Part shown: in pieces, positions 1 to 64,000 of the stretch
How the letters are laid out: every line of letters begins with the position of its first letter
How positions within the stretch are numbered: the first letter of the stretch is position 1
Origin: Kitasatospora sp. NBC_01246
GTDB taxonomy: Bacteria; Actinomycetota; Actinomycetes; Streptomycetales; Streptomycetaceae
Direction of reading: 5' to 3'
NCBI RefSeq assembly: GCF_036226505.1
Contig: NZ_CP108484.1
Coordinates: forward strand, 2,852,001 to 2,916,000
DNA length: 64,000 nt
Program-made: the position numbers and the translations under genes
The notes under the pieces: generated by a model
Database searches by the model: none
What the model was told of the DNA's origin: nothing
Seen by the model: only the letters and a program-made list of their open reading frames with translations

Positions 1-10
1 AATGAATACT

Positions 11-94
11 CTTAAGGGCAGAAGATTTAAGAGCTAAAGTCTGCCGAGATAAAGTCTTAGCACCGGAAGACTGCGGAGTCAAAGGCTTAAGGGC
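11..94. promoter_or_regulatory. Repeat-rich regulatory region before the MarR gene
   Basis: This stretch is far more AT-rich than its surroundings. CTTAAGGGC occurs at 11-19 and 86-94, TTAAGAGC at 27-34, and TAAAGTCT at 35-42 and 50-57 (spaced 15 bp). MarR proteins usually bind short AT-rich inverted repeats in the shared promoter of their own gene and a target, so this is a plausible operator cluster. The target would lie to the left of the window. Confidence 0.5.
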
Positions 95-122
95 TGCACC
101 CCCGCGTGCGACACTGGTCCGC

Positions 123-683
123 ATGACAGCAGACAAGCCCGCGCCGGCCGCCCCCGACGAGCTGGGCATCGCCGAGCAGGTGGCCGTCTACCAGCGGGAA
201 TTCCCCACCGTGGACCCGCAGGTGGAGACCATCGTGCAGACCCTCTCCCGGGTCGCCCGGCGGATGGGCGTCTCCTACAGCCGGCAGCTGACTGTGCTGG
301 GAATCACCTCCGCCGAGTGGGAGGTGCTCAAGGCCCTGGTGGTCGCCGGGAACCCGTACCGGCTGGGGCCGGGCGAGCTGGCCAAGCGGCTCGGGCTCAC
401 CCCGGCCGCGATGACCCACCGGATCGACCGGATGGTCGCCGAGGACCTCGTCACCCGGGAGCGGGACGAGACCAACCGGGTCCGGGTGATCATCGAGCTG
501 ACCGAGAACGGCCGCGACAAGTGGCTGGAGTCGATGCGGATGGCGGCCGTCTTCGAGGAGGAGCTGCTCCAGGACGTCGTCGGCGAGGACCGCACCGTGC
601 TGTCCGCGATGCTGGCCCGGATGCTGCGCCGGATCGAGGAGAGCCAGCCCGACGCCCTCGGGCGCACCGACGACCTGGCCTGA
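123..683 (+). CDS. MarR family transcriptional regulator
   Basis: A 186-residue protein of usual MarR length. It has a helical N-terminus, then a winged helix-turn-helix at about residues 70-135 (ITSAEWEVLKAL, then LGPGELAKRLGLTPAAMTHRID and the wing with R-x-R-D-E-T-N-R-V). The motif order is typical of MarR dimers that respond to phenolic or drug-like ligands. The ATG lacks a clear Shine-Dalgarno sequence, so translation may be leaderless or start elsewhere. The upstream repeats at 11-94 look like its operator. The likely target is outside the window. The gene converges on the chitinase gene, with a strong hairpin between them. Confidence 0.88.
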   Translation: MTADKPAPAAPDELGIAEQVAVYQREFPTVDPQVETIVQTLSRVARRMGVSYSRQLTVLGITSAEWEVLKALVVAGNPYRLGPGELAKRLGLTPAAMTHRIDRMVAEDLVTRERDETNRVRVIIELTENGRDKWLESMRMAAVFEEELLQDVVGEDRTVLSAMLARMLRRIEESQPDALGRTDDLA

Positions 684-743
684 GCCCGACGGGCCGGTGG
701 GCCGGGTGGCCGGGCGGCCCGCCACGGGCCCGGGAACGTGGAA

Positions 744-784
744 AGTCCGGCCCGCCGGGGTGTCGTCCCCCGGCGGGCCGGACT
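744..784. terminator. Bidirectional hairpin terminator
   Basis: A perfect 17-bp stem (744-760 with 768-784) around a 7-nt loop lies between the convergent marR-type gene and the chitinase gene. Its position and symmetry fit termination from both sides, although no U-tract is present, as is common in streptomycetes. Confidence 0.75.
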
Positions 785-884
785 CGTGGTGCGAGGGTCC
801 GTCAGGGCCCTCAGATCTTCAGGTACTGCTCAGGTGCGCGGGCCCGCGGACGGCCGGGCACCTGAACGGTGGAGCGGTACGGCC

Positions 885-2699
<1,815 letters not shown>

Positions 2700-2901
2700 G
2701 GGTGCGTGACTCCTGGTTGTGGGGGATCCGCCGCGCCTGGCGGGCTCGTACGGGGTGGGGCCGTACGACCAGGGCATGACAGAACGGGGGAAAGGGAATC
2801 GAGCGGGTACATGCCTGACGGACACCGGGATATGCCGAACCGGCGCCCGCGGCCACAGACCGCTGACGCCGGTTCAGGGGCTCCCTGCACCTGTGGATTA
2901 A

Positions 2902-2917
2902 AATGGACTAGACCAAC
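2902..2917. promoter_or_regulatory. Candidate DasR-responsive element (dre)
   Basis: The sequence AATGGACTAGACCAAC matches the 16-bp dre consensus ACTGGTCTAGACCAGT at 12 positions, including TGG, CTAGACCA and the palindromic centre. It lies about 200 bp before the chitinase start. DasR is the GntR-family regulator of chitin and N-acetylglucosamine use in streptomycetes. The match is seen directly; binding is inferred. Confidence 0.75.
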
Positions 2918-2997
2918 TCGCCCGTCAAGGGGTGATGTTGAGGCTTGAGTCGCGCTTAAGGTTGGCCCCCGCCGGGCCGGCCCCGCTGACCTGCGGA

Positions 2998-3639
2998 TCA
3001 GTACCGGACGGCGTTGGCCACCACGACCTTCACCGAGCCGGAGAGGTCGCGGTTGCTCCGGGCGGTGGCCTGGGCGGTCTGCCCGGCGGCCACGTCCGGA
3101 ACGGTCACCGCCGTCGCGTCCAGGACATTGCCGGAGTCGTCGGTGAAGTTGACCTGAATCACGTACCGGTTGGACTGCTGCTCGTGGTTGGCGACGGAGA
3201 GCGTCGCCTCGGCCTTGCCGTCCGAGCCGATCGTCACCCCGCTCACCGTGACGTCCCCCTTGGCGTCCAGCCCGCCCTTGACGTTCGAGACCGCCGAGGA
3301 GGCCGCCGCCTGTGCCGAGGCGGCCACCGACGCCACCGCGGAGGAGGCCGCCGAGGAGAGCCCGCTCGCGGCCGACTCCACGGCCGAGGCGGCGGCGGAG
3401 GCGGCGGCCGAGAGGCCCGACTGGACCGCGCCGGCGGCCGAGGAGACGGCCTTGCTCGGCTCGCTGTCCGAGGAGCAGCCGGCCAGCGCCGCCGTGCCCA
3501 GGGCGGCCGCGGCCAGGACACCGGCCACCGCCCGGCGGGGACGGCGCACCACCGCGGCGGTGACGTCCTGGGCGGTGGTGCGGGTCGGGTGGGTCGGGCC
3601 GGTCGGGCGGTTCGCCCGGGTCGGCGACTGGCGGTCCAT
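2998..3639 (-). CDS. Ala/Ser-rich lipoprotein of unknown function
   Basis: A 213-residue predicted lipoprotein. After a basic N-terminus and hydrophobic stretch, the lipobox LAGC is followed by SSDSEPSK. Residues of about 80-140 are almost pure Ala and Ser with regular spacing, likely helical or a cell-wall spacer. The C-terminal domain (DVTVSGVTIG to VKVVVANAVRY) looks like a beta-sandwich of the FxLYD type, with conserved phrases on NRYVIQVNF and GNVLDATAVTV. The ATG at 3639 has GAGGA upstream. It probably sits on the outer membrane face with its globular domain in the wall. I do not recognise a specific function. Confidence 0.75.
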   Translation of the reverse strand: MDRQSPTRANRPTGPTHPTRTTAQDVTAAVVRRPRRAVAGVLAAAALGTAALAGCSSDSEPSKAVSSAAGAVQSGLSAAASAAASAVESAASGLSSAASSAVASVAASAQAAASSAVSNVKGGLDAKGDVTVSGVTIGSDGKAEATLSVANHEQQSNRYVIQVNFTDDSGNVLDATAVTVPDVAAGQTAQATARSNRDLSGSVKVVVANAVRY

Positions 3640-3861
3640 GGGTCCTCGATTCTGCGCGTCGTCGTCCGCGCTGCTTCGTCTCCGCGCTGCGGCGGCTCTG
3701 CTCCGGCTCGGCGCCGGGCTGCCCGGCACACCTCACGCCCACCCTCCGAGGGCGCGACCGCGCCCGCCAACAGGGTGGGCATCCGGGTGAGGGTCGCGGC
3801 GGGCCGCGACCGCGGGGTTCCGCGCACCGCCCCCGGCGCGCGGAACTCCGGTGGGGCGGTT

Positions 3862-4422
3862 TCAGGACAGCCCCGAGCCCTCCTGCGTCTGCGCCTCCAC
3901 GGCGGCCCGCTCCTCGCGCAGCCGCACCACGTGCCGGCGGCGGGCCACCACGCCGTACGCCGAGGCGGCGCTCGCGGCGAACGCCACCAGGCCCACCCAG
4001 GGCCGGTCGAAGGCGTGGCCGGTCAGGTGGTCGAGCGAGTACCGCCCCGGGCCCGCCAGCCCCAGCGCGAGCCCGGTCGCCCCCAGGAACGCCGGGTACT
4101 CGTAGCCGCCCGACATCACGAAGAAGCCGGACGGGGCGTGCACCGCGACCGCGCCCGCCATGGTGCCGGCCACCACCGCGCCGGCCGCCGGGGTGGCCAG
4201 CCCGGCCACCAGCAGCGCGCCGCCGCCGGCCTCGCCGAGGCCGGCCGCCAGGGCGCTCTGCCGGGCCGGGTGGAAGCCCATGTGCTCCATCGCCTGGGTG
4301 GTGCCCTCCAGGCCGCCGCCACCGAACCAGCCGAACAGCTTCTGGGTGCCGTGCGCGATCAGCACCCCGCCGACGGCGCCGCGCAGGGCCAGCAGGCCGA
4401 GATCCTTACGGTTCAGACACAT
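3862..4422 (-). CDS. DoxX family membrane protein
   Basis: A 186-residue integral membrane protein with four hydrophobic segments. Family signatures include LALRGAVGGVLIAHGTQKLFGWFGGGG near the start and GLGEAGGGALLVAGLATPAAG in the middle. DoxX-like proteins are small quinone-associated or redox-linked membrane proteins; the actinobacterial ones have no settled role. The ATG at 4422 follows a GAGGA ribosome site. The upstream region carries a 22-bp direct repeat and is shared with the divergent barstar-like gene. Confidence 0.85.
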   Translation of the reverse strand: MCLNRKDLGLLALRGAVGGVLIAHGTQKLFGWFGGGGLEGTTQAMEHMGFHPARQSALAAGLGEAGGGALLVAGLATPAAGAVVAGTMAGAVAVHAPSGFFVMSGGYEYPAFLGATGLALGLAGPGRYSLDHLTGHAFDRPWVGLVAFAASAASAYGVVARRRHVVRLREERAAVEAQTQEGSGLS

Positions 4423-4429
4423 GTCGAGT

Positions 4430-4474
4430 CCTCGTTCCAGCGGAGGTGATCCCCTCGTTCCAGCGGAGGTGATC
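4430..4474. repeat. 22-bp tandem direct repeat in the doxX promoter
   Basis: CCTCGTTCCAGCGGAGGTGATC occurs at 4430-4451 and again at 4453-4474, a period of 23 bp. On the doxX strand each copy contains GGAAC and the downstream copy abuts the ribosome site, so the duplication may have copied a promoter or operator element. Confidence 0.8.
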
Positions 4475-4562
4475 CGGCTTCCATAGGAGCCGAAAGGGCG
4501 GGCCGGCTCGACCCGGGGCCGCCATCCGGGCGAACATCGGAGCACCGAGGAATGGAGGAACG

Positions 4563-4883
4563 ATGGCCACCGACCCGCCCGCGCCGCCGCCCGCCTACCA
4601 GCTGGACGGCCACGCGATCACCGACCGCGTCGCGTTCTACACCGCCCTGGGCGCCGCCCTGAACGGCCCCGGCGGCTACTACGGCAGCAACCTCGACGCA
4701 CTGGCCGACTGCCTGCACGGCGGCTTCGGGCCCGCTCCCCCGTTCACCCTGGTCTGGCGGGACGCCGGCACCGCCCGGCGGCACCTCACGGGCACCGTCG
4801 TCATCGGCGGGCGGCGGCTGAGCTACTTCGACGCGATCCTCGACACCCTGCGCACCGAGGGCGTGGCGGTCGAACTGCGCTGA
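4563..4883 (+). CDS. Barstar-like RNase inhibitor family protein
   Basis: A 106-residue protein with the barstar fold signature: LDGHAITDRVAFYTALGAAL followed by GPGGYYGSNLDALADCL and a C-terminal FDAILDTLR. Barstar proteins bind and block barnase-type ribonucleases. No barnase-like gene is adjacent, so it may be an orphan inhibitor acting on a nuclease made elsewhere or a toxin received from neighbours. The start has GGAGGAACG just upstream. It is divergent from doxX and precedes the MarC-like gene by 22 bp. Confidence 0.85.
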   Translation: MATDPPAPPPAYQLDGHAITDRVAFYTALGAALNGPGGYYGSNLDALADCLHGGFGPAPPFTLVWRDAGTARRHLTGTVVIGGRRLSYFDAILDTLRTEGVAVELR

Positions 4884-4905
4884 GCGTCCCGATCATGCTT
4901 GGCCC

Positions 4906-5541
4906 ATGTTCGTCTTCAACCTGAGCAGCGCGTTCATCGCCTTCTTCGCCGTCGTGGGCCCGCCGAAGGTCCTGCTGTCCTTCGCCCGGCTGGCCGCCAC
5001 CCGCAGCACCCACGAACTGCGGCGGCTGGCGGCCTGGAGTTCCCTGATCACCGCCCTGATCGGCCTGGTGCTCGCCTACAGCGCGGACTTCGTGACCTCG
5101 CTGTTCCACATCAGCGACCAGTCGCTGCAACTGGCCGGCGGGACGATCTTCTTCGTCTACGCCGTCGCCCTGGTCCTCGGCATCCACCTCGGCGCCGGCA
5201 CCGGCGAGGACGACGACCACCTGCCGAACCCGATGGTGGACGGCATCCGCGAACTGATGCTCCCGTACGTGGCCAGCCCGCTGGCGGTCACCGCGGTGCT
5301 GGTGGGCTCGCTCAGCAAGGACGACTGGGGCTGGCGGACCACCGTCGTCGGTGCCTACCTCGCCGTGGTGGCGATCAACTACATCTGCGTGGCGGCGCTC
5401 GCCCCGCTGATGCGACGCACCCACCGGACGTCGCTGGAGGTGCTCTCCCGGCTGCTCGGCCTGCTGCTGGCGGCGGTCGGCGTGGAGCTGTTCCTGAACG
5501 GCCTGGCGGGGCTGGGACTGCACCTGCCCGAGGCGCACTGA
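4906..5541 (+). CDS. MarC family integral membrane protein
   Basis: A 211-residue protein with about six membrane segments, matching the MarC/YchE family: an N-terminal FFAVVGPPKVLLSFARL block, a second ALIGLVLAYSADF segment and a C-terminal LLGLLLAAVGVELFLNGL segment. The transport role of the family is unproven; early links to multiple antibiotic resistance were not upheld. It may be co-transcribed with the barstar-like gene, only 22 bp upstream. Confidence 0.85.
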   Translation: MFVFNLSSAFIAFFAVVGPPKVLLSFARLAATRSTHELRRLAAWSSLITALIGLVLAYSADFVTSLFHISDQSLQLAGGTIFFVYAVALVLGIHLGAGTGEDDDHLPNPMVDGIRELMLPYVASPLAVTAVLVGSLSKDDWGWRTTVVGAYLAVVAINYICVAALAPLMRRTHRTSLEVLSRLLGLLLAAVGVELFLNGLAGLGLHLPEAH

Positions 5542-5566
5542 GGGCGGCGCGGCGCCGGCGCGGGCG

Positions 5567-6001
5567 TCAGGGCGCGACCACCGGCCGCCAGGGCACCGGG
5601 CTGGAGAGGATCATCGAGCTGGCCGGCTGCCCATAGCCGCCGAGGCGGTCGATCAGTGCCTCGAAGGCGGCCATCGCGGGGACCGCCACCAGCAGCACGC
5701 AGCAGGCCCCGCCGGTCACCCGGTGCAGTTGGAGGACCTCCGGCCACCGCGGCACCTCCGGGTCGCGCAGCACGCAGCGCGGGCCGTAGCACTGGAGCTG
5801 GACCAGCGCGGTGATCGGCAGCCCGGCCCGGGCGGGGTCGACGTGGGCGTGGTACCCGCTGATCACCCCCTCGGCCTCCAACCGGCGCACCCGTTCGGCG
5901 ACGGCGGGTGCGGAGAGGCTCACCCGGCGGGAGAGTTCGTTGTACGAGAGCCGGGCATCGGCCTGCAGCTCGGCCAGCAGGCGGCGGTCGACGGCGTCCA
6001 T
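5567..6001 (-). CDS. Lrp/AsnC family regulator, likely controlling kynA-kynU
   Basis: A 144-residue single-unit Lrp/AsnC protein: an N-terminal helix-turn-helix (MDAVDRRLLAELQADARLSYNELSRRV, then SAPAVAERVRRLEAEGVISGY) and a C-terminal RAM ligand domain. The ATG at 6001 is the classical Lrp start; upstream in-frame extension has no domain character. The gene is divergent from kynA across 234 bp. Lrp/AsnC regulators that sense kynurenine control kyn genes in other bacteria (KynR), so tryptophan or kynurenine sensing is a reasonable inference. Confidence 0.88.
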   Translation of the reverse strand: MDAVDRRLLAELQADARLSYNELSRRVSLSAPAVAERVRRLEAEGVISGYHAHVDPARAGLPITALVQLQCYGPRCVLRDPEVPRWPEVLQLHRVTGGACCVLLVAVPAMAAFEALIDRLGGYGQPASSMILSSPVPWRPVVAP

Positions 6002-6235
6002 GGCGGCTCCCGGAGAGGTTGATCGACTGGCTGGATCCCGCTCTTTTGCGATCGTAAAGGGAATCGGTGGGAAGACCTCTCGATCGGCAGGTCCGGCTGC
6101 GGTTGCCGTGCCCGGTGCCCATTCAAGAGGGGGCAGTGACCGCCGCACAATGGGGCCCCGGCCACTACGGACCAGCAGGCGGCCGCGTCACCGGTAGGGC
6201 GGCATCCGCCGGCCGGGTCATCAGGAGGGATCGGG

Positions 6236-7066
6236 ATGGGGCACGACACGGTGGAGACACCCAACCTGTCGTTCGGTCGGGGCGGTGAGCCGGGTCGGGG
6301 CACCCCCTACGCCCGGTACGCGCGCCTGGAGGAGCTGCACAGCCTGCAGCAGCCGCGCAGCAAGGTCCCGGCCGAGCTGTCGTTCATCGTCACCACCCAG
6401 GTGATGGAGCTGCTCTTCGGCCTGCTCCGGCACGAGTGGACGCTGGCCCAGCAGGCCATGCGCGAGGACGACCTGCCGGCCGCGCTGGCCGCGCTGCGGC
6501 GCGGCACCCATGTGCAGGACGTCCTGGTGGAGTCCTGGGACCTGCTGGCGACCATGACCCCGCAGGAGTTCAACGCCTTCCGCTCGGTGTTCGGCGAGGC
6601 CTCCGGGTTCCAGTCATCGGCCTTCCTGCACCTGGAGTTCCTGCTGGGCAACAAGAACGCCGGCCTGCTTCGGATGTACGACGAGATACCCGAGACGCGG
6701 GCCGAGCTGAGCGAGGCGCTGCGCGCCCCCGGTCTGTACGACGACGCCCTGGCGCTGCTCGCCCGGCGCGGACTGGCGGTGCCGCACGAGCCCTCCGAGC
6801 AGCGGCACCGGGCCGATCCGGCCGTGGAGGCCGCCTGGCGGCAGGTCTACGCCGACCCCGCGCACGCGGCGCTGCAGCCGCTCGCCGAAGCGCTGCTGGA
6901 CGTCGCCGAGCGGGTCACCCGCTGGCGCCAGCGGCACCTGGCCGCGGTGAAGCGCGCGATGGGCGCCAAGCCCGGCTCGGGCGGCTCCAGCGGCCTCACC
7001 TGGCTGCGCAAGGCCGCCGAGCAGGACGTGTTCCCCGAGCTGTGGACCGTACGGGACGAGCTGTGA
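6236..7066 (+). CDS. kynA: Tryptophan 2,3-dioxygenase
   Basis: A 276-residue haem enzyme that opens the indole ring of L-tryptophan with O2 to give N-formylkynurenine, the first step of the kynurenine pathway. Family landmarks are ELSFIVTTQVMELLF, the FGEASGFQSSAFLHLEFLLGNKN block, and the C-terminal WRQRH with His234 as the expected axial haem ligand, followed by GAKPGSGGSSG. The ATG at 6236 follows AGGAGGG. Its stop overlaps the kynU start by 4 nt, so the two are translationally coupled. No formamidase gene is visible here; it must be elsewhere. Confidence 0.95.
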   Translation: MGHDTVETPNLSFGRGGEPGRGTPYARYARLEELHSLQQPRSKVPAELSFIVTTQVMELLFGLLRHEWTLAQQAMREDDLPAALAALRRGTHVQDVLVESWDLLATMTPQEFNAFRSVFGEASGFQSSAFLHLEFLLGNKNAGLLRMYDEIPETRAELSEALRAPGLYDDALALLARRGLAVPHEPSEQRHRADPAVEAAWRQVYADPAHAALQPLAEALLDVAERVTRWRQRHLAAVKRAMGAKPGSGGSSGLTWLRKAAEQDVFPELWTVRDEL

Positions 7067-8319
7067 GCGAGAGAGTGGGCAGGACGTTGGGCATCATGAC
7101 GCGCGAGGAGTGCGCGGCGCTGGACGCCGTCGACCCGCTGGCGGCGTTCCGCAAGGAGTTCGCCCTGCCCGAGGGCGTCGTCTACCTGGACGGGAACTCG
7201 CTCGGAGCGCTGCCGGCCCGCACCCCGGAGCGGGTGCGGCAGGTCGTCGAGGAGGAGTGGGGCCGCGAGCTGATCCGCAGCTGGAACGAGGCCGGCTGGT
7301 TCGAGCAGCCCTACCGGCTCGGCCGACGGATCGCGCCGCTGATCGGGGCCGGCCCCGAGGAGGTCGTGGTCTGCGACACCACCTCGGTCAACCTGTTCAA
7401 GGTGCTGACGGCCGCGCTGCGGCTGCGCCCCGGCCGGCACACGGTGCTCGGTGACGGCGCGGCCTTCCCCACCGACCTCTACATCGCCGAGGGCGTGACC
7501 GGGCTGTTCGAGGGCGCGCGCAGCGTGCTGACCACCCCCGGGGAGCTCGACCGGCACCTGGACGCGGACGTCGCCGTCGTCGTCCTCTCGCATGTGGACT
7601 ACCGCACCGGCGAGCTGCTGGACATGCCCGGGATCACCGCCCGGGTGCAGGCCGCGGGCGCCCTGATGATCTGGGACGTCTGCCACTCGGTGGGCGCCCT
7701 GCCGATCGAACTCGACGCGAGCAACGCGGACTTCGCGGTCGGCTGCACCTACAAGTACCTGAACGCCGGCCCCGGCGCGCCGGCCTTCCTGTACGTGGCC
7801 CGGCGCCACCTCGCGGCCGGCCCGCGGCAGCCGCTGAGCGGCTGGTTCGGCCACGCCCGCCCGTTCGCCTTCGAGCCCGGGTACGACCCGAGGGAGGGCA
7901 TCGGGCGCTTCCTGACCAGCTCGCCCTCGCTGCTCGGCCAGGCCGCGCTGGGCACCAGCCTGGACATCTGGGAGCGCGCCGACCTGGACGCGGTACGGGC
8001 GAAGAGCCTGGCCCTGACCGACCTCTTCATCGCGCTGGTGGAGGGGCTGGAGGGGATCGAGGTGGCCACCCCGCGCGAGCACGCCCGGCGCGGCAGCCAG
8101 GTCGCTCTGCGGCACGCCGACGGCTACCCGGTGGTGCAGGCGCTGATCGAGCGCGGGGTGATCGGGGACTTCCGCGCACCGGACCTCATGCGCTTCGGCT
8201 TCACCCCGCTGTACCTGTCGTACGTGGACGTCTGGGACGCCGCGCGGCAACTGGCCGAGGTGCTGGAGACCGGCGAGTGGCGGGCGGAGCGGTTCGGCCG
8301 GCGCGGCGAGGTGACCTGA
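7063..8319 (+). CDS. kynU: Kynureninase
   Basis: A 418-residue PLP-dependent enzyme that cleaves kynurenine to anthranilate and alanine. Seen: YLDGNSLGALP, WNEAGWF, SHVDYRTGELLDM, WDVCHSVGALPIEL and the PLP lysine in CTYKYLNAGPGAPAF (Lys231). GTG at 7063 overlaps the kynA stop (GTGA) and is preferred; ATG at 7096 is an in-frame alternative that would shorten the protein by 11 residues. Together with kynA the operon diverts tryptophan to anthranilate, which in actinomycetes can feed peptide antibiotics or siderophores as well as catabolism. Confidence 0.95.
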   Translation: MSERVGRTLGIMTREECAALDAVDPLAAFRKEFALPEGVVYLDGNSLGALPARTPERVRQVVEEEWGRELIRSWNEAGWFEQPYRLGRRIAPLIGAGPEEVVVCDTTSVNLFKVLTAALRLRPGRHTVLGDGAAFPTDLYIAEGVTGLFEGARSVLTTPGELDRHLDADVAVVVLSHVDYRTGELLDMPGITARVQAAGALMIWDVCHSVGALPIELDASNADFAVGCTYKYLNAGPGAPAFLYVARRHLAAGPRQPLSGWFGHARPFAFEPGYDPREGIGRFLTSSPSLLGQAALGTSLDIWERADLDAVRAKSLALTDLFIALVEGLEGIEVATPREHARRGSQVALRHADGYPVVQALIERGVIGDFRAPDLMRFGFTPLYLSYVDVWDAARQLAEVLETGEWRAERFGRRGEVT

Positions 8320-8494
8320 CCGGAGCGGACCGGGGCCGGCTCCGGTGCGGGGCCGGCTCCGGTGCGCACCGGCTCCGGTGCGGGGCCGACGCCGGAGCCG
8401 GGTCGGCGGTTCGGCCGCGGTTCGGCTGCGGTTCGGCGCCAACCAGGGCGGGCAACACCTTCTATGACTGGACATCAGGTCCTAGGGGGAGCAG

Positions 8495-8992
8495 ATGAAC
8501 TTCGAGCTCGGTCCGCTGAAGCCCGGACCCGGCCAACTGATCGTCGGCCTGATCTGCTTCCTCCTGATGGTCCGGGTGCTGGGCCGCCGGGTGCTCCCGC
8601 GGATCGAGCGGCTCCAGGCCGATCGCCGGGACGCCACCGAGGGCGGCGTGGAGCGGGCCGAGGCGCTCCACGCCGAGGCGGACCGCGTCTACGAGGCCTA
8701 CCGGAACGAACTGGCGGACGCGCGGCACGAGGCGGCGCGGATCCGGCAGGAGGCCGCCGAACAGGGCGCGGCCGCCATCGCGGCGGCCCGCGAGGACGGG
8801 GTCCGGGAGCGCGACCGGCTGGTCGCCGAGGCCCACGCCCGGATCACCGTCGACCAGGCACTCGCGGCCGTCGCCCTCCGGCAGGACGTCGGCGAACTGG
8901 CGGTCGACCTGGCCGGCCGGATCGTCGGCGAGTCGCTGGCGGCCGTCGCCGCCGAGCGCGACACGGTGGAGCGCTTCTTCGCCGAGCACTGA
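8495..8992 (+). CDS. Stand-alone F-type ATP synthase subunit b-like protein
   Basis: A 165-residue protein that reads as a full F0 subunit b: an N-terminal membrane anchor (LIVGLICFLLMVRVLGRRVLPRIERL), then a long charged coiled coil (DATEGGVERAEALHAEADRVYEAYRNEL, ARHEAARIRQEA) and the C-terminal AGRIVGESL block that contacts F1. In normal genomes b is encoded inside the atpBEFHAGDC operon; no other atp gene is near. It is probably a paralogue that swaps into the stator or has a new role. A strong ribosome site (GGGGGAGCAG) precedes the ATG. The perfect palindrome at 9137-9200 follows the gene. Confidence 0.88.
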   Translation: MNFELGPLKPGPGQLIVGLICFLLMVRVLGRRVLPRIERLQADRRDATEGGVERAEALHAEADRVYEAYRNELADARHEAARIRQEAAEQGAAAIAAAREDGVRERDRLVAEAHARITVDQALAAVALRQDVGELAVDLAGRIVGESLAAVAAERDTVERFFAEH

Positions 8993-9136
8993 GCCGGTGC
9001 GGCGCACGCCCGTTCGCACCGGCCGAACGGCCCCGCACCCGCCAGGGCGGGCCTGCCCGGGCCGGTCGATCCGGTGGCCAGCTCAGATCACCGCAGGTCA
9101 CCGCAGGGCAGCCCCCGGACCGGGGCCCCGGCCGAC

Positions 9137-9200
9137 GGCGCCGGAGCTCCGTCGGGTCGCCCGGTCGGCCGACCGGGCGACCCGACGGAGCTCCGGCGCC
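9137..9200. terminator. Perfect 64-bp palindrome (32-bp arms, no loop)
   Basis: Bases 9137-9168 are exactly the reverse complement of 9169-9200. It sits between the convergent b-subunit-like gene and the surface protein gene, so a bidirectional terminator is the simplest reading. The arm length and complete lack of a loop are well beyond ordinary terminators, and cruciform formation is possible. Confidence 0.85.
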
Positions 9201-9265
9201 TCGGCGGTCAGGCGCCTCGGTCCGGTGGGGCCTGCGGGTCTGGTGGGGCCTGCAGGCCCTGCGGG

Positions 9266-10774
9266 CTAGCTGTGGCGTCCGCGTCGGCGGGCGACCAGGA
9301 CGGCGAGGCCGCCGAGGCCGAGCACGGCGACACCGGCCAGGCCGAGCACGACCGGGCCGTCACCCGCGCCGGTCGACGGCAGCTGCCCGCCCCCGCCGGT
9401 CGACGAGCCGGGAGCCGGCAGATGGCTGGTCGGCCGGTGGCTACTGGGCCGGTGGCTGGTCGGGTGCTCGCTCGGACCGGTCGGAGCGGGGCTGGACGAC
9501 GTGGGGGCCGGGGTGCTGGACGTGGAGGTCGGCGACGCCGGGGAGGGTGAGGCCGAGGTCGGGGAGGGTGAGGCCGAGGTCGGAGACGGCGAGGTGGAGG
9601 TCGGCGTGGGGCTGGGGGAGGTCGGCGACGGGCTCGGCGAGGTCGGCGACGGGCTGGGCGTCACGGCGCAGTCCGGCAGGTCCCCGTCGAACGGGTAACC
9701 GTGGATCTCGTAGCCGCCGTTGCCGGTCTGGATCAGATTGCCCGCCAGGTAGACCCGGCCGTTCATGCCGGGCTGGGCGAGGGTCGTGGTGCCCCCCGCG
9801 TTGCCCGCCATGACCGAGCCCTGGAACTGGGCGCCGCCGAGGATCCGCGCGTCGGTGGCCGTGGGGAAGTTCCACATCAGCCTGGAACGCATCTCGGTGG
9901 TCTGGTCCCCCGGGAGGCCGGTACCGGTGTAGGTGTTGATGACCGGGTCGGCCGCCAGCATGTTGACGACCACGGTGGCGCCGGCCGGGACGCCGGTGAA
10001 GACCAGGCCGATCTGCCGGGTGGCCGAGCCCAGGTTCCCGGTGACGTTGAAGACCTGCTTCATGCTGGTCCCGTCCCCCGCGAAGGTGGCCTCGCTGCCG
10101 GTCACCGTGACCGTGCCGGTGGCGGTCGCCCTGGCGACGCAGGCGGAGACCTCCTCGATCTGGTTCAGCACCGAACGGTAGGGCGCGGCGGCGTCCGGAT
10201 CCGCGATCGACCGGCCGGTGGGGTCGATGTCGACGGTGCCGGTGACCGTGCCCGCGTGACGGAGGTTGCCGAAGGCCGCGCCCTTGGAGTCGCTGCCGCC
10301 GATGAGGATCCGGTTGCCGGCCTTGACGTCCACGGCGCCGCCGACGGTCACGAAGTCGCTGCCGTTGGGCGGCACCACCCGCGAACCGACCCCGACCACC
10401 CCCATGTTGAAGGCGCCGCCGCCCTGACTCTTGTCGACGGTGAGGTCCCCCAGGGTGACGATCTTGCCCTCGACCTCGGCCGCCCGGCCGTTCACGGTGT
10501 AGTCGCCGCCGGTGAAGACGTTGATCGTGGCGTCCCGCCCGGCGAAGTCCCCGTTGTGCGGCGGCGTCGGCCAGACCGCCGGGCAGTCGGGCCCGGAGCA
10601 CGCCCCCAGCGGCGGGGCCAGTGGTGCGGCCGAGCCCACCGTCAGCACCGCGGCCATCGGGAGCGCGGCGACGGCGGTCGCCACCGCCAGTCGGACCGCC
10701 CCGCGTCCGCGGACGGCCGACGGCCTCCGGTCGGCGGCCGTCCTGCGCTCCGGTGAACCCATGCCCTGATCCAT
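9266..10774 (-). CDS. Choice-of-anchor A family surface protein with LPXTG sorting signal
   Basis: A 502-residue secreted cell-wall protein. A signal peptide (VRLAVATAVAALPMAAVLTVGSA) leads to a domain with NVFTGGDYTVNGRAAEVEGKI, NVTGNLGSATRQIGLVFTG and GGAQFQGSVMAGNAGG, matching the choice-of-anchor A fold of adhesin-like proteins. A Ser/Pro/Thr repeat stalk follows, then LPSTG, a hydrophobic helix and the basic tail RRRGRHS: a complete sortase signal. ATG at 10774 has GGAGG 9 nt upstream. It is probably attached to the wall by sortase and may mediate hyphal or surface adhesion; no ligand can be read from the sequence. Confidence 0.88.
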   Translation of the reverse strand: MDQGMGSPERRTAADRRPSAVRGRGAVRLAVATAVAALPMAAVLTVGSAAPLAPPLGACSGPDCPAVWPTPPHNGDFAGRDATINVFTGGDYTVNGRAAEVEGKIVTLGDLTVDKSQGGGAFNMGVVGVGSRVVPPNGSDFVTVGGAVDVKAGNRILIGGSDSKGAAFGNLRHAGTVTGTVDIDPTGRSIADPDAAAPYRSVLNQIEEVSACVARATATGTVTVTGSEATFAGDGTSMKQVFNVTGNLGSATRQIGLVFTGVPAGATVVVNMLAADPVINTYTGTGLPGDQTTEMRSRLMWNFPTATDARILGGAQFQGSVMAGNAGGTTTLAQPGMNGRVYLAGNLIQTGNGGYEIHGYPFDGDLPDCAVTPSPSPTSPSPSPTSPSPTPTSTSPSPTSASPSPTSASPSPASPTSTSSTPAPTSSSPAPTGPSEHPTSHRPSSHRPTSHLPAPGSSTGGGGQLPSTGAGDGPVVLGLAGVAVLGLGGLAVLVARRRGRHS

Positions 10775-10988
10775 CGACACATTCCTCCGCACAGAGAGAG
10801 CGGCGGGTCGCACAACCCGCCACGTTTCAGTTGATCCCATCTGATACACGACAGATCCGGTACATCTAACACCAAATCGGACGAACCACACCCTACAGAC
10901 CGTCAGGATCGATCCCAAGCAGTCCGGGCGGGCGCCGATCACGCCCGCGGGCGGCCACGACCACGGGCGGCCCCGCTAGGTTGGGACC

Positions 10989-11699
10989 ATGACTTCCGAG
11001 GACCAGGACCCGCAGGCTCCGCTCGCCGCCGTCTCGGCCAGCGCGGACGTCCTGCGGCACCCCGAAGCCGGCGACCACCTGCTCACCGCCCTCGAACACG
11101 AACGCGCCGCGCGCTTCCGGCACGAGTCGGGGCGGGTCGACTTCACCGCCGCGCACATCCTGGTCCGGCTCTGCGCCGCCCGGCTGCTCGGCGTACCGGC
11201 GACCGGGCTGACGCTGGCCCAGAACTGCCCCGACTGCGGCAAGGGCGACCACGGCCGGCCCTACCTGCCGGACCACCCGGACGTCCAGGTGAGCCTCTCG
11301 CACACCCGCGGCGTCGTCGCGGCCGCCGCCGGGTACCAGCCGGTCGGCGTCGACGTCGAGCTGACGGCACGGAGCGGCTCGCTCCTCGACGTCGCCGCAC
11401 GGGTGCTCAGCCCGGCCGAACTGCGGCAGGTCGAGGCGCACCCGGAGCCCGGGCGGGCGTTCCTGCGCCTGTGGGTGCGCAAGGAGTCGCTGATCAAGCT
11501 CGGCCGGGCCAGCCTGGACACCCTGGCCGGCGTCGACCTCTCCGCACTGCCGCTCGACGTGCCGGCGGGCGAGCCGCTGCACAGCCGCTACCAGGACCTC
11601 CACCTGCTCGACTGGGCGGACGTCCGACAGGGAGCGGCCGTCTCGGTCGCCAGCACCGCCGCCCCCCGGGTCGTGGTGCTGACGCCGCCGGCCGGCTGA
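10989..11699 (+). CDS. 4'-phosphopantetheinyl transferase (Sfp type)
   Basis: A 236-residue enzyme that moves phosphopantetheine from CoA onto carrier proteins of polyketide, peptide or siderophore synthases. Sfp-type motifs: HGRPYL with VSLSHTRG, GVDVE at 120-124 (metal site) and WVRKESLIK at 162-170. A CPDCGKGDHGRP segment with two cysteines precedes the first motif, as in many actinobacterial members. No carrier-protein synthase is in the window, so it likely serves clusters elsewhere. It is divergent from the surface protein gene across 214 bp. Confidence 0.92.
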   Translation: MTSEDQDPQAPLAAVSASADVLRHPEAGDHLLTALEHERAARFRHESGRVDFTAAHILVRLCAARLLGVPATGLTLAQNCPDCGKGDHGRPYLPDHPDVQVSLSHTRGVVAAAAGYQPVGVDVELTARSGSLLDVAARVLSPAELRQVEAHPEPGRAFLRLWVRKESLIKLGRASLDTLAGVDLSALPLDVPAGEPLHSRYQDLHLLDWADVRQGAAVSVASTAAPRVVVLTPPAG

Positions 11700-11862
11700 C
11701 CCACGGGCCCGCCCGCCCCTGGAACCGTGGTCCCACCCGCGCGGCCGGGGCCCGGATAAGCGGTGTTAGCGTGCCTGCTCGGGGCTCGGAAACCGGACGC
11801 CCCGGCTGCCCGCGCCGCGTCCCCGGCGCGCAGCCCCCGTTGGATCAAAGGGTGTTCCCGCC

Positions 11863-12345
11863 ATGGCCAAGTTCCTGCTGAGCCTGCACGTCCTCGCCTC
11901 GGTGCTGTTCATCGGCCCGGTGGCGGTGGCCGTCAGCATGTTCCCGCGCCGGGCCGCTGCCGCACTGGCCGGCGGACCGGAGCGGGCCGCCGAGGCCGGC
12001 ACCCTGCGACTGCTGCACCGGATCACCCAGGTCTACGCGCTGCTGGGGATAGCCGTCCCGATCCTGGGCATCGGCGTCGCCCAGGTGATGGACGTGCTCG
12101 GGCAGTCCTGGCTGATCGTCTCCATGGTGCTCACCGCGCTTTCGGCGCTCGCGCTGCTGCTGTTCGTACTGCCCGCGCAGCAGGCCGCGGTGGACGCGCT
12201 CGACCTCGACGCCGGGGCACCGGAGCACGGCAAGGCCGTCCAGGGCCTGCGGCTGCTGCCGATGACGGCCGGGGTGTTCAACCTGCTCTGGGCCGTGGTC
12301 GTCGTCCTGATGGTCATCCGGCCCGGTTCGACCACCGGCGCCTGA
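11863..12345 (+). CDS. Small integral membrane protein, DUF2269-like
   Basis: A 160-residue protein with four predicted membrane helices: LLSLHVLASVLFIGPVAVAVSMF, VYALLGIAVPILGIGVAQVM, WLIVSMVLTALSALALLLFVL and AGVFNLLWAVVVVLMVI. The first helix carries a central His followed by the small-residue pattern seen in DUF2269 and related haem/quinone-linked proteins, but I am not certain of the family. It has no clear operon partner and the downstream gene is convergent. Confidence 0.65.
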   Translation: MAKFLLSLHVLASVLFIGPVAVAVSMFPRRAAAALAGGPERAAEAGTLRLLHRITQVYALLGIAVPILGIGVAQVMDVLGQSWLIVSMVLTALSALALLLFVLPAQQAAVDALDLDAGAPEHGKAVQGLRLLPMTAGVFNLLWAVVVVLMVIRPGSTTGA

Positions 12346-12363
12346 CCTGCGGCCGCCCCGCCG

Positions 12364-12413
12364 GGGGGATACCGGCGCGGGGGATACCGGTGCGGGGGAT
12401 ACCGGTGCGGGGG
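12364..12413. repeat. 15-bp tandem repeat, three copies
   Basis: GGGGGATACCGG(C/T)GC is repeated three times with a 15-bp period in the gap between convergent genes. No coding role is visible. Confidence 0.85.
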
Positions 12414-12444
12414 CGCTGCCGCGCGCCCGGTGCCGCGAGCCGGT

Positions 12445-13437
12445 TCAGGGCCGTGGTCGCGGACGCCGCACCGGGACGCCCGCCCGCTTCACCGCGCGGG
12501 CGACGATCGCCGTCTCGGCCCGGTCGACGCCGAGTGGGCCGAGCGTTCCGGTGAGGAAGCGGTAGAGACCGCCGTGGTCCACGCAGAACAGGGTGGCCAC
12601 CAGGTTCGCCGGACCGCTGGTCGCGAACACCCCGTGCACCTGGGGGTGGCGGGCCAGCGCCGTACCGACCTCGGCGAGCCGGCCCGGCGGGACGTCCAGC
12701 CAGAGGTTGGCGTCCACGGCCATGCCCAGCAGCCGTGGATCGACGGTGGCGTGGGTGCGCAGCAGCCCGGCGCCGGCGAGCCGGTGCAGCCGGCGGCGGA
12801 CGGTCGACTCGGGAGCGCCGACGGCCGCCGCCAGGGCGGCGTGGGACTGCCGGGCGTCCACGCCGAGGCGGGCGAGCAGCGCGTGGTCCAACGCGTCGAG
12901 CGGGGGCTTCTCCGGGGCGGTCGCGACGGGCGGCGGGGTCAGGGCGGCCACCTCGGCCTCGTCCAGATAGCCGGCCCGCCACTGCCCCGCGTCGGAGAAG
13001 GCGTGCAGCACCGCGTGCGCGGTGGTCTCGGTGACCGCCGCGGTGGCGGGCAACCGCCCGTACAGCAGTTGGTCCCGCCCACCGGCGTCGCCCAGCATCA
13101 CCGCACCGATCTCCTGACCGCCGAGCATGACGTCGACGAAGGGAACGTCCGGGCGGTCGGCCAGGGCCTGGGCGATGGTGTCGGCCTTGCCGCGCAGCAC
13201 CCGGACGCGCAGCAGCAGCGCACCGACGGCGGCGTCCTCGACGTCGGGCATCCGGACCACCCGCAGCAGCCCGGTCTGCTGCAGCCGGGCCAGCCGGCGG
13301 GTGACCGTCCGCGTGGAGACGCCGAGCACCTCGGCGATCCGGCCGGTCTCGGCCCGGCCGTCGACCTGCAGCGCGCAGACCAGGCGGCGGTCCAGCGCGT
13401 CCAGCATGCTGTCCGGATCAGCAGTCGAGAGGTCCAT
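12445..13437 (-). CDS. Double Lrp/AsnC-type transcriptional regulator
   Basis: A 330-residue protein made of two complete Lrp units in tandem. Unit one begins LDALDRRLVCALQVDGRAETGRIAEVL with STRTVTRRLARLQQTGLL; unit two begins LDALDHALLARLGVDARQSHAALAAAV with ESTVRRRLHRLAGAGLL. Each is followed by a RAM-like region, the second better preserved. Double-length Lrp proteins are common in actinomycetes. The gene is divergent from the IMPase-like gene across 120 bp, which is the most likely target besides itself. Confidence 0.9.
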   Translation of the reverse strand: MDLSTADPDSMLDALDRRLVCALQVDGRAETGRIAEVLGVSTRTVTRRLARLQQTGLLRVVRMPDVEDAAVGALLLRVRVLRGKADTIAQALADRPDVPFVDVMLGGQEIGAVMLGDAGGRDQLLYGRLPATAAVTETTAHAVLHAFSDAGQWRAGYLDEAEVAALTPPPVATAPEKPPLDALDHALLARLGVDARQSHAALAAAVGAPESTVRRRLHRLAGAGLLRTHATVDPRLLGMAVDANLWLDVPPGRLAEVGTALARHPQVHGVFATSGPANLVATLFCVDHGGLYRFLTGTLGPLGVDRAETAIVARAVKRAGVPVRRPRPRP

Positions 13438-13557
13438 GAAGTCCGATCTCCGCCGGAACCACCCGGCCGTCCGTCCTGTTCGGCAGCACCGACGGTACCC
13501 CTGGTAGCCGACGGCCGGGGGTTCCCCTCCCGGCGCGCGACGGATCGGAGGACGGCC

Positions 13558-14367
13558 ATGGACGAGGTACGGGCGCTCAGGGAGCTGCTGCCCGGGGTCG
13601 AGGCGGCGGTGCGCGAGGTCGGCGCGGAGCTGGCGGCGGCGCGGCCGGCCGGGCCCACCCCCGGGCGGACGCTCGGGGAACTGACCGCGCGCTTCGCCGA
13701 GTTGGACGACCCGGCCGCCGCCCGCCTGCGGGCCCGGCTGGGCGCGCTGCGTCCGCAGGCCGGCTGGGTGAGCGACGAACCGGCGGGCACGCTACCGGCC
13801 GAGGGTGAGTGGTGGCTCTGCGACGCGACCGACGGCGCCGTGCAGTACCTGCTCGGCCAGCAGCAGTGGGCGGTCACCGCCACGCTGGTCCGGGACGGCG
13901 TCGCGGTGCTGGCCGTGGTGCACACCCCCGAGCTCGGCGGGCGGACGTACCGCGCGGTCCGCGGCGGCGGCGCCGAACTGGACGGGCGGCCCGTCGCACC
14001 GCTGGAGCGCGACCCGGCGGTGGCCGTCGCCGGGACGGCGCAGCCGCCGCCGGTGGCCGCGGACCCGGTGGCGCTGCGCCGCGCGGGCGAGTCGCTCACG
14101 GCGGTGCTGGGCTCGGTCCTGGCGGTCCGCTGCCTCGGCCCGACCTCCTTGCAGGTCGCCCAGGTCGGCTCCGGACACCTGACGCTGTTCTGGGAGTACG
14201 GAGCGGACGCGGGCAACCTGCTGCCGGGCGCCCTGATCGCGGCCGAGGCGGGCGCGACGGTGACGGACGCCGCCGGGGCGGCCTGGACGCCCGGCGCGGA
14301 CAGCTTCCTCGCCGCCGCGCCCGGGCTGCACCCGGCCCTGGTGGAGGTGCTGCGGACCGTGCGGTGA
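13558..14367 (+). CDS. Inositol monophosphatase family protein
   Basis: A 269-residue protein of the FIG/IMPase superfamily. Recognisable blocks are GWVSDEPAG, WWLCDATDGAVQYLLGQQQWAVTATLVRDG (the second metal site DxxDG appears here as DATDG) and a late WEYGADAGNLLPGALIAAEAG that corresponds to the WDxAAG motif. The last is degenerate (YGADAGN), so activity toward inositol or histidinol phosphate is uncertain. A GGAGGACGGCC ribosome site supports the ATG. The divergent double Lrp regulator may control it. Confidence 0.82.
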   Translation: MDEVRALRELLPGVEAAVREVGAELAAARPAGPTPGRTLGELTARFAELDDPAAARLRARLGALRPQAGWVSDEPAGTLPAEGEWWLCDATDGAVQYLLGQQQWAVTATLVRDGVAVLAVVHTPELGGRTYRAVRGGGAELDGRPVAPLERDPAVAVAGTAQPPPVAADPVALRRAGESLTAVLGSVLAVRCLGPTSLQVAQVGSGHLTLFWEYGADAGNLLPGALIAAEAGATVTDAAGAAWTPGADSFLAAAPGLHPALVEVLRTVR

Positions 14368-14469
14368 CCGGGGCGTGGTGGGTGCCCGGCCGGGCCGGCC
14401 GGGCACCGGGCGGGGTGGGCCAGGGCCGGCCTGCCGCCAGTCAGCCCGCCACCGGTCGGTCCGCCGGGG

Positions 14470-14500
14470 TCAGCCCTTCGGGGTCAGCCCTTCGGGGTGA
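14470..14500. repeat. 15-bp duplication at the end of the amidohydrolase gene
   Basis: GGGTCAGCCCTTCGG is repeated head to tail, and the second copy holds the amidohydrolase stop codon and its last codons (PKG-stop). The first copy lies just past the stop. It is one of several short duplications at gene ends in this window. Confidence 0.7.
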
Positions 14501-15572
14501 GCACGAAGAGTGCGGCCGCGTTGTCGTGGCAGACCGCCCGCAGCCACTCCTCCCCCAGTCCCAGCCCGGCCAGCGCCTCCAGCTGGTGGACGTACCGGTA
14601 CGGGATGTTGGGGAAGTCGCTGCCGAGCAGGACGCGGTCCTGGAGCGCTCGCAGGCGGGGCAGTTCGCTGCGCGGGAACGGGTCGTCGGCCTCGACGAAG
14701 TCGGTGAACGCCATGGTGGTGTCCAGCCGGACGGACGGGTGGCGCTCGGCGAGGTCGAGGAAGTCCCGGTACTCGGACATGCCGAGGTGGGCGACCACCA
14801 GGACCAGCCCCGGGTGCCGGTCCAGGACCTCGCCGATCGGGCCGGGGCCGGTGAACTTGCCCGCCACCGGCCCGGATCCGCAGTGGGTGACCACCGGCGT
14901 ACCGGTCTCGGCCAGCAGCCCCCAGACCGCGTCCAGCCGGCGGTCCGTCGGGTCGTAGCCGCCGACCTGGAGGTGCGCCTTGAACACCCGGGCGCCGTCC
15001 TCGACCGCCCGCGCCACGTAGCCGGGCGCCTCGGGTTCGGCGAAGAAGGTCGCGGTGTGCAGGCAGTCCGGGGTGCGGGCGGCGAAGTCGGCGGCCCAGG
15101 CGTTCAGCCAGACCGCCATCCCGGGCTTGTGCGGGTACAGCATGGAGGTGAACGCCCGGACGCCGAACTCCCGCAGCCGCTCGACCCGTTCGGCCTCGGC
15201 GACGCGGTAGGTGATCGGCCAGGGCCGGTTGACGAGCGGACCTGCCAGGTCGAAGTACGCCCACACCTTGTCGAGGACGTTCTTCGGCATGAAGTGGGTG
15301 TGCACGTCGATCAGGCCGGGGAGGCCGAGCGCCTGCCAGAAGCCGCGGACCGCAGCGGCCTCGTCCGCTTTGGTTGCCTTGTCTACCTCGTTCGCCTCGT
15401 TTACCTCGTTCGCCTCGTTCGCCTCGTTCGCCTCGTTCGCCTCGTTCGCCTCGATTGCCTCGATTGCCTGGATGGCCTCGGTCGCCGTGTCCGCCTCGGC
15501 CACCTCGGCGGTCTCGGCGGTCTCGGCGGTCTCGGCGGTCTCGGCGGTCTCAGCCGCGTCGTCCGCGCTCAT
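14484..15572 (-). CDS. Amidohydrolase (metal-dependent TIM-barrel hydrolase) with repeat N-terminus
   Basis: A 362-residue protein of the amidohydrolase 2 superfamily. The barrel starts with LIDVHTHFMP (metal His91/His93), continues with VFKAHLQVGGYDP, VVTHCGSG and VVAHLGMSEY, and ends with RVLLGSDFPNIPY (metal Asp). The first 75 residues are low-complexity and acidic: an ETA repeat at about 8-23 and an NEA repeat at about 42-62, encoded by 9-bp DNA repeats. The ATG overlaps the stop of the upstream aidB-like gene (ATGA), so translation is coupled. Substrate unknown; decarboxylase or lactonase activity is possible in this family. Confidence 0.88.
   Translation of the reverse strand: MSADDAAETAETAETAETAETAEVAEADTATEAIQAIEAIEANEANEANEANEANEVNEANEVDKATKADEAAAVRGFWQALGLPGLIDVHTHFMPKNVLDKVWAYFDLAGPLVNRPWPITYRVAEAERVERLREFGVRAFTSMLYPHKPGMAVWLNAWAADFAARTPDCLHTATFFAEPEAPGYVARAVEDGARVFKAHLQVGGYDPTDRRLDAVWGLLAETGTPVVTHCGSGPVAGKFTGPGPIGEVLDRHPGLVLVVAHLGMSEYRDFLDLAERHPSVRLDTTMAFTDFVEADDPFPRSELPRLRALQDRVLLGSDFPNIPYRYVHQLEALAGLGLGEEWLRAVCHDNAAALFVLTPKG
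15384..15551. repeat. Two 9-bp tandem repeat tracts inside the amidohydrolase gene
   Basis: On the plus strand GCCTCGTTC-type units run from about 15384 to 15467 and GGCGGTCTC-type units from about 15504 to 15551. In the gene they encode NEA and ETA tripeptide repeats. Since the period is a multiple of three, slippage would change protein length without a frameshift. Confidence 0.88.
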
Positions 15573-17323
15573 GCGGGCACCGGGCGGGCGCGGTCGATGA
15601 TCGCCCCGGCGTCGAGGCCGGCGGGCAGGGTGCCGAAGGCCGCGCCGTGGTCGCCGCCGAGGCGGGAGGCGCAGAAGGCGTCGGCCACCGCCGGGTCGCC
15701 GTGGCGGACCAGCAGCGCTCCCTGGAAGGCCAGCGCCATCGCCTCGACCAGTCGGCGCGTCCGGTACTCCAGATCGCTCGGATCGGTGAGCTGCTTGCGG
15801 AGTTCGGCGACGGCGGCGTCCAGCCGGCGGTCCGCGCCGGCGGCGGCGTCCAGCTCGCCGAGGAAGGCCTCGACGGTCTCCGGGTGCTTGGCCATGGCAC
15901 GCAGCGCGTCCAGGGCGGCGACGTTGCCGGAGCCCTCCCAGATCGAGACCAGCGGCGCCTCGCGGTAGAGCCGGGGCATCCCGGACTCCTCGACGTAGCC
16001 GTTGCCGCCCAGGCACTCCAGTGCCTCGGCGGCGTGCGCCGGGCCGCGCTTGCAGACCCAGTACTTGGCGACGGCCAGCCCCAGCCGGCGCACCAGCGCC
16101 TCGGTCCCGTCCCCCGCCAGCGCCCGGTCGGTGGTCTCGGCGAGGCGCATCGCCACGACGGTGGCCGCCTCGGACTCCACCACCAGGTCGGCGAGCACGT
16201 TGCGCATCAGCGGCTGGTCGACCAGCGCCTTGCCGAACGCCCGCCGGTGCAGGGCGTGCTGGACCGCCCGAGTGGCTCCCAGGCGCATGCCGGAGGCGGC
16301 GCCTACGGTGCAGTCGAGACGGGTCATGTTGACCATCTCGATGATGGTCCGGACCCCCCGGCCCTCCTCCCCCACCAGCCAGCCGACCGCGCCGTCGTAC
16401 TCGAGCTCGGCGGAGGCGTTGGACTTGTTGCCCAGCTTGTCCTTGAGCCGCTGGAGGTGGAGGCGGTTGCGGGTGCCGTCCGGCAGGACACGGGGCAGCA
16501 TGAAGCAGCTCAGCCCGCCCGGAGCCTGGGCGAGCGTCAGGAAGAGGTCCGACATCGGCGCCGAGGTGAACCACTTGTGGCCGGTCAGCCGGTAGGTGCC
16601 GTCCGCCTGCGGAGCGGCGGTGGTGGTGTTGGTGCGGACGTCCGAGCCGCCCTGCTTCTCGGTCATCGACATGCCGGCGATCAGTCCCCGTTTGCCGTGC
16701 GGCTCGCGCAGCCCGAAGTCGTACTCGGTCGCGGCCAGCAGCGGCTCCAACTCGGCAGCCAGCGCCGGGTTCGCGCGCAGGGCGGGGACGGCGGCGTAGG
16801 TCATCGAGATCGGGCAGGTGTGACCGGCCTCGACCTGGCCCCAGACGAAGAACTTGGCGGCGCGGGCGGAGTGCGCGCCCGGCCGGCCGTCCTGCCAGGG
16901 CGTGGCGTGCAGACCGTGGCCGACGGCGGTGCGCATCAGCTCGTGCCAGTACGGGTGGAACTCGACCTCGTCGATCCGGTGACCGAACCGGTCGTGGGTG
17001 CGCAGCACGGGCGGGTGCTCATTGGCCAACCGCCCCCAGTCGGCGGCCTGTTCGGAGCCGGCCAGCCGGCCGAGCTCATGCAGCTCGGCCTCGGCCCAGC
17101 CCGCGCCGGCCCGGTGCAGGCCTGCGAGCAGGGTCGGGTCGGCGGCGGTGTCGTGCCCGTACGGCAGCGGCACCTGGTTGGTGACCTCGTGCGTCCGGGA
17201 GGGCGCGTACACCGGAGCGAGGGCCACCGGAGTGGGTGCGGTCACGTCGGGTGCGGTCGTGGCGGGCGTGGTCGTGTCAGGCGTGGTCGTGTCAGGCGTG
17301 GTCGTCTCAGGCGTCGCTGTCAT
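15569..17323 (-). CDS. aidB: AidB-like acyl-CoA dehydrogenase family flavoprotein
   Basis: A 584-residue member of the acyl-CoA dehydrogenase superfamily that resembles E. coli AidB, the alkylation-response protein. Diagnostic blocks: MSMTEKQGGSDVRTNTT, YRLTGHKWFTSAPMSDLFL, GGLSCFMLPRVLPDG, LKDKLGNKSNAS, NMTRLDCTVG, LECLGGNGYVEESGMPRLYREAPL and SIWEGSGNV. AidB binds FAD and DNA and protects against alkylating agents; dehydrogenase activity is weak. The ATG at 17323 has GGGAGGA upstream and is preferred to a GTG at 17341. The N-terminus has a TTPD repeat. It overlaps the TetR gene by 17 bp and the amidohydrolase gene by 4 bp, forming a three-gene operon. Confidence 0.9.
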   Translation of the reverse strand: MTATPETTTPDTTTPDTTTPATTAPDVTAPTPVALAPVYAPSRTHEVTNQVPLPYGHDTAADPTLLAGLHRAGAGWAEAELHELGRLAGSEQAADWGRLANEHPPVLRTHDRFGHRIDEVEFHPYWHELMRTAVGHGLHATPWQDGRPGAHSARAAKFFVWGQVEAGHTCPISMTYAAVPALRANPALAAELEPLLAATEYDFGLREPHGKRGLIAGMSMTEKQGGSDVRTNTTTAAPQADGTYRLTGHKWFTSAPMSDLFLTLAQAPGGLSCFMLPRVLPDGTRNRLHLQRLKDKLGNKSNASAELEYDGAVGWLVGEEGRGVRTIIEMVNMTRLDCTVGAASGMRLGATRAVQHALHRRAFGKALVDQPLMRNVLADLVVESEAATVVAMRLAETTDRALAGDGTEALVRRLGLAVAKYWVCKRGPAHAAEALECLGGNGYVEESGMPRLYREAPLVSIWEGSGNVAALDALRAMAKHPETVEAFLGELDAAAGADRRLDAAVAELRKQLTDPSDLEYRTRRLVEAMALAFQGALLVRHGDPAVADAFCASRLGGDHGAAFGTLPAGLDAGAIIDRARPVPA

Positions 17324-17936
17324 CGCGTCCTCCCAGGGCACGCAGGGTGAAGGAGACCAGGGCGGGGACCACCTCGGGCGGGGTGTCCCCGGAAACGGGT
17401 GCGTGGGCAGCGGCGAGCGGACCGGCCAGCGCCTCGCCCACGGCGCCGACCAGGGCGGCCGCGGTCAGCTCCGGGTCCTGCCGGGGCAGTTGGCCGGCCG
17501 CCACGGCGGCGGCGATCTCGGTGGCGATCACATCGCGGAACGCACGCCGGAACACCAGCCGTTCGGCGTCCACGACGGCGTCGGCCGGCTCGACCAGCAG
17601 TACGTGGGCGAGCCTGGGCGCCCGCAGGGCGCGGGCGGCGAAGGTCTCGACCACGGCGGCTATCCGCCGCTTCGGGGTCTCGTGGCGGGCGACGGCCGAG
17701 GTCACCGCGGCGATCTCGCGGTTGACCACCCGGCGGAACAGCTCGACCGAAAGCTCGGCCTTGTTGGCGAAGTGCTGGTAGAGGCTGCCGGTGGCGATCC
17801 CGGCGCGGTCCGCGACGGCGGCCATCGAGCAGCCGCCGTAGCCGCGCTCGGCGAGCAACCCGACCGCAGCCTGCAGGACCGCCTCGCGCTGGGCGTCCAG
17901 TCGGGCTTGTACGGCGGGGGTGCGTCGATAGGCCAT
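17307..17936 (-). CDS. TetR family regulator of the aidB-like operon
   Basis: A 209-residue TetR protein. The N-terminal helix-turn-helix is clear (REAVLQAAVGLLAERGYGGCSMAAVADRAGIATGSLYQHFANKAEL). The C-terminal ligand domain is helical and non-specific. The start MAYRRTP at 17936 is the common one in this family. It is the first gene of an operon with aidB and the amidohydrolase. GAAGCA and TGCTTC, spaced 9 bp, lie at 17946-17966 just before the start and may be its operator. Confidence 0.88.
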   Translation of the reverse strand: MAYRRTPAVQARLDAQREAVLQAAVGLLAERGYGGCSMAAVADRAGIATGSLYQHFANKAELSVELFRRVVNREIAAVTSAVARHETPKRRIAAVVETFAARALRAPRLAHVLLVEPADAVVDAERLVFRRAFRDVIATEIAAAVAAGQLPRQDPELTAAALVGAVGEALAGPLAAAHAPVSGDTPPEVVPALVSFTLRALGGRDDSDA

Positions 17937-17945
17937 GAAAGTATT

Positions 17946-17966
17946 GAAGCACCGATTCATTGCTTC
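17946..17966. promoter_or_regulatory. Candidate TetR operator
   Basis: The inverted repeat GAAGCA-N9-TGCTTC begins 10 bp upstream of the TetR start in a locally AT-rich patch. Autoregulation through such a site would control the whole tetR-aidB-amidohydrolase operon. Seen as sequence; binding is inferred. Confidence 0.45.
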
Positions 17967-18065
17967 GGGGAGGGGGCACGCGGCGTTCTCCGCGTCCGGC
18001 GGGGGGCCTGCGTCCGGCGGAGGCTCCGGGCCGGGCAGACGTTCCGCAGCGGCGGGGACGCCGAA

Positions 18066-18097
18066 GGGCCACCCGTCGCGATGGCGACGGGTGGCCC
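18066..18097. terminator. Hairpin terminator after the S37 peptidase gene
   Basis: A perfect 14-bp stem (18066-18079 with 18084-18097) with a 4-nt loop lies about 110 bp downstream of the peptidase stop and upstream of the TetR promoter. Confidence 0.65.
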
Positions 18098-18164
18098 CGG
18101 TGGGTCGGTCGGCTCACGCGTGACACTCGGTGATGCGTGACGGCCGGCGACGCATGACAACCGT

Positions 18165-18212
18165 GCCGTGGCGCGTTACAGCCGTGGCGCGTTACAGCCG
18201 AGGCGCGTTACA
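18165..18212. repeat. 16-bp tandem repeat, three copies, holding a stop codon
   Basis: GCCG(T/A)GGCGCGTTACA is present three times in a row. The TAA stop of the peptidase gene is the TTA in the last copy, so the unit seems to have been duplicated outward from the gene end. Confidence 0.85.
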
Positions 18213-19674
18213 GCCGGTGGTGCTCCAGCTTGAGGCCTTCCTCGTCCAGCGGCCCGAACGGCGGGATCTGGTGGGACTGCGCGAGGGACTTGGCGGCGGC
18301 CGGGTCGGCCAGGCCGGCCCACTCCAGCACCTTGGCGGTGGCCTGGACCGACTCGTCGGCCTTCAGCTTGCCGATGTTGGACCCGTGGTTGCCGCCGGCC
18401 ACGGTGTAGACGTAGCTGTCCTCACTGCCCCGGCCCAGCCGGAACGGCTCGGCGCCCCACGGGTCGTTCTGGCCGTAGACGAAGATCATCCGCTCGGCGG
18501 AGTGCTTCACCCAGCGGTCGATGTCGCGCATCGCGGACGCGTCGAAGCGCATCGGGATGTTCTTCGGCACGTACGTGCGCGGCGAGTACAGCTCCTTGTA
18601 GTCGTAGTGCTGCAGGCCCTTCAGGTGCGAGACGTCGAAGGACGGCGAACCCAGCTGGGTGCCCGCCTGGTAGTAGTATGCGGTGTACTGGGCGAGCGAC
18701 TGGTCGCTGTTGCCGGTGATGCCGGACTGGGTGTCGAACCACGCGTACAGCTCGTCGTCGGTGGCGGTGGCCGCCACCGGGACGGCGGCGCAGTCCGCCT
18801 CGGTGCTGTACTGCCAGAACGCCCAGACGACGTCGAGCACGCCCGCCTCGTAGGCCCGGTCGGCGCTGCCCGTGGTGGCGAAGGTGGAGCCGGCCGCCGC
18901 GTTGTCGGCCACGTAGCGGGCCTCCAGGCGGTCGCGGCGGACGAGCAGCTCGCGCTGCGCGGCGGCGAGCGTGGCCCGGCACTCCGGGGTGCCCACGGTC
19001 CGGAAGAACTCGGTGTAGGCGGAGTCCTCGCGGTTGTCGACGTCGTTCGGCGCGACGTACGCGATGGTGCCGTCCACGTCGTCCGGGAAGAAGCGGCGGT
19101 GGTAGGTCGAGGACATACCGCCCTTGCTGGCCCCGGTCGACAGCCACGCGCGGTGGTAGACGCGCTTCAGCGCGGTGATGATCCGGTGCGAGTCGGTGGC
19201 GGCCTGCTCGATGCCGGCCTTGGTCCAGTCGGCCGGCTCCGGGCGGGACGGCGAGAAGTAGCGGTACTCGATCGAGACCTGGTTGCCGTCGGTCAGCCGG
19301 GTCGGCTCGGTGCGCGAGGGGTTGGTGCCGAGCGTGTAGCCGTTGGTGTAGAAGACGGTCGGGCGGTCGTACCCCCGGTGCAGCACGCTCAGCCGCTGCT
19401 GGAAGGTGCCCAGCCAGGGGCGGAGGTGGTCGATCGGCTGGGTGTAGGTGAGCAGGAAGTAGCGGTGACCGGTGGTGGTCGGCTTCTCCTCGGTGACCGT
19501 CATCCCCGGGATCGCGGCCAGGCGGTCCTTGATGTCGGCCGCGGGGTTGTCCGCGGCCGACACCGGGCCGGCCGACGCGTCGGCGCCGGCCGCCAGGGCG
19601 GGCGTCGCCAGACCGAGGCCGAGCAGCGGCATCAGCAGAACGGAGACCAGCAGCCTTCTGAGCTTGGTGGACAT
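18208..19674 (-). CDS. Secreted S37 (PS-10-type) tripeptidyl aminopeptidase
   Basis: A 488-residue exported serine peptidase. The signal peptide LLVSVLLMPLLGLGLATPALAA ends at an ALA-A site. The body matches the Streptomyces PS-10/S37 family: YFLLTYTQPIDH, RPTVFYTNGYTLG, IEYRYF and the nucleophile in STGASKGGMSS (Ser183), then an acid in YGQNDPWG and a His in GGNHGSN. These enzymes remove prolyl-containing tripeptides or N-terminal residues from extracellular peptides. ATG at 19674 is used; a TTG one codon upstream is less likely. Three 16-bp repeats surround the stop codon. Confidence 0.9.
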   Translation of the reverse strand: MSTKLRRLLVSVLLMPLLGLGLATPALAAGADASAGPVSAADNPAADIKDRLAAIPGMTVTEEKPTTTGHRYFLLTYTQPIDHLRPWLGTFQQRLSVLHRGYDRPTVFYTNGYTLGTNPSRTEPTRLTDGNQVSIEYRYFSPSRPEPADWTKAGIEQAATDSHRIITALKRVYHRAWLSTGASKGGMSSTYHRRFFPDDVDGTIAYVAPNDVDNREDSAYTEFFRTVGTPECRATLAAAQRELLVRRDRLEARYVADNAAAGSTFATTGSADRAYEAGVLDVVWAFWQYSTEADCAAVPVAATATDDELYAWFDTQSGITGNSDQSLAQYTAYYYQAGTQLGSPSFDVSHLKGLQHYDYKELYSPRTYVPKNIPMRFDASAMRDIDRWVKHSAERMIFVYGQNDPWGAEPFRLGRGSEDSYVYTVAGGNHGSNIGKLKADESVQATAKVLEWAGLADPAAAKSLAQSHQIPPFGPLDEEGLKLEHHRL

Positions 19675-19764
19675 CAACTCTCCATCGGGTCAACGGAACT
19701 GTTCGACACTCTCCGGCAATCGGCGCCCGACTGCCGGACGATCGGCCGTCCGGTAGACGGCCGA

Positions 19765-19796
19765 GTGGGCCACCCGCGGGATCGCGGATGGCCCAC
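19765..19796. terminator. Hairpin terminator after the trypsin-like protease gene
   Basis: A 14-bp stem with one mismatch (19765-19778 with 19783-19796) and a 4-nt loop lies about 20 bp past the protease stop. Confidence 0.65.
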
Positions 19797-19814
19797 CGGG
19801 GAAAGATGTGCTGA

Positions 19815-20747
19815 TCAGGGGCGCGGCAGGGTGCAGCCGGCCCGGGTGAGGTCGAGGCGGTTCCCGGCGGCGAAGCAGGCCGGGATGCCGTAGGTCTCCT
19901 GGGCATAGTTGATGCCCTGGCGGACGGTCACCACACCGTTCTGGTCGACCTCGCACGGGTTGTTGTCCGTGCAGCGCTCGCCATCCTCGTTACCCGTGTT
20001 GTTCACGGCGACGACCTGGCCGGTGCTGGTGTCGATCACCGGGGAGCCGGAGGTACCGCCGATCGTGTTGCAGCTGGAGGTGTAACGGACCGAGTCCTTC
20101 CAGGTCCAGGAGCCCTCCTTGAGCCGGTAGACGAAGCCGTCGACCGAGCACGAGTAGGTCTTCTTCCAGTACCCGGAGACGACCTTGATAGAGGTGCCCT
20201 GCACCGGGTGGCTCGCGGAGATGGTCAGCGGGGCGATGCCGTAGCTCGACTGGATCGCGGCATAGGTGGTGTTCAGCTGGTAGATCGACACGTCGGTGTC
20301 GGTCATCGTGCCGTAGACCACCTTGTTCGCACGCAGCGTGGCGACCTTGGAGCCGGTGCCGTTGAGCAGCGAGAACGTGCGGCTGGAGGACTGGTTGACG
20401 ACCACCTGGCCGGGGCCGGGGAACCCGGTCTCCAGGCAGTGGCCGTTGGAGAGGATGAGCGCCGGGTCCGTCGCGGCGGAGGCCGGGAGCCGGACGAGCG
20501 AACCGGAACAGTTGCTGAGCGCCACCGTCCCGGCGAAGTTCACGGCAGCCCGGGCCTGCTGGTCCTGGGACGAGGCCTGGAGCTGGGGGTCGGCCAGGGT
20601 CTGGGCCGCGACCTGTGCCTCGGTCGCGGCCGCGGGGGCGGTCCGCGCGTCCGCGGGCGACGAGGCGACGGCGGCGGGGGCGCCGGCCAGGGCGGTCGCC
20701 CCGGCGAACAGGAGCGCGGCGAACGTGCCTATGAGCGGCTTCTTCAT
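19815..20747 (-). CDS. Secreted trypsin-like serine protease
   Basis: A 310-residue exported chymotrypsin-fold protease. The signal peptide MKKPLIGTFAALLFAGATALAGAPAAVA is followed by a short propeptide-like segment. The catalytic triad is complete: His103 in LSNGHC, Asp152 in TMTDTDVSIYQL and Ser233 in GGTSGSPVI. Cysteine pairs in SCSVDG, SSCNTIGG and RCTDNNPC suggest disulphides in the exported enzyme. ATG at 20747 is preceded by GAGAGG. Substrate preference cannot be read with confidence. Confidence 0.92.
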   Translation of the reverse strand: MKKPLIGTFAALLFAGATALAGAPAAVASSPADARTAPAAATEAQVAAQTLADPQLQASSQDQQARAAVNFAGTVALSNCSGSLVRLPASAATDPALILSNGHCLETGFPGPGQVVVNQSSSRTFSLLNGTGSKVATLRANKVVYGTMTDTDVSIYQLNTTYAAIQSSYGIAPLTISASHPVQGTSIKVVSGYWKKTYSCSVDGFVYRLKEGSWTWKDSVRYTSSCNTIGGTSGSPVIDTSTGQVVAVNNTGNEDGERCTDNNPCEVDQNGVVTVRQGINYAQETYGIPACFAAGNRLDLTRAGCTLPRP

Positions 20748-20880
20748 GAGAGACCTCTCGTTGTGGGGGTGCACCAAAACTGGCGCGGACATGACGAGTT
20801 GTCAAGGGTCCACCACGAGGGGAGGTCAGACGGAGGAAGGCCTCGGGGGCTGGGGAGCGGGGCGGGGACCGGGGCGCGGA

Positions 20881-20940
20881 GCGGCGGGAGTGGGGCGGCG
20901 GGAGTGGGGCGCGGCGGTGGGGCGCGGCAGTGGGGCGCGG
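20881..20940. repeat. G-rich imperfect tandem repeats
   Basis: Units of about 13-14 bp built from GTGGGGCGCGGC and GAGTGGGGCGGC variants occur between the TetR gene and the protease promoter. No gene is visible in them. Confidence 0.65.
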
Positions 20941-21014
20941 GACCGAGCCCGGCGCGCGGGCGGTGCCCGGCGACGCGCCCCGGGTGGGGCCGGCACCGCC
21001 GGGCAGGGCTACCG

Positions 21015-21644
21015 TCAGCCGCCCTGCCAGTGGCGGCGACCGAGGCTGATCAGGCGCAGCTGCAGTCGGGCGGTGGCGGCGATGTGCCGTTCGCGCGCCG
21101 GGTCGACCTCCTGCGCCTCCAGGAGGGCGGCAGCCGTGGAGACCATGTGGTCGACGTACAGCTCGGCGAGCATCCGCAGATCCTCCTCACTCCACCCCTG
21201 CGACACCGGTTGGAGCGCGAGCGCCGCACCCACCTCCGTGGCGAAGCGCCCGAGTTCGACGTCGATCGCCTCCCGTACCTGCCGCACTCCCCCGTGCCGC
21301 TCGCGTGCCAGGAAGCGGACGTGCGGCCGGTGGTCCCGCACATGCTGCTCGATGACGTCCACCGTCCGGTCGATCAGCTCGTCGGACCCGCCCGCACCGG
21401 CGAGTACGGAACGGATCATCACATGGAGGCTGGCGAGCGACTCCTCGACCAGGGCCACCCCGAGGGCGGCGAGGTCCGGGAAGTGCCGGTAGAAGGCGGC
21501 CGGCGAGAGCCCCGCCTCCCGGGTGACCTCGCGGACGCCGACGCTCGCGAGGTTCTGATCGGCCAGCAGGTGCAGCCCCGCGTCCAGCAACGCGCGCCGA
21601 CTCTGCTGCTTCTGGGCCTGTCTGGCCCCAACGGTGTGACTCAC
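21015..21644 (-). CDS. FabR/DesT-like TetR family regulator
   Basis: A 209-residue TetR protein starting at GTG (21644). Its N-terminus (QSRRALLDAGLHLLADQNLASVGVREVTREAGLSPAAFYRHFPDLAALGVALVEESL) resembles E. coli FabR and Pseudomonas DesT, which sense acyl-CoA or acyl-ACP and control unsaturated fatty acid synthesis. RFLARERHGG also matches the FabR RLLLRERSG block. Two operator-like sequences lie in the promoter shared with two tiny membrane-protein genes. No desaturase is adjacent, so the regulon must extend elsewhere or differ. Confidence 0.85.
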   Translation of the reverse strand: MSHTVGARQAQKQQSRRALLDAGLHLLADQNLASVGVREVTREAGLSPAAFYRHFPDLAALGVALVEESLASLHVMIRSVLAGAGGSDELIDRTVDVIEQHVRDHRPHVRFLARERHGGVRQVREAIDVELGRFATEVGAALALQPVSQGWSEEDLRMLAELYVDHMVSTAAALLEAQEVDPARERHIAATARLQLRLISLGRRHWQGG

Positions 21645-21651
21645 GCCATTC

Positions 21652-21668
21652 AGTAAACAATCGTTTGC
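21652..21668. promoter_or_regulatory. Candidate FabR/DesT-type operator 1
   Basis: On the minus strand this reads GCAAACGATTGTTTACT, close to the TGAACNCTTGTTNAC-type sites reported for DesT (recalled, not looked up). It begins 8 bp from the regulator start, ideal for autorepression. Confidence 0.55.
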
Positions 21669-21704
21669 CGAAAATGGCCAGCCCGCGTAGAGTGACAGAG
21701 GATT

Positions 21705-21722
21705 CAGCGAACACTTGTAAAC
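21705..21722. promoter_or_regulatory. Candidate FabR/DesT-type operator 2
   Basis: CAGCGAACACTTGTAAAC shares GAAC-C-TTGT with operator 1 and the DesT-type pattern. It is 34 bp before the first small membrane-protein gene, so both directions could be controlled by the same regulator. Confidence 0.55.
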
Positions 21723-21755
21723 CCAAGGCGGTGGAAGCCGCCGGAAGGGACCGCC

Positions 21756-21911
21756 ATGATCCTGCTCACCGCCCTGGTCGCCATGGGCGTCCTCATCGGC
21801 GCCGCCGCGCACACCACGCTCCCGGTCTTCCTCACCGCCGCCGCTGCCATCGCCGCCTGGCTGCTCGCGTTCGGCGCCCGCGAGGGCATCGCCCGCCTGC
21901 GTCAGCGCTGA
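21756..21911 (+). CDS. 51-residue membrane peptide
   Basis: A short gene with two hydrophobic stretches, MILLTALVAMGVLIGAAAHT and LPVFLTAAAAIAAWLLAFGA, and a basic tail (REGIARLRQR). GGAAGGGA sits at a proper distance from the ATG. Codon use is typical of the genome. It is 41 bp upstream of a second small membrane-protein gene and divergent from the FabR-like regulator. I do not recognise a family. Confidence 0.75.
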   Translation: MILLTALVAMGVLIGAAAHTTLPVFLTAAAAIAAWLLAFGAREGIARLRQR

Positions 21912-21952
21912 CCCTCTCGCCACACCACCGTCCCGGAAGGACACCCGCCGTC

Positions 21953-22240
21953 ATGAACACCGCCACCGCCACCAGCACCGGCGCCGCTGTTCGGCGCCAC
22001 CGCACCGCCGAGGCCGACAACCTGGCCGTCGCCTCCTTCCTGCTCGGCCTGCCGGGCCTGCTGCTCTTCAACATCGTTCTCGGCCCCCTGGCCATCACCC
22101 TCGGCACGCTCGCCCTCGTCCGGGGCACCCACCGCCGCGGGCGCGCCCTGCTCGGCATCGTCCTCGGCGTCGCCGCGCTGGTCGTCCTCGCCGTCACCAC
22201 CGCCACCAGCCACGGCGTGCTCTGGCAGATCGGCGACTGA
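21953..22240 (+). CDS. Small DUF4190-like membrane protein
   Basis: A 95-residue protein with two membrane helices in the arrangement NLAVASFLLGLPGLLLFNIVLGPLAITLGTLALVRG - THRRGRALLGIVLGVAALVVLAVTT. This two-helix pattern with a conserved GPLAI(T/V)LG turn is typical of DUF4190-type proteins in actinobacteria. The ATG follows GGAAGGA. It probably forms an operon with the 51-residue gene. Confidence 0.8.
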   Translation: MNTATATSTGAAVRRHRTAEADNLAVASFLLGLPGLLLFNIVLGPLAITLGTLALVRGTHRRGRALLGIVLGVAALVVLAVTTATSHGVLWQIGD

Positions 22241-22310
22241 CCTCGGCGCCGGTCACGCCGCACTGACGGCCCAGCGGCTCCGGCGTCCTGGCGGCCCCCT
22301 CGGCCCTCGA

Positions 22311-22376
22311 ACGCCCTGGTCGCCCTGGTCGCCCTGGCCGCTCCGGTCACCCTGGTCGCCCTGGTCACCCTGGTCC
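22311..22376. repeat. 9-bp tandem repeats (CCTGGTCGC type)
   Basis: About seven imperfect units of CCTGGTC(G/A)C lie just before the metallophosphoesterase gene. No supported coding function. Confidence 0.7.
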
Positions 22377-22474
22377 CAACGGCGGAACCGAGCCGCTCGA
22401 ACGACTGATCCAGCCAACCTGCGGCGCGAAGCCCGTCCGCCCCCGTACTGTGGCGGCATCGGCCGGGTGACGAC

Positions 22475-23365
22475 ATGGGGGCTGGAGTGACGACCGAGTA
22501 CCAGAGTGACGCGCAGTCGGGGCGGACGGGAGGCCCCGGACGGGCCGGTCGGCTGCTCGCCGTCAGCGATCTGCACGTCTCCTACCAGGAGAACCGCGAC
22601 CTGGTGGCGAAGCTGCAACCCGACTCGCCCGACGACTGGCTGATCGTCGCCGGTGACATCGCCGAGATCAGCACCACCATCGAGTGGTCCCTGAGCCTGC
22701 TCGCCGAGCGCTTCGCCCGGGTCATCTGGGCCCCCGGCAACCATGAGCTCTGGACCCACCCCGACGACCCGGTGCAGCTGCGGGGTGTCGCCCGCTACGA
22801 GTACCTGGTGGACCTCTGCCGCCGACTCGGTGTCGTCACTCCCGAGGACCCGTACCCGGTCTGGGAGGGCGCCGGCGGACCGGTCGCCATCGCGCCGCTG
22901 TTCCTGCTGTACGACTACACCTTCCGGGCTCCCGGTACGACCACCAAGAAGGAGTCCCTGGAAGCCGCGTACAACAGCGGTGTGGTCTGCTCGGACGAGC
23001 GGATGCTCCACCCGGACCCGTTCCCCGACCGCGACTCCTGGTGCCGTGAGCGCGTCCGGCTCACCGAGAAGCGCCTGGCGGCCTGCGACCCGGAGCTGCC
23101 GCTGGTCCTGGTCAACCACTACCCGCTGGTCCGCCAGCCCACCGAGATCCTCTGGTATCCGGAGTTCGCCCAGTGGTGCGGCACCGAGCTGACGGCGGAC
23201 TGGCACCGGCGCTTCAACACCGCCGCGATGATCTACGGGCACCTGCACATCCCTCGGGTGACCAACTACGACGGCGTCCGCTTCGAGGAGGTCTCGCTGG
23301 GCTACCCCCGCGAGTGGCGCCGCCGCGGCCTGCCGGACCCGCTGCTGCGTCAGGTGTTCCCCTAG
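22475..23365 (+). CDS. Metallophosphoesterase
   Basis: A 296-residue calcineurin-type phosphoesterase. Metal motifs appear in order: SDLHVSY (DxH), VAGDIAE (GD), APGNHELW (GNHE), VNHYPL and MIYGHLHIPR (GHxH). Such enzymes hydrolyse phosphomonoesters or diesters with two metal ions. In other streptomycetes a similar protein is often beside a phosphopantetheinyl transferase gene; here that gene is 11 kb away. The ATG at 22475 gives the longest sensible frame; GTG at 22487 is an alternative. Confidence 0.88.
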   Translation: MGAGVTTEYQSDAQSGRTGGPGRAGRLLAVSDLHVSYQENRDLVAKLQPDSPDDWLIVAGDIAEISTTIEWSLSLLAERFARVIWAPGNHELWTHPDDPVQLRGVARYEYLVDLCRRLGVVTPEDPYPVWEGAGGPVAIAPLFLLYDYTFRAPGTTTKKESLEAAYNSGVVCSDERMLHPDPFPDRDSWCRERVRLTEKRLAACDPELPLVLVNHYPLVRQPTEILWYPEFAQWCGTELTADWHRRFNTAAMIYGHLHIPRVTNYDGVRFEEVSLGYPREWRRRGLPDPLLRQVFP

Positions 23366-23405
23366 CTCGACCGAGCGCCGGACCCGGCCGGGTTGGATCC
23401 GCCCG

Positions 23406-23436
23406 GCCGGGCACCGGGGCGACCCCGGTGCCCGGC
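23406..23436. terminator. Hairpin terminator between convergent genes
   Basis: A perfect 14-bp stem (23406-23419 with 23423-23436) and a 3-nt loop follow the metallophosphoesterase stop by 40 bp. Confidence 0.7.
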
Positions 23437-23500
23437 TGGACGGAACGCCGGTCGGGCCGAGGTGACCGAGCCGGCGCCGGCTCGGACCGGTGGCCGGGGG

Positions 23501-23548
23501 CCAGGTGGGCCAGGTGGGCCAGGTGGGCCAGGTGGGCCGGGTGGGCCC
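23501..23548. repeat. 9-bp tandem repeat CCAGGTGGG, about five copies
   Basis: Five near-identical 9-bp units lie in the 293-bp gap between convergent genes. Nothing else is visible in that gap apart from the terminator. Confidence 0.85.
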
Positions 23549-23658
23549 ACGGCGCGTGACGGCCCGCCGGCTCACCCACCCTGCGCTCACCCGGCCGCCG
23601 CCCCGACGGCCGTCACCTCGTCGTCCTGTCACCCCGCGCCTCCTCATGCCACACCTCC

Positions 23659-26250
23659 TCATTCCGTCGCGATCGCCCTGAGGATGTCGAGCCGCGCCGC
23701 CCGGCCTGCCGGGCGCAGGCCCGCGACCGCGCCCGCCGCCAGTCCGGCCACCAGCACCACCGCGAGCTGTCCCGGCGGGATCGCGAACGAGGCCGTCCCG
23801 GCACTGTCCGAGGCCCGCACCAGCGCCCAGCCGAGGAACGCCCCGAGACCGAGCCCACCGACCGTCCCGAAGGCCGCCACCAGGACGGACTCCCAGCGCA
23901 CCATGCCCCGCAGCTGCGCCCTGGTCTGGCCGACCGCCCGGAGCAGCCCCAGCTCCCTGGTCCGCTCGTGCACGGCGAGGGTCAGGGTGTTGGCGATGCC
24001 GAGCAGGGCGATCAGCACCGCCAGGGCCAGCAGCGCGTAGACCACCGAGAGCATCATGTCGACCCCGCCGGCCGCGCTCGCCGCGTACTGCGCCCGGTCC
24101 TGCACCTGAGGGTTCCCGAAGGGGGCGGCGGCTTTCTCGACGGCGGCCCGGCCCGCAGCGAGCGGCACGGAGGCCTTGAGCCCGACGGCGACCATGGTGT
24201 CCGCGTCCTGCCCGCGGTGCGGCGCCCACGCCTGGCGGGTGATCAGATAGTCCCCGGCCAGACCGCTCTCGTCGTACAGGGCGCGGATCGTGAAGGGGCC
24301 GCTCACGCCGTCCGTGAAGGCGACGGTCACGCTCTGGCCGAGCCGCCAGCCGCGCTGCTCCGCCTCGCTGCGAGCCACCGCCAGGCCGTCGGTGCCGAGC
24401 GCGTCGAGGGCGCCGTCGACGCGGCCGAGGTCGACGATCCCGGTCAGTCGCGCCGGGTCGGTGACGTCCAGGACCCGCCCGTGACCGTCGATCCGCGCCA
24501 CGCCTCGGCCGAGGCCCACCGTCTGTCGCACCTCCGGCAGTTGGGCGAGCGCGTCCGCCAGCTTGGGGCTGACCCCGCTGCCGCCCGCACCGAAGGAGGG
24601 CGCGGTGACGGCGAGGTCACCGGCGAAGGACGAGCTCACCGTGGAATCCAGGGTGGCCTTGACCGAGGCGCCGAACACCGTGAACAGCGTGACCACCGCG
24701 ACGCCGATCATCAGGGCACTCGCCGTGGCCGCCGTGCGGCGCGGGTTGCGGGCCGCGTTGCGCCGGGCGAGCGTGCCGGACACCCCGCGCAGCCGTGGCA
24801 GCGGCGCGCCCAGCGCCCGGACGGCGAGTGCCGCGGCGACCGGACCGAGCACCACCACACCGGCCAGGACGGCCAGCCCACCCCCGGTGGTCAGGGCGAC
24901 CGACGGCCCGTCCGTCGCGCCGAGAACGGTGACCGGGACACCCGCCGCTACCAGCAGGCCGCCGAGCCCGACCCGGGCCCTGCCGGACCACCCCTCGGCC
25001 GCCCGGTCCACTCCCGTCTCGCGCAGCGCCGCCAGCGGCGCGGTGCGCCCGGCCCGGACGGCCGGCAGGAGCGCCGAGCCGACCGCGACCAGCGTGCCCA
25101 CGAGCAGCGGCAGCACGACCGCGGCCGTACTGATCACCATGCCGCCCGTCGGCAGCGAGAAGCCGAGTGCCGAGAACAGTGCCTTGAGCCCTGCGGCCAC
25201 GCCGATCCCGGCGAGCAGCCCGCCGAGCGAGGCGAGCGCACCGACGACCAGCGCCTCCGCCAGGGTCGCCCCCAGCACTTGGCCCCGCACCGCCCCGAGC
25301 GCCCGCAGCAGGGCGTTCTCCCTCGTCCGCTGGGCGACCACGATCGCGAAGGTGTTGTGGATGGTGAAGGTCGCGACCAGCAGGGCGATCCCGGCGAAGA
25401 CCAGCAGCAGGGTGGTGAACATCGTCAGGAACCGCCCCGAGACCATCGCGGTGCTCTCCTGGGTGGCCGCCGTACCGGTGATCGCCTCCACCCCGCCGGG
25501 CAGCTCCTGGGCGACCCTCCTCACCAGCTCCTGCTGGGAGATCCCGTCCGCCGCCCGGACCTGGATCGAGCCGGCCTGACCGGCGCCCTTGGGAGTGAGG
25601 TGGCGTTCGGCGTCGGCCAGCGTGAGTGCGGTGAAGGTGCTCGGGCCCATCCCGTCCGCGCTGTCCCCGAAGGTGGCGATGCCGACGACGGTGACGGTCA
25701 CCGGGTCAGGGGTGCGCAGCACGGTGGTGGAGCCGATGTGCAGCCCGCCGGCCTTCGCCGCGCCGCGGTTGACCACGGCCTCGCCGGGCGCCTGCGGCGG
25801 GTGTCCCTCGGCGAGCCGGTAGGGGTTGAGCCGGCTGTCGGTGAGCCAGTTCCCGGCCAGGGTCGGCGGCCCCTGCCCGCCGACCGGCTTGCCGTCACTG
25901 CCGACCAGTTGGCCGGCGCCCTGGATCGACGCCTCGGCGGCGGCCACCCCGGGGACGGCCCGCAGCCGCTCGGTGAGCGCCGTGTCGACGGGTGCCCGGA
26001 CACCTCCGGGTGTCCCGGGGGAGTCCAGGACGTCGGCGCTGCGGACCACCACGTCGGTACCGGCGTTGGCGTCGGCGAACAGCGTGTCGAAGTTGGAGCG
26101 CAGGGTGTCGCCAAGCACCATCGTCCCGGCCAGGAAGGCGACCCCGAGCAGGATCGAGAGGAAGGTGCCGACCAGGCGCCGCTTGTGCGCTCCCAGGGAG
26201 CGCACACTGAGCCGGGCGGCAGCGGTCGCGGCGGCCGTCGTGGAACTCAT
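23659..26250 (-). CDS. FtsX-type ABC transporter permease
   Basis: An 863-residue membrane protein with two FtsX/MacB permease modules. The first begins RRLVGTFLSILLGVAFLAGTMVLGDTL and has a periplasm-like extracytoplasmic region, then helices at TTLLLVFAGIALLVATFTI onward. The second ends with VYALLALAVLIALLGIANTLTLAVHERTRELGLLRAVGQTRAQLRGMV, the standard FtsX coupling helix. These transporters often export lipids or peptides or sense cell-envelope stress rather than import. The start overlaps the ATPase stop by 4 nt. The operon promoter carries the palindrome at 27391-27408. Confidence 0.92.
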   Translation of the reverse strand: MSSTTAAATAAARLSVRSLGAHKRRLVGTFLSILLGVAFLAGTMVLGDTLRSNFDTLFADANAGTDVVVRSADVLDSPGTPGGVRAPVDTALTERLRAVPGVAAAEASIQGAGQLVGSDGKPVGGQGPPTLAGNWLTDSRLNPYRLAEGHPPQAPGEAVVNRGAAKAGGLHIGSTTVLRTPDPVTVTVVGIATFGDSADGMGPSTFTALTLADAERHLTPKGAGQAGSIQVRAADGISQQELVRRVAQELPGGVEAITGTAATQESTAMVSGRFLTMFTTLLLVFAGIALLVATFTIHNTFAIVVAQRTRENALLRALGAVRGQVLGATLAEALVVGALASLGGLLAGIGVAAGLKALFSALGFSLPTGGMVISTAAVVLPLLVGTLVAVGSALLPAVRAGRTAPLAALRETGVDRAAEGWSGRARVGLGGLLVAAGVPVTVLGATDGPSVALTTGGGLAVLAGVVVLGPVAAALAVRALGAPLPRLRGVSGTLARRNAARNPRRTAATASALMIGVAVVTLFTVFGASVKATLDSTVSSSFAGDLAVTAPSFGAGGSGVSPKLADALAQLPEVRQTVGLGRGVARIDGHGRVLDVTDPARLTGIVDLGRVDGALDALGTDGLAVARSEAEQRGWRLGQSVTVAFTDGVSGPFTIRALYDESGLAGDYLITRQAWAPHRGQDADTMVAVGLKASVPLAAGRAAVEKAAAPFGNPQVQDRAQYAASAAGGVDMMLSVVYALLALAVLIALLGIANTLTLAVHERTRELGLLRAVGQTRAQLRGMVRWESVLVAAFGTVGGLGLGAFLGWALVRASDSAGTASFAIPPGQLAVVLVAGLAAGAVAGLRPAGRAARLDILRAIATE

Positions 26251-27002
26251 GACCGCCCCCGTTCGAAGGCCTTCATCCGGTCCAGCACCCGGTCGGCGCT
26301 CGGCTGTTCCATCCGGTCGACCAGCCGGCCGTCGGCGAGGAACAGGGCCTGGTCGGCGTAGCCGGCCGCGGTCGGGTCGTGGGTGACCATGACGACGGCC
26401 TGCCCCATCTCGTCGACCGCCCGGCGCAGCAGGCCGAGCACCTCGCCGCCGGTGCGGGAGTCGAGGTTGCCGGTCGGCTCGTCGGCGAAGACCACCTGGG
26501 GCCGCCCGGCAAGCGCCCGGGCCACGGCGACGCGCTGCTGCTGGCCACCGGAGAGTTCGCTCGGGCGGTGGTGCAGCCGGTCGCCGAGGCCGACGATGTC
26601 GATCAGCGCGTCCAGCCAGCCCCGGTCAGGTGCGGCGCCGGCCAGGTCGAGCGGGAGGGTGATGTTCTCCCGGACGGTCAGTGTGGGTACCAGGTTGAAC
26701 GCCTGGAAGACGAAGCCGATCCGCTCCCGGCGCAGCAGGGTGAGGCGCCGGTCGCCGAGCGGGCCGAGCTCGGTACCGCCGATGTAGGCCCGGCCCGCGG
26801 TGAGGGTGTCGAGGCCCGCCGCGCAGTGCATCAGGGTGGACTTGCCCGAACCGGACGGCCCCATGATCGCGGTGAACCCCCCGGCCGGGAAGTCGACCGT
26901 GACGTGGTCCAGCGCCCGGACCACGGTGTCGCCGACGCCGTAGACCTTCACGGCGTCGACGACCCGCGCGGCGGTGTCGCGTACGACATCGAGTGTGCTC
27001 AC
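26247..27002 (-). CDS. ABC transporter ATP-binding protein
   Basis: A 251-residue ATPase of the MacB/LolD type. Seen: Walker A GPSGSGKST at 48-56, Q-loop FVFQAFNLVPTL, signature LSGGQQQRVAVARAL, Walker B VVFADEPTGNLDS and the H-loop MVTHDP. It energises the FtsX permease encoded immediately downstream. GTG at 27002 overlaps the stop of the SHOCT gene (GTGA), and its stop overlaps the permease start, so the three genes are translationally coupled. Confidence 0.93.
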   Translation of the reverse strand: MSTLDVVRDTAARVVDAVKVYGVGDTVVRALDHVTVDFPAGGFTAIMGPSGSGKSTLMHCAAGLDTLTAGRAYIGGTELGPLGDRRLTLLRRERIGFVFQAFNLVPTLTVRENITLPLDLAGAAPDRGWLDALIDIVGLGDRLHHRPSELSGGQQQRVAVARALAGRPQVVFADEPTGNLDSRTGGEVLGLLRRAVDEMGQAVVMVTHDPTAAGYADQALFLADGRLVDRMEQPSADRVLDRMKAFERGRS

Positions 27003-27277
27003 TTCCCCGCGCCCCCTCGGCCCTGCTCGCGCCCGCGCCGGCTCTCGGTGAGGACGGCCCGCTTGGCGCGGTACTCCTCCGCGTCGATGGCGCCCTCGGC
27101 GTACCGGCGGCCGAGGACGGCCAGCGGGTGGTCCGCCCCGGCACCGCAGCCGCGGCGCCAGACCGTCCGGCGCAGCACGACGATCACAAGGAACACCACG
27201 GCGGCCCAGGCGAGCGGGATCAGCAGGATCCAGGGACCGGGCCAATGCCCGTCGTGGTCGGCCAGCAGCGTGTACAT
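26999..27277 (-). CDS. SHOCT-domain small membrane protein
   Basis: A 92-residue protein with one membrane helix (WILLIPLAWAAVVFLVIVVLRRTVW) and a C-terminal SHOCT module (HPLAVLGRRYAEGAIDAEEYRAKRAVLTE). SHOCT segments are short oligomerisation or recruitment motifs found in bacterial envelope proteins. It leads the SHOCT-ATPase-permease operon and may anchor or regulate the transporter. Confidence 0.88.
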   Translation of the reverse strand: MYTLLADHDGHWPGPWILLIPLAWAAVVFLVIVVLRRTVWRRGCGAGADHPLAVLGRRYAEGAIDAEEYRAKRAVLTESRRGREQGRGGAGK

Positions 27278-27390
27278 GGTGGTTCATCTCCTCGGCGGTG
27301 GGCTTCAGCCGCTTCGGGGTGCGTCCCGAAACGCCTAGAGCGTCCCGCCGGGGAGCCTGCTCCCGCGTCCTCCGGGCAGCGGCCGTTGAA

Positions 27391-27408
27391 GTACTCCCGC
27401 GGGAGTAC
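27391..27408. promoter_or_regulatory. Shared palindromic operator before the ABC operon
   Basis: GTACTCCCGCGGGAGTAC is a perfect 18-bp palindrome centred about 122 bp before the SHOCT start. The identical 18-mer lies upstream of the adjacent histidine kinase gene. This is the expected pattern for a dimeric NarL-type regulator that controls its own operon and a target transporter. Confidence 0.7.
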
Positions 27409-27511
27409 GGACGGTCCGGCAGCCGCGCTTGGGAAGTAGCGGACAGGCACGGGGAAGGGGTGTACGACGTACCGGCCCAGGGCGTGCGGGACGGCCCAGG
27501 GCATACGAGAA

Positions 27512-27544
27512 GGCCCGGGCCGGGACGTCGTCCAGACCCGGGCC
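27512..27544. terminator. Possible hairpin terminator after the response regulator
   Basis: GGCCCGGG (27512-27519) pairs with CCCGGGCC (27537-27544) around a 17-nt loop, about 20 bp past the response regulator stop. It is weaker than the other hairpins in the window. Confidence 0.45.
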
Positions 27545-27565
27545 CCCACCCGCCGGAAGCCGCGC

Positions 27566-28243
27566 TCAGCCCAGCCAGCCGGGCCGGACCAGCCCCGACT
27601 CGTAGGCCAGCACGACGAGTTGCGCCCGGTCCCGCACGCCGAGCTTCACCATCGCCCGGCTGACGTGCGTCTTGACGGTCAGCGGGCTGACCACCAGTCG
27701 GCGGGCGATGTCCGCGTTGGACAGCCCCAGACCCACCAGCGCCAGCACCTCCCGCTCCCGCTCGGTGAGCGCCGAGACGTCCGAGAGCCCCGCCGGGGTC
27801 TGCTCCGGCGCCTTGGAGCGGGCGGCGAACTCGCCGATCAGACGGCGCGTCACCCCCGGCGAGAGCAGCGCGTCCCCCGCGGCCGCGACCCGCACGGCAC
27901 GCAGCAGCTCGGCCGGCTCGGTGTCCTTGACCAGGAAGCCGGCCGCCCCCGATCGCAGGGCCTCGAAGACGTACTCGTCCAGCTCGAAGGTGGTCAGCAC
28001 GACCACCCGCACCTCGGTCAGGGCCGGATCGGCGGCGATCCGCCGGGTCGCCTCCAGCCCGTCCGTCCGAGGCATCCGGATGTCCATCAGGACGACGTCC
28101 GGGCGGAGTTCGCGGGCGAGTCGGACGGCGGCGTCGCCGTCGTCCGCCTCACCGACCACCGTGAGGTCGTCCTGCTGGTCGAGCAGCGCCCGGAAGCCCG
28201 CCCGCACCAGCAACTGGTCGTCCGCCAGCAGTACCCGAATCAC
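27566..28243 (-). CDS. NarL/LuxR-type response regulator
   Basis: A 225-residue two-domain regulator. The receiver has the acidic pair ADDQ, phospho-acceptor Asp54 in VVLMDIRMP and the switch residues LTTF and VKDTEP. The LuxR-type helix-turn-helix is [55 protein letters not shown] at 28243 is the start; it lies in the first copy of a 29-bp tandem duplication that has pulled it away from the kinase stop. Its likely binding site is GTACTCCCGCGGGAGTAC, present before both this operon and the ABC operon. Confidence 0.92.
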
Positions 28244-28283
28244 TCGTCCTCCGCCAGCAGTACCCGAATCACTCGTCCTCCGC
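28221..28283. repeat. 29-bp tandem duplication at the kinase/regulator junction
   Basis: Two complete copies of a 29-bp unit (28221-28249 and 28250-28278) plus 5 bases of a third span the end of the kinase gene and the start of the regulator gene. Each copy contains GACGAGTGATTCGG on the minus strand, that is a kinase-type stop overlapping a GTG start. The kinase now stops in one copy and the regulator starts in the other. Confidence 0.9.
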
Positions 28284-29585
28284 ACCGGTCGTGGGCAGCC
28301 TCGCCCGGACCCGGAATCCGCCGCCGACCAGCGGCCCCGCCGTGATGGCGCCGCCGAACGCGGCGGCCCGCTCCCGCATGCCGATGAGCCCGCTGCCGGT
28401 GCCACCCGCGTCGCCGACCGCGGCCGGACCGGGGTCGTCGACCGTGACGACCAGCGCGGTCGGGTCCGACCAGTCCAGACCGACCGTGGCCCGCCGGGCC
28501 ACCGAGTGCCGGATCACGTTGGTCAACGCCTCCTGGACGATCCGGAACGCCGTGAGGTCGACGCCGGCGGCCGGTGCGCGCCGGTCACCCGTCTCGCGCA
28601 CCTCGACGGCCAGCCCGGCCCGCTGCGCCTGCTCGGTCAGCTCGTCGAGCCGGGCCAGCCCGGGCGCCGGACCGCGCGGCGCGGCCGTACCCGGCCCGCG
28701 CAGCGTCCCCAGCACCTGGCGGACCTCGCCGAGGGCCTCCTTGCTGGTCGCCTTGATCGTCGTGAGCGCCGTACGGGCCTGCTCCGGCCTGCTGTCGATC
28801 AGTTCCAGCGCGACCCCGGCCTGGACCGTGATCAGCGACAGGCTGTGCGCCAGGATGTCGTGCAACTCGCGCGCCATCCGCAGCCGTTCCTCGTCGGCCC
28901 GGCGCTGCTCCTGCTGCTGGCGGTACTCGCGGTGGGCGGCGAGCTGCTCCCGCCGGAACCGGACGATCTCGGCCACCGACAGCACCAGCAGCAGCCAGGC
29001 CACCAGCCCGAGCTCCTGCCACCAGGCGATCTGCTGCGGCTCCGTACGCAGCCAGTCGGCCGGCACCACGAAGGTGATCAGCACATGGGCGAGGTAGACC
29101 CCGCCGAGGCCCGCCCAGGCGGCCTGACGGTGCCCGGAGGCGACCGCCACGCAGCAGGCGATCACCCAGCTGGCGAAGACCGGCCCGTACGGATAGCCGG
29201 CGGCCAGGTACAGCACCGTGACGGCCGAGCTCCCCGCCACCGCCGCCACCGGCCACCGGCGGCGCAGCACCAGCAACGCCGGCCCAAGGAGCAGCAGCAG
29301 GTAGCCGAACGGGTCCAGCTGGACCCGTCCGCTCTGGTGGCCGGCGGCCGCCGTGGACCCCACCACCTGCACCGCCGCGACGACCAGCGCGGTGGCGACC
29401 GGCCAGCCTGCCTTCGCCGCCCGCACCCACGGCGGGCGCCAGGGCTCGGCCCGCCCGCCCTCGGGCATGGCGGACCCCGGCCGGGGATGCTCTCCCGCCC
29501 CAGGGGGCATTCCCGACACGGGCTGCTCCTCCGACGACGACGGCCCGGGGTGCGCCCGCGACGGCTTGGGTGTACGCGGCGTCAT
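28269..29585 (-). CDS. NarL-type sensor histidine kinase
   Basis: A 438-residue membrane kinase. Four or more hydrophobic helices ([58 protein letters not shown]) precede a short coiled coil and the HisKA_3 dimerisation domain, with the phospho-acceptor His in [17 protein letters not shown]. The ATPase has [18 protein letters not shown] and [16 protein letters not shown]. There is little extracytoplasmic sequence, so it likely senses within the membrane. The paired regulator is downstream. The 34-bp palindrome upstream is a candidate autoregulatory site. Confidence 0.92.
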
Positions 29586-29636
29586 GCCCGGAAGGCTAGA
29601 CCCCGGGCCCGGCCCACCGCGTCACCCCGGGGTGGC

Positions 29637-29670
29637 GTTCGGGCGTACTCCCGCGGGAGTACGCCCGAAC
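29637..29670. promoter_or_regulatory. 34-bp perfect palindrome before the histidine kinase gene
   Basis: The palindrome is centred about 69 bp upstream of the kinase start. Its core, 29645-29662, is the same GTACTCCCGCGGGAGTAC found before the ABC operon; flanks extend symmetry by 8 bp on each side. It may double as the terminator of the clp-type gene that ends 50 bp away, but the shared core argues for an operator. Confidence 0.7.
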
Positions 29671-29719
29671 CTCGCTGACCGGTCCGACCTGGTCCGCACC
29701 GGCAGAGCCGACCGCACCG

Positions 29720-32254
<2,535 letters not shown>

Positions 32255-32341
32255 CGTGGTTCACCTCTCCCAAGCAGTCTGCGCTCACACAAACACAGCC
32301 TCCCTGGCCCCGCACCTGCTCGGACGCCGGTCAGGTGCCGG

Positions 32342-33088
32342 TCAGCCGCCCGTCACCCGATCGAGCAGGACACCGCCGCTGTAGGTGACGACCATCGCCA
32401 GCGAGCCGCCCGCCACGTTCCGCAGCACTGCCCGCAGCGGCCCCGCGCCGCCCAGCCGGGCGCTCACCCAGCCCGACGCGGTGAGCGCCAGCAGGACGGC
32501 CGCCACCGTCACGCCCAGCCGCCAGGACTCCGGCGGCAACAGCACGGCGAGCAACGGCACCAGCGCCCCCAGCGTGAACGCGGCGGCGCTGGCGAACGCC
32601 GCCTGCCAGGGGTTGGTGAGCGCCTCCGGGTCGATCCCCAGCTCGGTGTGCGCGTGCGCCGCCAGCGCGTCCCGCTCGGTGAGCTCCACGGCCACCCGAC
32701 GGGCCAGGCCGTCGTCGAGCCCGGCGCCCCGGAAGAAGTCGGTCAACTCGTCCAGCTCCCCCTCCGGATCCTCCGCCAGCTCGCGCCGCTCCTTCGCCAA
32801 CGCGGCCTGCTCGGTGTCACGTTGCGTGCTGACCGAGACGTACTCCCCGGCCGCCATCGACATCGCCCCGGCCAGCAGACCCGCCACCCCCGCCACCACC
32901 AGCGCCGTCCGCGAACCCGACGCCCCGGCGACACCGGTCACGATTCCCGCCGTCGAGACCACACCGTCATTGGCCCCGAGCACGGCCGCCCGCAACCAGT
33001 TCAGCCGCGACGACAGCTCGGCCCGACTCTCACCCTGCGCCGGCCCGTCAGCCTCCCCGGCCACCTCGGCCGAAGTCTGTCCGCCCAT
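32342..33088 (-). CDS. VIT1/CCC1 family metal transporter
   Basis: A 248-residue membrane protein. Family blocks: LNWLRAAVLGANDGVVSTAGIVTGVAGA in helix 1, AGAMSMAAGEYVSVSTQRDTE after helix 2, a charged cytoplasmic metal-binding region (ERRELAEDPEGELDELTDFF) and three C-terminal helices. VIT1/CCC1 proteins move Fe2+ or Mn2+, out of the cytosol or into a compartment. It is 87 bp downstream of the Clp gene on the same strand but need not be in the same operon. Confidence 0.92.
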   Translation of the reverse strand: MGGQTSAEVAGEADGPAQGESRAELSSRLNWLRAAVLGANDGVVSTAGIVTGVAGASGSRTALVVAGVAGLLAGAMSMAAGEYVSVSTQRDTEQAALAKERRELAEDPEGELDELTDFFRGAGLDDGLARRVAVELTERDALAAHAHTELGIDPEALTNPWQAAFASAAAFTLGALVPLLAVLLPPESWRLGVTVAAVLLALTASGWVSARLGGAGPLRAVLRNVAGGSLAMVVTYSGGVLLDRVTGG

Positions 33089-33260
33089 CAGCGATCACCT
33101 CCGATCATGCCCCGGGGCTACCCGCTCCCCCGATGATCAATCCGCCCACCCGCCCCCTCCCCGCAAACGCCTGCGGCCCAGACCAGAACAACCGTCCCGA
33201 CCTGGGCCGACGATCGTCCGGGCCCACCACGAGTCGTCCGGACTGGCCGCGAGAGCCTGA

Positions 33261-33350
33261 CTCGGCCGCTCCCGGGGCGGGTTGAGCAGCAAGGTCCATG
33301 CCGCTGTCGACTCCGCGGGCCGACCGGTGGATTGCGACATCTGCACCGGC
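33261..33350 (+). mobile_element. IS5-type transposase remnant
   Basis: Read in one frame this stretch encodes LGRSRGGLSSKVHAAVDSAGRPV, a close match to the LGRSRGGLTTKIHLAxDGxGRPL core of IS5-group transposases. A stop codon precedes it and no further transposase follows. No terminal inverted repeats are recognisable. It is a scar of an insertion rather than an active element. Confidence 0.78.
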
Positions 33351-33380
33351 GACCAGAAAGGCCTTGGCAGGGACTCTACG

Positions 33381-33786
33381 ATGACGTCGCTTCCCTCTGA
33401 AGCCGCGCTGGTGGAGGAGCACTCCGTCGCCCGCACCACGGTGAAGCGCGCGCTCGATGTTCTGGCTGTTCTGGCTGCCAAGGGCCTGATCCGATCGCAG
33501 CCCGGTGTCAGTTGGGTCGTCGCGGGCGCCGAGCCCAAGGTACCCCGGTGCTCGACCGACTCACCGCGATCGCTCAGACGCTCGACTCGCCCAGAGGACT
33601 GGTGCCGCTCGGGAAACTGTCCGGCACGCGCTCGCGCAGCTGGAAGGGGCCGACGTTCTCGATGTACGCATGGGAAGGGCGGACGGGTCCGGGCTCTTCC
33701 CGCCAACCTCACCTGATCACGTGGCCCAGGACACCCAGCGCGAGGCGCTCGGGAACATGGACCGACTGCTCAAGCGTCGTCACTGA
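33381..33786 (+). pseudogene. Frameshifted double GntR-type regulator
   Basis: The first 54 codons give a GntR winged helix (SLPSEAALVEEHSVARTTVKRALDVL, then LAAKGLIRSQPGVSWVVAGAEPKV). Reading must then shift frame to reach VLDRLTAIAQTLD and shift again to LAQRTGAARETVRHALAQLEGADVLDVRMG, a second GntR helix-turn-helix lacking its usual PSE-type lead-in. A stop follows at 33784-33786. At least two frame changes and a small deletion make this a pseudogene, unless sequencing errors are involved. It sits directly after the transposase scrap. Confidence 0.75.
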
Positions 33787-33802
33787 TGTCGGTCTGAGGT
33801 GT

Positions 33803-33838
33803 CAAATGCCCCGGACCATGATCGGTCCGGGGCATTTG
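33803..33838 (-). terminator. tRNA-Val terminator hairpin
   Basis: A perfect 15-bp stem (33803-33817 with 33824-33838) with a 6-nt loop begins 3 nt beyond the tRNA CCA end on the same strand. Confidence 0.85.
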
Positions 33839-33841
33839 GGC

Positions 33842-33916
33842 TGGTGGGCGCGGACGGTTTCGAACCGCCGACATCTGCTTTGTAAGAGCAGCGCTCTACC
33901 ACTGAGCTACGCGCCC
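33842..33916 (-). tRNA. tRNA-Val (anticodon TAC)
   Basis: A 75-nt cloverleaf on the minus strand. Acceptor GGGCGCG pairs with CGCGCCC; D-arm GCTC-AGTGGTA-GAGC; anticodon stem CTGCT/AGCAG around loop CTTACAA gives anticodon TAC (valine, GUA/GUG codons); T-arm with TTCGAAA. The discriminator is A and CCA is encoded. A strong hairpin follows immediately. The neighbouring decayed mobile DNA is consistent with tRNA genes being integration sites. Confidence 0.95.
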
Positions 33917-34077
33917 CCCGTCGCGGCCCGGTGGGGGCACGACGACTGCCTAGAGTACCTGGTCCCGGGGGTGGTGTGGTGCGGGCGCTCGGGGAGTGGG
34001 ACGGGTGGGGGTGCCGGTGTGGTGGGGCGATCGGGAACAATGGGCAGTGGATCAGCGGTCGGAACAGGGAGCGCGCA

Positions 34078-35445
34078 GTGAGGGTGGCCGACGGGAGTGG
34101 GTGGGGGCGGCGGCCGGGGAGTGCGGTGGCCGAGGCCCTGGTGTTGCCGCTGGTGATCGCGGGCGCGCTGGGCGCCGCCGGGGCGGCGTCGTTCGGTACG
34201 GGCGGGGGCTGGTGGGGCCGGCGCGGCGGCGAGGGGGTGCGGGCGGACGCGAAGGCGGCCCGGGACGCGGCGCAGCAGGCGTTCTACGAATTGGACTCCA
34301 CCCAGCGCGAGGTGCGGCTGGCGGTGGAGACGGTGCGGGCGGCGGAGGACGGCGCGACGGCGCAGCGGGCGGCGGCGGATTTCGAGGCGATCTCCGGCCG
34401 GGTGGACCAGGTGACCGTGAACTACCTGGCGGCGCTGGACGCGCACGATCTGGATGCCGAGGAGCTGGAGTCCGGTGCCGCGGCGCGGGCCCGGCACCAG
34501 TTGCAGGACGTGAAGGGGCAGCTCGGGTCGGCGCAGGCTGAGCTGGACGGCTTCCTGCAGCGGTTGCAGCCGGTGCTGCAGCACGCCGAGTCGCAGCTGA
34601 TGCGGGTGACCCCGGCGGTGGAGGGGGCGAAGCGGTCGTTGCTGACCGCGACCACCACGCTGGAGGCGGTGCGCGGCGCGGGGCTGAAGGCGGACGACCT
34701 GGCGGCCCGGTTGGCGGAGCTGAGCCCGGAGTTGGGCCGGCTGAACGAGGGCGCGGGTCGGCACGGGGTGGCGGCGACGCTGCAGCGCGCGGAGCGGGTG
34801 AAGGAGCGGGCCGACGCGATCACGGCGGACGCGGAGCACCTGCCGGAGCGGGCCCGGGAGATCGACCGGCGGGTGGCCAGCCTGCGGACCCGGATCCAGG
34901 CGCTGGAGACCAAGGCCGGCACGGTGGAGCCGGCCCTGAGCGAGCTTCGGCGGCGGTTCGCCACGGCGTGCTGGCAGGACCTCCAACGAGTGCCGGACCA
35001 GGTGGCGGAGGCGGGGCGGGCGGCGGAGCAGAAGCTCGCCGAGGCGGCGCGGGCGCGCGACGAGCAGCGCTGGCCGGACGCGACCGGCGCGCTCGGCACG
35101 GTGCGCGCGCTGCTGGACACCGCGGACGGCTCGGTGGTCGCCGTGAACGAGCGGCTGCGGCAGCTGAACGAGGTGCAGCACGATCCGAACCGGGAGATCG
35201 AGCGGACCCGCTTCGCGCTCCGGGACGCCCAGCGGCTCGCGATGGCGGGGCGGCAGGCGCCGGACCCGCGGCACGCGGCTCCGCTGGACGCGGCGGTCGG
35301 CCGGCTGGACCGGGCGGTCGAGGCGCTGGAGACGGCCGGCCGGCACCCCGACTACTGGCACTTCCTGACCGAGCTGGCGGCGGTGCGGGAGACGGCGGCG
35401 CAGGTGGTGGAGCTGATCCGCGAGGACCTGGGCGGCCATCGGTAG
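34078..35445 (+). CDS. Coiled-coil membrane protein of unknown function
   Basis: A 455-residue protein with one N-terminal membrane helix (AEALVLPLVIAGALGAAGAASF) and then almost continuous charged helical sequence rich in Ala, Glu, Arg and Leu with heptad spacing (DAAQQAFYELDSTQREVRLAVETVRAAED, TLQRAERVKERADAITADAEHLPERAREIDRRVASLRTRIQALETK). GTG at 34078 is chosen because AGGGAG lies 8 nt upstream. I do not recognise a family. The topology suggests a cytoplasmic or external coiled-coil scaffold fixed to the membrane. It begins about 160 bp from the tRNA. Confidence 0.75.
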   Translation: MRVADGSGWGRRPGSAVAEALVLPLVIAGALGAAGAASFGTGGGWWGRRGGEGVRADAKAARDAAQQAFYELDSTQREVRLAVETVRAAEDGATAQRAAADFEAISGRVDQVTVNYLAALDAHDLDAEELESGAAARARHQLQDVKGQLGSAQAELDGFLQRLQPVLQHAESQLMRVTPAVEGAKRSLLTATTTLEAVRGAGLKADDLAARLAELSPELGRLNEGAGRHGVAATLQRAERVKERADAITADAEHLPERAREIDRRVASLRTRIQALETKAGTVEPALSELRRRFATACWQDLQRVPDQVAEAGRAAEQKLAEAARARDEQRWPDATGALGTVRALLDTADGSVVAVNERLRQLNEVQHDPNREIERTRFALRDAQRLAMAGRQAPDPRHAAPLDAAVGRLDRAVEALETAGRHPDYWHFLTELAAVRETAAQVVELIREDLGGHR

Positions 35446-35598
35446 CGCGAGCCGCCCCCGGCCACCCGGCCGGCGGCCCCGGCAGCCCCGGCAGCCCCGG
35501 GGACCCCGGGACCTTGGCGGCCCCGCCGACCTCGGCGGCCCCCCACGGATCGTGCGGGCCCCCTGCACCGCCGGCCCGCGCCGGGCTACCCTGCGGGT

Positions 35599-35820
35599 AT
35601 GCCACGCTACGACTTCCGCTGCCGCTCCTGCGGGGCCACCTTCGAACTCCGCCGCACGATGGCGCAGGCCAACGACCCCGCGGTCTGCCCGCAGGGGCAC
35701 GAGGACACCGTGAAGCTGCTGTCGGCCGTCGCCGTCACCGGCGGCGCGTCCGGCGGCGCCGCGCAGCAGGCCCCGTCCGGTGGCGGGGGCGGCTGCTGCG
35801 GCGGCGGTTGCTGCGGCTGA
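35599..35820 (+). CDS. FmdB-type zinc ribbon protein
   Basis: A 73-residue protein: MPRYDFRCRSCGATFELRRTM supplies the first CxxC (Cys8, Cys11) and AVCPQGHED the second metal pair as CxxxH. The middle VKLLSAVAVTGG is typical of actinobacterial FmdB-like regulators. The tail is Gly-rich and ends CCGGGCCG, giving four more cysteines at the C-terminus that may bind metal or be redox-active. The final codons and stop are part of a 31-bp direct repeat. Confidence 0.88.
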   Translation: MPRYDFRCRSCGATFELRRTMAQANDPAVCPQGHEDTVKLLSAVAVTGGASGGAAQQAPSGGGGGCCGGGCCG

Positions 35821-35883
35821 CCTGAGCGCGGAACGGCCGGCGGGCACGGGGAGCGGCTGACCTGAGCGCGGAACGGCCGGCGG
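35813..35883. repeat. 31-bp direct repeat (period 40) at the FmdB gene end
   Basis: Bases 35813-35843 recur exactly at 35853-35883. The first copy contains the FmdB stop codon (GCGGCTGA), so the gene end was duplicated with a 9-bp spacer, between it and the convergent HAD gene. Confidence 0.9.
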
Positions 35884-35892
35884 CGCCGGGCC

Positions 35893-36876
35893 TCAGCCCT
35901 TGGCCACGGACTCCAGCGAGCCGGCCTCCGGCCCGCCGTCCGAGTCGGCGGTCCGCGAGACCTCCGCACCGACGGTCCGCGGGCCCTCCGCACCGACGGT
36001 CCGCGAGACCTCCGGGCCCGCACCCACACCCACACCCACGCCTGCCCCGCCCCGGACACGGGCCAGGAACTGACGGATGATCTCCTCCCCCGCCGCCACG
36101 CCCACCTGGTCGAGCGCGGTGACCCCGGGGGCCGTCCAGCCACTGTCGGCGAGTTCCCCGTGCCCGGGGCGCCAGGCCGCGTCGGCGGCCAGCAGCAGGT
36201 CCGCGTCGAGCAGCGAGTCGCCGGCGGCCAGCACGGTGGCGCCGCCGACGCGCCGCTCGACCTCGGCCAGCGCCGCGCTCTTGCTCAGCGGCGCCGGGAC
36301 GGCGTAGACCTTGCGGCCCTGCAGCGAGACCGTCCACCCGCGCTCGGCGCACCAGCCGGTGAGTTCGTCGAGCCAGCCGGCCGGCAGCTCGGCGCGTTCG
36401 ACGACCAGGTAGGCGAAGAGCTCGTCGGCGACCCGGCGCTTGTGGGTCCACTCCGGGTCCGCGCTGAGCGCCAGGTGTTCGACCACCTCGGCCAGCGGCA
36501 CCGACGCGGTGGCCAGCCGGCCGGCCACCTCGGCCTGCCAGTCCTCGTCCGGGACGCCGTCGACGAGCAGCCGGCCGCCGTTGCTGCAGATCGCGTAGGC
36601 GGGGATCCAACCGGGCGTCGGGCCGGGCAGGTTGACCCGTTCGTACTGCGTCCTGGTCCGGGTGGTGGCGGGGACGAGCAGGGCTTCGCGGGCGAGTTCG
36701 ACGAGCAGCCCGGCGGCCTGCTCGGTCATGAACGAGAGCGCCTTGCCGTCGTGCACCTCGACGGAGAGCAACCGCGGTGCGAGCCGGTCGGGCACGTCCA
36801 GGGCGAGGGCGCGGTTGCTGTAGATCAGGGTGCGGTCGAGGTCGCTCGCGACCAGGAAACCACTGGGGCTGCTCAT
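35893..36876 (-). CDS. HAD family phosphatase of the Ter-associated module
   Basis: A 327-residue HAD hydrolase. Motif I is VASDLDRTLIYSN (Asp12, Asp14), motif II ICSNGG, and a late AAGDSLLDADLLLAAD carries the metal aspartates; the cap region resembles sucrose-phosphatase-like HADs. The start is 5 bp after the stop of the phosphoribosyltransferase gene, so it is the last gene of a CitE-PRTase-HAD operon. In this neighbourhood it may dephosphorylate a ribosyl-phosphate intermediate. The last 55 residues are low-complexity (GVGVGVGAG, then three imperfect copies of SRTVGAE). Confidence 0.88.
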   Translation of the reverse strand: MSSPSGFLVASDLDRTLIYSNRALALDVPDRLAPRLLSVEVHDGKALSFMTEQAAGLLVELAREALLVPATTRTRTQYERVNLPGPTPGWIPAYAICSNGGRLLVDGVPDEDWQAEVAGRLATASVPLAEVVEHLALSADPEWTHKRRVADELFAYLVVERAELPAGWLDELTGWCAERGWTVSLQGRKVYAVPAPLSKSAALAEVERRVGGATVLAAGDSLLDADLLLAADAAWRPGHGELADSGWTAPGVTALDQVGVAAGEEIIRQFLARVRGGAGVGVGVGAGPEVSRTVGAEGPRTVGAEVSRTADSDGGPEAGSLESVAKG

Positions 36877-36881
36877 CGGGT

Positions 36882-39416
36882 TCAGGACTCCTTCACCAGG
36901 ACGGCCGTGCCGGAGGCGCCGGTCGCTCCCCGGCTGTAGCGGGGGTGGATCAGGCCGACGCACGAGTACGGCAGGTCGTCGACCTCCTCGACGGGGATGC
37001 CGCGCTGGGCGGCGAGCAGGCGGACGTGGTCGAGGTCGGCGCCGGTGCCGCGGCGGGCCAGCACCCGCCAGGGGACGCGGCGCAGCATGACCCGGGTGGT
37101 CTCGCCGACGCCGGGCTTCACCAGGTTGACGTTGTCGATGCCGTACTCGGTGCTGATCCGCTCGACGGCGGCCCAGCCGGCCCAGTCGGGGGTGCGGTCC
37201 TCGGCGGCGAGCCGGTCGGCCGCCGTCCGCACCTCGTCCAGGACCTCGGCGAAGTGGTCGGCGACGGTGTCCAGGAAGGCGCCGGAGACGTCCCCGCCGG
37301 CCAGTTCGGTGTAGTGCTTGGCGCCGTGGAAGTCGTCCGGGCCGATCAGGTCGGTGCGCAGCACGGTGCGGGAGACCAGGCCGGAGACGGTCGAGTTGAG
37401 GCAGGCGGAGGGGATGAGGAAGTCGTCCCGGGTGCCGTAGGTGCGCACGCAGCGGCCGGGGTCGGCCAGGACGGCCAGTTCGGGGTCGAAGGCGGTGCCG
37501 GCCAGGGCCTCGGCGAGTTCGCGGGTGATCGCGCCCTTGCCGGTCCAGCCGTCCACGAACACCACGTCGGGGGCGTGGTGGTGGGCGTCCAGGTAGCGGA
37601 CGGCGACCGGGTCCAGGCCGCGGCCGCGGATGATCGAGACGGCGTAGTGCGGGGTGTCCAGGCCGTGTGCGAAGGCCAGCCAGCGGCGGATCAGGACGCC
37701 CACCGGGGTGCCGGCCCGGGCCAGCGAGGCGAGCACCAGGCCGCGGCCCCGCTCGCGGAGCAGCGTCTCCGCGACGGTGCCGACGGCGAGCGCGATCCGG
37801 CGGGCGGAGACCCGCAAGGCCTGGTGGAACAGCTCCTGGTACTCGGGGCTGGGCTGGTACTCCACCGGCAGGGACTCCGCATAGTGGGCGCCGCCGTTCT
37901 GGACGGCCTCCTCGCGCTCCTCGGTCGGGGCCTCCAGCGGGACGTCGGAGAGGTCCTTGAGCAGCCAGGAGACCTCGTCGGCGCGGTAGGAGGAGAACTC
38001 CGGGCCGTGCAGCGGCACGGGCAGCGCGCTCCGCTCCGGCCGGACGGCCGGGACCGGCCGGTGCGAGGGCAGCACGGCGAGCACCACCCGGTCGGTGACC
38101 TGCCGCAGCTGGGCGAGCAGAGAGCGTTCGCCGTCGTGCAGTTCGGGGGTGTCGGCCACGTCGTCGACCACCAGCACCACCGCGTCGAAGCGGCGGGCCG
38201 GGTCGGCGCCGGGGGCGACGTTGTAGACGAAGCGCTCGCGCGAACCGCCGTCCTGCGGATCGTCGTGGGCGGGGAAGGAGAGCCGGGTGCGGATGGCGTA
38301 GCCGGGGTCGTCCACCGCGAGGACGGGCGAGCGGGTGGTGGTGGAGTAGCGGACCCGCTCCTCGCCGTCGGGGAGGTGGTCCGCGAGGGCGCCGGCGAGG
38401 CGCAGCGGCGCGTACATCAGCTCCTCGCAGCCGAGGACCAGCACCCGGCCGGAGCCGGCCGCGCCGGACTCCCGGCCCTCGCCCGCCGCCGGGCCCTCGC
38501 CCGCCGCCGGGCCCTCTCCCGCTGCCGGGCCGGCGTCGCCCGGCTCCAGCGCGGCGGCCAGCTGGGACGCCAACCGCGGGAGCGCCTCTTCGAGTTGTGC
38601 CCGGTGCGCGGCGCTGAAGCCGTGCCGTCCGCCGTCCGGCAGGCCCGCGGGCCAGTCGAGGGCGACCCGGACCAGCGGGGCGGGGGCGGCCGGGGGCGGC
38701 TCCGGCGCGGGGCCGACCTCGGCGATCAGCTCGGCGGCGCGGGCGAGGATGTCGGCCGGCAGCTCGACGCCGCCGCCGGCCGCGGCGACCAGGTCGAGCC
38801 GGGTGCCGAGTTCGGCGGCGGTGTCGACCAGTCGGCGGCGGTCACTCTCGTCGCGCAGGTCGACCAGGGCGACCACGACGTAGTGGGCGCGCGGGTGGCG
38901 CGCGTGCAGCTCGCGGATGGTGTTGAGCACGGTGTTGCCGGTGGAGAACTCGTCGTCCACCAGGACCAGCGGGCCGTCACCGGCCAGCAGCGCGGGGTCG
39001 GCGGGCAGCAGCAGGTGGGAGGTGGCGTGCGAGTGCTCCTCCTCGAAGCCGCCGACCGGGGTCAGCCCGGCCACCGGGCGGCGCGTGGAGTGCAGGTAGG
39101 GGGCGTCCAGGGCGTCGGCGACGCTGTGGCCGAGGCCGGTGGCGGTCTCGGCGTAGCCGAGCACGACGGCACGGGCGGCCGCCTCCTCGCCCAGCAGCTC
39201 GCGCACCAGGCGGCCGAGGTCGAGACCGGCGCCGTGCACCACGGACGGGCGCTGCGGGACGTGCTTGCCGAGCACGGTGGAGACCAGCAGGTGGGCGCGC
39301 TTGGGGTTCTCGCGCAGGGCGAGGCCGACCAGGTCGGGGAGGCGGTCCGAGCCGGTCAGACCGACGCCCGCCCGGTCGGCCACCCAGCGACCGGTCCACT
39401 CTTGCTGTGCTGTCAC
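36882..39416 (-). CDS. Fused Ter-associated phosphoribosyltransferase (PRTase-TRSP plus PRTase_1/StiP-like)
   Basis: An 844-residue fusion. Residues 1-235 are a type I phosphoribosyltransferase with the PRPP loop LVLVDDEFSTGNT at 150-162. Residues about 322-460 are a TRSP domain (VLGCEELMYAPLRLAGAL, then the TRSP signature at 361-364). Residues about 465-840 match the PRTase_1/StiP-like family (FSSYRADEVSWLLKDL, SLPVEYQPSPEYQELF, VFVDGWTGKGAITREL). A GPAAGE repeat linker lies at 296-314. These domains are known from Ter gene clusters, usually proposed to make a nucleoside-like compound. GTG at 39416 follows GGCAGGA. Confidence 0.88.
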   Translation of the reverse strand: MTAQQEWTGRWVADRAGVGLTGSDRLPDLVGLALRENPKRAHLLVSTVLGKHVPQRPSVVHGAGLDLGRLVRELLGEEAAARAVVLGYAETATGLGHSVADALDAPYLHSTRRPVAGLTPVGGFEEEHSHATSHLLLPADPALLAGDGPLVLVDDEFSTGNTVLNTIRELHARHPRAHYVVVALVDLRDESDRRRLVDTAAELGTRLDLVAAAGGGVELPADILARAAELIAEVGPAPEPPPAAPAPLVRVALDWPAGLPDGGRHGFSAAHRAQLEEALPRLASQLAAALEPGDAGPAAGEGPAAGEGPAAGEGRESGAAGSGRVLVLGCEELMYAPLRLAGALADHLPDGEERVRYSTTTRSPVLAVDDPGYAIRTRLSFPAHDDPQDGGSRERFVYNVAPGADPARRFDAVVLVVDDVADTPELHDGERSLLAQLRQVTDRVVLAVLPSHRPVPAVRPERSALPVPLHGPEFSSYRADEVSWLLKDLSDVPLEAPTEEREEAVQNGGAHYAESLPVEYQPSPEYQELFHQALRVSARRIALAVGTVAETLLRERGRGLVLASLARAGTPVGVLIRRWLAFAHGLDTPHYAVSIIRGRGLDPVAVRYLDAHHHAPDVVFVDGWTGKGAITRELAEALAGTAFDPELAVLADPGRCVRTYGTRDDFLIPSACLNSTVSGLVSRTVLRTDLIGPDDFHGAKHYTELAGGDVSGAFLDTVADHFAEVLDEVRTAADRLAAEDRTPDWAGWAAVERISTEYGIDNVNLVKPGVGETTRVMLRRVPWRVLARRGTGADLDHVRLLAAQRGIPVEEVDDLPYSCVGLIHPRYSRGATGASGTAVLVKES
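38475..38531. repeat. 18-bp in-frame tandem repeat, three copies
   Basis: Three near-identical 18-bp units in the fused phosphoribosyltransferase gene encode (GPAAGE)3 in the linker between the first PRTase domain and the TRSP domain. Confidence 0.85.
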
Positions 39417-39435
39417 TACTGGTCCTGCCTTCGAT

Positions 39436-39519
39436 GGTGCGAGTCGTGCGGTCGGTGCGAAGCGGTGCGAGTCGTGCGGTCGGTGCGAAGCGGTGCGAGT
39501 CGTGCGGTCGGTCCGAGAG
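39436..39519. repeat. 28-bp tandem repeat, three copies
   Basis: Units beginning GGTGCGAGTCGTGCGGTCGG start at 39436, 39464 and 39492. They fill the 191-bp gap between the CitE-like and phosphoribosyltransferase genes, followed by shorter GAGAGGTACGA-like repeats to about 39590. Confidence 0.9.
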
Positions 39520-39607
39520 GTACGGGAAACGCGAGAGGTACGAAAGGTACGAGCGGCCCGCGAGGTACGAGAAGCGCGAGAGACCCACGCGCCACGAGCC
39601 CCCGCGG

Positions 39608-40954
39608 TCAGCCGCAGAGGCAGGCCGAGAGCAGCTCCGCGAAGCTGACGTCCTCCCTCGCCACCCCGAACACCTCGGCGCGCAGCATCACCCGCTCGGC
39701 CCAGGCCCGGTGCGGCTTGGCCTCGTTCATCTTGTTGGTGTACGCCGAACGCAGCACCCCGCCGCCGCCTCGCTCCTGGTCCAGGATGTCCCGCGCGTCG
39801 CTGTACTCCTCATGGGTGACCACGGAGAGCGCGTGCACGGCGGGGACGTGGCTGGGGTGGATGCAGGTCTTGCCGAGCAGTCCGTTGGCCCGGTCGAGCT
39901 CGATCTCGCGGATCAGGCCGTCCAGGTCGTGGTCGATGATCCGCTGGCGCACGGCCACCCCGGAGGGCTCCGCCTCGGCGAACGGGGTGCGGCGCAGCTG
40001 CGGCTTGAACATCCGCTCCTGGACGGGGAAGTACTCCCAGACCGGACCGGTCACGGTGAACCCGGTGCCGTCGGCCCGGCCGAGCACGTTGACCACGTCC
40101 CCGATCACCGACGCGACCAGCGCGACGTCGTACGCGGTCAGGTCGGGCGAGCGGCGCAGCCCGTACGCGGAGCAGAGGTCGGTGACTCCGAGCCGGACGG
40201 CGAGGACGCGCTCGCGGTGCTTGTCGAGCAGCCGGGCGATGCCGAACAGCTGCTCGCGGCGGGTCTCCAGGTGGGCCAGTTCGGGGGACTCCAGGACGGG
40301 CATGGCGAACAGCCGGCGGCCGGTGGCCGCCTCGGCTCCGGCGAGCGCCTCCAGGAACTCGCCGCCGCTCTCGTCGGTGAACTTCGGCAGGACGAAACCG
40401 GTGAGCAGCCCGATCGCCGGGCCGAGCCGGCCGGCCAGGTCGGTGATCTGGGAGGCTGCTCGGACCCTGATGAAGAGGAGGGGCAGATCCTGTGTGCGAG
40501 CCGTGGAGGTTTCGGCGGCCTCGACCGGCTCGGGCGTCACTCCCCGCACCTTCCCGAGCCACCCGCCGGGCATCTCCGGGCGCACCTCGCCGCGCGCCCG
40601 CAGGTCGTCGCGGACCGCCGCCTCCCCGGCCGCGCCGGGTGCCCCGCCCCGCGACGGAAGCCCGCCGTGCGGCCCCTCGAAGAGCTCGCCGAGCTGCACC
40701 ACCAGGTTGGCCTCGGCCGCGGTCACCTCGTGGTCGGCGATCGCGTCCTCCAGGCAGAGCACCATCGAGACCACGCCTCGACCCGCCTGCTTGCGGATGT
40801 CCTCACCCAGCGTGGGCCGGGTGGCGGGGCTGTAGAGGGTCGCGCCCAGCGCGGTGGCGAGGACGGCCGCGTCGCTCTCCGCCGAGAAGGCCCTGGGCTG
40901 TTCGAGGAAGAGCCGGCCGCGTACGTCGTCGGCGAGGTGGCCGAAATGGCGCAT
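39608..40954 (-). CDS. HpcH/HpaI aldolase - citrate lyase (CitE-like) protein of the Ter module
   Basis: A 448-residue member of the CitE/malyl-CoA lyase superfamily. Seen: TLYSPATRPTL, SMVLCLEDAI (the Glu-Asp metal pair), LLFIRVRA, FVLPKF, AMPVLESPELA (metal Glu), LAVRLGVTDLCSAYGLRRSPDLTAYDVALV and GKTCIHPSHV. It is longer than ordinary CitE by an insertion at about 90-155. Ter-linked CitE proteins are thought to act with the phosphoribosyltransferase and HAD enzymes on an unknown metabolite. ATG at 40954 has GAGGAGAG upstream. First gene of the three-gene operon and divergent from terD. Confidence 0.9.
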   Translation of the reverse strand: MRHFGHLADDVRGRLFLEQPRAFSAESDAAVLATALGATLYSPATRPTLGEDIRKQAGRGVVSMVLCLEDAIADHEVTAAEANLVVQLGELFEGPHGGLPSRGGAPGAAGEAAVRDDLRARGEVRPEMPGGWLGKVRGVTPEPVEAAETSTARTQDLPLLFIRVRAASQITDLAGRLGPAIGLLTGFVLPKFTDESGGEFLEALAGAEAATGRRLFAMPVLESPELAHLETRREQLFGIARLLDKHRERVLAVRLGVTDLCSAYGLRRSPDLTAYDVALVASVIGDVVNVLGRADGTGFTVTGPVWEYFPVQERMFKPQLRRTPFAEAEPSGVAVRQRIIDHDLDGLIREIELDRANGLLGKTCIHPSHVPAVHALSVVTHEEYSDARDILDQERGGGGVLRSAYTNKMNEAKPHRAWAERVMLRAEVFGVAREDVSFAELLSACLCG

Positions 40955-41472
40955 GGTGCTCTCCTCAGGGGTTGCGGCCGCCGGTCCCGGCGGGGTTCGT
41001 GCTCAGGGGCGTGCGGGGTTCGTGCTCAGGGGCGTGCGGGGTTCGTGCTCAGGGGCGTGCGGGGCTCGTGCTCGGGGAGGTTCGGGCGGTGCTCGGGGGT
41101 GCGGAAGGGGGCCGGGAGGGAGTGCGGAGGCGGCTCGGGGGGTGCCGCGATCAGGTGGGGAGTCGGGCTGCGGGAGGTCGGAGTGCGGGCCGTCGGGCAC
41201 CGTTGCGGGGTGCGGGGCGTCACGATGGTTAACCGGTCCACCGGGCCCGGTGGTTCCCGGGCGCGCGCTGCTGATCCCCCTCGCCGAACCCCCCCGGGGC
41301 CCTCTGGCCGCCTATCGTACGGACGACTTCCGGTCGAATGCGATTCGGAAACATCGAATTCTCGGAAGATTACCCTCCGCTTCACAAACCGCAAGCATTG
41401 GCAAAGTCCGATGGCCGCGCCCCCTCCGGTCACGTTGTCCGAAGGGGTGGCGAACAGGCAGGATGGTCCGCT
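40955..41472. other. Intergenic region between divergent CitE and TerD genes
   Basis: 518 bp without a convincing gene. The left part holds 23-bp tandem repeats (40991 to about 41080). From about 41320 to 41410 the DNA becomes clearly AT-richer and contains the direct repeat TCGGAA at 41345-41350 and 41362-41367; the terD promoter and perhaps the citE promoter likely lie here. Confidence 0.6.
40991..41080. repeat. 23-bp tandem repeat, about 3.5 copies
   Basis: Units starting CGGGGTTCGTGCTCAGGGGC begin at 40991, 41014 and 41037, with a partial copy from 41060. They occupy the 5' leader of the CitE-like gene. Confidence 0.9.
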
Positions 41473-42591
41473 ATGACGCACGTGATGGCCAAGGGCGCCA
41501 ACATCGCACTGCCGGTGGCGGCGGTCCGCGCCGTGCTGCGCTGGAGCGCCACGCCCGGTGCGCCGGACGTGGACGCCTCCGCGCTGCTCCTCGGCGCCGA
41601 GGGCAGGGTTCGTTCGGATGCCGACTTCGTCTTCTACAACCAGCCGAGGCACCCGTCGGGCCTGGTGCGCCACCTGCCCAAGCAGCAGACCGCCGCCGGC
41701 GCCGAGATCGCCGACACCGTGGAGGCGGAGCTCGCCAAGCTGCCGCCCGAGGTGGACCGGGTGGTGCTGGCCGGCTCCTCCGAGGCCGGATCGTTCCGCT
41801 CCGTGACCGGGCTGCGCCTGCTGCTCTTCGACGCCGGCGCCGGCGAGGGCGCCGCAGCGCTCGCCGAGTTCGCGATGCCCGAGAACGACGACGTCACCGC
41901 GCTGGTCGCGGGCGAGCTCTACCGCCGGGCCGGGTCGTGGAAGTTCCGGGCCGTCGGCCAGGGCTACGCGTCCGGGCTGATCGGCCTGGCCACCGACTTC
42001 GGGATCACCGTCGAGGACGGCGCGGCGGACGCCCGCGGCGCCGGTCCGGCCGACCCGCGCGCCGCCGTGCCGGACCCGCGCCCCGTCGCCCGCCCCGAGC
42101 CGGGCACGTACACCCTGGCGCCCGCCGTCCCGCTCGGCGCCGCGCAGGCCGCCGCCCCGCAGCCGCCCGCGTCGGCCCCGGCCGTACCCGCCCACGCTCC
42201 GCCGCCGCCGCAGGCGCCGCCCGCGATGCCGACGACCGCGCCGACCGTCCCGCCCGCGCCCCCGGCCCGGCAACCGGGGTACGGGTACCCGCAGCCCGGC
42301 CCCCAGCAGGGCGGCTACGGCTATCCCCAGCAGGCCCCGCGCCCCGGGTACGGCTACCCGCAGCCGGCCCACCAGGCACCGCAGCAGCCCTACCCGCAGC
42401 AGCAGGGCACCTACGGGTACCCGCCGCAGCCCGCACCGCAGCAGCAGGGCGGCTACGGCTACCCCCAGTCGGCCACCGCGCCGCCGTCCCAGCAGCAGGC
42501 CCAGCAGCCCGCGCCGCCGGCCCCGCAGCCCCCGGCCGCCCCCGAGGAGTTCGCGCTGCCGCCGCAGGGCCCGCAGTTCCAGCCCCGCTGA
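41473..42591 (+). CDS. terD: TerD-domain protein with Tyr/Gln/Pro-rich tail
   Basis: A 372-residue protein. Residues 1-190 form a TerD domain ([75 protein letters not shown]). Compared with the two canonical TerD proteins at 46-47 kb, the acidic loop that binds Ca2+ (GDDE in those proteins) is lost. Residues 190-372 are a disordered Pro/Gln/Ala region with repeated GYGYPQ units, like tails that drive condensates or bind membranes. ATG at 41473 is taken from the family start. It is divergent from CitE and convergent with the TerA-like gene (16 bp gap). Confidence 0.9.
   Translation: MTHVMAKGANIALPVAAVRAVLRWSATPGAPDVDASALLLGAEGRVRSDADFVFYNQPRHPSGLVRHLPKQQTAAGAEIADTVEAELAKLPPEVDRVVLAGSSEAGSFRSVTGLRLLLFDAGAGEGAAALAEFAMPENDDVTALVAGELYRRAGSWKFRAVGQGYASGLIGLATDFGITVEDGAADARGAGPADPRAAVPDPRPVARPEPGTYTLAPAVPLGAAQAAAPQPPASAPAVPAHAPPPPQAPPAMPTTAPTVPPAPPARQPGYGYPQPGPQQGGYGYPQQAPRPGYGYPQPAHQAPQQPYPQQQGTYGYPPQPAPQQQGGYGYPQSATAPPSQQQAQQPAPPAPQPPAAPEEFALPPQGPQFQPR
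42278..42471 (+). repeat. Coding repeats for GYGYPQ motifs
   Basis: Five imperfect units (GYGYPQPGPQQG, GYGYPQQAPRP, GYGYPQPAHQAPQQP, TYGYPPQPAPQQQG, GYGYPQSA) make up the TerD tail. Confidence 0.8.
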
Positions 42592-42607
42592 CCGCCGCGC
42601 GGGGCCG

Positions 42608-43348
42608 CTACTCCGGCCCGGACGGGCCCTTGTACCCGCGCTGCCACTGCATCCCGAAGCCGTACAGCCGGTCGATGTCCGCCTGGAAACCGTTGACGTA
42701 GCGCACCTCGCGGCGCACCGTCAGCTGGTTGTCCCCGGAGTTCTCGATCAGCACCACCGCGCAGGAACGGGCGGCCGGGGCGCGTTCCTCCAGCTTGATC
42801 TCGATCCGCGGACCGGTCTGCGGCACGATCGTCACCACCGCGTTGGCCTGCTCGAACGCGGGTGTGCCGTCGTAGATGTAGACGAAGATGAGCAGCCGCT
42901 TGAACTGGTCCTTCTTCTCCAGGTTCACGTACATCGTCTCGCCGGACGGCGCCCCGTACTGGTCGTCGCCGCTGAGCTTGACGAAGGGCGCGCGCTGGAG
43001 GTCCCCGAAGTAGCCGCCGAGCGGTTGCACCACGCCCCGGCTGCCGTCGGACAGTTCGTACATGCAGGCCAGGTCGAGGTCGACGTTGAGCTGGGCGCCC
43101 TGCTGCGTGTCCGGCTCCACCGGGCTGAGGATGCGCGGGCTGAACCAGCGCTTGAGCGCGTCCCGGCCGGAGGAGCGCGGCGCTCCTATCCGGGTGGTCC
43201 AGTGCAGGTTGACGTAGAGGTAGCCGGTGGTGGCCGCGGCCCCGGTGATCGCGTGCTGCGGCGTCGACTTGGTGAGTGTGATCTTGTGCTGCCCGCCCGG
43301 GTCCAGGGTGTTCCGCTCCCCGCGCAGGTACTCCCAAATCGAGGCCAT
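42608..43348 (-). CDS. TerA-like tellurium resistance family protein
   Basis: A 246-residue protein matching the TerA half of the Ter family. Seen: HKITLTKSTP, YLYVNLHWTT, VDLDLACMYELSDGSRGVVQPLGGYFGDLQRAPFVKLSGDDQYG, MYVNLEKKDQFKRLLIFVYIYDGTPAFEQANAVVTIV, IEIKLEERAP and MQWQRGYKGPSG. TerA is a TerD-related beta-sandwich protein that works with TerB, TerC and TerD in membrane-linked stress complexes. GGGGGAGGACTGGG precedes the ATG at 43348. It is convergent with terD and divergent from the DUF2637 gene. Confidence 0.88.
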   Translation of the reverse strand: MASIWEYLRGERNTLDPGGQHKITLTKSTPQHAITGAAATTGYLYVNLHWTTRIGAPRSSGRDALKRWFSPRILSPVEPDTQQGAQLNVDLDLACMYELSDGSRGVVQPLGGYFGDLQRAPFVKLSGDDQYGAPSGETMYVNLEKKDQFKRLLIFVYIYDGTPAFEQANAVVTIVPQTGPRIEIKLEERAPAARSCAVVLIENSGDNQLTVRREVRYVNGFQADIDRLYGFGMQWQRGYKGPSGPE

Positions 43349-43746
43349 CCCAGTCCTCCCCCAGGGCCGCCGGTCGGTCCGGCGGTCCGTCGCCCAATGA
43401 TCCGGCATCAGCCCGCCCGCCGGGTACCCGAACTGCTTACCCAGCCACGTGAACCGGACACCGACGGTGCACCGGCGGGACACCGGCCGACCACCCGCCA
43501 GCCGACCCGACGGCGGCCGGGAGCCGACGGCGGGTCGGCTGGCGGGACGAAGGTCCCCTCCCGTAACATGCCGCCCCTTCGGACGCGATATCGTCTAGCC
43601 GCACAGGTGTCCCGACCGCCCCTGCCCGGGCGCGGTGGGCGCCCGGCGGCAAGGACGTACCGTCAGGCCCTGTCCCGGCGACGGGATCTGATCGTCTGTG
43701 TCGCACTGTGACCTGTCCCCTGCGGAAACCCGAGGCCCGACCCGCA
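43349..43746. other. Intergenic region between divergent TerA and DUF2637 genes
   Basis: About 400 bp with no supported gene. It contains the long hairpin at 43494-43546 and a GCGATATCG palindrome near 43590; promoters for both directions are expected here. Confidence 0.55.
43494..43546. other. Long hairpin in a divergent promoter region
   Basis: A perfect 16-bp stem (43494-43509 with 43531-43546) with a 21-nt loop lies between divergent genes, where terminators are not needed. It may be an operator, a leader structure or a barrier between promoters. Confidence 0.6.
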
Positions 43747-44886
43747 ATGAACCTGACCTCCATACAGCTGGTCTGGACCGTCATCGGCGGCGCAGCCCTG
43801 CTGTTCACCGCCATCCTGGTGGCGACGCTGCGCTTCAAGAACACGACCAAGAACGAGGACTCGGGTGACTCCTGGGAGCGCACCGAGGAGCGCCGCCGGC
43901 GCAAGGAGATGATCTACGGAATCTCCTCCTACGTCCTGCTGTTCTGCTGCGCCGGAGTCGCCGCCGCGCTCTCGTTCCACGGCCTGGTGGGCTTCGGCAA
44001 GGAGAACCTGGGCCTGTCCAACGGCTGGGAGTACCTCGTCCCGTTCGGCCTGGACGGCGCCGCGATGTTCTGCTCCGTGCTCGCCGTGCGCGAGGCCAGC
44101 CACGGTGACGCGGCGCTCGGTTCGCGCCTGCTGGTCTGGGTGTTCGCGATCGCCTCGGCCTGGTTCAACTGGGTGCACGCCCCGCGCGGCGTGTCCCACG
44201 ACGGCGCCCCGCAGTTCTTCTCCGGGATGTCCATCTCGGCCGCGATCCTGTTCGACCGGGCGCTGAAGCAGACCCGCAAGGCCGCGCTGCGCGAGCAGGG
44301 CCTCGTCCCGCGTCCGCTGCCGCAGATCCGGATCGTCCGCTGGCTGCGCGCCCCCCGCGAGACCTACGCCGCCTGGTCGCTGATGCTGCTGGAGAACGTC
44401 CGCAGCCTGGACGAGGCGGTCGAGGAGGTCCGCGAGGAGCGCCAGACGAAGGAGGCGGCCAAGCTGCGTGCCCGCAGCGCCGACCGCCGCGAGCGCGCCG
44501 AGCTCAAGGCCATCTCCCGCCAGAGCGGGATGCTGGCCCGGGCCCGCGGCGGCCGGCAGGTGCCCGCGCTCACCGCTGCCGGAGACGGCCCGAACGCTTC
44601 GGAGCCTGCCCTAGCCGCTGACGCCGACGCCACCTCCCAGACCGGCCGCTCCGTGCTGGAGCCCGCTTCGCTGAGCGCCCTGGAGGCCGGCCGCCGCCCG
44701 CGGGCCGCCGTCGGGTCCTCCTCGACCGACCCGTTCGGCGACTCGTCCTACCTCGGCAGCGGCTCCTCCTCGTCCTCCTACCGCAGCTCGACCATCGACC
44801 TGACGGCCGACGACGACACCCTGTCGATGCCCAAGCTGGACTCGCTGGAGCGCAAGCTGCGCGCCATCGAGCAGCAGCTCGGCTGA
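43747..44886 (+). CDS. DUF2637 family membrane protein
   Basis: A 379-residue protein with an N-terminal helix (LVWTVIGGAALLFTAILVATL), three further helices (ISSYVLLFCCAGVAAALSFHGLVGF, YLVPFGLDGAAMFCSVLAVREAS, LLVWVFAIASAWFNWVHAP) and a long charged and Ser-rich cytoplasmic tail ending DDTLSMPKLDSLERKLRAIEQQLG. This pattern is DUF2637, a family found in actinomycete plasmids (spread proteins) and chromosomes. Its place inside the Ter island suggests a membrane partner for Ter proteins, but this is inference. ATG at 43747 is preferred to a GTG at 43708. Confidence 0.82.
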   Translation: MNLTSIQLVWTVIGGAALLFTAILVATLRFKNTTKNEDSGDSWERTEERRRRKEMIYGISSYVLLFCCAGVAAALSFHGLVGFGKENLGLSNGWEYLVPFGLDGAAMFCSVLAVREASHGDAALGSRLLVWVFAIASAWFNWVHAPRGVSHDGAPQFFSGMSISAAILFDRALKQTRKAALREQGLVPRPLPQIRIVRWLRAPRETYAAWSLMLLENVRSLDEAVEEVREERQTKEAAKLRARSADRRERAELKAISRQSGMLARARGGRQVPALTAAGDGPNASEPALAADADATSQTGRSVLEPASLSALEAGRRPRAAVGSSSTDPFGDSSYLGSGSSSSSYRSSTIDLTADDDTLSMPKLDSLERKLRAIEQQLG

Positions 44887-44929
44887 CCCTCCCGCAGCGG
44901 GGACAACCGAACCGAGCACCGCGCACGCA

Positions 44930-44965
44930 GAACGGCCGCCCCCTCACCGGAGGGGGCGGCCGTTC
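44930..44965. terminator. Bidirectional hairpin terminator
   Basis: A perfect 16-bp stem (44930-44945 with 44950-44965) with loop ACCG lies between the convergent DUF2637 and DUF475 genes. Confidence 0.85.
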
Positions 44966-45003
44966 TCGTCGGGCCCCGGGGCGACGGCCCCGGGTGCGGA
45001 GCG

Positions 45004-46110
45004 CTACTTGCCGGCGCTCGCCAGTTCGTGGTCGTCCCCGCCGCCGCCCGCGGCGGCCTCCTTGCGGTTGCGCAGGATCGACGAGCCGAGGGCGAGGCCG
45101 ATGAAGGCGACACCGATCAGGCCGGTGACGATCTCCGGGATGTGGTACTCGATGCCGACCAGCAGGATCACCGAGAGCGCGCCGATCGCGTAGTGCGCGC
45201 CGTGCTCCAGGTAGACGTAGTCGTCGAGGGTGCCCTGACGGACCAGGTAGACGGTCAGCGAGCGGATGTACATCGCGCCGATGCCGAGGCCCAGGGTGAT
45301 CTGGAAGATGTCGCTGGAGATCGCGAACGCGCCGACCACGCCGTCGAAGGAGAACGACGCGTCCAGCACCTCCAGGTACATGAAGAGGAAGAACGCGGCC
45401 TTGCCGCCCACCTGGACGATGGACTTCCCGGACTTGCCGGTCTCCTCCTCCTCCTCGGCCTCCTCCTCCAGGCCCGCCTCGAAGATCGAGGAGAGCCCGT
45501 TGACGGAGAGGTAGGTGACCAGGCCGAGCACTCCGGCGAGCAGCACCGTCTCGGCGTGCTCCCCGGCGAAGAAGTTGGACGCCAGCAGCAGCGTGACCAG
45601 CGCGACGACCGTCGAGAAGGCCTCCAGCTTGCCGACCTTCTCCAGCGGACGCTCGATCCAGGCCAGCCAGTTGTAGTCCTTCTCCTCGAAGATGAAGTCG
45701 AGGAAGATCATCAGCAGGAAGACGCCACCGAACGCCGCGATGGCCGGGTTGGCGGCCTCCAGGTACTGGGCGTAGGTGGAACCCTCGTAGGTCTTGTCGG
45801 AGTTGAGCGCGAGGTCGATGACGGTCGCGGGGCTGAGGTGCGCGGTGAGGCCGACGACCAGCAGCGGGAAGATCAGCCGCATACCGAAGACGGCGATCAG
45901 CACGCCGACGGTGAGGAAGATCTTCTGCCAGTACGGGTTCATCCGCTTCAGCACCGTGGCGTTGACCACCGCGTTGTCGAACGACAGGGAGATCTCCAGG
46001 ATGGAGAGGATCAGCACGATGCCGAATCCTTCAGCTCCCCAGAGCAGGCCGGCTGCGATCAGCCCGATGACGGTGATCGCGAATGACCAGCCGAAGGTGC
46101 GGAGGAACAC
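45004..46110 (-). CDS. TerC/DUF475 family integral membrane protein
   Basis: A 368-residue membrane protein with about nine helices. TerC-type blocks are ISLSFDNAVVNATVLKRMNP, FGMRLIFPLLVVGL and VLDASFSFDGVVGAFAISSDIF, each with an intramembrane Asp. A soluble loop with EEEAEEEEETGKSGKS lies in the middle. TerC proteins are linked to tellurite resistance and, in other lineages, to Mn2+ handling or thylakoid assembly. GTG at 46110 has GGAGGAA before it. Two terD genes lie directly upstream on the same strand, so TerD-TerC membrane complexes are likely. Confidence 0.9.
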   Translation of the reverse strand: MFLRTFGWSFAITVIGLIAAGLLWGAEGFGIVLILSILEISLSFDNAVVNATVLKRMNPYWQKIFLTVGVLIAVFGMRLIFPLLVVGLTAHLSPATVIDLALNSDKTYEGSTYAQYLEAANPAIAAFGGVFLLMIFLDFIFEEKDYNWLAWIERPLEKVGKLEAFSTVVALVTLLLASNFFAGEHAETVLLAGVLGLVTYLSVNGLSSIFEAGLEEEAEEEEETGKSGKSIVQVGGKAAFFLFMYLEVLDASFSFDGVVGAFAISSDIFQITLGLGIGAMYIRSLTVYLVRQGTLDDYVYLEHGAHYAIGALSVILLVGIEYHIPEIVTGLIGVAFIGLALGSSILRNRKEAAAGGGGDDHELASAGK

Positions 46111-46182
46111 GGGACTTGGTTACCTTTCGAGTTCATGGCGCCGAGGACGTCGACCGCGTCGGACGCGGGTCTCGGGCCGCCG

Positions 46183-46758
46183 TTACTGTACGTTCACGCC
46201 GAAATCGAGGGCAATGCCGCGCAGACCAGAGGCGTACCCCTGGCCCACCGCGCGGAACTTCCACTCGCCCGCGTAGCGGTACAGCTCGCCGAAGATCATC
46301 GCGGTCTCGCTGGAGGCGTCCTCGGTCAGGTCGTACCGCGCGATCTCCTGCCCGTCCAGGGAGTTGACCACCCGGATGTAGGCGTTGCGCACCTGACCGA
46401 AGTTCTGCAGGCGCGACTCGGCGTCGTAGATCGACACCGGGAAGGCCACCTTGTCCACCTGCGGGGGGACGAGGTCCAGGTTGACCAGCACGACCTCGTC
46501 GTCGCCGTCGCCGTCGCCGGTGAGGTTGTCACCGGTGTGCTCGACCGAGCCCTCGGGGCTCTTCAGGTTGTTGTAGAAGACGAAGTACTCGTCACCGAGC
46601 ACCCGGCCTCCCGAGCAGAGCAGCGCGCTCGCATCGAGGTCGAACGGCGCACCGGTGGTCGAGCGGGCGTCCCAGCCGAGGCCGATCTGGACCTGCGTCA
46701 GATTCGGCGCGGCCTTGGTGAGCGAGACGTTTCCACCCTTGGCGAGCGTGACACTCAT
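46183..46758 (-). CDS. terD: TerD family calcium-binding stress protein
   Basis: A 191-residue canonical Ter[73 protein letters not shown] and [34 protein letters not shown]. The GDGDGDDE loop and DLDAS supply the Ca2+ ligands known from TerD structures. It starts the gene pair with the TerC-like protein 72 bp downstream. The related protein at 47085-47660 is a close paralogue, so a tandem duplication is likely. Confidence 0.95.
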   Translation of the reverse strand: MSVTLAKGGNVSLTKAAPNLTQVQIGLGWDARSTTGAPFDLDASALLCSGGRVLGDEYFVFYNNLKSPEGSVEHTGDNLTGDGDGDDEVVLVNLDLVPPQVDKVAFPVSIYDAESRLQNFGQVRNAYIRVVNSLDGQEIARYDLTEDASSETAMIFGELYRYAGEWKFRAVGQGYASGLRGIALDFGVNVQ

Positions 46759-47084
46759 GGCTGTCCTTCCTCCCTTTTCCTCCCGGGGCGCATCTCAAGG
46801 TCTATTCCCCCGTGGCCCCGCCCGGCCTCCTTCGGCCGGCTGAACTTCCTGAACTCCTATCCTTCCAGTGCGCCGGACCGGCTCGAAGCCGGGGCGCACG
46901 AACCGGTGACCCCCGGCCGGGCCCCACCCGCCGCCCGCCCCGGGCGCCACGAAGCCGCACAGCGCGAACCCGAGCGACACGGCCCCGGACAGCACGAAGC
47001 CGGGGCGGCCGCCGACGCCCTCGCGTCCGCGGCCGGCCCCGGCCCGGTGGTACTCCGTCAGGCCCGGCGGGCCCGCCGCCCGGC
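46759..47084. other. Intergenic region between the two terD genes
   Basis: 326 bp, very GC-rich, with no codon pattern that supports a gene on either strand. It should hold the promoter of the downstream terD gene. Several imperfect ACGAAGCC(G/C) units are visible. Confidence 0.55.
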
Positions 47085-47660
47085 TCAGACGTTGACGCCG
47101 AAGTCCTGGGCGATGCCGCGCAGGCCGGAGGCGTACCCCTGGCCGATGGCGCGGAACTTCCACTCGGCGCCGTTGCGGTACAGCTCGCCGAAGACCATCG
47201 CGGTCTCGGTCGAGGCGTCCTCGGAGAGGTCGTACCGGGCCAGCTCCTTGTTGTCGGCCTGGTTCACCACGCGGATGAACGCGTTGCGGACCTGGCCGAA
47301 GTTCTGGGTCCGGTTCTCGGCGTCGTAGATCGACACCGGGAAGACGATCTTCTGCACATCGGCCGGCACGGTCGCCAGGTCGACCTTGATGGCCTCGTCG
47401 TCGCCCTCGCCGGCACCGGTCAGGTTGTCGCCGGTGTGCTCGACCGAGCCCTCGGGGCTCTTCAGGTTGTTGAAGAAGACGAAGTTGCCGTCCTTGTCGA
47501 CCTTGCCCTGGTCGTTGCAGAGCAGGGCGCTGGCGTCCAGGTCGAAGTCCGTGCCGGTGGTGGTACGGACGTCCCAGCCAAGGCCGATGACCACGGCGGT
47601 CAGGCCGGGGGCTTCCTTGGTGAGCGAGACATTGCCGCCCTTGCTCAGGCTGACACCCAC
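47085..47660 (-). CDS. terD: TerD family calcium-binding stress protein
   Basis: A 191-residue canonical TerD starting at GTG behind GGAGGACAA. It differs from its neighbour mainly in loops ([24 protein letters not shown]) and keeps the DLDASALL and GDDE Ca2+ residues. The position next to ahpE, DUF3052 and aceE recalls the S. coelicolor region with tdd8, whose loss affects differentiation (from memory; orthology not tested). Soluble, cytoplasmic, probably associated with TerC at the membrane. Confidence 0.95.
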
Positions 47661-47896
47661 TTGTCCTCCAAGATTCGGGAGGCACGCGCTGGTGCCCCCG
47701 TGGTGCGGTCGGAGGTGCGGCGACGATTGCGCCGAGCCTCTGACCAGCCAACGGACCGATCGTAGTGCCGGGTTCCCGTCCTGGGCGGAGAACGGGCCCG
47801 GCGTGGCTGTTCGAATCCGCGCGGGGGCCCGCCCCGCGGTCCGTCCGCAGCCCGCCGGGCCCGTCGGGCACCCCCGGGAAGGGGCGCGCGGGGACC

Positions 47897-48355
47897 TCAG
47901 AGCGCGCCGAGGACCTTCAGGTACTCCTGCTCGTCACGGGCGTCCGGCAGGTCGTTGACGACGCTCCAGCGGACCACGCCGGCCTTGTCGATCACGAAGG
48001 TGCCGCGCACCGCGCAGCCCTTCTCCTCGTTGAAGACGCCGTAGGCGCGGGAGACCTCGCCGTGCGGCCAGAAGTCGGAGAGCAGCGGGTACTCCAGGCC
48101 CTCCTGCTCGGCGAAGACGCGCTGGGTGAACGGCGAGTCGTTGGAGACGCCGAGCACCTGGACCTCGTCGTTCTGCAGGCGCGGCAGCTCCTTCTGGATC
48201 GCGCAGACCTCGCCGGTGCAGACGCCGGTGAAGGAGAACGGGTAGAAGACCAGGACGACGTTCTTCTCGCCCCGGAAGTCGGAGAGCCTGACCAGCTCGC
48301 CGTGCTGGTTCTTCAGCTCGAAGTCCGGAGCCTCGGTGCCGACCTCGATGGCCAT
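47897..48355 (-). CDS. ahpE: AhpE-type peroxiredoxin
   Basis: A 152-residue thiol peroxidase. [18 protein letters not shown] holds the peroxidatic Cys46 and a second Cys51; the family arginine is in the late [16 protein letters not shown] block. AhpE reduces hydroperoxides and peroxynitrite and is reduced by mycothiol/mycoredoxin in actinomycetes. ATG at 48355 is preceded by AAAGGTC. Next to DUF3052 and aceE, a conserved order in Streptomyces, it may protect the oxygen-sensitive or peroxide-producing dehydrogenase complex. Confidence 0.93.
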
Positions 48356-48594
48356 GGTGGGACCTTTCTGACGCGACAGGGCCGCGCGGCGGGCGCGGTG
48401 AGCGCCATCCTTGCATTCGCCGACCCCGATTCGGCCGAACGGGTGAGGCGGCCGGTGCTCGGGGCGCCTGCTTTCGCCCTCGGCGAACGCGACCCCGGCA
48501 GGGGATCCAGCCCGGAACGCGAAACGGCCGGGCCCCGCTGGAGGAAGCTCCAACGGGGCCCGGCTCTGGATCGCGGCTCAGGCGCGAGGGGCGC

Positions 48595-49029
48595 TCAGCG
48601 CTTGCCCGCCTTGGCGGCCTTGGTCGCCAACCGGGTGGCGGCCCAGTCCTTGGCGATGGCGATCGAGCTGGTCTGCGAGAGGCCGGCGGTCCGGGCCGCG
48701 TCGGCGATGTCGGACGCCTCGATGTGGCCGTCCCGGCCGGTCTTGGGCGTCAGAAGCCAGATCAGGCCGCCCTCGGCCAGGTATTCCAGGGCGTCGACGA
48801 GGGAGTCGGTGAGATCTCCGTCGTCGTCGCGGTGCCACAGCAGGACGGCGTCGGCGACGTCGTCGTAGTCCTCGTCGACGAGATCTGTCCCGGTGATCTC
48901 CTCGATGCCCTCGCGGAGTTCCTGGTCACTGTCTTCGTCGTACCCCAGCTCCTGGATGATCTGGTCCTTCTCGAATCCGAGACGGTGGGCCGGGTTGGAC
49001 TTGTCCGCGGGGTCCGCGGTCGCGCTCAC
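48595..49029 (-). CDS. DUF3052 family protein
   Basis: A 144-residue acidic soluble protein starting at GTG with GGAGG 8 nt upstream. It contains RLGFEKDQIIQELGYDEDSDQELREGIEEITGTDLVDEDYDDVADAVLLW and a C-terminal basic KDWAATRLATKAAKAGKR. DUF3052 proteins are conserved in actinobacteria next to aceE and lack an assigned function. The divergent position to aceE suggests a link to central metabolism or its control, but nothing in the sequence shows a mechanism. Confidence 0.88.
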   Translation of the reverse strand: MSATADPADKSNPAHRLGFEKDQIIQELGYDEDSDQELREGIEEITGTDLVDEDYDDVADAVLLWHRDDDGDLTDSLVDALEYLAEGGLIWLLTPKTGRDGHIEASDIADAARTAGLSQTSSIAIAKDWAATRLATKAAKAGKR

Positions 49030-49545
49030 GGGAATAACCTCCAGTATTCGGCTCGGCATCCATGCCGAGGCTGTGGCCGTAGTCCACACGGGCGCGGCGG
49101 TTCGCGCAAGTACCCGACCCCCGATCCCCTCCAAAGGTTGACGTGTCGCAGGGGGACACGCCGGTCGACGTGTCGTGAATCACACCGATTTGCCCTTCTC
49201 TGCATGGGACAAGGATGCTTCGGGTGACCCCGGTCCACAGGCCGTACGCGTGCCCGAGATGCGAACGGCATTCGGGTCCGCGCGTGCGCGGGCGTAGAGT
49301 CTCCTGTTGGCCCTCACCCCGACCGCCCGCCATCGGACGATCGGGCAACCAGGTCGGACCACCTCTGTTCGTAACACCCGGTGGTGCGGGGCGCAGGCAA
49401 TAGCGCCTGCTCCGCGCGCCGCCAGACCGCTCCGCCTACCGGGCGCAGCGGTTACCGATCGGTAGAGATGACGGATCTCCGAGCGCGGTAGCACGATGGA
49501 GGCGGCGCGACACACCTCAGTTTCGACCGACAGTGAAGGAACAGC
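49030..49545. promoter_or_regulatory. Divergent DUF3052/aceE regulatory region
   Basis: 516 bp without a convincing gene. A perfect 12-bp palindrome, TACCGATCGGTA, lies at 49453-49464, about 80 bp before aceE. CGTGTC and GACACG pair around position 49153, and GACGTGTCG occurs twice near 49140-49175. These are candidate operators for control of pyruvate oxidation. Confidence 0.5.
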
Positions 49546-52296
49546 GTGGCTTCCGGATCCGATCGCAACCCGATCATCATTGGCGGCCTTCCGAGTCAGG
49601 TCCCGGACTTCGATCCCGAGGAGACCGCGGAATGGCTGGAGTCGCTTGACGCGGCCATCGACGAGCGGGGGCGCGAGCGTGCCCGCTACCTGATGCTCCG
49701 CTTGATCGAGCGCGCCCGCGAGAAGCGTGTCGCCGTGCCCGAGATGCGCAGCACGGACTACATCAACACCATCGCCACCAAGGACGAGCCGTTCTTCCCC
49801 GGCAACGAGGAGATCGAGCGCAAGGTCCTCAACGCGACCCGCTGGAATGCGGCCGTCATGGTCTCCCGGGCGCAGCGTCCGGGCATCGGCGTCGGCGGCC
49901 ACATCGCCACCTTCGCCTCCTCCGCGTCGCTCTACGACGTGGGCTTCAACTACTTCTTCCGCGGCAAGGACGCCGAGGGCGAGTCCGGCGACCAGATCTT
50001 CTTCCAGGGTCACGCCTCCCCCGGCATCTACGCCCGCGCCTTCCTCCTGGACCGACTGTCCGAGCAGCAGCTCGACGCCTTCCGCCAGGAGAAGTCGAAG
50101 GCGCCGTACGGCCTCTCCAGCTACCCCCACCCGCGGCTGATGCCGGACTTCTGGGAGTTCCCGACCGTCTCGATGGGCCTCGGCCCGCTCGGCGCGATCT
50201 ACCAGGCCCGGATGAACCGCTACCTGGAGCACCGGGGCATCAAGGACACCTCCGCCTCGCACGTGTACGCCTTCCTCGGCGACGGCGAGATGGACGAGCC
50301 GGAGTCGCTGGGCCAGCTGTCGCTCGCCGCGCGTGAGGGCCTGGACAACCTGACCTTCGTGGTCAACTGCAACCTGCAGCGCCTGGACGGCCCGGTCCGC
50401 GGCAACGGCAAGATCATCCAGGAGCTGGAGTCCCAGTTCCGGGGCGCCGGCTGGAACGTCATCAAGCTGGTCTGGGACCGCAGCTGGGACCCGCTGCTCG
50501 CACAGGACCGCGACGGCGTCCTGGTGAACAAGCTGAACACCACGGTCGACGGCCAGTTCCAGACGTACGCCACCGAGACCGGCGCGTACATCCGCGAGAA
50601 CTTCTTCGGCGGCGACCTGCGGCTGCGCAAGATGGTCGAGAGCATGACCGACCAGCAGATCCAGCACCTGGGTCGCGGCGGCCACGACCACGCCAAGGTC
50701 TACGCGGCGTTCAAGGCGGCCCGCGAGCACACGGGCCAGCCGACGGTCATCCTGGCCCAGACGGTCAAGGGCTGGACGCTCGGCCCCAACTTCGAGGGCC
50801 GCAACGCGACGCACCAGATGAAGAAGCTGACGGTCGAGGACCTGAAGCGCTTCCGCGACCGCCTGCACATCCCGATCACGGACAAGCAGTTGGAGGAGGG
50901 CTACCCGCCCTACTACCACCCGGGCCGTGACTCGGAGGAGATCCAGTACATGCACGACCGCCGCAAGGAGCTGGGCGGCTACGTGCCGACCCGCAAGGTG
51001 CGGCCGCGTCAGCTGGAGCTGCCGGGCGACGACGCGTACAAGGCGGTCAAGAAGGGTTCGGGCAACCAGACCATCGCCACCACGATGGCGTTCGTCCGGG
51101 TGCTCAAGGACCTGATGCGGGACAAGGGCATCGGCAACCGCTTCGTGCCGATCGCGCCCGACGAGTACCGCACCTTCGGCATGGACTCGCTGTTCCCGTC
51201 GGCGAAGATCTACAACCCGCTGGGCCAGACCTACGAGTCGGTCGACCGCGAGCTGCTGCTGGCGTACAAGGAGTCCCCGACCGGCCAGATGCTGCACGAC
51301 GGCATCTCCGAGGCGGGCTGCACGGCCTCGCTGATCGCCGCGGGCTCCTCCTACGCCACCCACGGCGAGCCGCTGATCCCGGTCTACGTCTTCTACTCGA
51401 TGTTCGGGTTCCAGCGCACCGGTGACCAGTTCTGGCAGATGGCCGACCAGCTGGCCCGCGGCTTCGTGATCGGCGCCACCGCCGGCCGGACCACGCTGAC
51501 CGGCGAGGGCCTGCAGCACGCGGACGGCCACTCGCACCTGCTGGCCTCGACCAACCCGGGCGTCGTCGCGTACGACCCCGCGTACGGCTTCGAGATCGCG
51601 CACATCGTCCAGGACGGCCTGCGGCGGATGTACGGCTCGTCGGCGGAGTTCCCGCACGGCGAGGACGTCTTCTACTACATGACCGTCTACAACGAGCCGA
51701 TCAAGATGCCGGCCGAGCCGGAGAACGTCGACGTCGAGGGCATCCTCAAGGGTCTGCACCGGTACGCCCCGGCGACCGCCGGCCAGATCCCGGCCCAGAT
51801 CCTCGCCTCCGGCGTGGCGGTGCCGTGGGCCCTGGAGGCCCAGCGCGTCCTCGCCGAGGAGTGGAACGTCAAGGCCGACGTCTGGTCGGCGACCTCCTGG
51901 AACGAGCTGCGCCGCGACGCGGTGGAGGCCGAGGAGTTCAACCTCCTGCACCCGGAGGAGCAGCAGCGCGTCCCCTACGTGACGCAGAAGCTGCAGGGCA
52001 CCGAGGGCCCGTTCGTCGCCGTCTCCGACTGGATGCGCGCGGTGCCGGACCAGATCTCGCGCTGGGTGCCGGGGCAGTACCAGTCGCTGGGTGCCGACGG
52101 CTTCGGCTTCGCCGACACCCGTGGCGCGGCCCGTCGCTTCTTCCACATCGACGCGCAGTCGGTCGTCCTGGGCGTGCTCACCGAGCTCGCCAAGCAGGGC
52201 AAGATCGACCGCAGCGCCCTGAAGGACGCGATCGACCGCTACCAGCTGCTGGACGTGGCCGCGGCCGACCCGGGTGCCGCCGGCGGCGACGCCTGA
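49546..52296 (+). CDS. aceE: Pyruvate dehydrogenase E1 component (homodimeric)
   Basis: A 916-residue thiamine-diphosphate enzyme that decarboxylates pyruvate and acetylates the lipoyl domain of E2. Seen: [22 protein letters not shown], the ThDP motif [64 protein letters not shown] and [13 protein letters not shown]. Length and layout match the E. coli/actinobacterial AceE rather than the alpha2beta2 type. GTG start with AAGGAACAGC before it. E2 and E3 genes are elsewhere. A hairpin terminator follows. Confidence 0.97.
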
Positions 52297-52329
52297 GCGC
52301 TCGGTGAGCCGGTGAACCGGTGAACCCAG

Positions 52330-52360
52330 GGGCCGGACCTCCTCCGTGGAGGTCCGGCCC
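52330..52360 (+). terminator. aceE terminator
   Basis: A perfect 13-bp stem (52330-52342 with 52348-52360) around a 5-nt loop, followed by TTC, lies 34 bp past the aceE stop. Confidence 0.85.
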
Positions 52361-52388
52361 TTCGCCGTTCCCGCCGCCGGATCCCCGG

Positions 52389-52404
52389 TGTGACCTCCGT
52401 CACA
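52389..52404. promoter_or_regulatory. Canonical CRP-type site
   Basis: TGTGACCTCCGTCACA is a perfect TGTGA-N6-TCACA palindrome and also fits the Streptomyces Crp pattern GTG-N6-GNCAC. It lies 75-90 bp before the Ddn-like gene. Confidence 0.72.
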
Positions 52405-52415
52405 TCCCCTTGAAC

Positions 52416-52431
52416 CTCACACAGGTGTGAG
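52416..52431. promoter_or_regulatory. Second palindrome in the Ddn-like promoter
   Basis: CTCACACAGGTGTGAG is a perfect 7+2+7 inverted repeat just upstream of a TAGGGT -10-like hexamer (52436-52441). With the CRP-type site it suggests dual control. Confidence 0.6.
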
Positions 52432-52478
52432 CTCCTAGGGTCGTTCCCAGATGAACCGGACCACCCAGGAGGTCTCCC

Positions 52479-52925
52479 ATGAACGCCGTCCACCCCGAGC
52501 CCGCCGCCGGCGGCAACGCGTACAACCGCGGTGTGATCACCGAGTTCCGGGCCTCGGCCGGCACGGTCGGCGGCTCCTTCGCGGGCACCCCGCTGCTGCT
52601 GCTCACCACCTGGGGCCGGCGCAGCGGCGAGCCGCGCACCACCCCGCTGGTCCATCTGACGGAGGGCGGCCGACCCGTCGTCTTCGCCTCGAACGGCGGC
52701 GCCCCGGCCGATCCGGACTGGTACCGCAACCTGGCCGCCCGCCCCGAGGTCACCGTCGAGCTCGGCGCCGAGCGCTACCCGGCGCTGGCCGTCCCGGTGA
52801 CCGGCGGCGAGCGGTACGAGGCACTCTGGGCGGCCCAGATCGCCGCCCAGCCGGCGTTCGCCGCCTACCGGGCGCGGGCCGGGCGCGTGGTGCCGCTGGT
52901 GGAGCTGCGCCGCGCGGCGGGCTGA
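52479..52925 (+). CDS. Ddn-like F420-dependent nitroreductase/quinone reductase family protein
   Basis: A 148-residue protein of the Ddn family, split-barrel flavin/F420 enzymes that reduce quinones and nitro compounds. Seen: FRASAGTVGGSFAGTPLLLLTTWGRRSGEPRTTPLVHL, VVFASNGGAPADPDWYRNLAARPEVTVELGAERYPA and the tail YRARAGRVVPLVEL. The GRRSGEPRTTPL segment and DWYRNL block bind deazaflavin F420 in known members. A good GGAGG site lies 7 nt before the ATG. The promoter carries a CRP-type palindrome. The partner F420 biosynthesis genes are elsewhere. Confidence 0.92.
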   Translation: MNAVHPEPAAGGNAYNRGVITEFRASAGTVGGSFAGTPLLLLTTWGRRSGEPRTTPLVHLTEGGRPVVFASNGGAPADPDWYRNLAARPEVTVELGAERYPALAVPVTGGERYEALWAAQIAAQPAFAAYRARAGRVVPLVELRRAAG

Positions 52926-52940
52926 CCCGGAAGGCCGACG

Positions 52941-52994
52941 CGCGAAGCCGGTGGCCCCGGACTCCCTCGGGAGTCCGGGGCCACCGGCTTCGCG
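52941..52994. terminator. Very long bidirectional hairpin terminator
   Basis: A perfect 26-bp stem (52941-52966 with 52969-52994) with only 2 unpaired bases separates the convergent Ddn-like and MFS genes. Confidence 0.85.
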
Positions 52995-53006
52995 GTCCGC
53001 GGGCGG

Positions 53007-54611
53007 TCAGATGTGGACGGCCGGGCCGGCCTCGCCCTTGCCCCGGCGGGCGAGCAGCCCGAGCAGGGCGGCGGCGAAGGCCACCACGGACGCCACCGCG
53101 AAGGCGAGCGACATCCCGCTGAGGAAGGACTGGTGGACGGCGCCGGCCATCGCGTCTACCACCTCGGCCGGGGTCCCCTCCGGGGCGGGCGGGGCGAAGC
53201 CGAGCTGGGCCGCCTGCTTGAGGCCCTCGGCCTCGGCGCCCTGGACCGGCGGCAGGCCGGCCTCGGCCCACTTGCCGGGCAGCACGTCGCCGACCTTGGC
53301 GGCCATCAGGGCGCCCAGCGCCGCGGTGCCGAGGCTGCCGCCGACCTGCATCGCGGCCTGCTGGAGGCCTCCGGCCACGCCGGAGAGCTCCATCGGCGCG
53401 TTGCCGACGATCACCTCGGTGGCGCCGACCATGACCGGGCTCATGCCCAGGCCCATCAGGACGAACCAGAGCGACATCACCCCGGCACCGGAGCCCTCGT
53501 CCAGGGTGGACATCCCGAACATCGCCACGGTGGTGATCAGCATGCCGGCCACGATCGGGACCCGCGGGCCGAGCCGGCCGATGGCCAGCCCCGCCACCGG
53601 CGAGCCGATGATCATCATGCCGGTCATCGGCAGCAGGTGGACGCCGGCCTCGACCGGCGCCATCCCGTGGACGTTCTGCAGGTAGAAGGTCACGAAGAAG
53701 ATCGCGCCGAAGAACGAGAAGGCCATCAGCACCATCAGCAGCGTGGCGGCCGACAGCGGGACGGAGCGGAACAGGCTGAGCGGGATCAGCGGCTCGCGGG
53801 CGACCCGCTGCCAGAGCGCGAAGGCCGTCATCAGGACCAGCGCGCCGCCCAGGAAGAGCAGGGTGCTGGTGTCGCCCCAGCCCCACTCGGGCGCCTTGAT
53901 GATGCCGAAGACCAGCGCGAACATCGCCAGCGAGAGCAGCACGATGCCGGGGACGTCGAAGGATTTGGCCGCCTTCTCGGCCCGGACGTCCCGCAGGATC
54001 CAGATGCCGAGGGCCAGCGTGAGCAGGCCGACCGGGATGTTGATGAAGAACACCGACTGCCAGCTGACGTGCTCGACCAGCAGACCGCCGACGATCGGAC
54101 CGGCCGCCGAGGACGCGCCGATCACCCCGCCCCAGATGCCGATCGCCATGTTGAGCTTCTCGACCGGGAAGGCCCCGCGCAGCAGGCCGAGCGCGGCCGG
54201 CTGGAGCAGCGCGCCGAACAGGCCCTGCAGGACGCGGCAGGCGATCACCGTCTCGATGTTGCCCGCGAAGGCGATCGCGGCCGAGGTGGCGGCGAAGCCG
54301 GCCGCGCCGACCAGGAAGGTCCGCTTGTGGCCGAAGCGGTCGCCGATCTTGCCGGCGGTGATCAGGAAGACCGCGAGGGCGAGCAGGTAACCGCTGGTCA
54401 CCCACTGGATCTCGGACGGCGCGGCCTTGAGGTCGGCCTGGATGACGGGGTTCGCGATCGCGACGATCGTGCCGTCCAGCGCGACCATCATCACGCCGAC
54501 GGCGACGGTCAGCAGGGTCAGCCAGGGATGCCCCTTCAGGCCGCCCCCGGAGGACGAGTCGGGCTGCGGCGGGTCGTCCGCCTTGGTGCTCTTGACGACG
54601 GACTGGCTCAT
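53007..54611 (-). CDS. MFS drug efflux transporter (DHA2/EmrB-QacA type)
   Basis: A 534-residue 14-helix antiporter. Signatures: WLTLLTVAVGVMMVALDGTIVAIANPVIQADL (motif D1), GYLLALAVFLITAGKIGDRFGHKRTFLVGAAGF (motif A) and CRVLQGLFGALLQPAALGLLRGAFP (motif C-like/B). The last third shows the usual quality loss, with a long extracytoplasmic loop (GAEAEGLKQAAQLGFAPPAPEG). ATG at 54611 follows GGAGGG. It is divergent from a TetR gene with repeated TGACATTTG operators, so induction by its own substrate drug is likely. Confidence 0.93.
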   Translation of the reverse strand: MSQSVVKSTKADDPPQPDSSSGGGLKGHPWLTLLTVAVGVMMVALDGTIVAIANPVIQADLKAAPSEIQWVTSGYLLALAVFLITAGKIGDRFGHKRTFLVGAAGFAATSAAIAFAGNIETVIACRVLQGLFGALLQPAALGLLRGAFPVEKLNMAIGIWGGVIGASSAAGPIVGGLLVEHVSWQSVFFINIPVGLLTLALGIWILRDVRAEKAAKSFDVPGIVLLSLAMFALVFGIIKAPEWGWGDTSTLLFLGGALVLMTAFALWQRVAREPLIPLSLFRSVPLSAATLLMVLMAFSFFGAIFFVTFYLQNVHGMAPVEAGVHLLPMTGMMIIGSPVAGLAIGRLGPRVPIVAGMLITTVAMFGMSTLDEGSGAGVMSLWFVLMGLGMSPVMVGATEVIVGNAPMELSGVAGGLQQAAMQVGGSLGTAALGALMAAKVGDVLPGKWAEAGLPPVQGAEAEGLKQAAQLGFAPPAPEGTPAEVVDAMAGAVHQSFLSGMSLAFAVASVVAFAAALLGLLARRGKGEAGPAVHI

Positions 54612-54717
54612 CTGGGGCCCTCCGGGGGCATGGCAGCGAACAGACGTGGTCGTGGCGCCCCGGGCCCACCCGTCCCCACGAGTTACCCGGCCTGGGGGCG
54701 CCACGCTCCGGAGATTA

Positions 54718-54732
54718 TGTCAGCAACTGACA
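54718..54732. promoter_or_regulatory. TetR operator candidate 1
   Basis: TGTCAGCAACTGACA is a perfect 6+3+6 inverted repeat that overlaps a CTGACATTTGGCA element. It lies about 107 bp before the MFS start. Confidence 0.7.
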
Positions 54733-54760
54733 TTTGGCAAACTCTGCCTTGTTGCGGGGA

Positions 54761-54774
54761 CTGACATTTGTCAG
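54761..54774. promoter_or_regulatory. TetR operator candidate 2
   Basis: CTGACATTTGTCAG is a perfect palindrome with arms of 6 bp. It repeats the CTGACATTTG half-element of candidate 1, 33 bp away, and lies 59 bp before the TetR start. Confidence 0.7.
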
Positions 54775-54832
54775 GCCGCTACAGTTGTGCACCAGTACCC
54801 CCCTCCGCCTCGCCGTCCGGAAGGCCCCCGCC

Positions 54833-55522
54833 ATGGCCGCTCAGCGCTCGCCCCTCGCCACCGCCCCGGCCCTCCGGCCGGCCGAGGGCGCCGGTCCCGG
54901 CCTGCGCGAGCGCAAGAAGCAGCGCACCCGGGACGCCCTGATCGAGGCCGCCCACCGGCTCTTCCTCAGCCAGGGGTTCGCCGGCACGACGGTGGACGAG
55001 ATCGCCGCCGCCGTCGACGTCTCGCAGCGCACCTTCTTCCGCTACTTCGCCAACAAGGACGAGGTCGCCCTCGCCGTCATGGCCGACGCCGAGGACTACT
55101 TCATCGACCGGCTGCGGGCCCGCCCCGCCGAGGAGAACCCGCTGCAGGCACTGCGGGCCGCGATCGTCGAGTCCTGGCACGACCTCGGCTCCCGGCACCG
55201 GACCGGCCCGGGCTCGGTGACCAGCGCGCTGGAACTGATGCAGATGATCGAGGACACCCCCACACTGCTCGCCGCCCACCTGCGCCGGGTCACCGAGCAG
55301 GAGCGGGTGGTGGTCCAGGTACTGGCGGCCCGCGAGGGCCTCGACCCGGCCGAGGACCTGCGCCCCACCGTGATGGCCGCGGTCTTCGGCAGCGTGCTGC
55401 GCGCGGCCCACCTGTCCTGGAGCGCCGACCACGAGGCGTCCGGCCTGGAGGGCATGATCGCGCTGATCACCCGTCACTTCGACCAGCTCGGCCCCGCCCT
55501 GGCCGGCGACTGGCGGCACTAG
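54833..55522 (+). CDS. TetR family regulator of the MFS transporter
   Basis: A 229-residue TetR protein. Helix-turn-helix: RERKKQRTRDALIEAAHRLFLSQGFAGTTVDEIAAAVDVSQRTFFRYFANKDEVALAV. The C-terminal part is of the actinobacterial drug-efflux type. ATG at 54833 has GGAAGG upstream and precedes the domain by a short tail; a longer in-frame start would enter the operator region. The divergent MFS gene and palindromes at 54718 and 54761 form the classical TetR/efflux arrangement. Confidence 0.9.
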   Translation: MAAQRSPLATAPALRPAEGAGPGLRERKKQRTRDALIEAAHRLFLSQGFAGTTVDEIAAAVDVSQRTFFRYFANKDEVALAVMADAEDYFIDRLRARPAEENPLQALRAAIVESWHDLGSRHRTGPGSVTSALELMQMIEDTPTLLAAHLRRVTEQERVVVQVLAAREGLDPAEDLRPTVMAAVFGSVLRAAHLSWSADHEASGLEGMIALITRHFDQLGPALAGDWRH

Positions 55523-55632
55523 CACCCCGTCCGGGAGCGGCCCCGGCGGCCACCGGGTCATACCGGAGTACTACGGCGGAGTCCGGTCCCCGGTCCGACG
55601 CCCGTCGGCACGGGCCGCCCTAGGCTGACGGG

Positions 55633-56934
55633 ATGATCGATCCGCCCACCGGGCCGGCCCGGGGCGGCCTGCTCCCCGGTCTGCTCGCCCCGCTCGCCCG
55701 CCCGTCCACCGACCACACCCCGCTGCTGGCCCACGCCGCCGCCCGCTGGGCCCGCTGGCTGCCGTACGTCCTCGCGCTGGCCGCGATCAGCTCCCTGCTG
55801 CCCAGCGCGACCAACGTCCTGGCCACCGACTACGGCCTCAACGTCGGCCTCGCGGCGGCCCTCTCGATCGCCCAGACCGTGCCGCTGCTGCTCGCCGTGA
55901 GCCGCCCGCTGCCCGCCTGGTGGATGATCGGCGCCGCCGACCTGCTGACCTCCCTGCTGATCCTCACCACCGGCCGGGACACCTCCTCCTCCTGGCCGTG
56001 GCCGGCCCCCGGCGTGGTCGGCTACCTGCTGCTGATGCTGCCGCTCGCGCTGCGCGAACGGCGCCGCACCCTGCTCTCCGTCTGGCTGGCCACCACCGCC
56101 ACGAGCCTCGCGCTGTCGCTGCTCGGCATCCGCGCGGACGTCGGCAGCGACAACAGCCTGCTCGCGGTGGCCCTGACCGGGGCCGTCCTGGTCCTGGGCG
56201 GCGCCCTTCGGGAACGGGCCGAGGCCCAGCGGCTGCTCGCCGAGCAGGAGCACATCAGCGAGGCCGAGCGCGAGCGCCGCACCCTGCTGGAGGAGCGCGC
56301 CCGGATCGCCCGCGAGCTGCACGACGTGGTCGCCCACCACATGTCGGTGATCGCCGTCCAGGCCGCCAGCGCCCCGTACCGGATCGCCGGCGTGCCGCCC
56401 GAGGCGGCCGAGGAGTTCGGCGCCATCGCCGGCACCGCCCGCGACTCGCTGTCCGAGATGCGGCGGCTGCTCGGGGTGCTGCGCAGCGAGGAGTCCGGCA
56501 CCGAGAAGGCGCCCCAGCCCGGGATCGCGCAACTGGCCCAGCTGGTCGAGACGGTCGGCCGGGCCGGGGTGCCGGCCGAGCTGGCGGTGCTCCCGGAGCT
56601 GGTCGACGCCCTGCCGCAGGCCGTCGACCTCTCCGTCTACCGGATCGTCCAGGAGGCGCTGGCCAACGTCGTCCGGCACGCGCCCGGCGCCGAGGCCTGG
56701 GTGTCGCTGGCCGTCGACGGCCCGGCCCTGCTGGTCACCGTGGTGAACGGGGCCCCGCCCGCGCGCGCCGAGTCGCTGGAGGCCGCCGCCGAGGGCACCG
56801 GTCACGGGCTGGTCGGCATGCGGGAACGGGTGCGGCTGCTGGATGGGAAGCTGGACACCGGCCCGCTGCCCGACGGCGGCTTCAAGGTGGCCGCCGTCCT
56901 GCCGATCGACACCCCCCGGGAGCCCGCCGCATGA
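55633..56934 (+). CDS. NarL-type sensor histidine kinase
   Basis: A 433-residue membrane kinase with about six helices (WLPYVLALAAISSLLP, VGLAAALSIAQTVPLLLAV, WMIGAADLLTSLLIL, GVVGYLLLMLPLALRERR, LLSVWLATTATSLALSLLG, LAVALTGAVLVLGGALRE) and no large external domain. HisKA_3 has ERARIARELHDVVAHHMSVIAVQ and the ATPase VQEALANVVRHAP, VVNGAPP and GHGLVGMRERV. The stop overlaps the regulator start (ATGA), so the pair is coupled. It precedes a hydrolase and acyltransferase that may belong to its regulon. Confidence 0.93.
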   Translation: MIDPPTGPARGGLLPGLLAPLARPSTDHTPLLAHAAARWARWLPYVLALAAISSLLPSATNVLATDYGLNVGLAAALSIAQTVPLLLAVSRPLPAWWMIGAADLLTSLLILTTGRDTSSSWPWPAPGVVGYLLLMLPLALRERRRTLLSVWLATTATSLALSLLGIRADVGSDNSLLAVALTGAVLVLGGALRERAEAQRLLAEQEHISEAERERRTLLEERARIARELHDVVAHHMSVIAVQAASAPYRIAGVPPEAAEEFGAIAGTARDSLSEMRRLLGVLRSEESGTEKAPQPGIAQLAQLVETVGRAGVPAELAVLPELVDALPQAVDLSVYRIVQEALANVVRHAPGAEAWVSLAVDGPALLVTVVNGAPPARAESLEAAAEGTGHGLVGMRERVRLLDGKLDTGPLPDGGFKVAAVLPIDTPREPAA

Positions 56935-57605
56935 CCATCCGCGTGATCATCGTCGACGACCAGGCGATGGTGCGGGCGGGCTTCGCCGCCCTGCTCGGCG
57001 TCCAGAGCGACATCGACGTGGTGGGCGACGCGGCGGACGGCGCGCAGGCCCTGGAGGTCTGCGGCCGCACCCACCCCGACGTCGTGCTGATGGACGTCCG
57101 GATGCCCGTGATGGACGGCCTGGAGGCGGCCCGCCGGCTGCTCGACCCGGCCGTCCCCGGGGCCCACCGGCCGAAGGTGCTGATGCTGACCACCTTCGAC
57201 GTGGACGACTACGTGTACGAGGCGCTGCGGGCCGGGGCCAGCGGCTTCCTGCTCAAGGACGCGCCCCCCGCCGACCTGATCGCCGCGGTGCGGGTGGTGG
57301 CGGCCGGCGACGCGCTGCTCGCCCCCTCGGTCACCCGCCGGCTGATCGAGGACTTCGCCCGGACCAGGCCGGCCCGGCGCCGCGACCCCAAGCTGCGGCT
57401 GAACGGCCTGACCCCCCGGGAGACCGAGGTGCTGGAGATGATCGCCCGCGGCCTGTCCAACCAGGAGATCGCCGCCGGCCTGGTGCTCGCCGAACAGACC
57501 GTCAAGACCCACATCGGCCGGATCCTCGCCAAGCTCGACCTGCGCGATCGCGCCCAGGCGGTGGTCCTGGCCTACGAGTCCGGCCTGGTGACGCCGGGTC
57601 AGTGA
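56931..57605 (+). CDS. NarL/LuxR-type response regulator
   Basis: A 224-residue regulator: receiver with VDDQ, Asp55 in VVLMDVRMP, LTTF and LKDAPP, then the LuxR helix-turn-helix TPRETEVLEMIARGLSNQEIAAGLVLAEQTVKTHIGRILAKLDLRDRAQAVVL. The 4-nt ATGA overlap with the kinase stop supports the ATG. ACCCGGGTAGTACCCGGGAG, found just downstream before the hydrolase gene, resembles a direct/inverted binding site and a weaker version occurs before the kinase gene. Confidence 0.93.
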   Translation: MTIRVIIVDDQAMVRAGFAALLGVQSDIDVVGDAADGAQALEVCGRTHPDVVLMDVRMPVMDGLEAARRLLDPAVPGAHRPKVLMLTTFDVDDYVYEALRAGASGFLLKDAPPADLIAAVRVVAAGDALLAPSVTRRLIEDFARTRPARRRDPKLRLNGLTPRETEVLEMIARGLSNQEIAAGLVLAEQTVKTHIGRILAKLDLRDRAQAVVLAYESGLVTPGQ

Positions 57606-57640
57606 GCGGCCCGGCCCCGGCCGGTCCCGTTCCCCTCCTG

Positions 57641-57661
57641 CTACCCGGGTAGTACCCGGGA
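57641..57661. promoter_or_regulatory. Candidate response-regulator site
   Basis: CTACCCGGGTAG is a perfect 12-bp palindrome followed by TACCCGGGA, giving two ACCCGGG units spaced 11 bp. A looser copy, ACCGGGTCATACCGGAG, lies at 55552-55568 before the kinase gene. Both fit a NarL-type dimer binding site. Confidence 0.5.
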
Positions 57662-57664
57662 GTT

Positions 57665-57692
57665 GGCCCCGCGGAGTGACGTCCGCGGGGCC
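57665..57692 (+). terminator. Hairpin terminator after the two-component genes
   Basis: A perfect 11-bp stem (57665-57675 with 57682-57692) with a 6-nt loop lies 60 bp past the response regulator stop, implying that the hydrolase gene has its own promoter or relies on read-through. Confidence 0.65.
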
Positions 57693-57748
57693 GCCGCGTT
57701 TCTACCTTCCTCTCCGTCGACACCCGACGGACAAGGGAGAACACGCAC

Positions 57749-58897
57749 ATGCGGCAGCCTCGCACCGAGCACCGACCCCGGCCCCGGCGCTTCGCCCGCA
57801 CGGTCGCCGCCGCCGCGGTCGCCCTGGCCGCCGTACTGGGCGCCGGGGGCTGGGCCTGCGACACCCAGCACCCGGTCACCGGCCCACCGCCCGGCACCGC
57901 CGGCTGGGTCGCCGACACCACCCTCGGCCTCCGGCTGCCCGACCCGGCCACCGCCTCCCCCGCCGCGGTGGCCGCCTTCTTCGCCGAACTGCCGACCGCC
58001 CGTCAGGACGCGCTGGCCGTCCGCCACCCGCTTGTGGTCGGCAACCTCGACGGCGCCCCCGTCGGCCTCCGCTACCGGGCCAACGCCCTGGCCCTGGCCG
58101 AGGAGCGCGGCCGCGAACTCGCCCGCGCCGCCGACCCGGCGCTCACCCCTCAGGACCGCAGCACCGCCCGCGAACGCGCCGAGCGCTACCGCACCCTGCT
58201 GGACGGCGACCGGCGGATCCTCGCCTTCGACCCGCGCGGACGCGGCCAGGTCGCCGAAGTCCTCGGCGACCTGGCCACCGCACCCCGGACGGCCGTCGTC
58301 GTGCCCGGCTCGGACATCGACCTGCGGAGCTTCGACCGGCCCACCGACCCGTACGGCACCCCGGCCGGGATGGCCCGCGCCCTGTACGAGGCCACCGGCC
58401 GGCAGACCGCCGTGATCGCCTGGGCCGGCTACACCACTCCGGTCGGCCTCGGCCCGGACGCCGCCACCGAGACCCTCGCCCGGGCCGGCGCCCGGCGGCT
58501 CACCCGGCTGCTGGACGGGCTCGCCGTCACCACCCGGCCGGCCGCGCCCGCCACGGTGTTCTGCCACAGCTACGGCTCGGTGGTCTGCGGCCTGGCCCGC
58601 CCCGGGCCGGAGCAGGCCGCCGCCCTGGTGGTGCTCGGCTCCCCCGGCATGGGCGTCGGCTCGGCCGCCGACCTCGACCCCCGGGTGCCGCTCTGGGCCA
58701 CCCGGCGCAACGGCTCCGACTGGATCGGCGACGTGCCCAACGTCTCGCTCCTCGGCCTCGGCCACGGCGCCGATCCGACCGGTCCCGCGTTCGGCGCCCG
58801 CCCGCTGCCCGCCACCGGATCCCACGGCCACACCGGCTACTTCACCCCGGGCACCGCCTCGCTCGCCGCCTACGCCGCCCTCGCGCTCGGCCGCTGA
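57749..58897 (+). CDS. Exported alpha/beta hydrolase, DUF1023 type
   Basis: A 382-residue hydrolase. The N-terminus RPRRFARTVAAAAVALAAVLGAGGWAC looks like a Tat or Sec signal. The DUF1023 block TAVVVPGSDIDLRSFDRPTDPYGTPAGMARALYEATG leads to the nucleophile in VFCHSYGSVVCGLA, an Asp near GLGHGADPTG, and the His in TGSHGHTGYF. Family members are esterases or lipases of unknown substrate, often beside actinomycete acyltransferases. The downstream acyltransferase starts 28 bp after its stop, so the two are probably co-transcribed. Confidence 0.85.
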   Translation: MRQPRTEHRPRPRRFARTVAAAAVALAAVLGAGGWACDTQHPVTGPPPGTAGWVADTTLGLRLPDPATASPAAVAAFFAELPTARQDALAVRHPLVVGNLDGAPVGLRYRANALALAEERGRELARAADPALTPQDRSTARERAERYRTLLDGDRRILAFDPRGRGQVAEVLGDLATAPRTAVVVPGSDIDLRSFDRPTDPYGTPAGMARALYEATGRQTAVIAWAGYTTPVGLGPDAATETLARAGARRLTRLLDGLAVTTRPAAPATVFCHSYGSVVCGLARPGPEQAAALVVLGSPGMGVGSAADLDPRVPLWATRRNGSDWIGDVPNVSLLGLGHGADPTGPAFGARPLPATGSHGHTGYFTPGTASLAAYAALALGR

Positions 58898-58925
58898 GCC
58901 CCACCACCTCCCGAGGAGCAACGCC

Positions 58926-60152
58926 ATGCCCCACCCGCTGACCGCCCTGCGCCGCGCCGCGCACCAGGTCGACACCCGCACCCCCGAGACCCGCGACCGC
59001 GCCCTGGACGGGCTGCGCGCCCTCGCCCTGCTCGCCGTCCCCGTCGGCCACTGGCTGCTCGGCGGCTTCACCCTCTCCGCCGACGGCGCCCTGCACAACG
59101 CCAGCCCGCTCGGCTCGCTCGGCTTCCTCGCCCCGGCCAGCTGGGTGCTCCAGATGCTCGGGGTGTTCTTCCTGGTCGGTGGCCACTCCTCGGTCCGCTC
59201 GCTGGAGCGGGCCCGCGCCCGCGGGGTCGGCCACGCCGGCTGGCTGCGGGCCCGCTCGGTGCGGCTGCTGCGCCCGGTCCTCGGGGTGGCGGCCGTCTGG
59301 GCGCTGCTGATCCCGGTGCTGGGCCGACTCGGCGTCCCCGGCGACACCGTCCGGACCGGCTCGGTGCTGGTGGTGCAGCCGCTCTGGTACATCGGCGTCT
59401 ACCTGGGGCTGACCGCGCTGACCCCGCTCTGCGTAACCGCCGCCCGGCGGCTGCGCGGCTGGTCGGCGGGCGTCCTGGCGGCCGTGGTCGCGGTGGTCGA
59501 CCTGCTGCGCTACGGCCCGTGGGCGGACGCGGTGCCGTCCTGGGTCGGGCTGCTGAACATCCTGCCGGGCTGGCTCTTCGGCTATCAGCTGGGCGTGCTC
59601 TGGGCCCACGGGCGGCTCGGCCGTCCGGCCGCGCGCCTGCTGCTGCTCGGCGGCGCCGCGCTGTTCACCGCGCTGCTGCTGGTCTTCCACTACCCCGCCA
59701 GCATGGTCGGCGTGCCCGGCGCCGGGCGGACCAACTCGCACCCGCCGTCCCTGCTGGTCCTGGCGCTGGCGGCGGTGCAGATCGGCGCCGCGGTGCTGCT
59801 GCGCGAGCGGCTCGGCCGGCTGCTGCGCCGCCCGATGCTCTGGCTGCCGGTGGTGGCGGTCAACCTCTCGGCGATGACGATCTTCTGCTGGCACCAGAGC
59901 GCGATGCTGGCCGTCGCGGTACCGGGCGCGGCCGTCCTCGGCACCGTGCCCGGCCTGACCGGCGCCCCGGACTCGCTGGCCTGGGCGGCCGCCCGGGTGG
60001 CGCTGCTACCGCTGTTCGGCGCCGTCCTGGTCGCGATCGGGTGGTTCACCCGCCGCTTCGACGGCCCCTGGACGGCGTTCTCCCGCCCCTGGAAGACGGT
60101 GGCCGGCGCCGCCGCGGCGCTGTTCGCCGCGTACGCGCTGGGCGTGGTGTGA
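58926..60152 (+). CDS. Membrane acyltransferase (AcylT3 type)
   Basis: A 408-residue protein with about ten membrane helices. The AcylT3 signature RDRALDGLRALALLAVPVGHWLLGGF contains the conserved Arg and catalytic His; LRARSVRLLRPVLGVAAVWALLIPVLG and FFLVGG follow in the usual order. These enzymes acylate sugars, lipids or antibiotics at the membrane. With the exported hydrolase and the two-component pair it may modify or recycle an envelope lipid or glycan. The ATG follows GAGGAGCAACGCC. Confidence 0.9.
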   Translation: MPHPLTALRRAAHQVDTRTPETRDRALDGLRALALLAVPVGHWLLGGFTLSADGALHNASPLGSLGFLAPASWVLQMLGVFFLVGGHSSVRSLERARARGVGHAGWLRARSVRLLRPVLGVAAVWALLIPVLGRLGVPGDTVRTGSVLVVQPLWYIGVYLGLTALTPLCVTAARRLRGWSAGVLAAVVAVVDLLRYGPWADAVPSWVGLLNILPGWLFGYQLGVLWAHGRLGRPAARLLLLGGAALFTALLLVFHYPASMVGVPGAGRTNSHPPSLLVLALAAVQIGAAVLLRERLGRLLRRPMLWLPVVAVNLSAMTIFCWHQSAMLAVAVPGAAVLGTVPGLTGAPDSLAWAAARVALLPLFGAVLVAIGWFTRRFDGPWTAFSRPWKTVAGAAAALFAAYALGVV

Positions 60153-60375
60153 GCCGGTCGGCGCAGCCGGGGAACTGACGGGGCGTGAGCCGCACACGGG
60201 GGCCCACGCCCCGTCCGTCGGCGACACGCACCCGGCCGGGGATGGATCCGCATGCGAACCGACACGCACTGTGATGTCCTGTGGCGGTCGGCGACGGTCG
60301 GTCTTCCCCGCCCGCCCACGGCCGGGCCGTCCGCACCCGCCGGCTTCTCCCCCACACCCCCTTCCGAGGAGTCCC

Positions 60376-62325
60376 ATGTCCCTGTCCCGACCACGGCCGA
60401 GATCCGGCCGCCGGCTCGCCTCCGTCGCCACCGCCGTCGTCTGCGCGCTGACCACCGGCACCGTCCTGACCGCCGCCACCCCCGCCGTCGCCCTGGTCCT
60501 CGCCCACGGCGGCGGCCACGACGAGGCCGCGGTCCCGGCCGACACCGCCCCGCACATCACCGCGCCCCGGGTGCTGGCCGAGATGCGCGACGACGAGGTC
60601 GCCGCGCTCGGCCCGGAGCACGCCGAGGAGCACGCCCGGATGCGCGCGGCCGTCCGCGGCGTCGGCGACTACCCGCAGACCACCCGGACCAACCGGCTGA
60701 AGGCGCTGACGGACTCCCAGACCGCCGCCAACGCCGGCTTCGACCCGGCGACCTTCGGCGCGTTCAAGGCGTACTTCCCCTCCCCCGACTTCGGCGACCA
60801 CATCGCCCTGCTGCCGACCGGCAAGGTGCTGCTGTTCTCCTTCGAACGGATCGAGACCAACCCGGAGAAGGAGCCGGCCCCCACCCAGACCATCGGCCGG
60901 GAGAACGCCGGCCGGGCCTTCCTCTGGGACCCGGCCAAGGGCACCGGCACCGCCGCCTTCAAGCAGGTCACGCCGCCGGTCGTCGACATGCCGGACGGCC
61001 TCGGCCAGGAGCGCCCGGCGCCGTTCTTCTGCGCCGGGCACTCCTACCTGCCCAACGGCATGCTGGGCGTCTTCGGCGGCAACCTGGGCGGCAACGGCGG
61101 CACCGGCGCCAAGCTCTCGCTGATCTTCGACCCGTGGACCGAGGCCTGGACCCGCAACCCCGACATGTCGGTCGGCCGCTGGTACCCCTCGGTGGTCACC
61201 GGCGCCGACGGCCGGCAGCTGATCATGTCCGGCCAGTCCGAGCTCGGCTGGGGCACCCCGACCCCGGTCGTCGAGCGCTTCCCCGCCAAGGGCCACCCGG
61301 TGCCGCACCTGAAGACCGAGACGCCGAGGAACACCCCGGTGGACCGGTTCAAGGCGGACGCGCCGTTCACCCTGGACTACCCGCACCTGTTCTCGCTCAA
61401 CGACGGCAACATCTACGGCTTCGGCCGCCAGGCCGCCGAGCAGTGGAAGTTCGACCCGGTCAACGAGACCCGCAGCGACCTGACCGCCCGCCCGGACGGC
61501 CGCAAGCGCAACTACGGCTCGGCCGTCATGCTGCCCGGCGGCGTCAACGGCCCGGACTCCGCGCTCGTCCTCGGCGGGGACCGCGACAACCCGAGCACCC
61601 TGCGCTTCTCCAACGGCAGTTGGACCGCCGAGAAGTCCCGCGCCTTCGGCCGCACCCAGGACGACACCATCCTGCTGCCCGACGGCAAGCTGATGACCGT
61701 CAACGGCGCCTACGACATCCGGGACTACGGCAACGGCCCCTACAACCCGAACGCCGACCTCAAGTACCGCCAGGTCGAACTCCGCGACGACCAGGGCAAC
61801 TGGAAGCTCGGCCCGGTCCAGCGGCTGCCGCGCGGCTACCACTCCAACGCCGTCGTGCTGCCCGACGGACGGGTCATGGTGACCGGCGACGAGCTGCAGC
61901 AGATCGCCAACAACCCGGACATCGACGGCACGGTGAGCGGCATCCCCGGCACGACCGGACCCGTCACCATGAACGGCACCATCGAGATCTACGAGCCCGC
62001 CTACCTGCACCAGGCCGACCGCCCCTCGCTCGACCGGGGGCCCACCTCCCCGGTCGGCTACGACAAGAAGTTCCTGGTCACCACCTCGACCCCGGAACGG
62101 GCCGCCAAGGCCGTCCTGCTGGCGCCGACCACCGCCACCCACTCGGTCAACACCAGCCAGCGCCAGATCGAACTGCGGCTCAGCAGCCGGGCCGGAAACC
62201 GGCTGGAGTTCCAGGCGCCGCCGGACGCCAAGGCCGCGCCCCCCGGCTGGTACATGCTCTTCCTGCTCAACGACAAGGGCGTGCCCAGCGTCGCGCAGTG
62301 GGTGCAGCTCGGCTCCCCGGCCTGA
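60376..62325 (+). CDS. Secreted copper radical oxidase (galactose oxidase-like)
   Basis: A 649-residue exported protein. The signal SGRRLASVATAVVCALTTGTVLTAATPAVA is followed by a Kelch-type beta-propeller and a C-terminal DUF1929-like domain. All residues of the copper-radical site are present at the expected spacing: Cys219 in FFCAGHS and Tyr270 in GRWYPS (the crosslinked pair), Tyr488-His489 in RGYHSNAV and His589 in THSVNTSQRQIEL. These enzymes oxidise alcohols to aldehydes and release H2O2; the Streptomyces GlxA member acts in hyphal wall polymer assembly. ATG at 60376 has GAGGA upstream. A DyP peroxidase gene starts 36 bp downstream. Confidence 0.93.
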   Translation: MSLSRPRPRSGRRLASVATAVVCALTTGTVLTAATPAVALVLAHGGGHDEAAVPADTAPHITAPRVLAEMRDDEVAALGPEHAEEHARMRAAVRGVGDYPQTTRTNRLKALTDSQTAANAGFDPATFGAFKAYFPSPDFGDHIALLPTGKVLLFSFERIETNPEKEPAPTQTIGRENAGRAFLWDPAKGTGTAAFKQVTPPVVDMPDGLGQERPAPFFCAGHSYLPNGMLGVFGGNLGGNGGTGAKLSLIFDPWTEAWTRNPDMSVGRWYPSVVTGADGRQLIMSGQSELGWGTPTPVVERFPAKGHPVPHLKTETPRNTPVDRFKADAPFTLDYPHLFSLNDGNIYGFGRQAAEQWKFDPVNETRSDLTARPDGRKRNYGSAVMLPGGVNGPDSALVLGGDRDNPSTLRFSNGSWTAEKSRAFGRTQDDTILLPDGKLMTVNGAYDIRDYGNGPYNPNADLKYRQVELRDDQGNWKLGPVQRLPRGYHSNAVVLPDGRVMVTGDELQQIANNPDIDGTVSGIPGTTGPVTMNGTIEIYEPAYLHQADRPSLDRGPTSPVGYDKKFLVTTSTPERAAKAVLLAPTTATHSVNTSQRQIELRLSSRAGNRLEFQAPPDAKAAPPGWYMLFLLNDKGVPSVAQWVQLGSPA

Positions 62326-62361
62326 TCCCGGCCTCCCCCACCCACCCCACGGAGGAACCCC

Positions 62362-64000
62362 ATGGCAACGGATCTGAGACTGCGCCGGAGCGAGGAGATC
62401 CAGGGCGACATCGTCGCCGGCTTCAAGAAGGACAACGTCACCCTGCTGTTCCTGAAGTTCGAGGACGCCGCCAGGGCCCGCGACTGGCTGCGCGCGGTCG
62501 CCCCGCAGATCGCCACCACCCGGCAGGTCGCCGAGTTCAACGCGGCGTTCAGCGAGGCCCGCAAGAGCTCGGGCGGCGACGACCCCAAGACCCTCAAGGC
62601 CACCTGGCTGGGCCTCAGCCTCACCTACGAGGGCATGCGCCAGCTCTCCGCCACCGACCCGTTCGAACAGGCCCCGCCGGTCGGCAGCGGCCTGGAGGCG
62701 TTCAAGGAGGGCTCGGCCAAGCGGGCCGGCGCGCTCGGTGACACCGGCGACAACTCCCCGGAGAACTGGCTCTTCGGCAACGGCAGGAACCAGCAGGTGC
62801 ACGCCGTGCTGACGATCGCCTCGGACACCGAGCAGGACCTCGCCGCCACCGTCACCGCCCAGCGCGAGGCGGCCGCCGAGGCGAAGATCGTCACCATCTT
62901 CCAGCAGAACGCCAAGACCCTGCTCGGCAGCCGCCGCGGCAAGGAGCACTTCGGCTTCAAGGACGGCATCAGCGAGCCCGGCGTCCGCTTCTTCGACCCG
63001 CCGAACCCGGCGAACGAGGAGGAGGTCGAGGGCCACCCGGGCACCCGGATCATTCCGGCCGGCGAGTTCGTCGTCGGCGAGCAGCCCGCCCCCGGCAGCT
63101 TCACCGACTTCCCCGCGTGGGCCCGCGACGGCTCCTTCCAGGTCGTCCGCCGGCTCTCCCAGGACGTCCCCGGCTGGTGGTCGCAGGTCTCGGTCAAGCT
63201 GAAGGAGCTCAAGCAGGCCAAGGCCGTCCCGGACACCGCCACCGCCGAGTGGCTGGCCGCCCGGCTGGTCGGCCGCTGGCGCTCCGGGGCGCCGGTCTGC
63301 AAGCACCAGGACCGCGACGTCCCGAACGACCCGAAGGCGTCCTCGGACAACGACTTCGACTTCCGGGACGACCTGGAGGGCCTGGTCACCCCGCTCTTCT
63401 CGCACCTGCGCAAGTCCAGCCCGCGGGCCGGGCTGCAGGCCCCCGACCCGAGCCGGCCGCCGTTCGACGCCAAGGAGCTCGACGGCCGGCGGATCATGCG
63501 GCGCGGCGCGCCCTACGGGTTCCCGTTCGACCCGGCCTCCGAGGGCCCCGGCGGGCCCGACGACCCGCGCGGCCTGCTCTTCGTCTGCTACCAGGCCGAC
63601 ATCGCCCGGCAGTTCGAGTTCATCCAGGCCGACTGGATCGACCAGCCGGACTTCCCGCCCGGCCGCAACCCCGTCCCCGGCAAGGACCCGGTGATCACCG
63701 AGGCCGACGACGTCGACTTCGAGAGCCGCGGCCCGGACGGCGCGATCAAGCACACCCCGCTGCACTTCCAGCAGTTCGTGCAGACCCAGGGCTCGGTGTA
63801 CGCCTTCGCGCCGTCCATCAGCACCCTCAAGGCGCTCGCCGAGGGGCGACTCACCGGGCAGTCGCAGGGCCGGCAGGGCGGCCAGACCTCCTCGCGGCAG
63901 GACAGGGGCTACCCGTGCGACGACTTCGTCGCCGTCCCGGACCAGTGGCGCAAGGGCGGCCGGAGCCAGTTCTGGGCGTTCCACGGCCCGCAGTGCCGCC
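62362..64000 (+). CDS. DyP-type haem peroxidase, cut by the window end
   Basis: The first 546 codons of a DyP-type peroxidase. No signal peptide is visible; the sequence begins MATDLRLRRSEEIQGDIV. Seen: the GxxDG motif in HFGFKDGISEPG (residues 198-202) with the distal Asp, the proximal haem His near residue 348 in FSHLRKSSPRAGLQ, and RRGAPYGFPFDP with GLLFVCYQADIARQFEFIQADW. It follows the copper radical oxidase by 36 bp with GGAGGAA before the ATG. It would use the peroxide made by the oxidase, but the oxidase appears secreted and this protein does not. The length and long C-terminal part suggest the large actinobacterial subclass. The end is outside the window. Confidence 0.9.
   Translation, partial: MATDLRLRRSEEIQGDIVAGFKKDNVTLLFLKFEDAARARDWLRAVAPQIATTRQVAEFNAAFSEARKSSGGDDPKTLKATWLGLSLTYEGMRQLSATDPFEQAPPVGSGLEAFKEGSAKRAGALGDTGDNSPENWLFGNGRNQQVHAVLTIASDTEQDLAATVTAQREAAAEAKIVTIFQQNAKTLLGSRRGKEHFGFKDGISEPGVRFFDPPNPANEEEVEGHPGTRIIPAGEFVVGEQPAPGSFTDFPAWARDGSFQVVRRLSQDVPGWWSQVSVKLKELKQAKAVPDTATAEWLAARLVGRWRSGAPVCKHQDRDVPNDPKASSDNDFDFRDDLEGLVTPLFSHLRKSSPRAGLQAPDPSRPPFDAKELDGRRIMRRGAPYGFPFDPASEGPGGPDDPRGLLFVCYQADIARQFEFIQADWIDQPDFPPGRNPVPGKDPVITEADDVDFESRGPDGAIKHTPLHFQQFVQTQGSVYAFAPSISTLKALAEGRLTGQSQGRQGGQTSSRQDRGYPCDDFVAVPDQWRKGGRSQFWAFHGPQCR

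Follow-up and report, generated by a model that had tools for sequence, protein, structure and literature searches.

Two identical palindromes precede neighbouring operons

Why does the same 18-bp palindrome, GTACTCCCGCGGGAGTAC, stand in front of two neighbouring operons in Kitasatospora sp. NBC_01246, one encoding a two-component system and the other an ABC transporter? All of the genes concerned lie on the minus strand of the 64,000-nucleotide stretch of DNA analysed (the window), in the order Clp ATPase, kinase, regulator, SHOCT, ATPase and FtsX permease (Table 1). The receiver and GerE domains of the regulator and the HisKA_3 and HATPase_c domains of the kinase all exceed Pfam gathering scores, and the pair is by definition a NarL-type two-component system. 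Pfam domains likewise bear out the gene layout given by a first-pass annotation of the window, in which one site precedes the SHOCT–ATPase–FtsX genes and the other the kinase–regulator pair.

Table 1. Genes, putative operators and promoter elements of the locus (window positions).
Feature	Positions	Strand	Basis or remark
Membrane histidine kinase	28269..29585	-	HisKA_3 + HATPase_c (Pfam)
NarL/FixJ-type response regulator	27566..28243	-	Receiver + GerE (Pfam); GTG start
SHOCT small membrane protein, 92 aa	26999..27277	-	PF09851, E 7e-8
ABC transporter ATPase	26247..27002	-	Pfam
Duplicated MacB/FtsX-type permease, 863 aa	23659..26250	-	PF02687 in two stretches, PF12704 in two stretches
Putative 18-bp operator, kinase–regulator operon	29645..29662	-	Exact palindrome; conserved in relatives
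Putative 18-bp operator, SHOCT–ABC operon	27391..27408	-	Exact palindrome; conserved in relatives
-10 box TAGCCT, kinase promoter	29593..29598	-	Predicted leaderless start, ATG 29585
Presumed -10 box GACGCT, SHOCT promoter	27339..27344	-	46 bp past operator; consensus of 33 SHOCT promoters
Candidate weak second operator copy, kinase promoter	29621..29638	-	24 bp downstream of main copy; GACG 29620-29623 at its edge
Candidate weak second operator copy, SHOCT promoter	27367..27384	-	GACG 27366-27369 at its edge
Perfect 34-bp palindrome around kinase-operon operator	29637..29670	.	Operator forms its core
Strong terminator-like hairpin between regulator stop and SHOCT promoter	27495..27565	-	MFE -42.9 kcal/mol

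The 18-mer has no third exact copy in the window, as the first-pass annotation had noted, and allowing up to 3 mismatches adds a single match, at 52959, which has all 3 (mean of 0.05 matches in 100 shuffles). This rarity extends to the whole genome of 8,933,706 bases, where a search allowing up to 2 mismatches returned the same two exact copies and one 2-mismatch site (C1:2192642), with none for the reversed-pattern control. A third match to the core of the site, at C1:2983631, looks like coding sequence, the opening of a small reading frame read by eye, and was not counted as a target. Since the 18-mer is not scattered over unrelated loci and both sites are kept at orthologous promoters (see below), neither of the observations that had been named in advance as speaking against a regulatory role was made. 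The 18-mer appeared in none of the papers covered by a literature search, nor did two full-length variants and three shortened forms among the literature matches listed, which is no proof of absence. Further literature searches found nothing on this kinase–regulator/SHOCT system, and no single paper combining SHOCT domain, kinase, regulator and Streptomyces.

Both sites are conserved at orthologous promoters

We compared 70 genomes of the genus, including that of the window. Sites within one mismatch of the 18-mer number 23, in 21 genomes (reversed control, 0), and 22 of them fall within the orthologous locus, at its kinase promoter or its SHOCT promoter. The exception, at C3:4999921 of genome G001, is upstream of a gene for a 184-aa membrane protein and has GACG at +21 (L004 / L069 4922).

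Orthologues of the regulator, defined by at least 80% identity among the matches listed and separated by a clear gap from paralogues (<70%), are present in 55 of the 70 genomes. Across 54 loci surrounding such an orthologue (533 kb), the sites share the outer bases STACTNCNNNNGNAGTAS around a variable centre. On the kinase side this core is exact in 44 rows, has one mismatch in 3 and is missing from 7, giving 47/54, or 48 with L067, which was counted as missing because its kinase match is partial and its exact site is present further up. The other kinase promoters in which no site was found among the 54 loci are those of L045, L061, L063, L065, L066 and L086. The SHOCT side is looser: 14 of 41 rows are exact, 10 have one mismatch, 9 have two and 8 have three or more. 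The SHOCT sites of a nine-genome clade (L044 and relatives) have a decayed or shifted distal half. A slightly wider scan brings the SHOCT-promoter sites within one mismatch to 28, as against 46 upstream of kinases and 9 elsewhere in the 533 kb; 4 of these 9 belong to the same promoters, the gene match being missing or partial.

The degenerate core is meaningful by position only. Across whole genomes of relatives it was not enriched over its reversed control (37 versus 36 in 28 genomes, 58 versus 46 in 19 genomes); these counts were dropped as evidence because the control is about equally frequent.

Operator, GACG and -10 box keep a nearly fixed spacing

Downstream of the operator follow, in a nearly fixed order, GACG 21 bp on and a -10 box 46 bp on. 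In the genus kinase promoters, with -10 box and start codon located by pattern rather than annotation, TAGC begins 45–46 bp past the operator and the start codon lies 57–59 bp past it, each in 46 of 47 rows. The kinase mRNA is therefore predicted to be leaderless, the ATG coming directly after the -10 box. For the SHOCT promoters, the consensus of 33 rows shows GACG at +21 to +24 and, at +46, a weaker box that reads GAnGCT. RNA synthesis from the SHOCT promoter of the window is predicted to start near 27332. No good -35 box was seen at 17–18 bp from the -10 box.

The same layout recurs beyond the genus. Of 80 named loci that encode a relative of the regulator, 33 carry the strict core no more than 500 bp ahead of the kinase match. 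In other actinobacterial families TAnnnT occurs at +44 to +47 in 33 of 34 scored sites (chance, 81/26,173 or 0.3%) and GA[CT]G at +20 to +22 in 31 of 34 (chance, 1,227/26,173). Several of the remaining named loci have related operators, such as GTACGCC...GTAG, ahead of a similar -10 box.

Scoring the operator matrix along the promoters from +19 onwards is suggestive of a further operator copy, weak and lying 24 bp downstream. The +24 offset is the highest in all three sets, with z of 4.7 for genus kinase promoters, 3.0 for genus SHOCT promoters and 3.5 for other genera, values that are not probabilities as the rows are related. When offsets overlapping the operator were included, +14 came slightly above +24 for the SHOCT promoters.

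Activation by the cognate regulator and competing explanations

These observations make it very probable that the regulator, phosphorylated by its partner kinase, binds the 18-bp palindrome at just two promoters and activates both its own operon and the SHOCT–ATPase–FtsX operon. Phosphorylation would yield a dimer on the palindrome, with positive autoregulation at the kinase–regulator operon. The strong operator would then have its centre some 67 bp ahead of the RNA start, with a second dimer probably on the weak copy, centred about 43 bp upstream beside the -35 region. This second dimer would recruit RNA polymerase to the -10 box at its fixed spacing, and the message from the kinase promoter would be leaderless. 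Binding by this regulator is suggested by context, conservation, spacing and a phylogenetically weak covariation between residue and operator; we further infer that the regulator activates instead of repressing, binds cooperatively and answers to a membrane-related signal. For this genome, the sequence is best read as a dedicated circuit of two promoters. That part of the first-pass proposal of a self-contained envelope stress circuit is supported, given the uniqueness of the 18-mer and its conserved sites, whereas nothing in the sequence names envelope stress or any other signal.

The covariation concerns residue 188 of the regulator. Of 25 loci with leucine, 23 have T/T at operator base 5, and of 20 with alanine, 18 have other bases there (Fisher 3.5e-8), in a set of 50 of the 80 loci having an operator at -10 spacing, 5 with other residues being left out. 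Placed on a tree, the residue changes 3 times and provides 1 independent pair (sign test p 1). With so few independent changes, residue 188 was not relied on as evidence of specificity.

Could the same regulator instead repress both promoters, in a negative autoregulation? Operator and weak copy lie upstream of or near the -35 region and the direction of control is unreadable from sequence, so far in keeping with repression. The operator centre, however, sits some 67 bp ahead of the predicted start, a position typical of activators, and the lack of a good -35 box at 17–18 bp from the -10 box also speaks against it; we consider repression unlikely. A somewhat smaller probability attaches to binding of the palindromes, and control of both operons, by a paralogous member of the same NarL-type family. 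The genus search gave some ten related regulators in each genome at E 1e-60, and similar sites with the same GACG spacing or layout accompany an MMPL-linked paralogous system (GTACTGCGTCCGCAGTAC) and a Streptomyces DMT-type gene (GTACTCCATCGGCAGTAG). Yet 22 of the 23 near-exact sites are at the locus of the regulator itself, and the FtsX orthologue is absent from all 15 genomes that lack this regulator.

Least probable, and very improbable in absolute terms, is that the palindromes serve mainly as transcription terminators or RNA hairpins. What invites the idea is the kinase-operon copy, which sits just past the clp stop within a 34-bp palindrome of great predicted stability (-45 kcal/mol, z -4.4), and whose outer arms are best kept with Clp upstream: 6–8 of 8 positions pair in 14 rows with a Clp gene upstream, and 1–7 of 8 in 33 rows where Clp was not seen. 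Against this, the 18-bp core persists where the outer arms do not, both at SHOCT promoters, where in the window the palindrome does not extend beyond 18 bp, and where Clp was not seen. Moreover, the bases themselves are fixed (STACT..AGTAS), not pairing alone, and the distance to the -10 box is constant in 46 of 47 rows. As the arms are kept mainly with Clp upstream, the operator may overlap the clp terminator, the 34-bp palindrome doubling as terminator through a secondary role of its arms. The terminator-like hairpin that precedes the SHOCT promoter has a z of -1.64, so it is not clearly more stable than shuffled sequence. Between the regulator stop and the SHOCT promoter there is also a 19-bp repeat in two tandem copies, 84% alike (27473-27510).

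SHOCT, not the exporter, as the probable constant target

In two genomes the site travels with the SHOCT operon when this is unlinked from the regulator: the SHOCT–ATPase–FtsX operon is 4.66 Mb away in G068 and about 9 kb away in G005, each having kept a one-mismatch site and GACG. The G068 case is not exclusive, since other two-component genes, including one for a 63% identical regulator, lie near its SHOCT operon.

Of the 55 genomes with the regulator, 36 have an FtsX orthologue (at least 72% identity), as against none of the 15 without the regulator (Fisher 2.6e-6, uncorrected for kinship). On a tree of 53 kinase-plus-regulator rows (G001 and G034 left out), the FtsX orthologue is present in 36 rows, SHOCT without FtsX in 7 and neither gene near the regulator in 10; G034 also has SHOCT without FtsX. 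The SHOCT-only state needs 6 changes on this tree, at least 4 of them forced by starred branches. In six syntenic genomes among the window's nearest relatives the ABC genes are gone, SHOCT and the site are kept, and directly after SHOCT comes a phosphoesterase gene that in other relatives follows FtsX. An ATPase remnant is clear in one of the six (L078) and very weak in two (L074, L076).

The exporter, on our reading, was lost repeatedly while SHOCT stayed. The ABC genes look dispensable and, within the genus loci, the constant putative target is SHOCT, not the exporter. The first-pass view of the ABC transporter as the regulated neighbour therefore describes the arrangement found here, with the site ahead of SHOCT–ATPase–FtsX, but not the constant target, as relatives without the ABC genes keep SHOCT and site. 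Such losses point to a function for the little-studied SHOCT proteins. SHOCT-like domains have been tied by gene neighbourhood to membrane stress systems (PMC11237479); that SHOCT might act on the kinase is a guess.

Relation to known systems

If autoregulated, the system would belong to a known kind, that of NarL-type systems controlling themselves and a membrane target next door. The closest solved relatives of the regulator are VraR, NarL, DevR, DesR and ChrA. By analogy, the system would work most like ChrSA–HrtBA, acting through a single exporter-containing target operon. ChrSA is likewise a NarL-type system, lying beside an FtsX-type exporter reported to be the one target known for it in C. 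glutamicum (PMC7337898). Its signal is heme. The two differ in that hrtBA is divergent from chrSA in Corynebacterium, whereas here both operons are in tandem on the minus strand and a SHOCT gene leads the exporter operon.

DevR/DosR of Mycobacterium, also autoregulated and of the NarL family, binds cooperatively at tandem sites, which is reported to be essential for activation (PMC4973870). The proposed strong and weak pair, here derived from statistics only, would resemble these sites if real, and the DevR regulon, put at ~48 genes, contrasts with the two promoters here. Kinase and regulator also belong to families related to VraSR/LiaSR and MadRS, the last of which is reported to govern membrane-stress responses in Enterococcus (PMC10614854). 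Unlike those systems, ours scores far under the curated cut-offs of the NCBIfam equivalogs: the regulator reaches 161.9 of 250 bits for MadR, 145.1 of 300 for MctR and 145.0 of 300 for NarL, and the LiaS score is likewise far below. BceRS–BceAB-type detoxification modules have an OmpR-type regulator, whereas the present one is of the GerE/LuxR type.

A possible Actinomycetota-wide subfamily

Taken jointly, the data allow a broader reading, which we hold tentatively and at rather less than even confidence: an unnamed, Actinomycetota-wide NarL-type subfamily with a hard-wired promoter grammar, consisting of an 18-bp operator, a weak operator 24 bp on, GACG at +21, a -10 box at +46 and a leaderless kinase mRNA. 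SHOCT, not the ABC exporter, would be its core partner in the genus, perhaps as feedback or sensing partner of the kinase, and exporters (FtsX, MMPL, DMT) would be interchangeable add-ons of related systems. In the window's own genome, large as it is, the locus would offer a clean two-promoter regulon whose operator, spacing and start site are directly testable. Since presumably autoregulated kinase operons in several actinobacterial families show this layout, a single footprint might serve to annotate many systems that are still uncharacterised.

Some smaller features of these loci may be recorded. A 29-bp tandem duplication (28213-28270, 93% alike) spans the kinase stop and regulator start. 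Two overlapping TGA/GTG junctions result, at a point where in several relatives the genes simply overlap. The MMPL-transporter gene of the paralogous two-component locus has its site in one G/C variant, followed by GACG and a -10-like box at similar spacing (L201 2725; L204 2662; L186). Streptomyces genes for DMT-like membrane proteins (family assigned by eye) are preceded by GTACTCCATCGGCAGTAG or a variant in the same layout (L212, L223, L221), and about ten of 19 genomes have this site among the matches listed.
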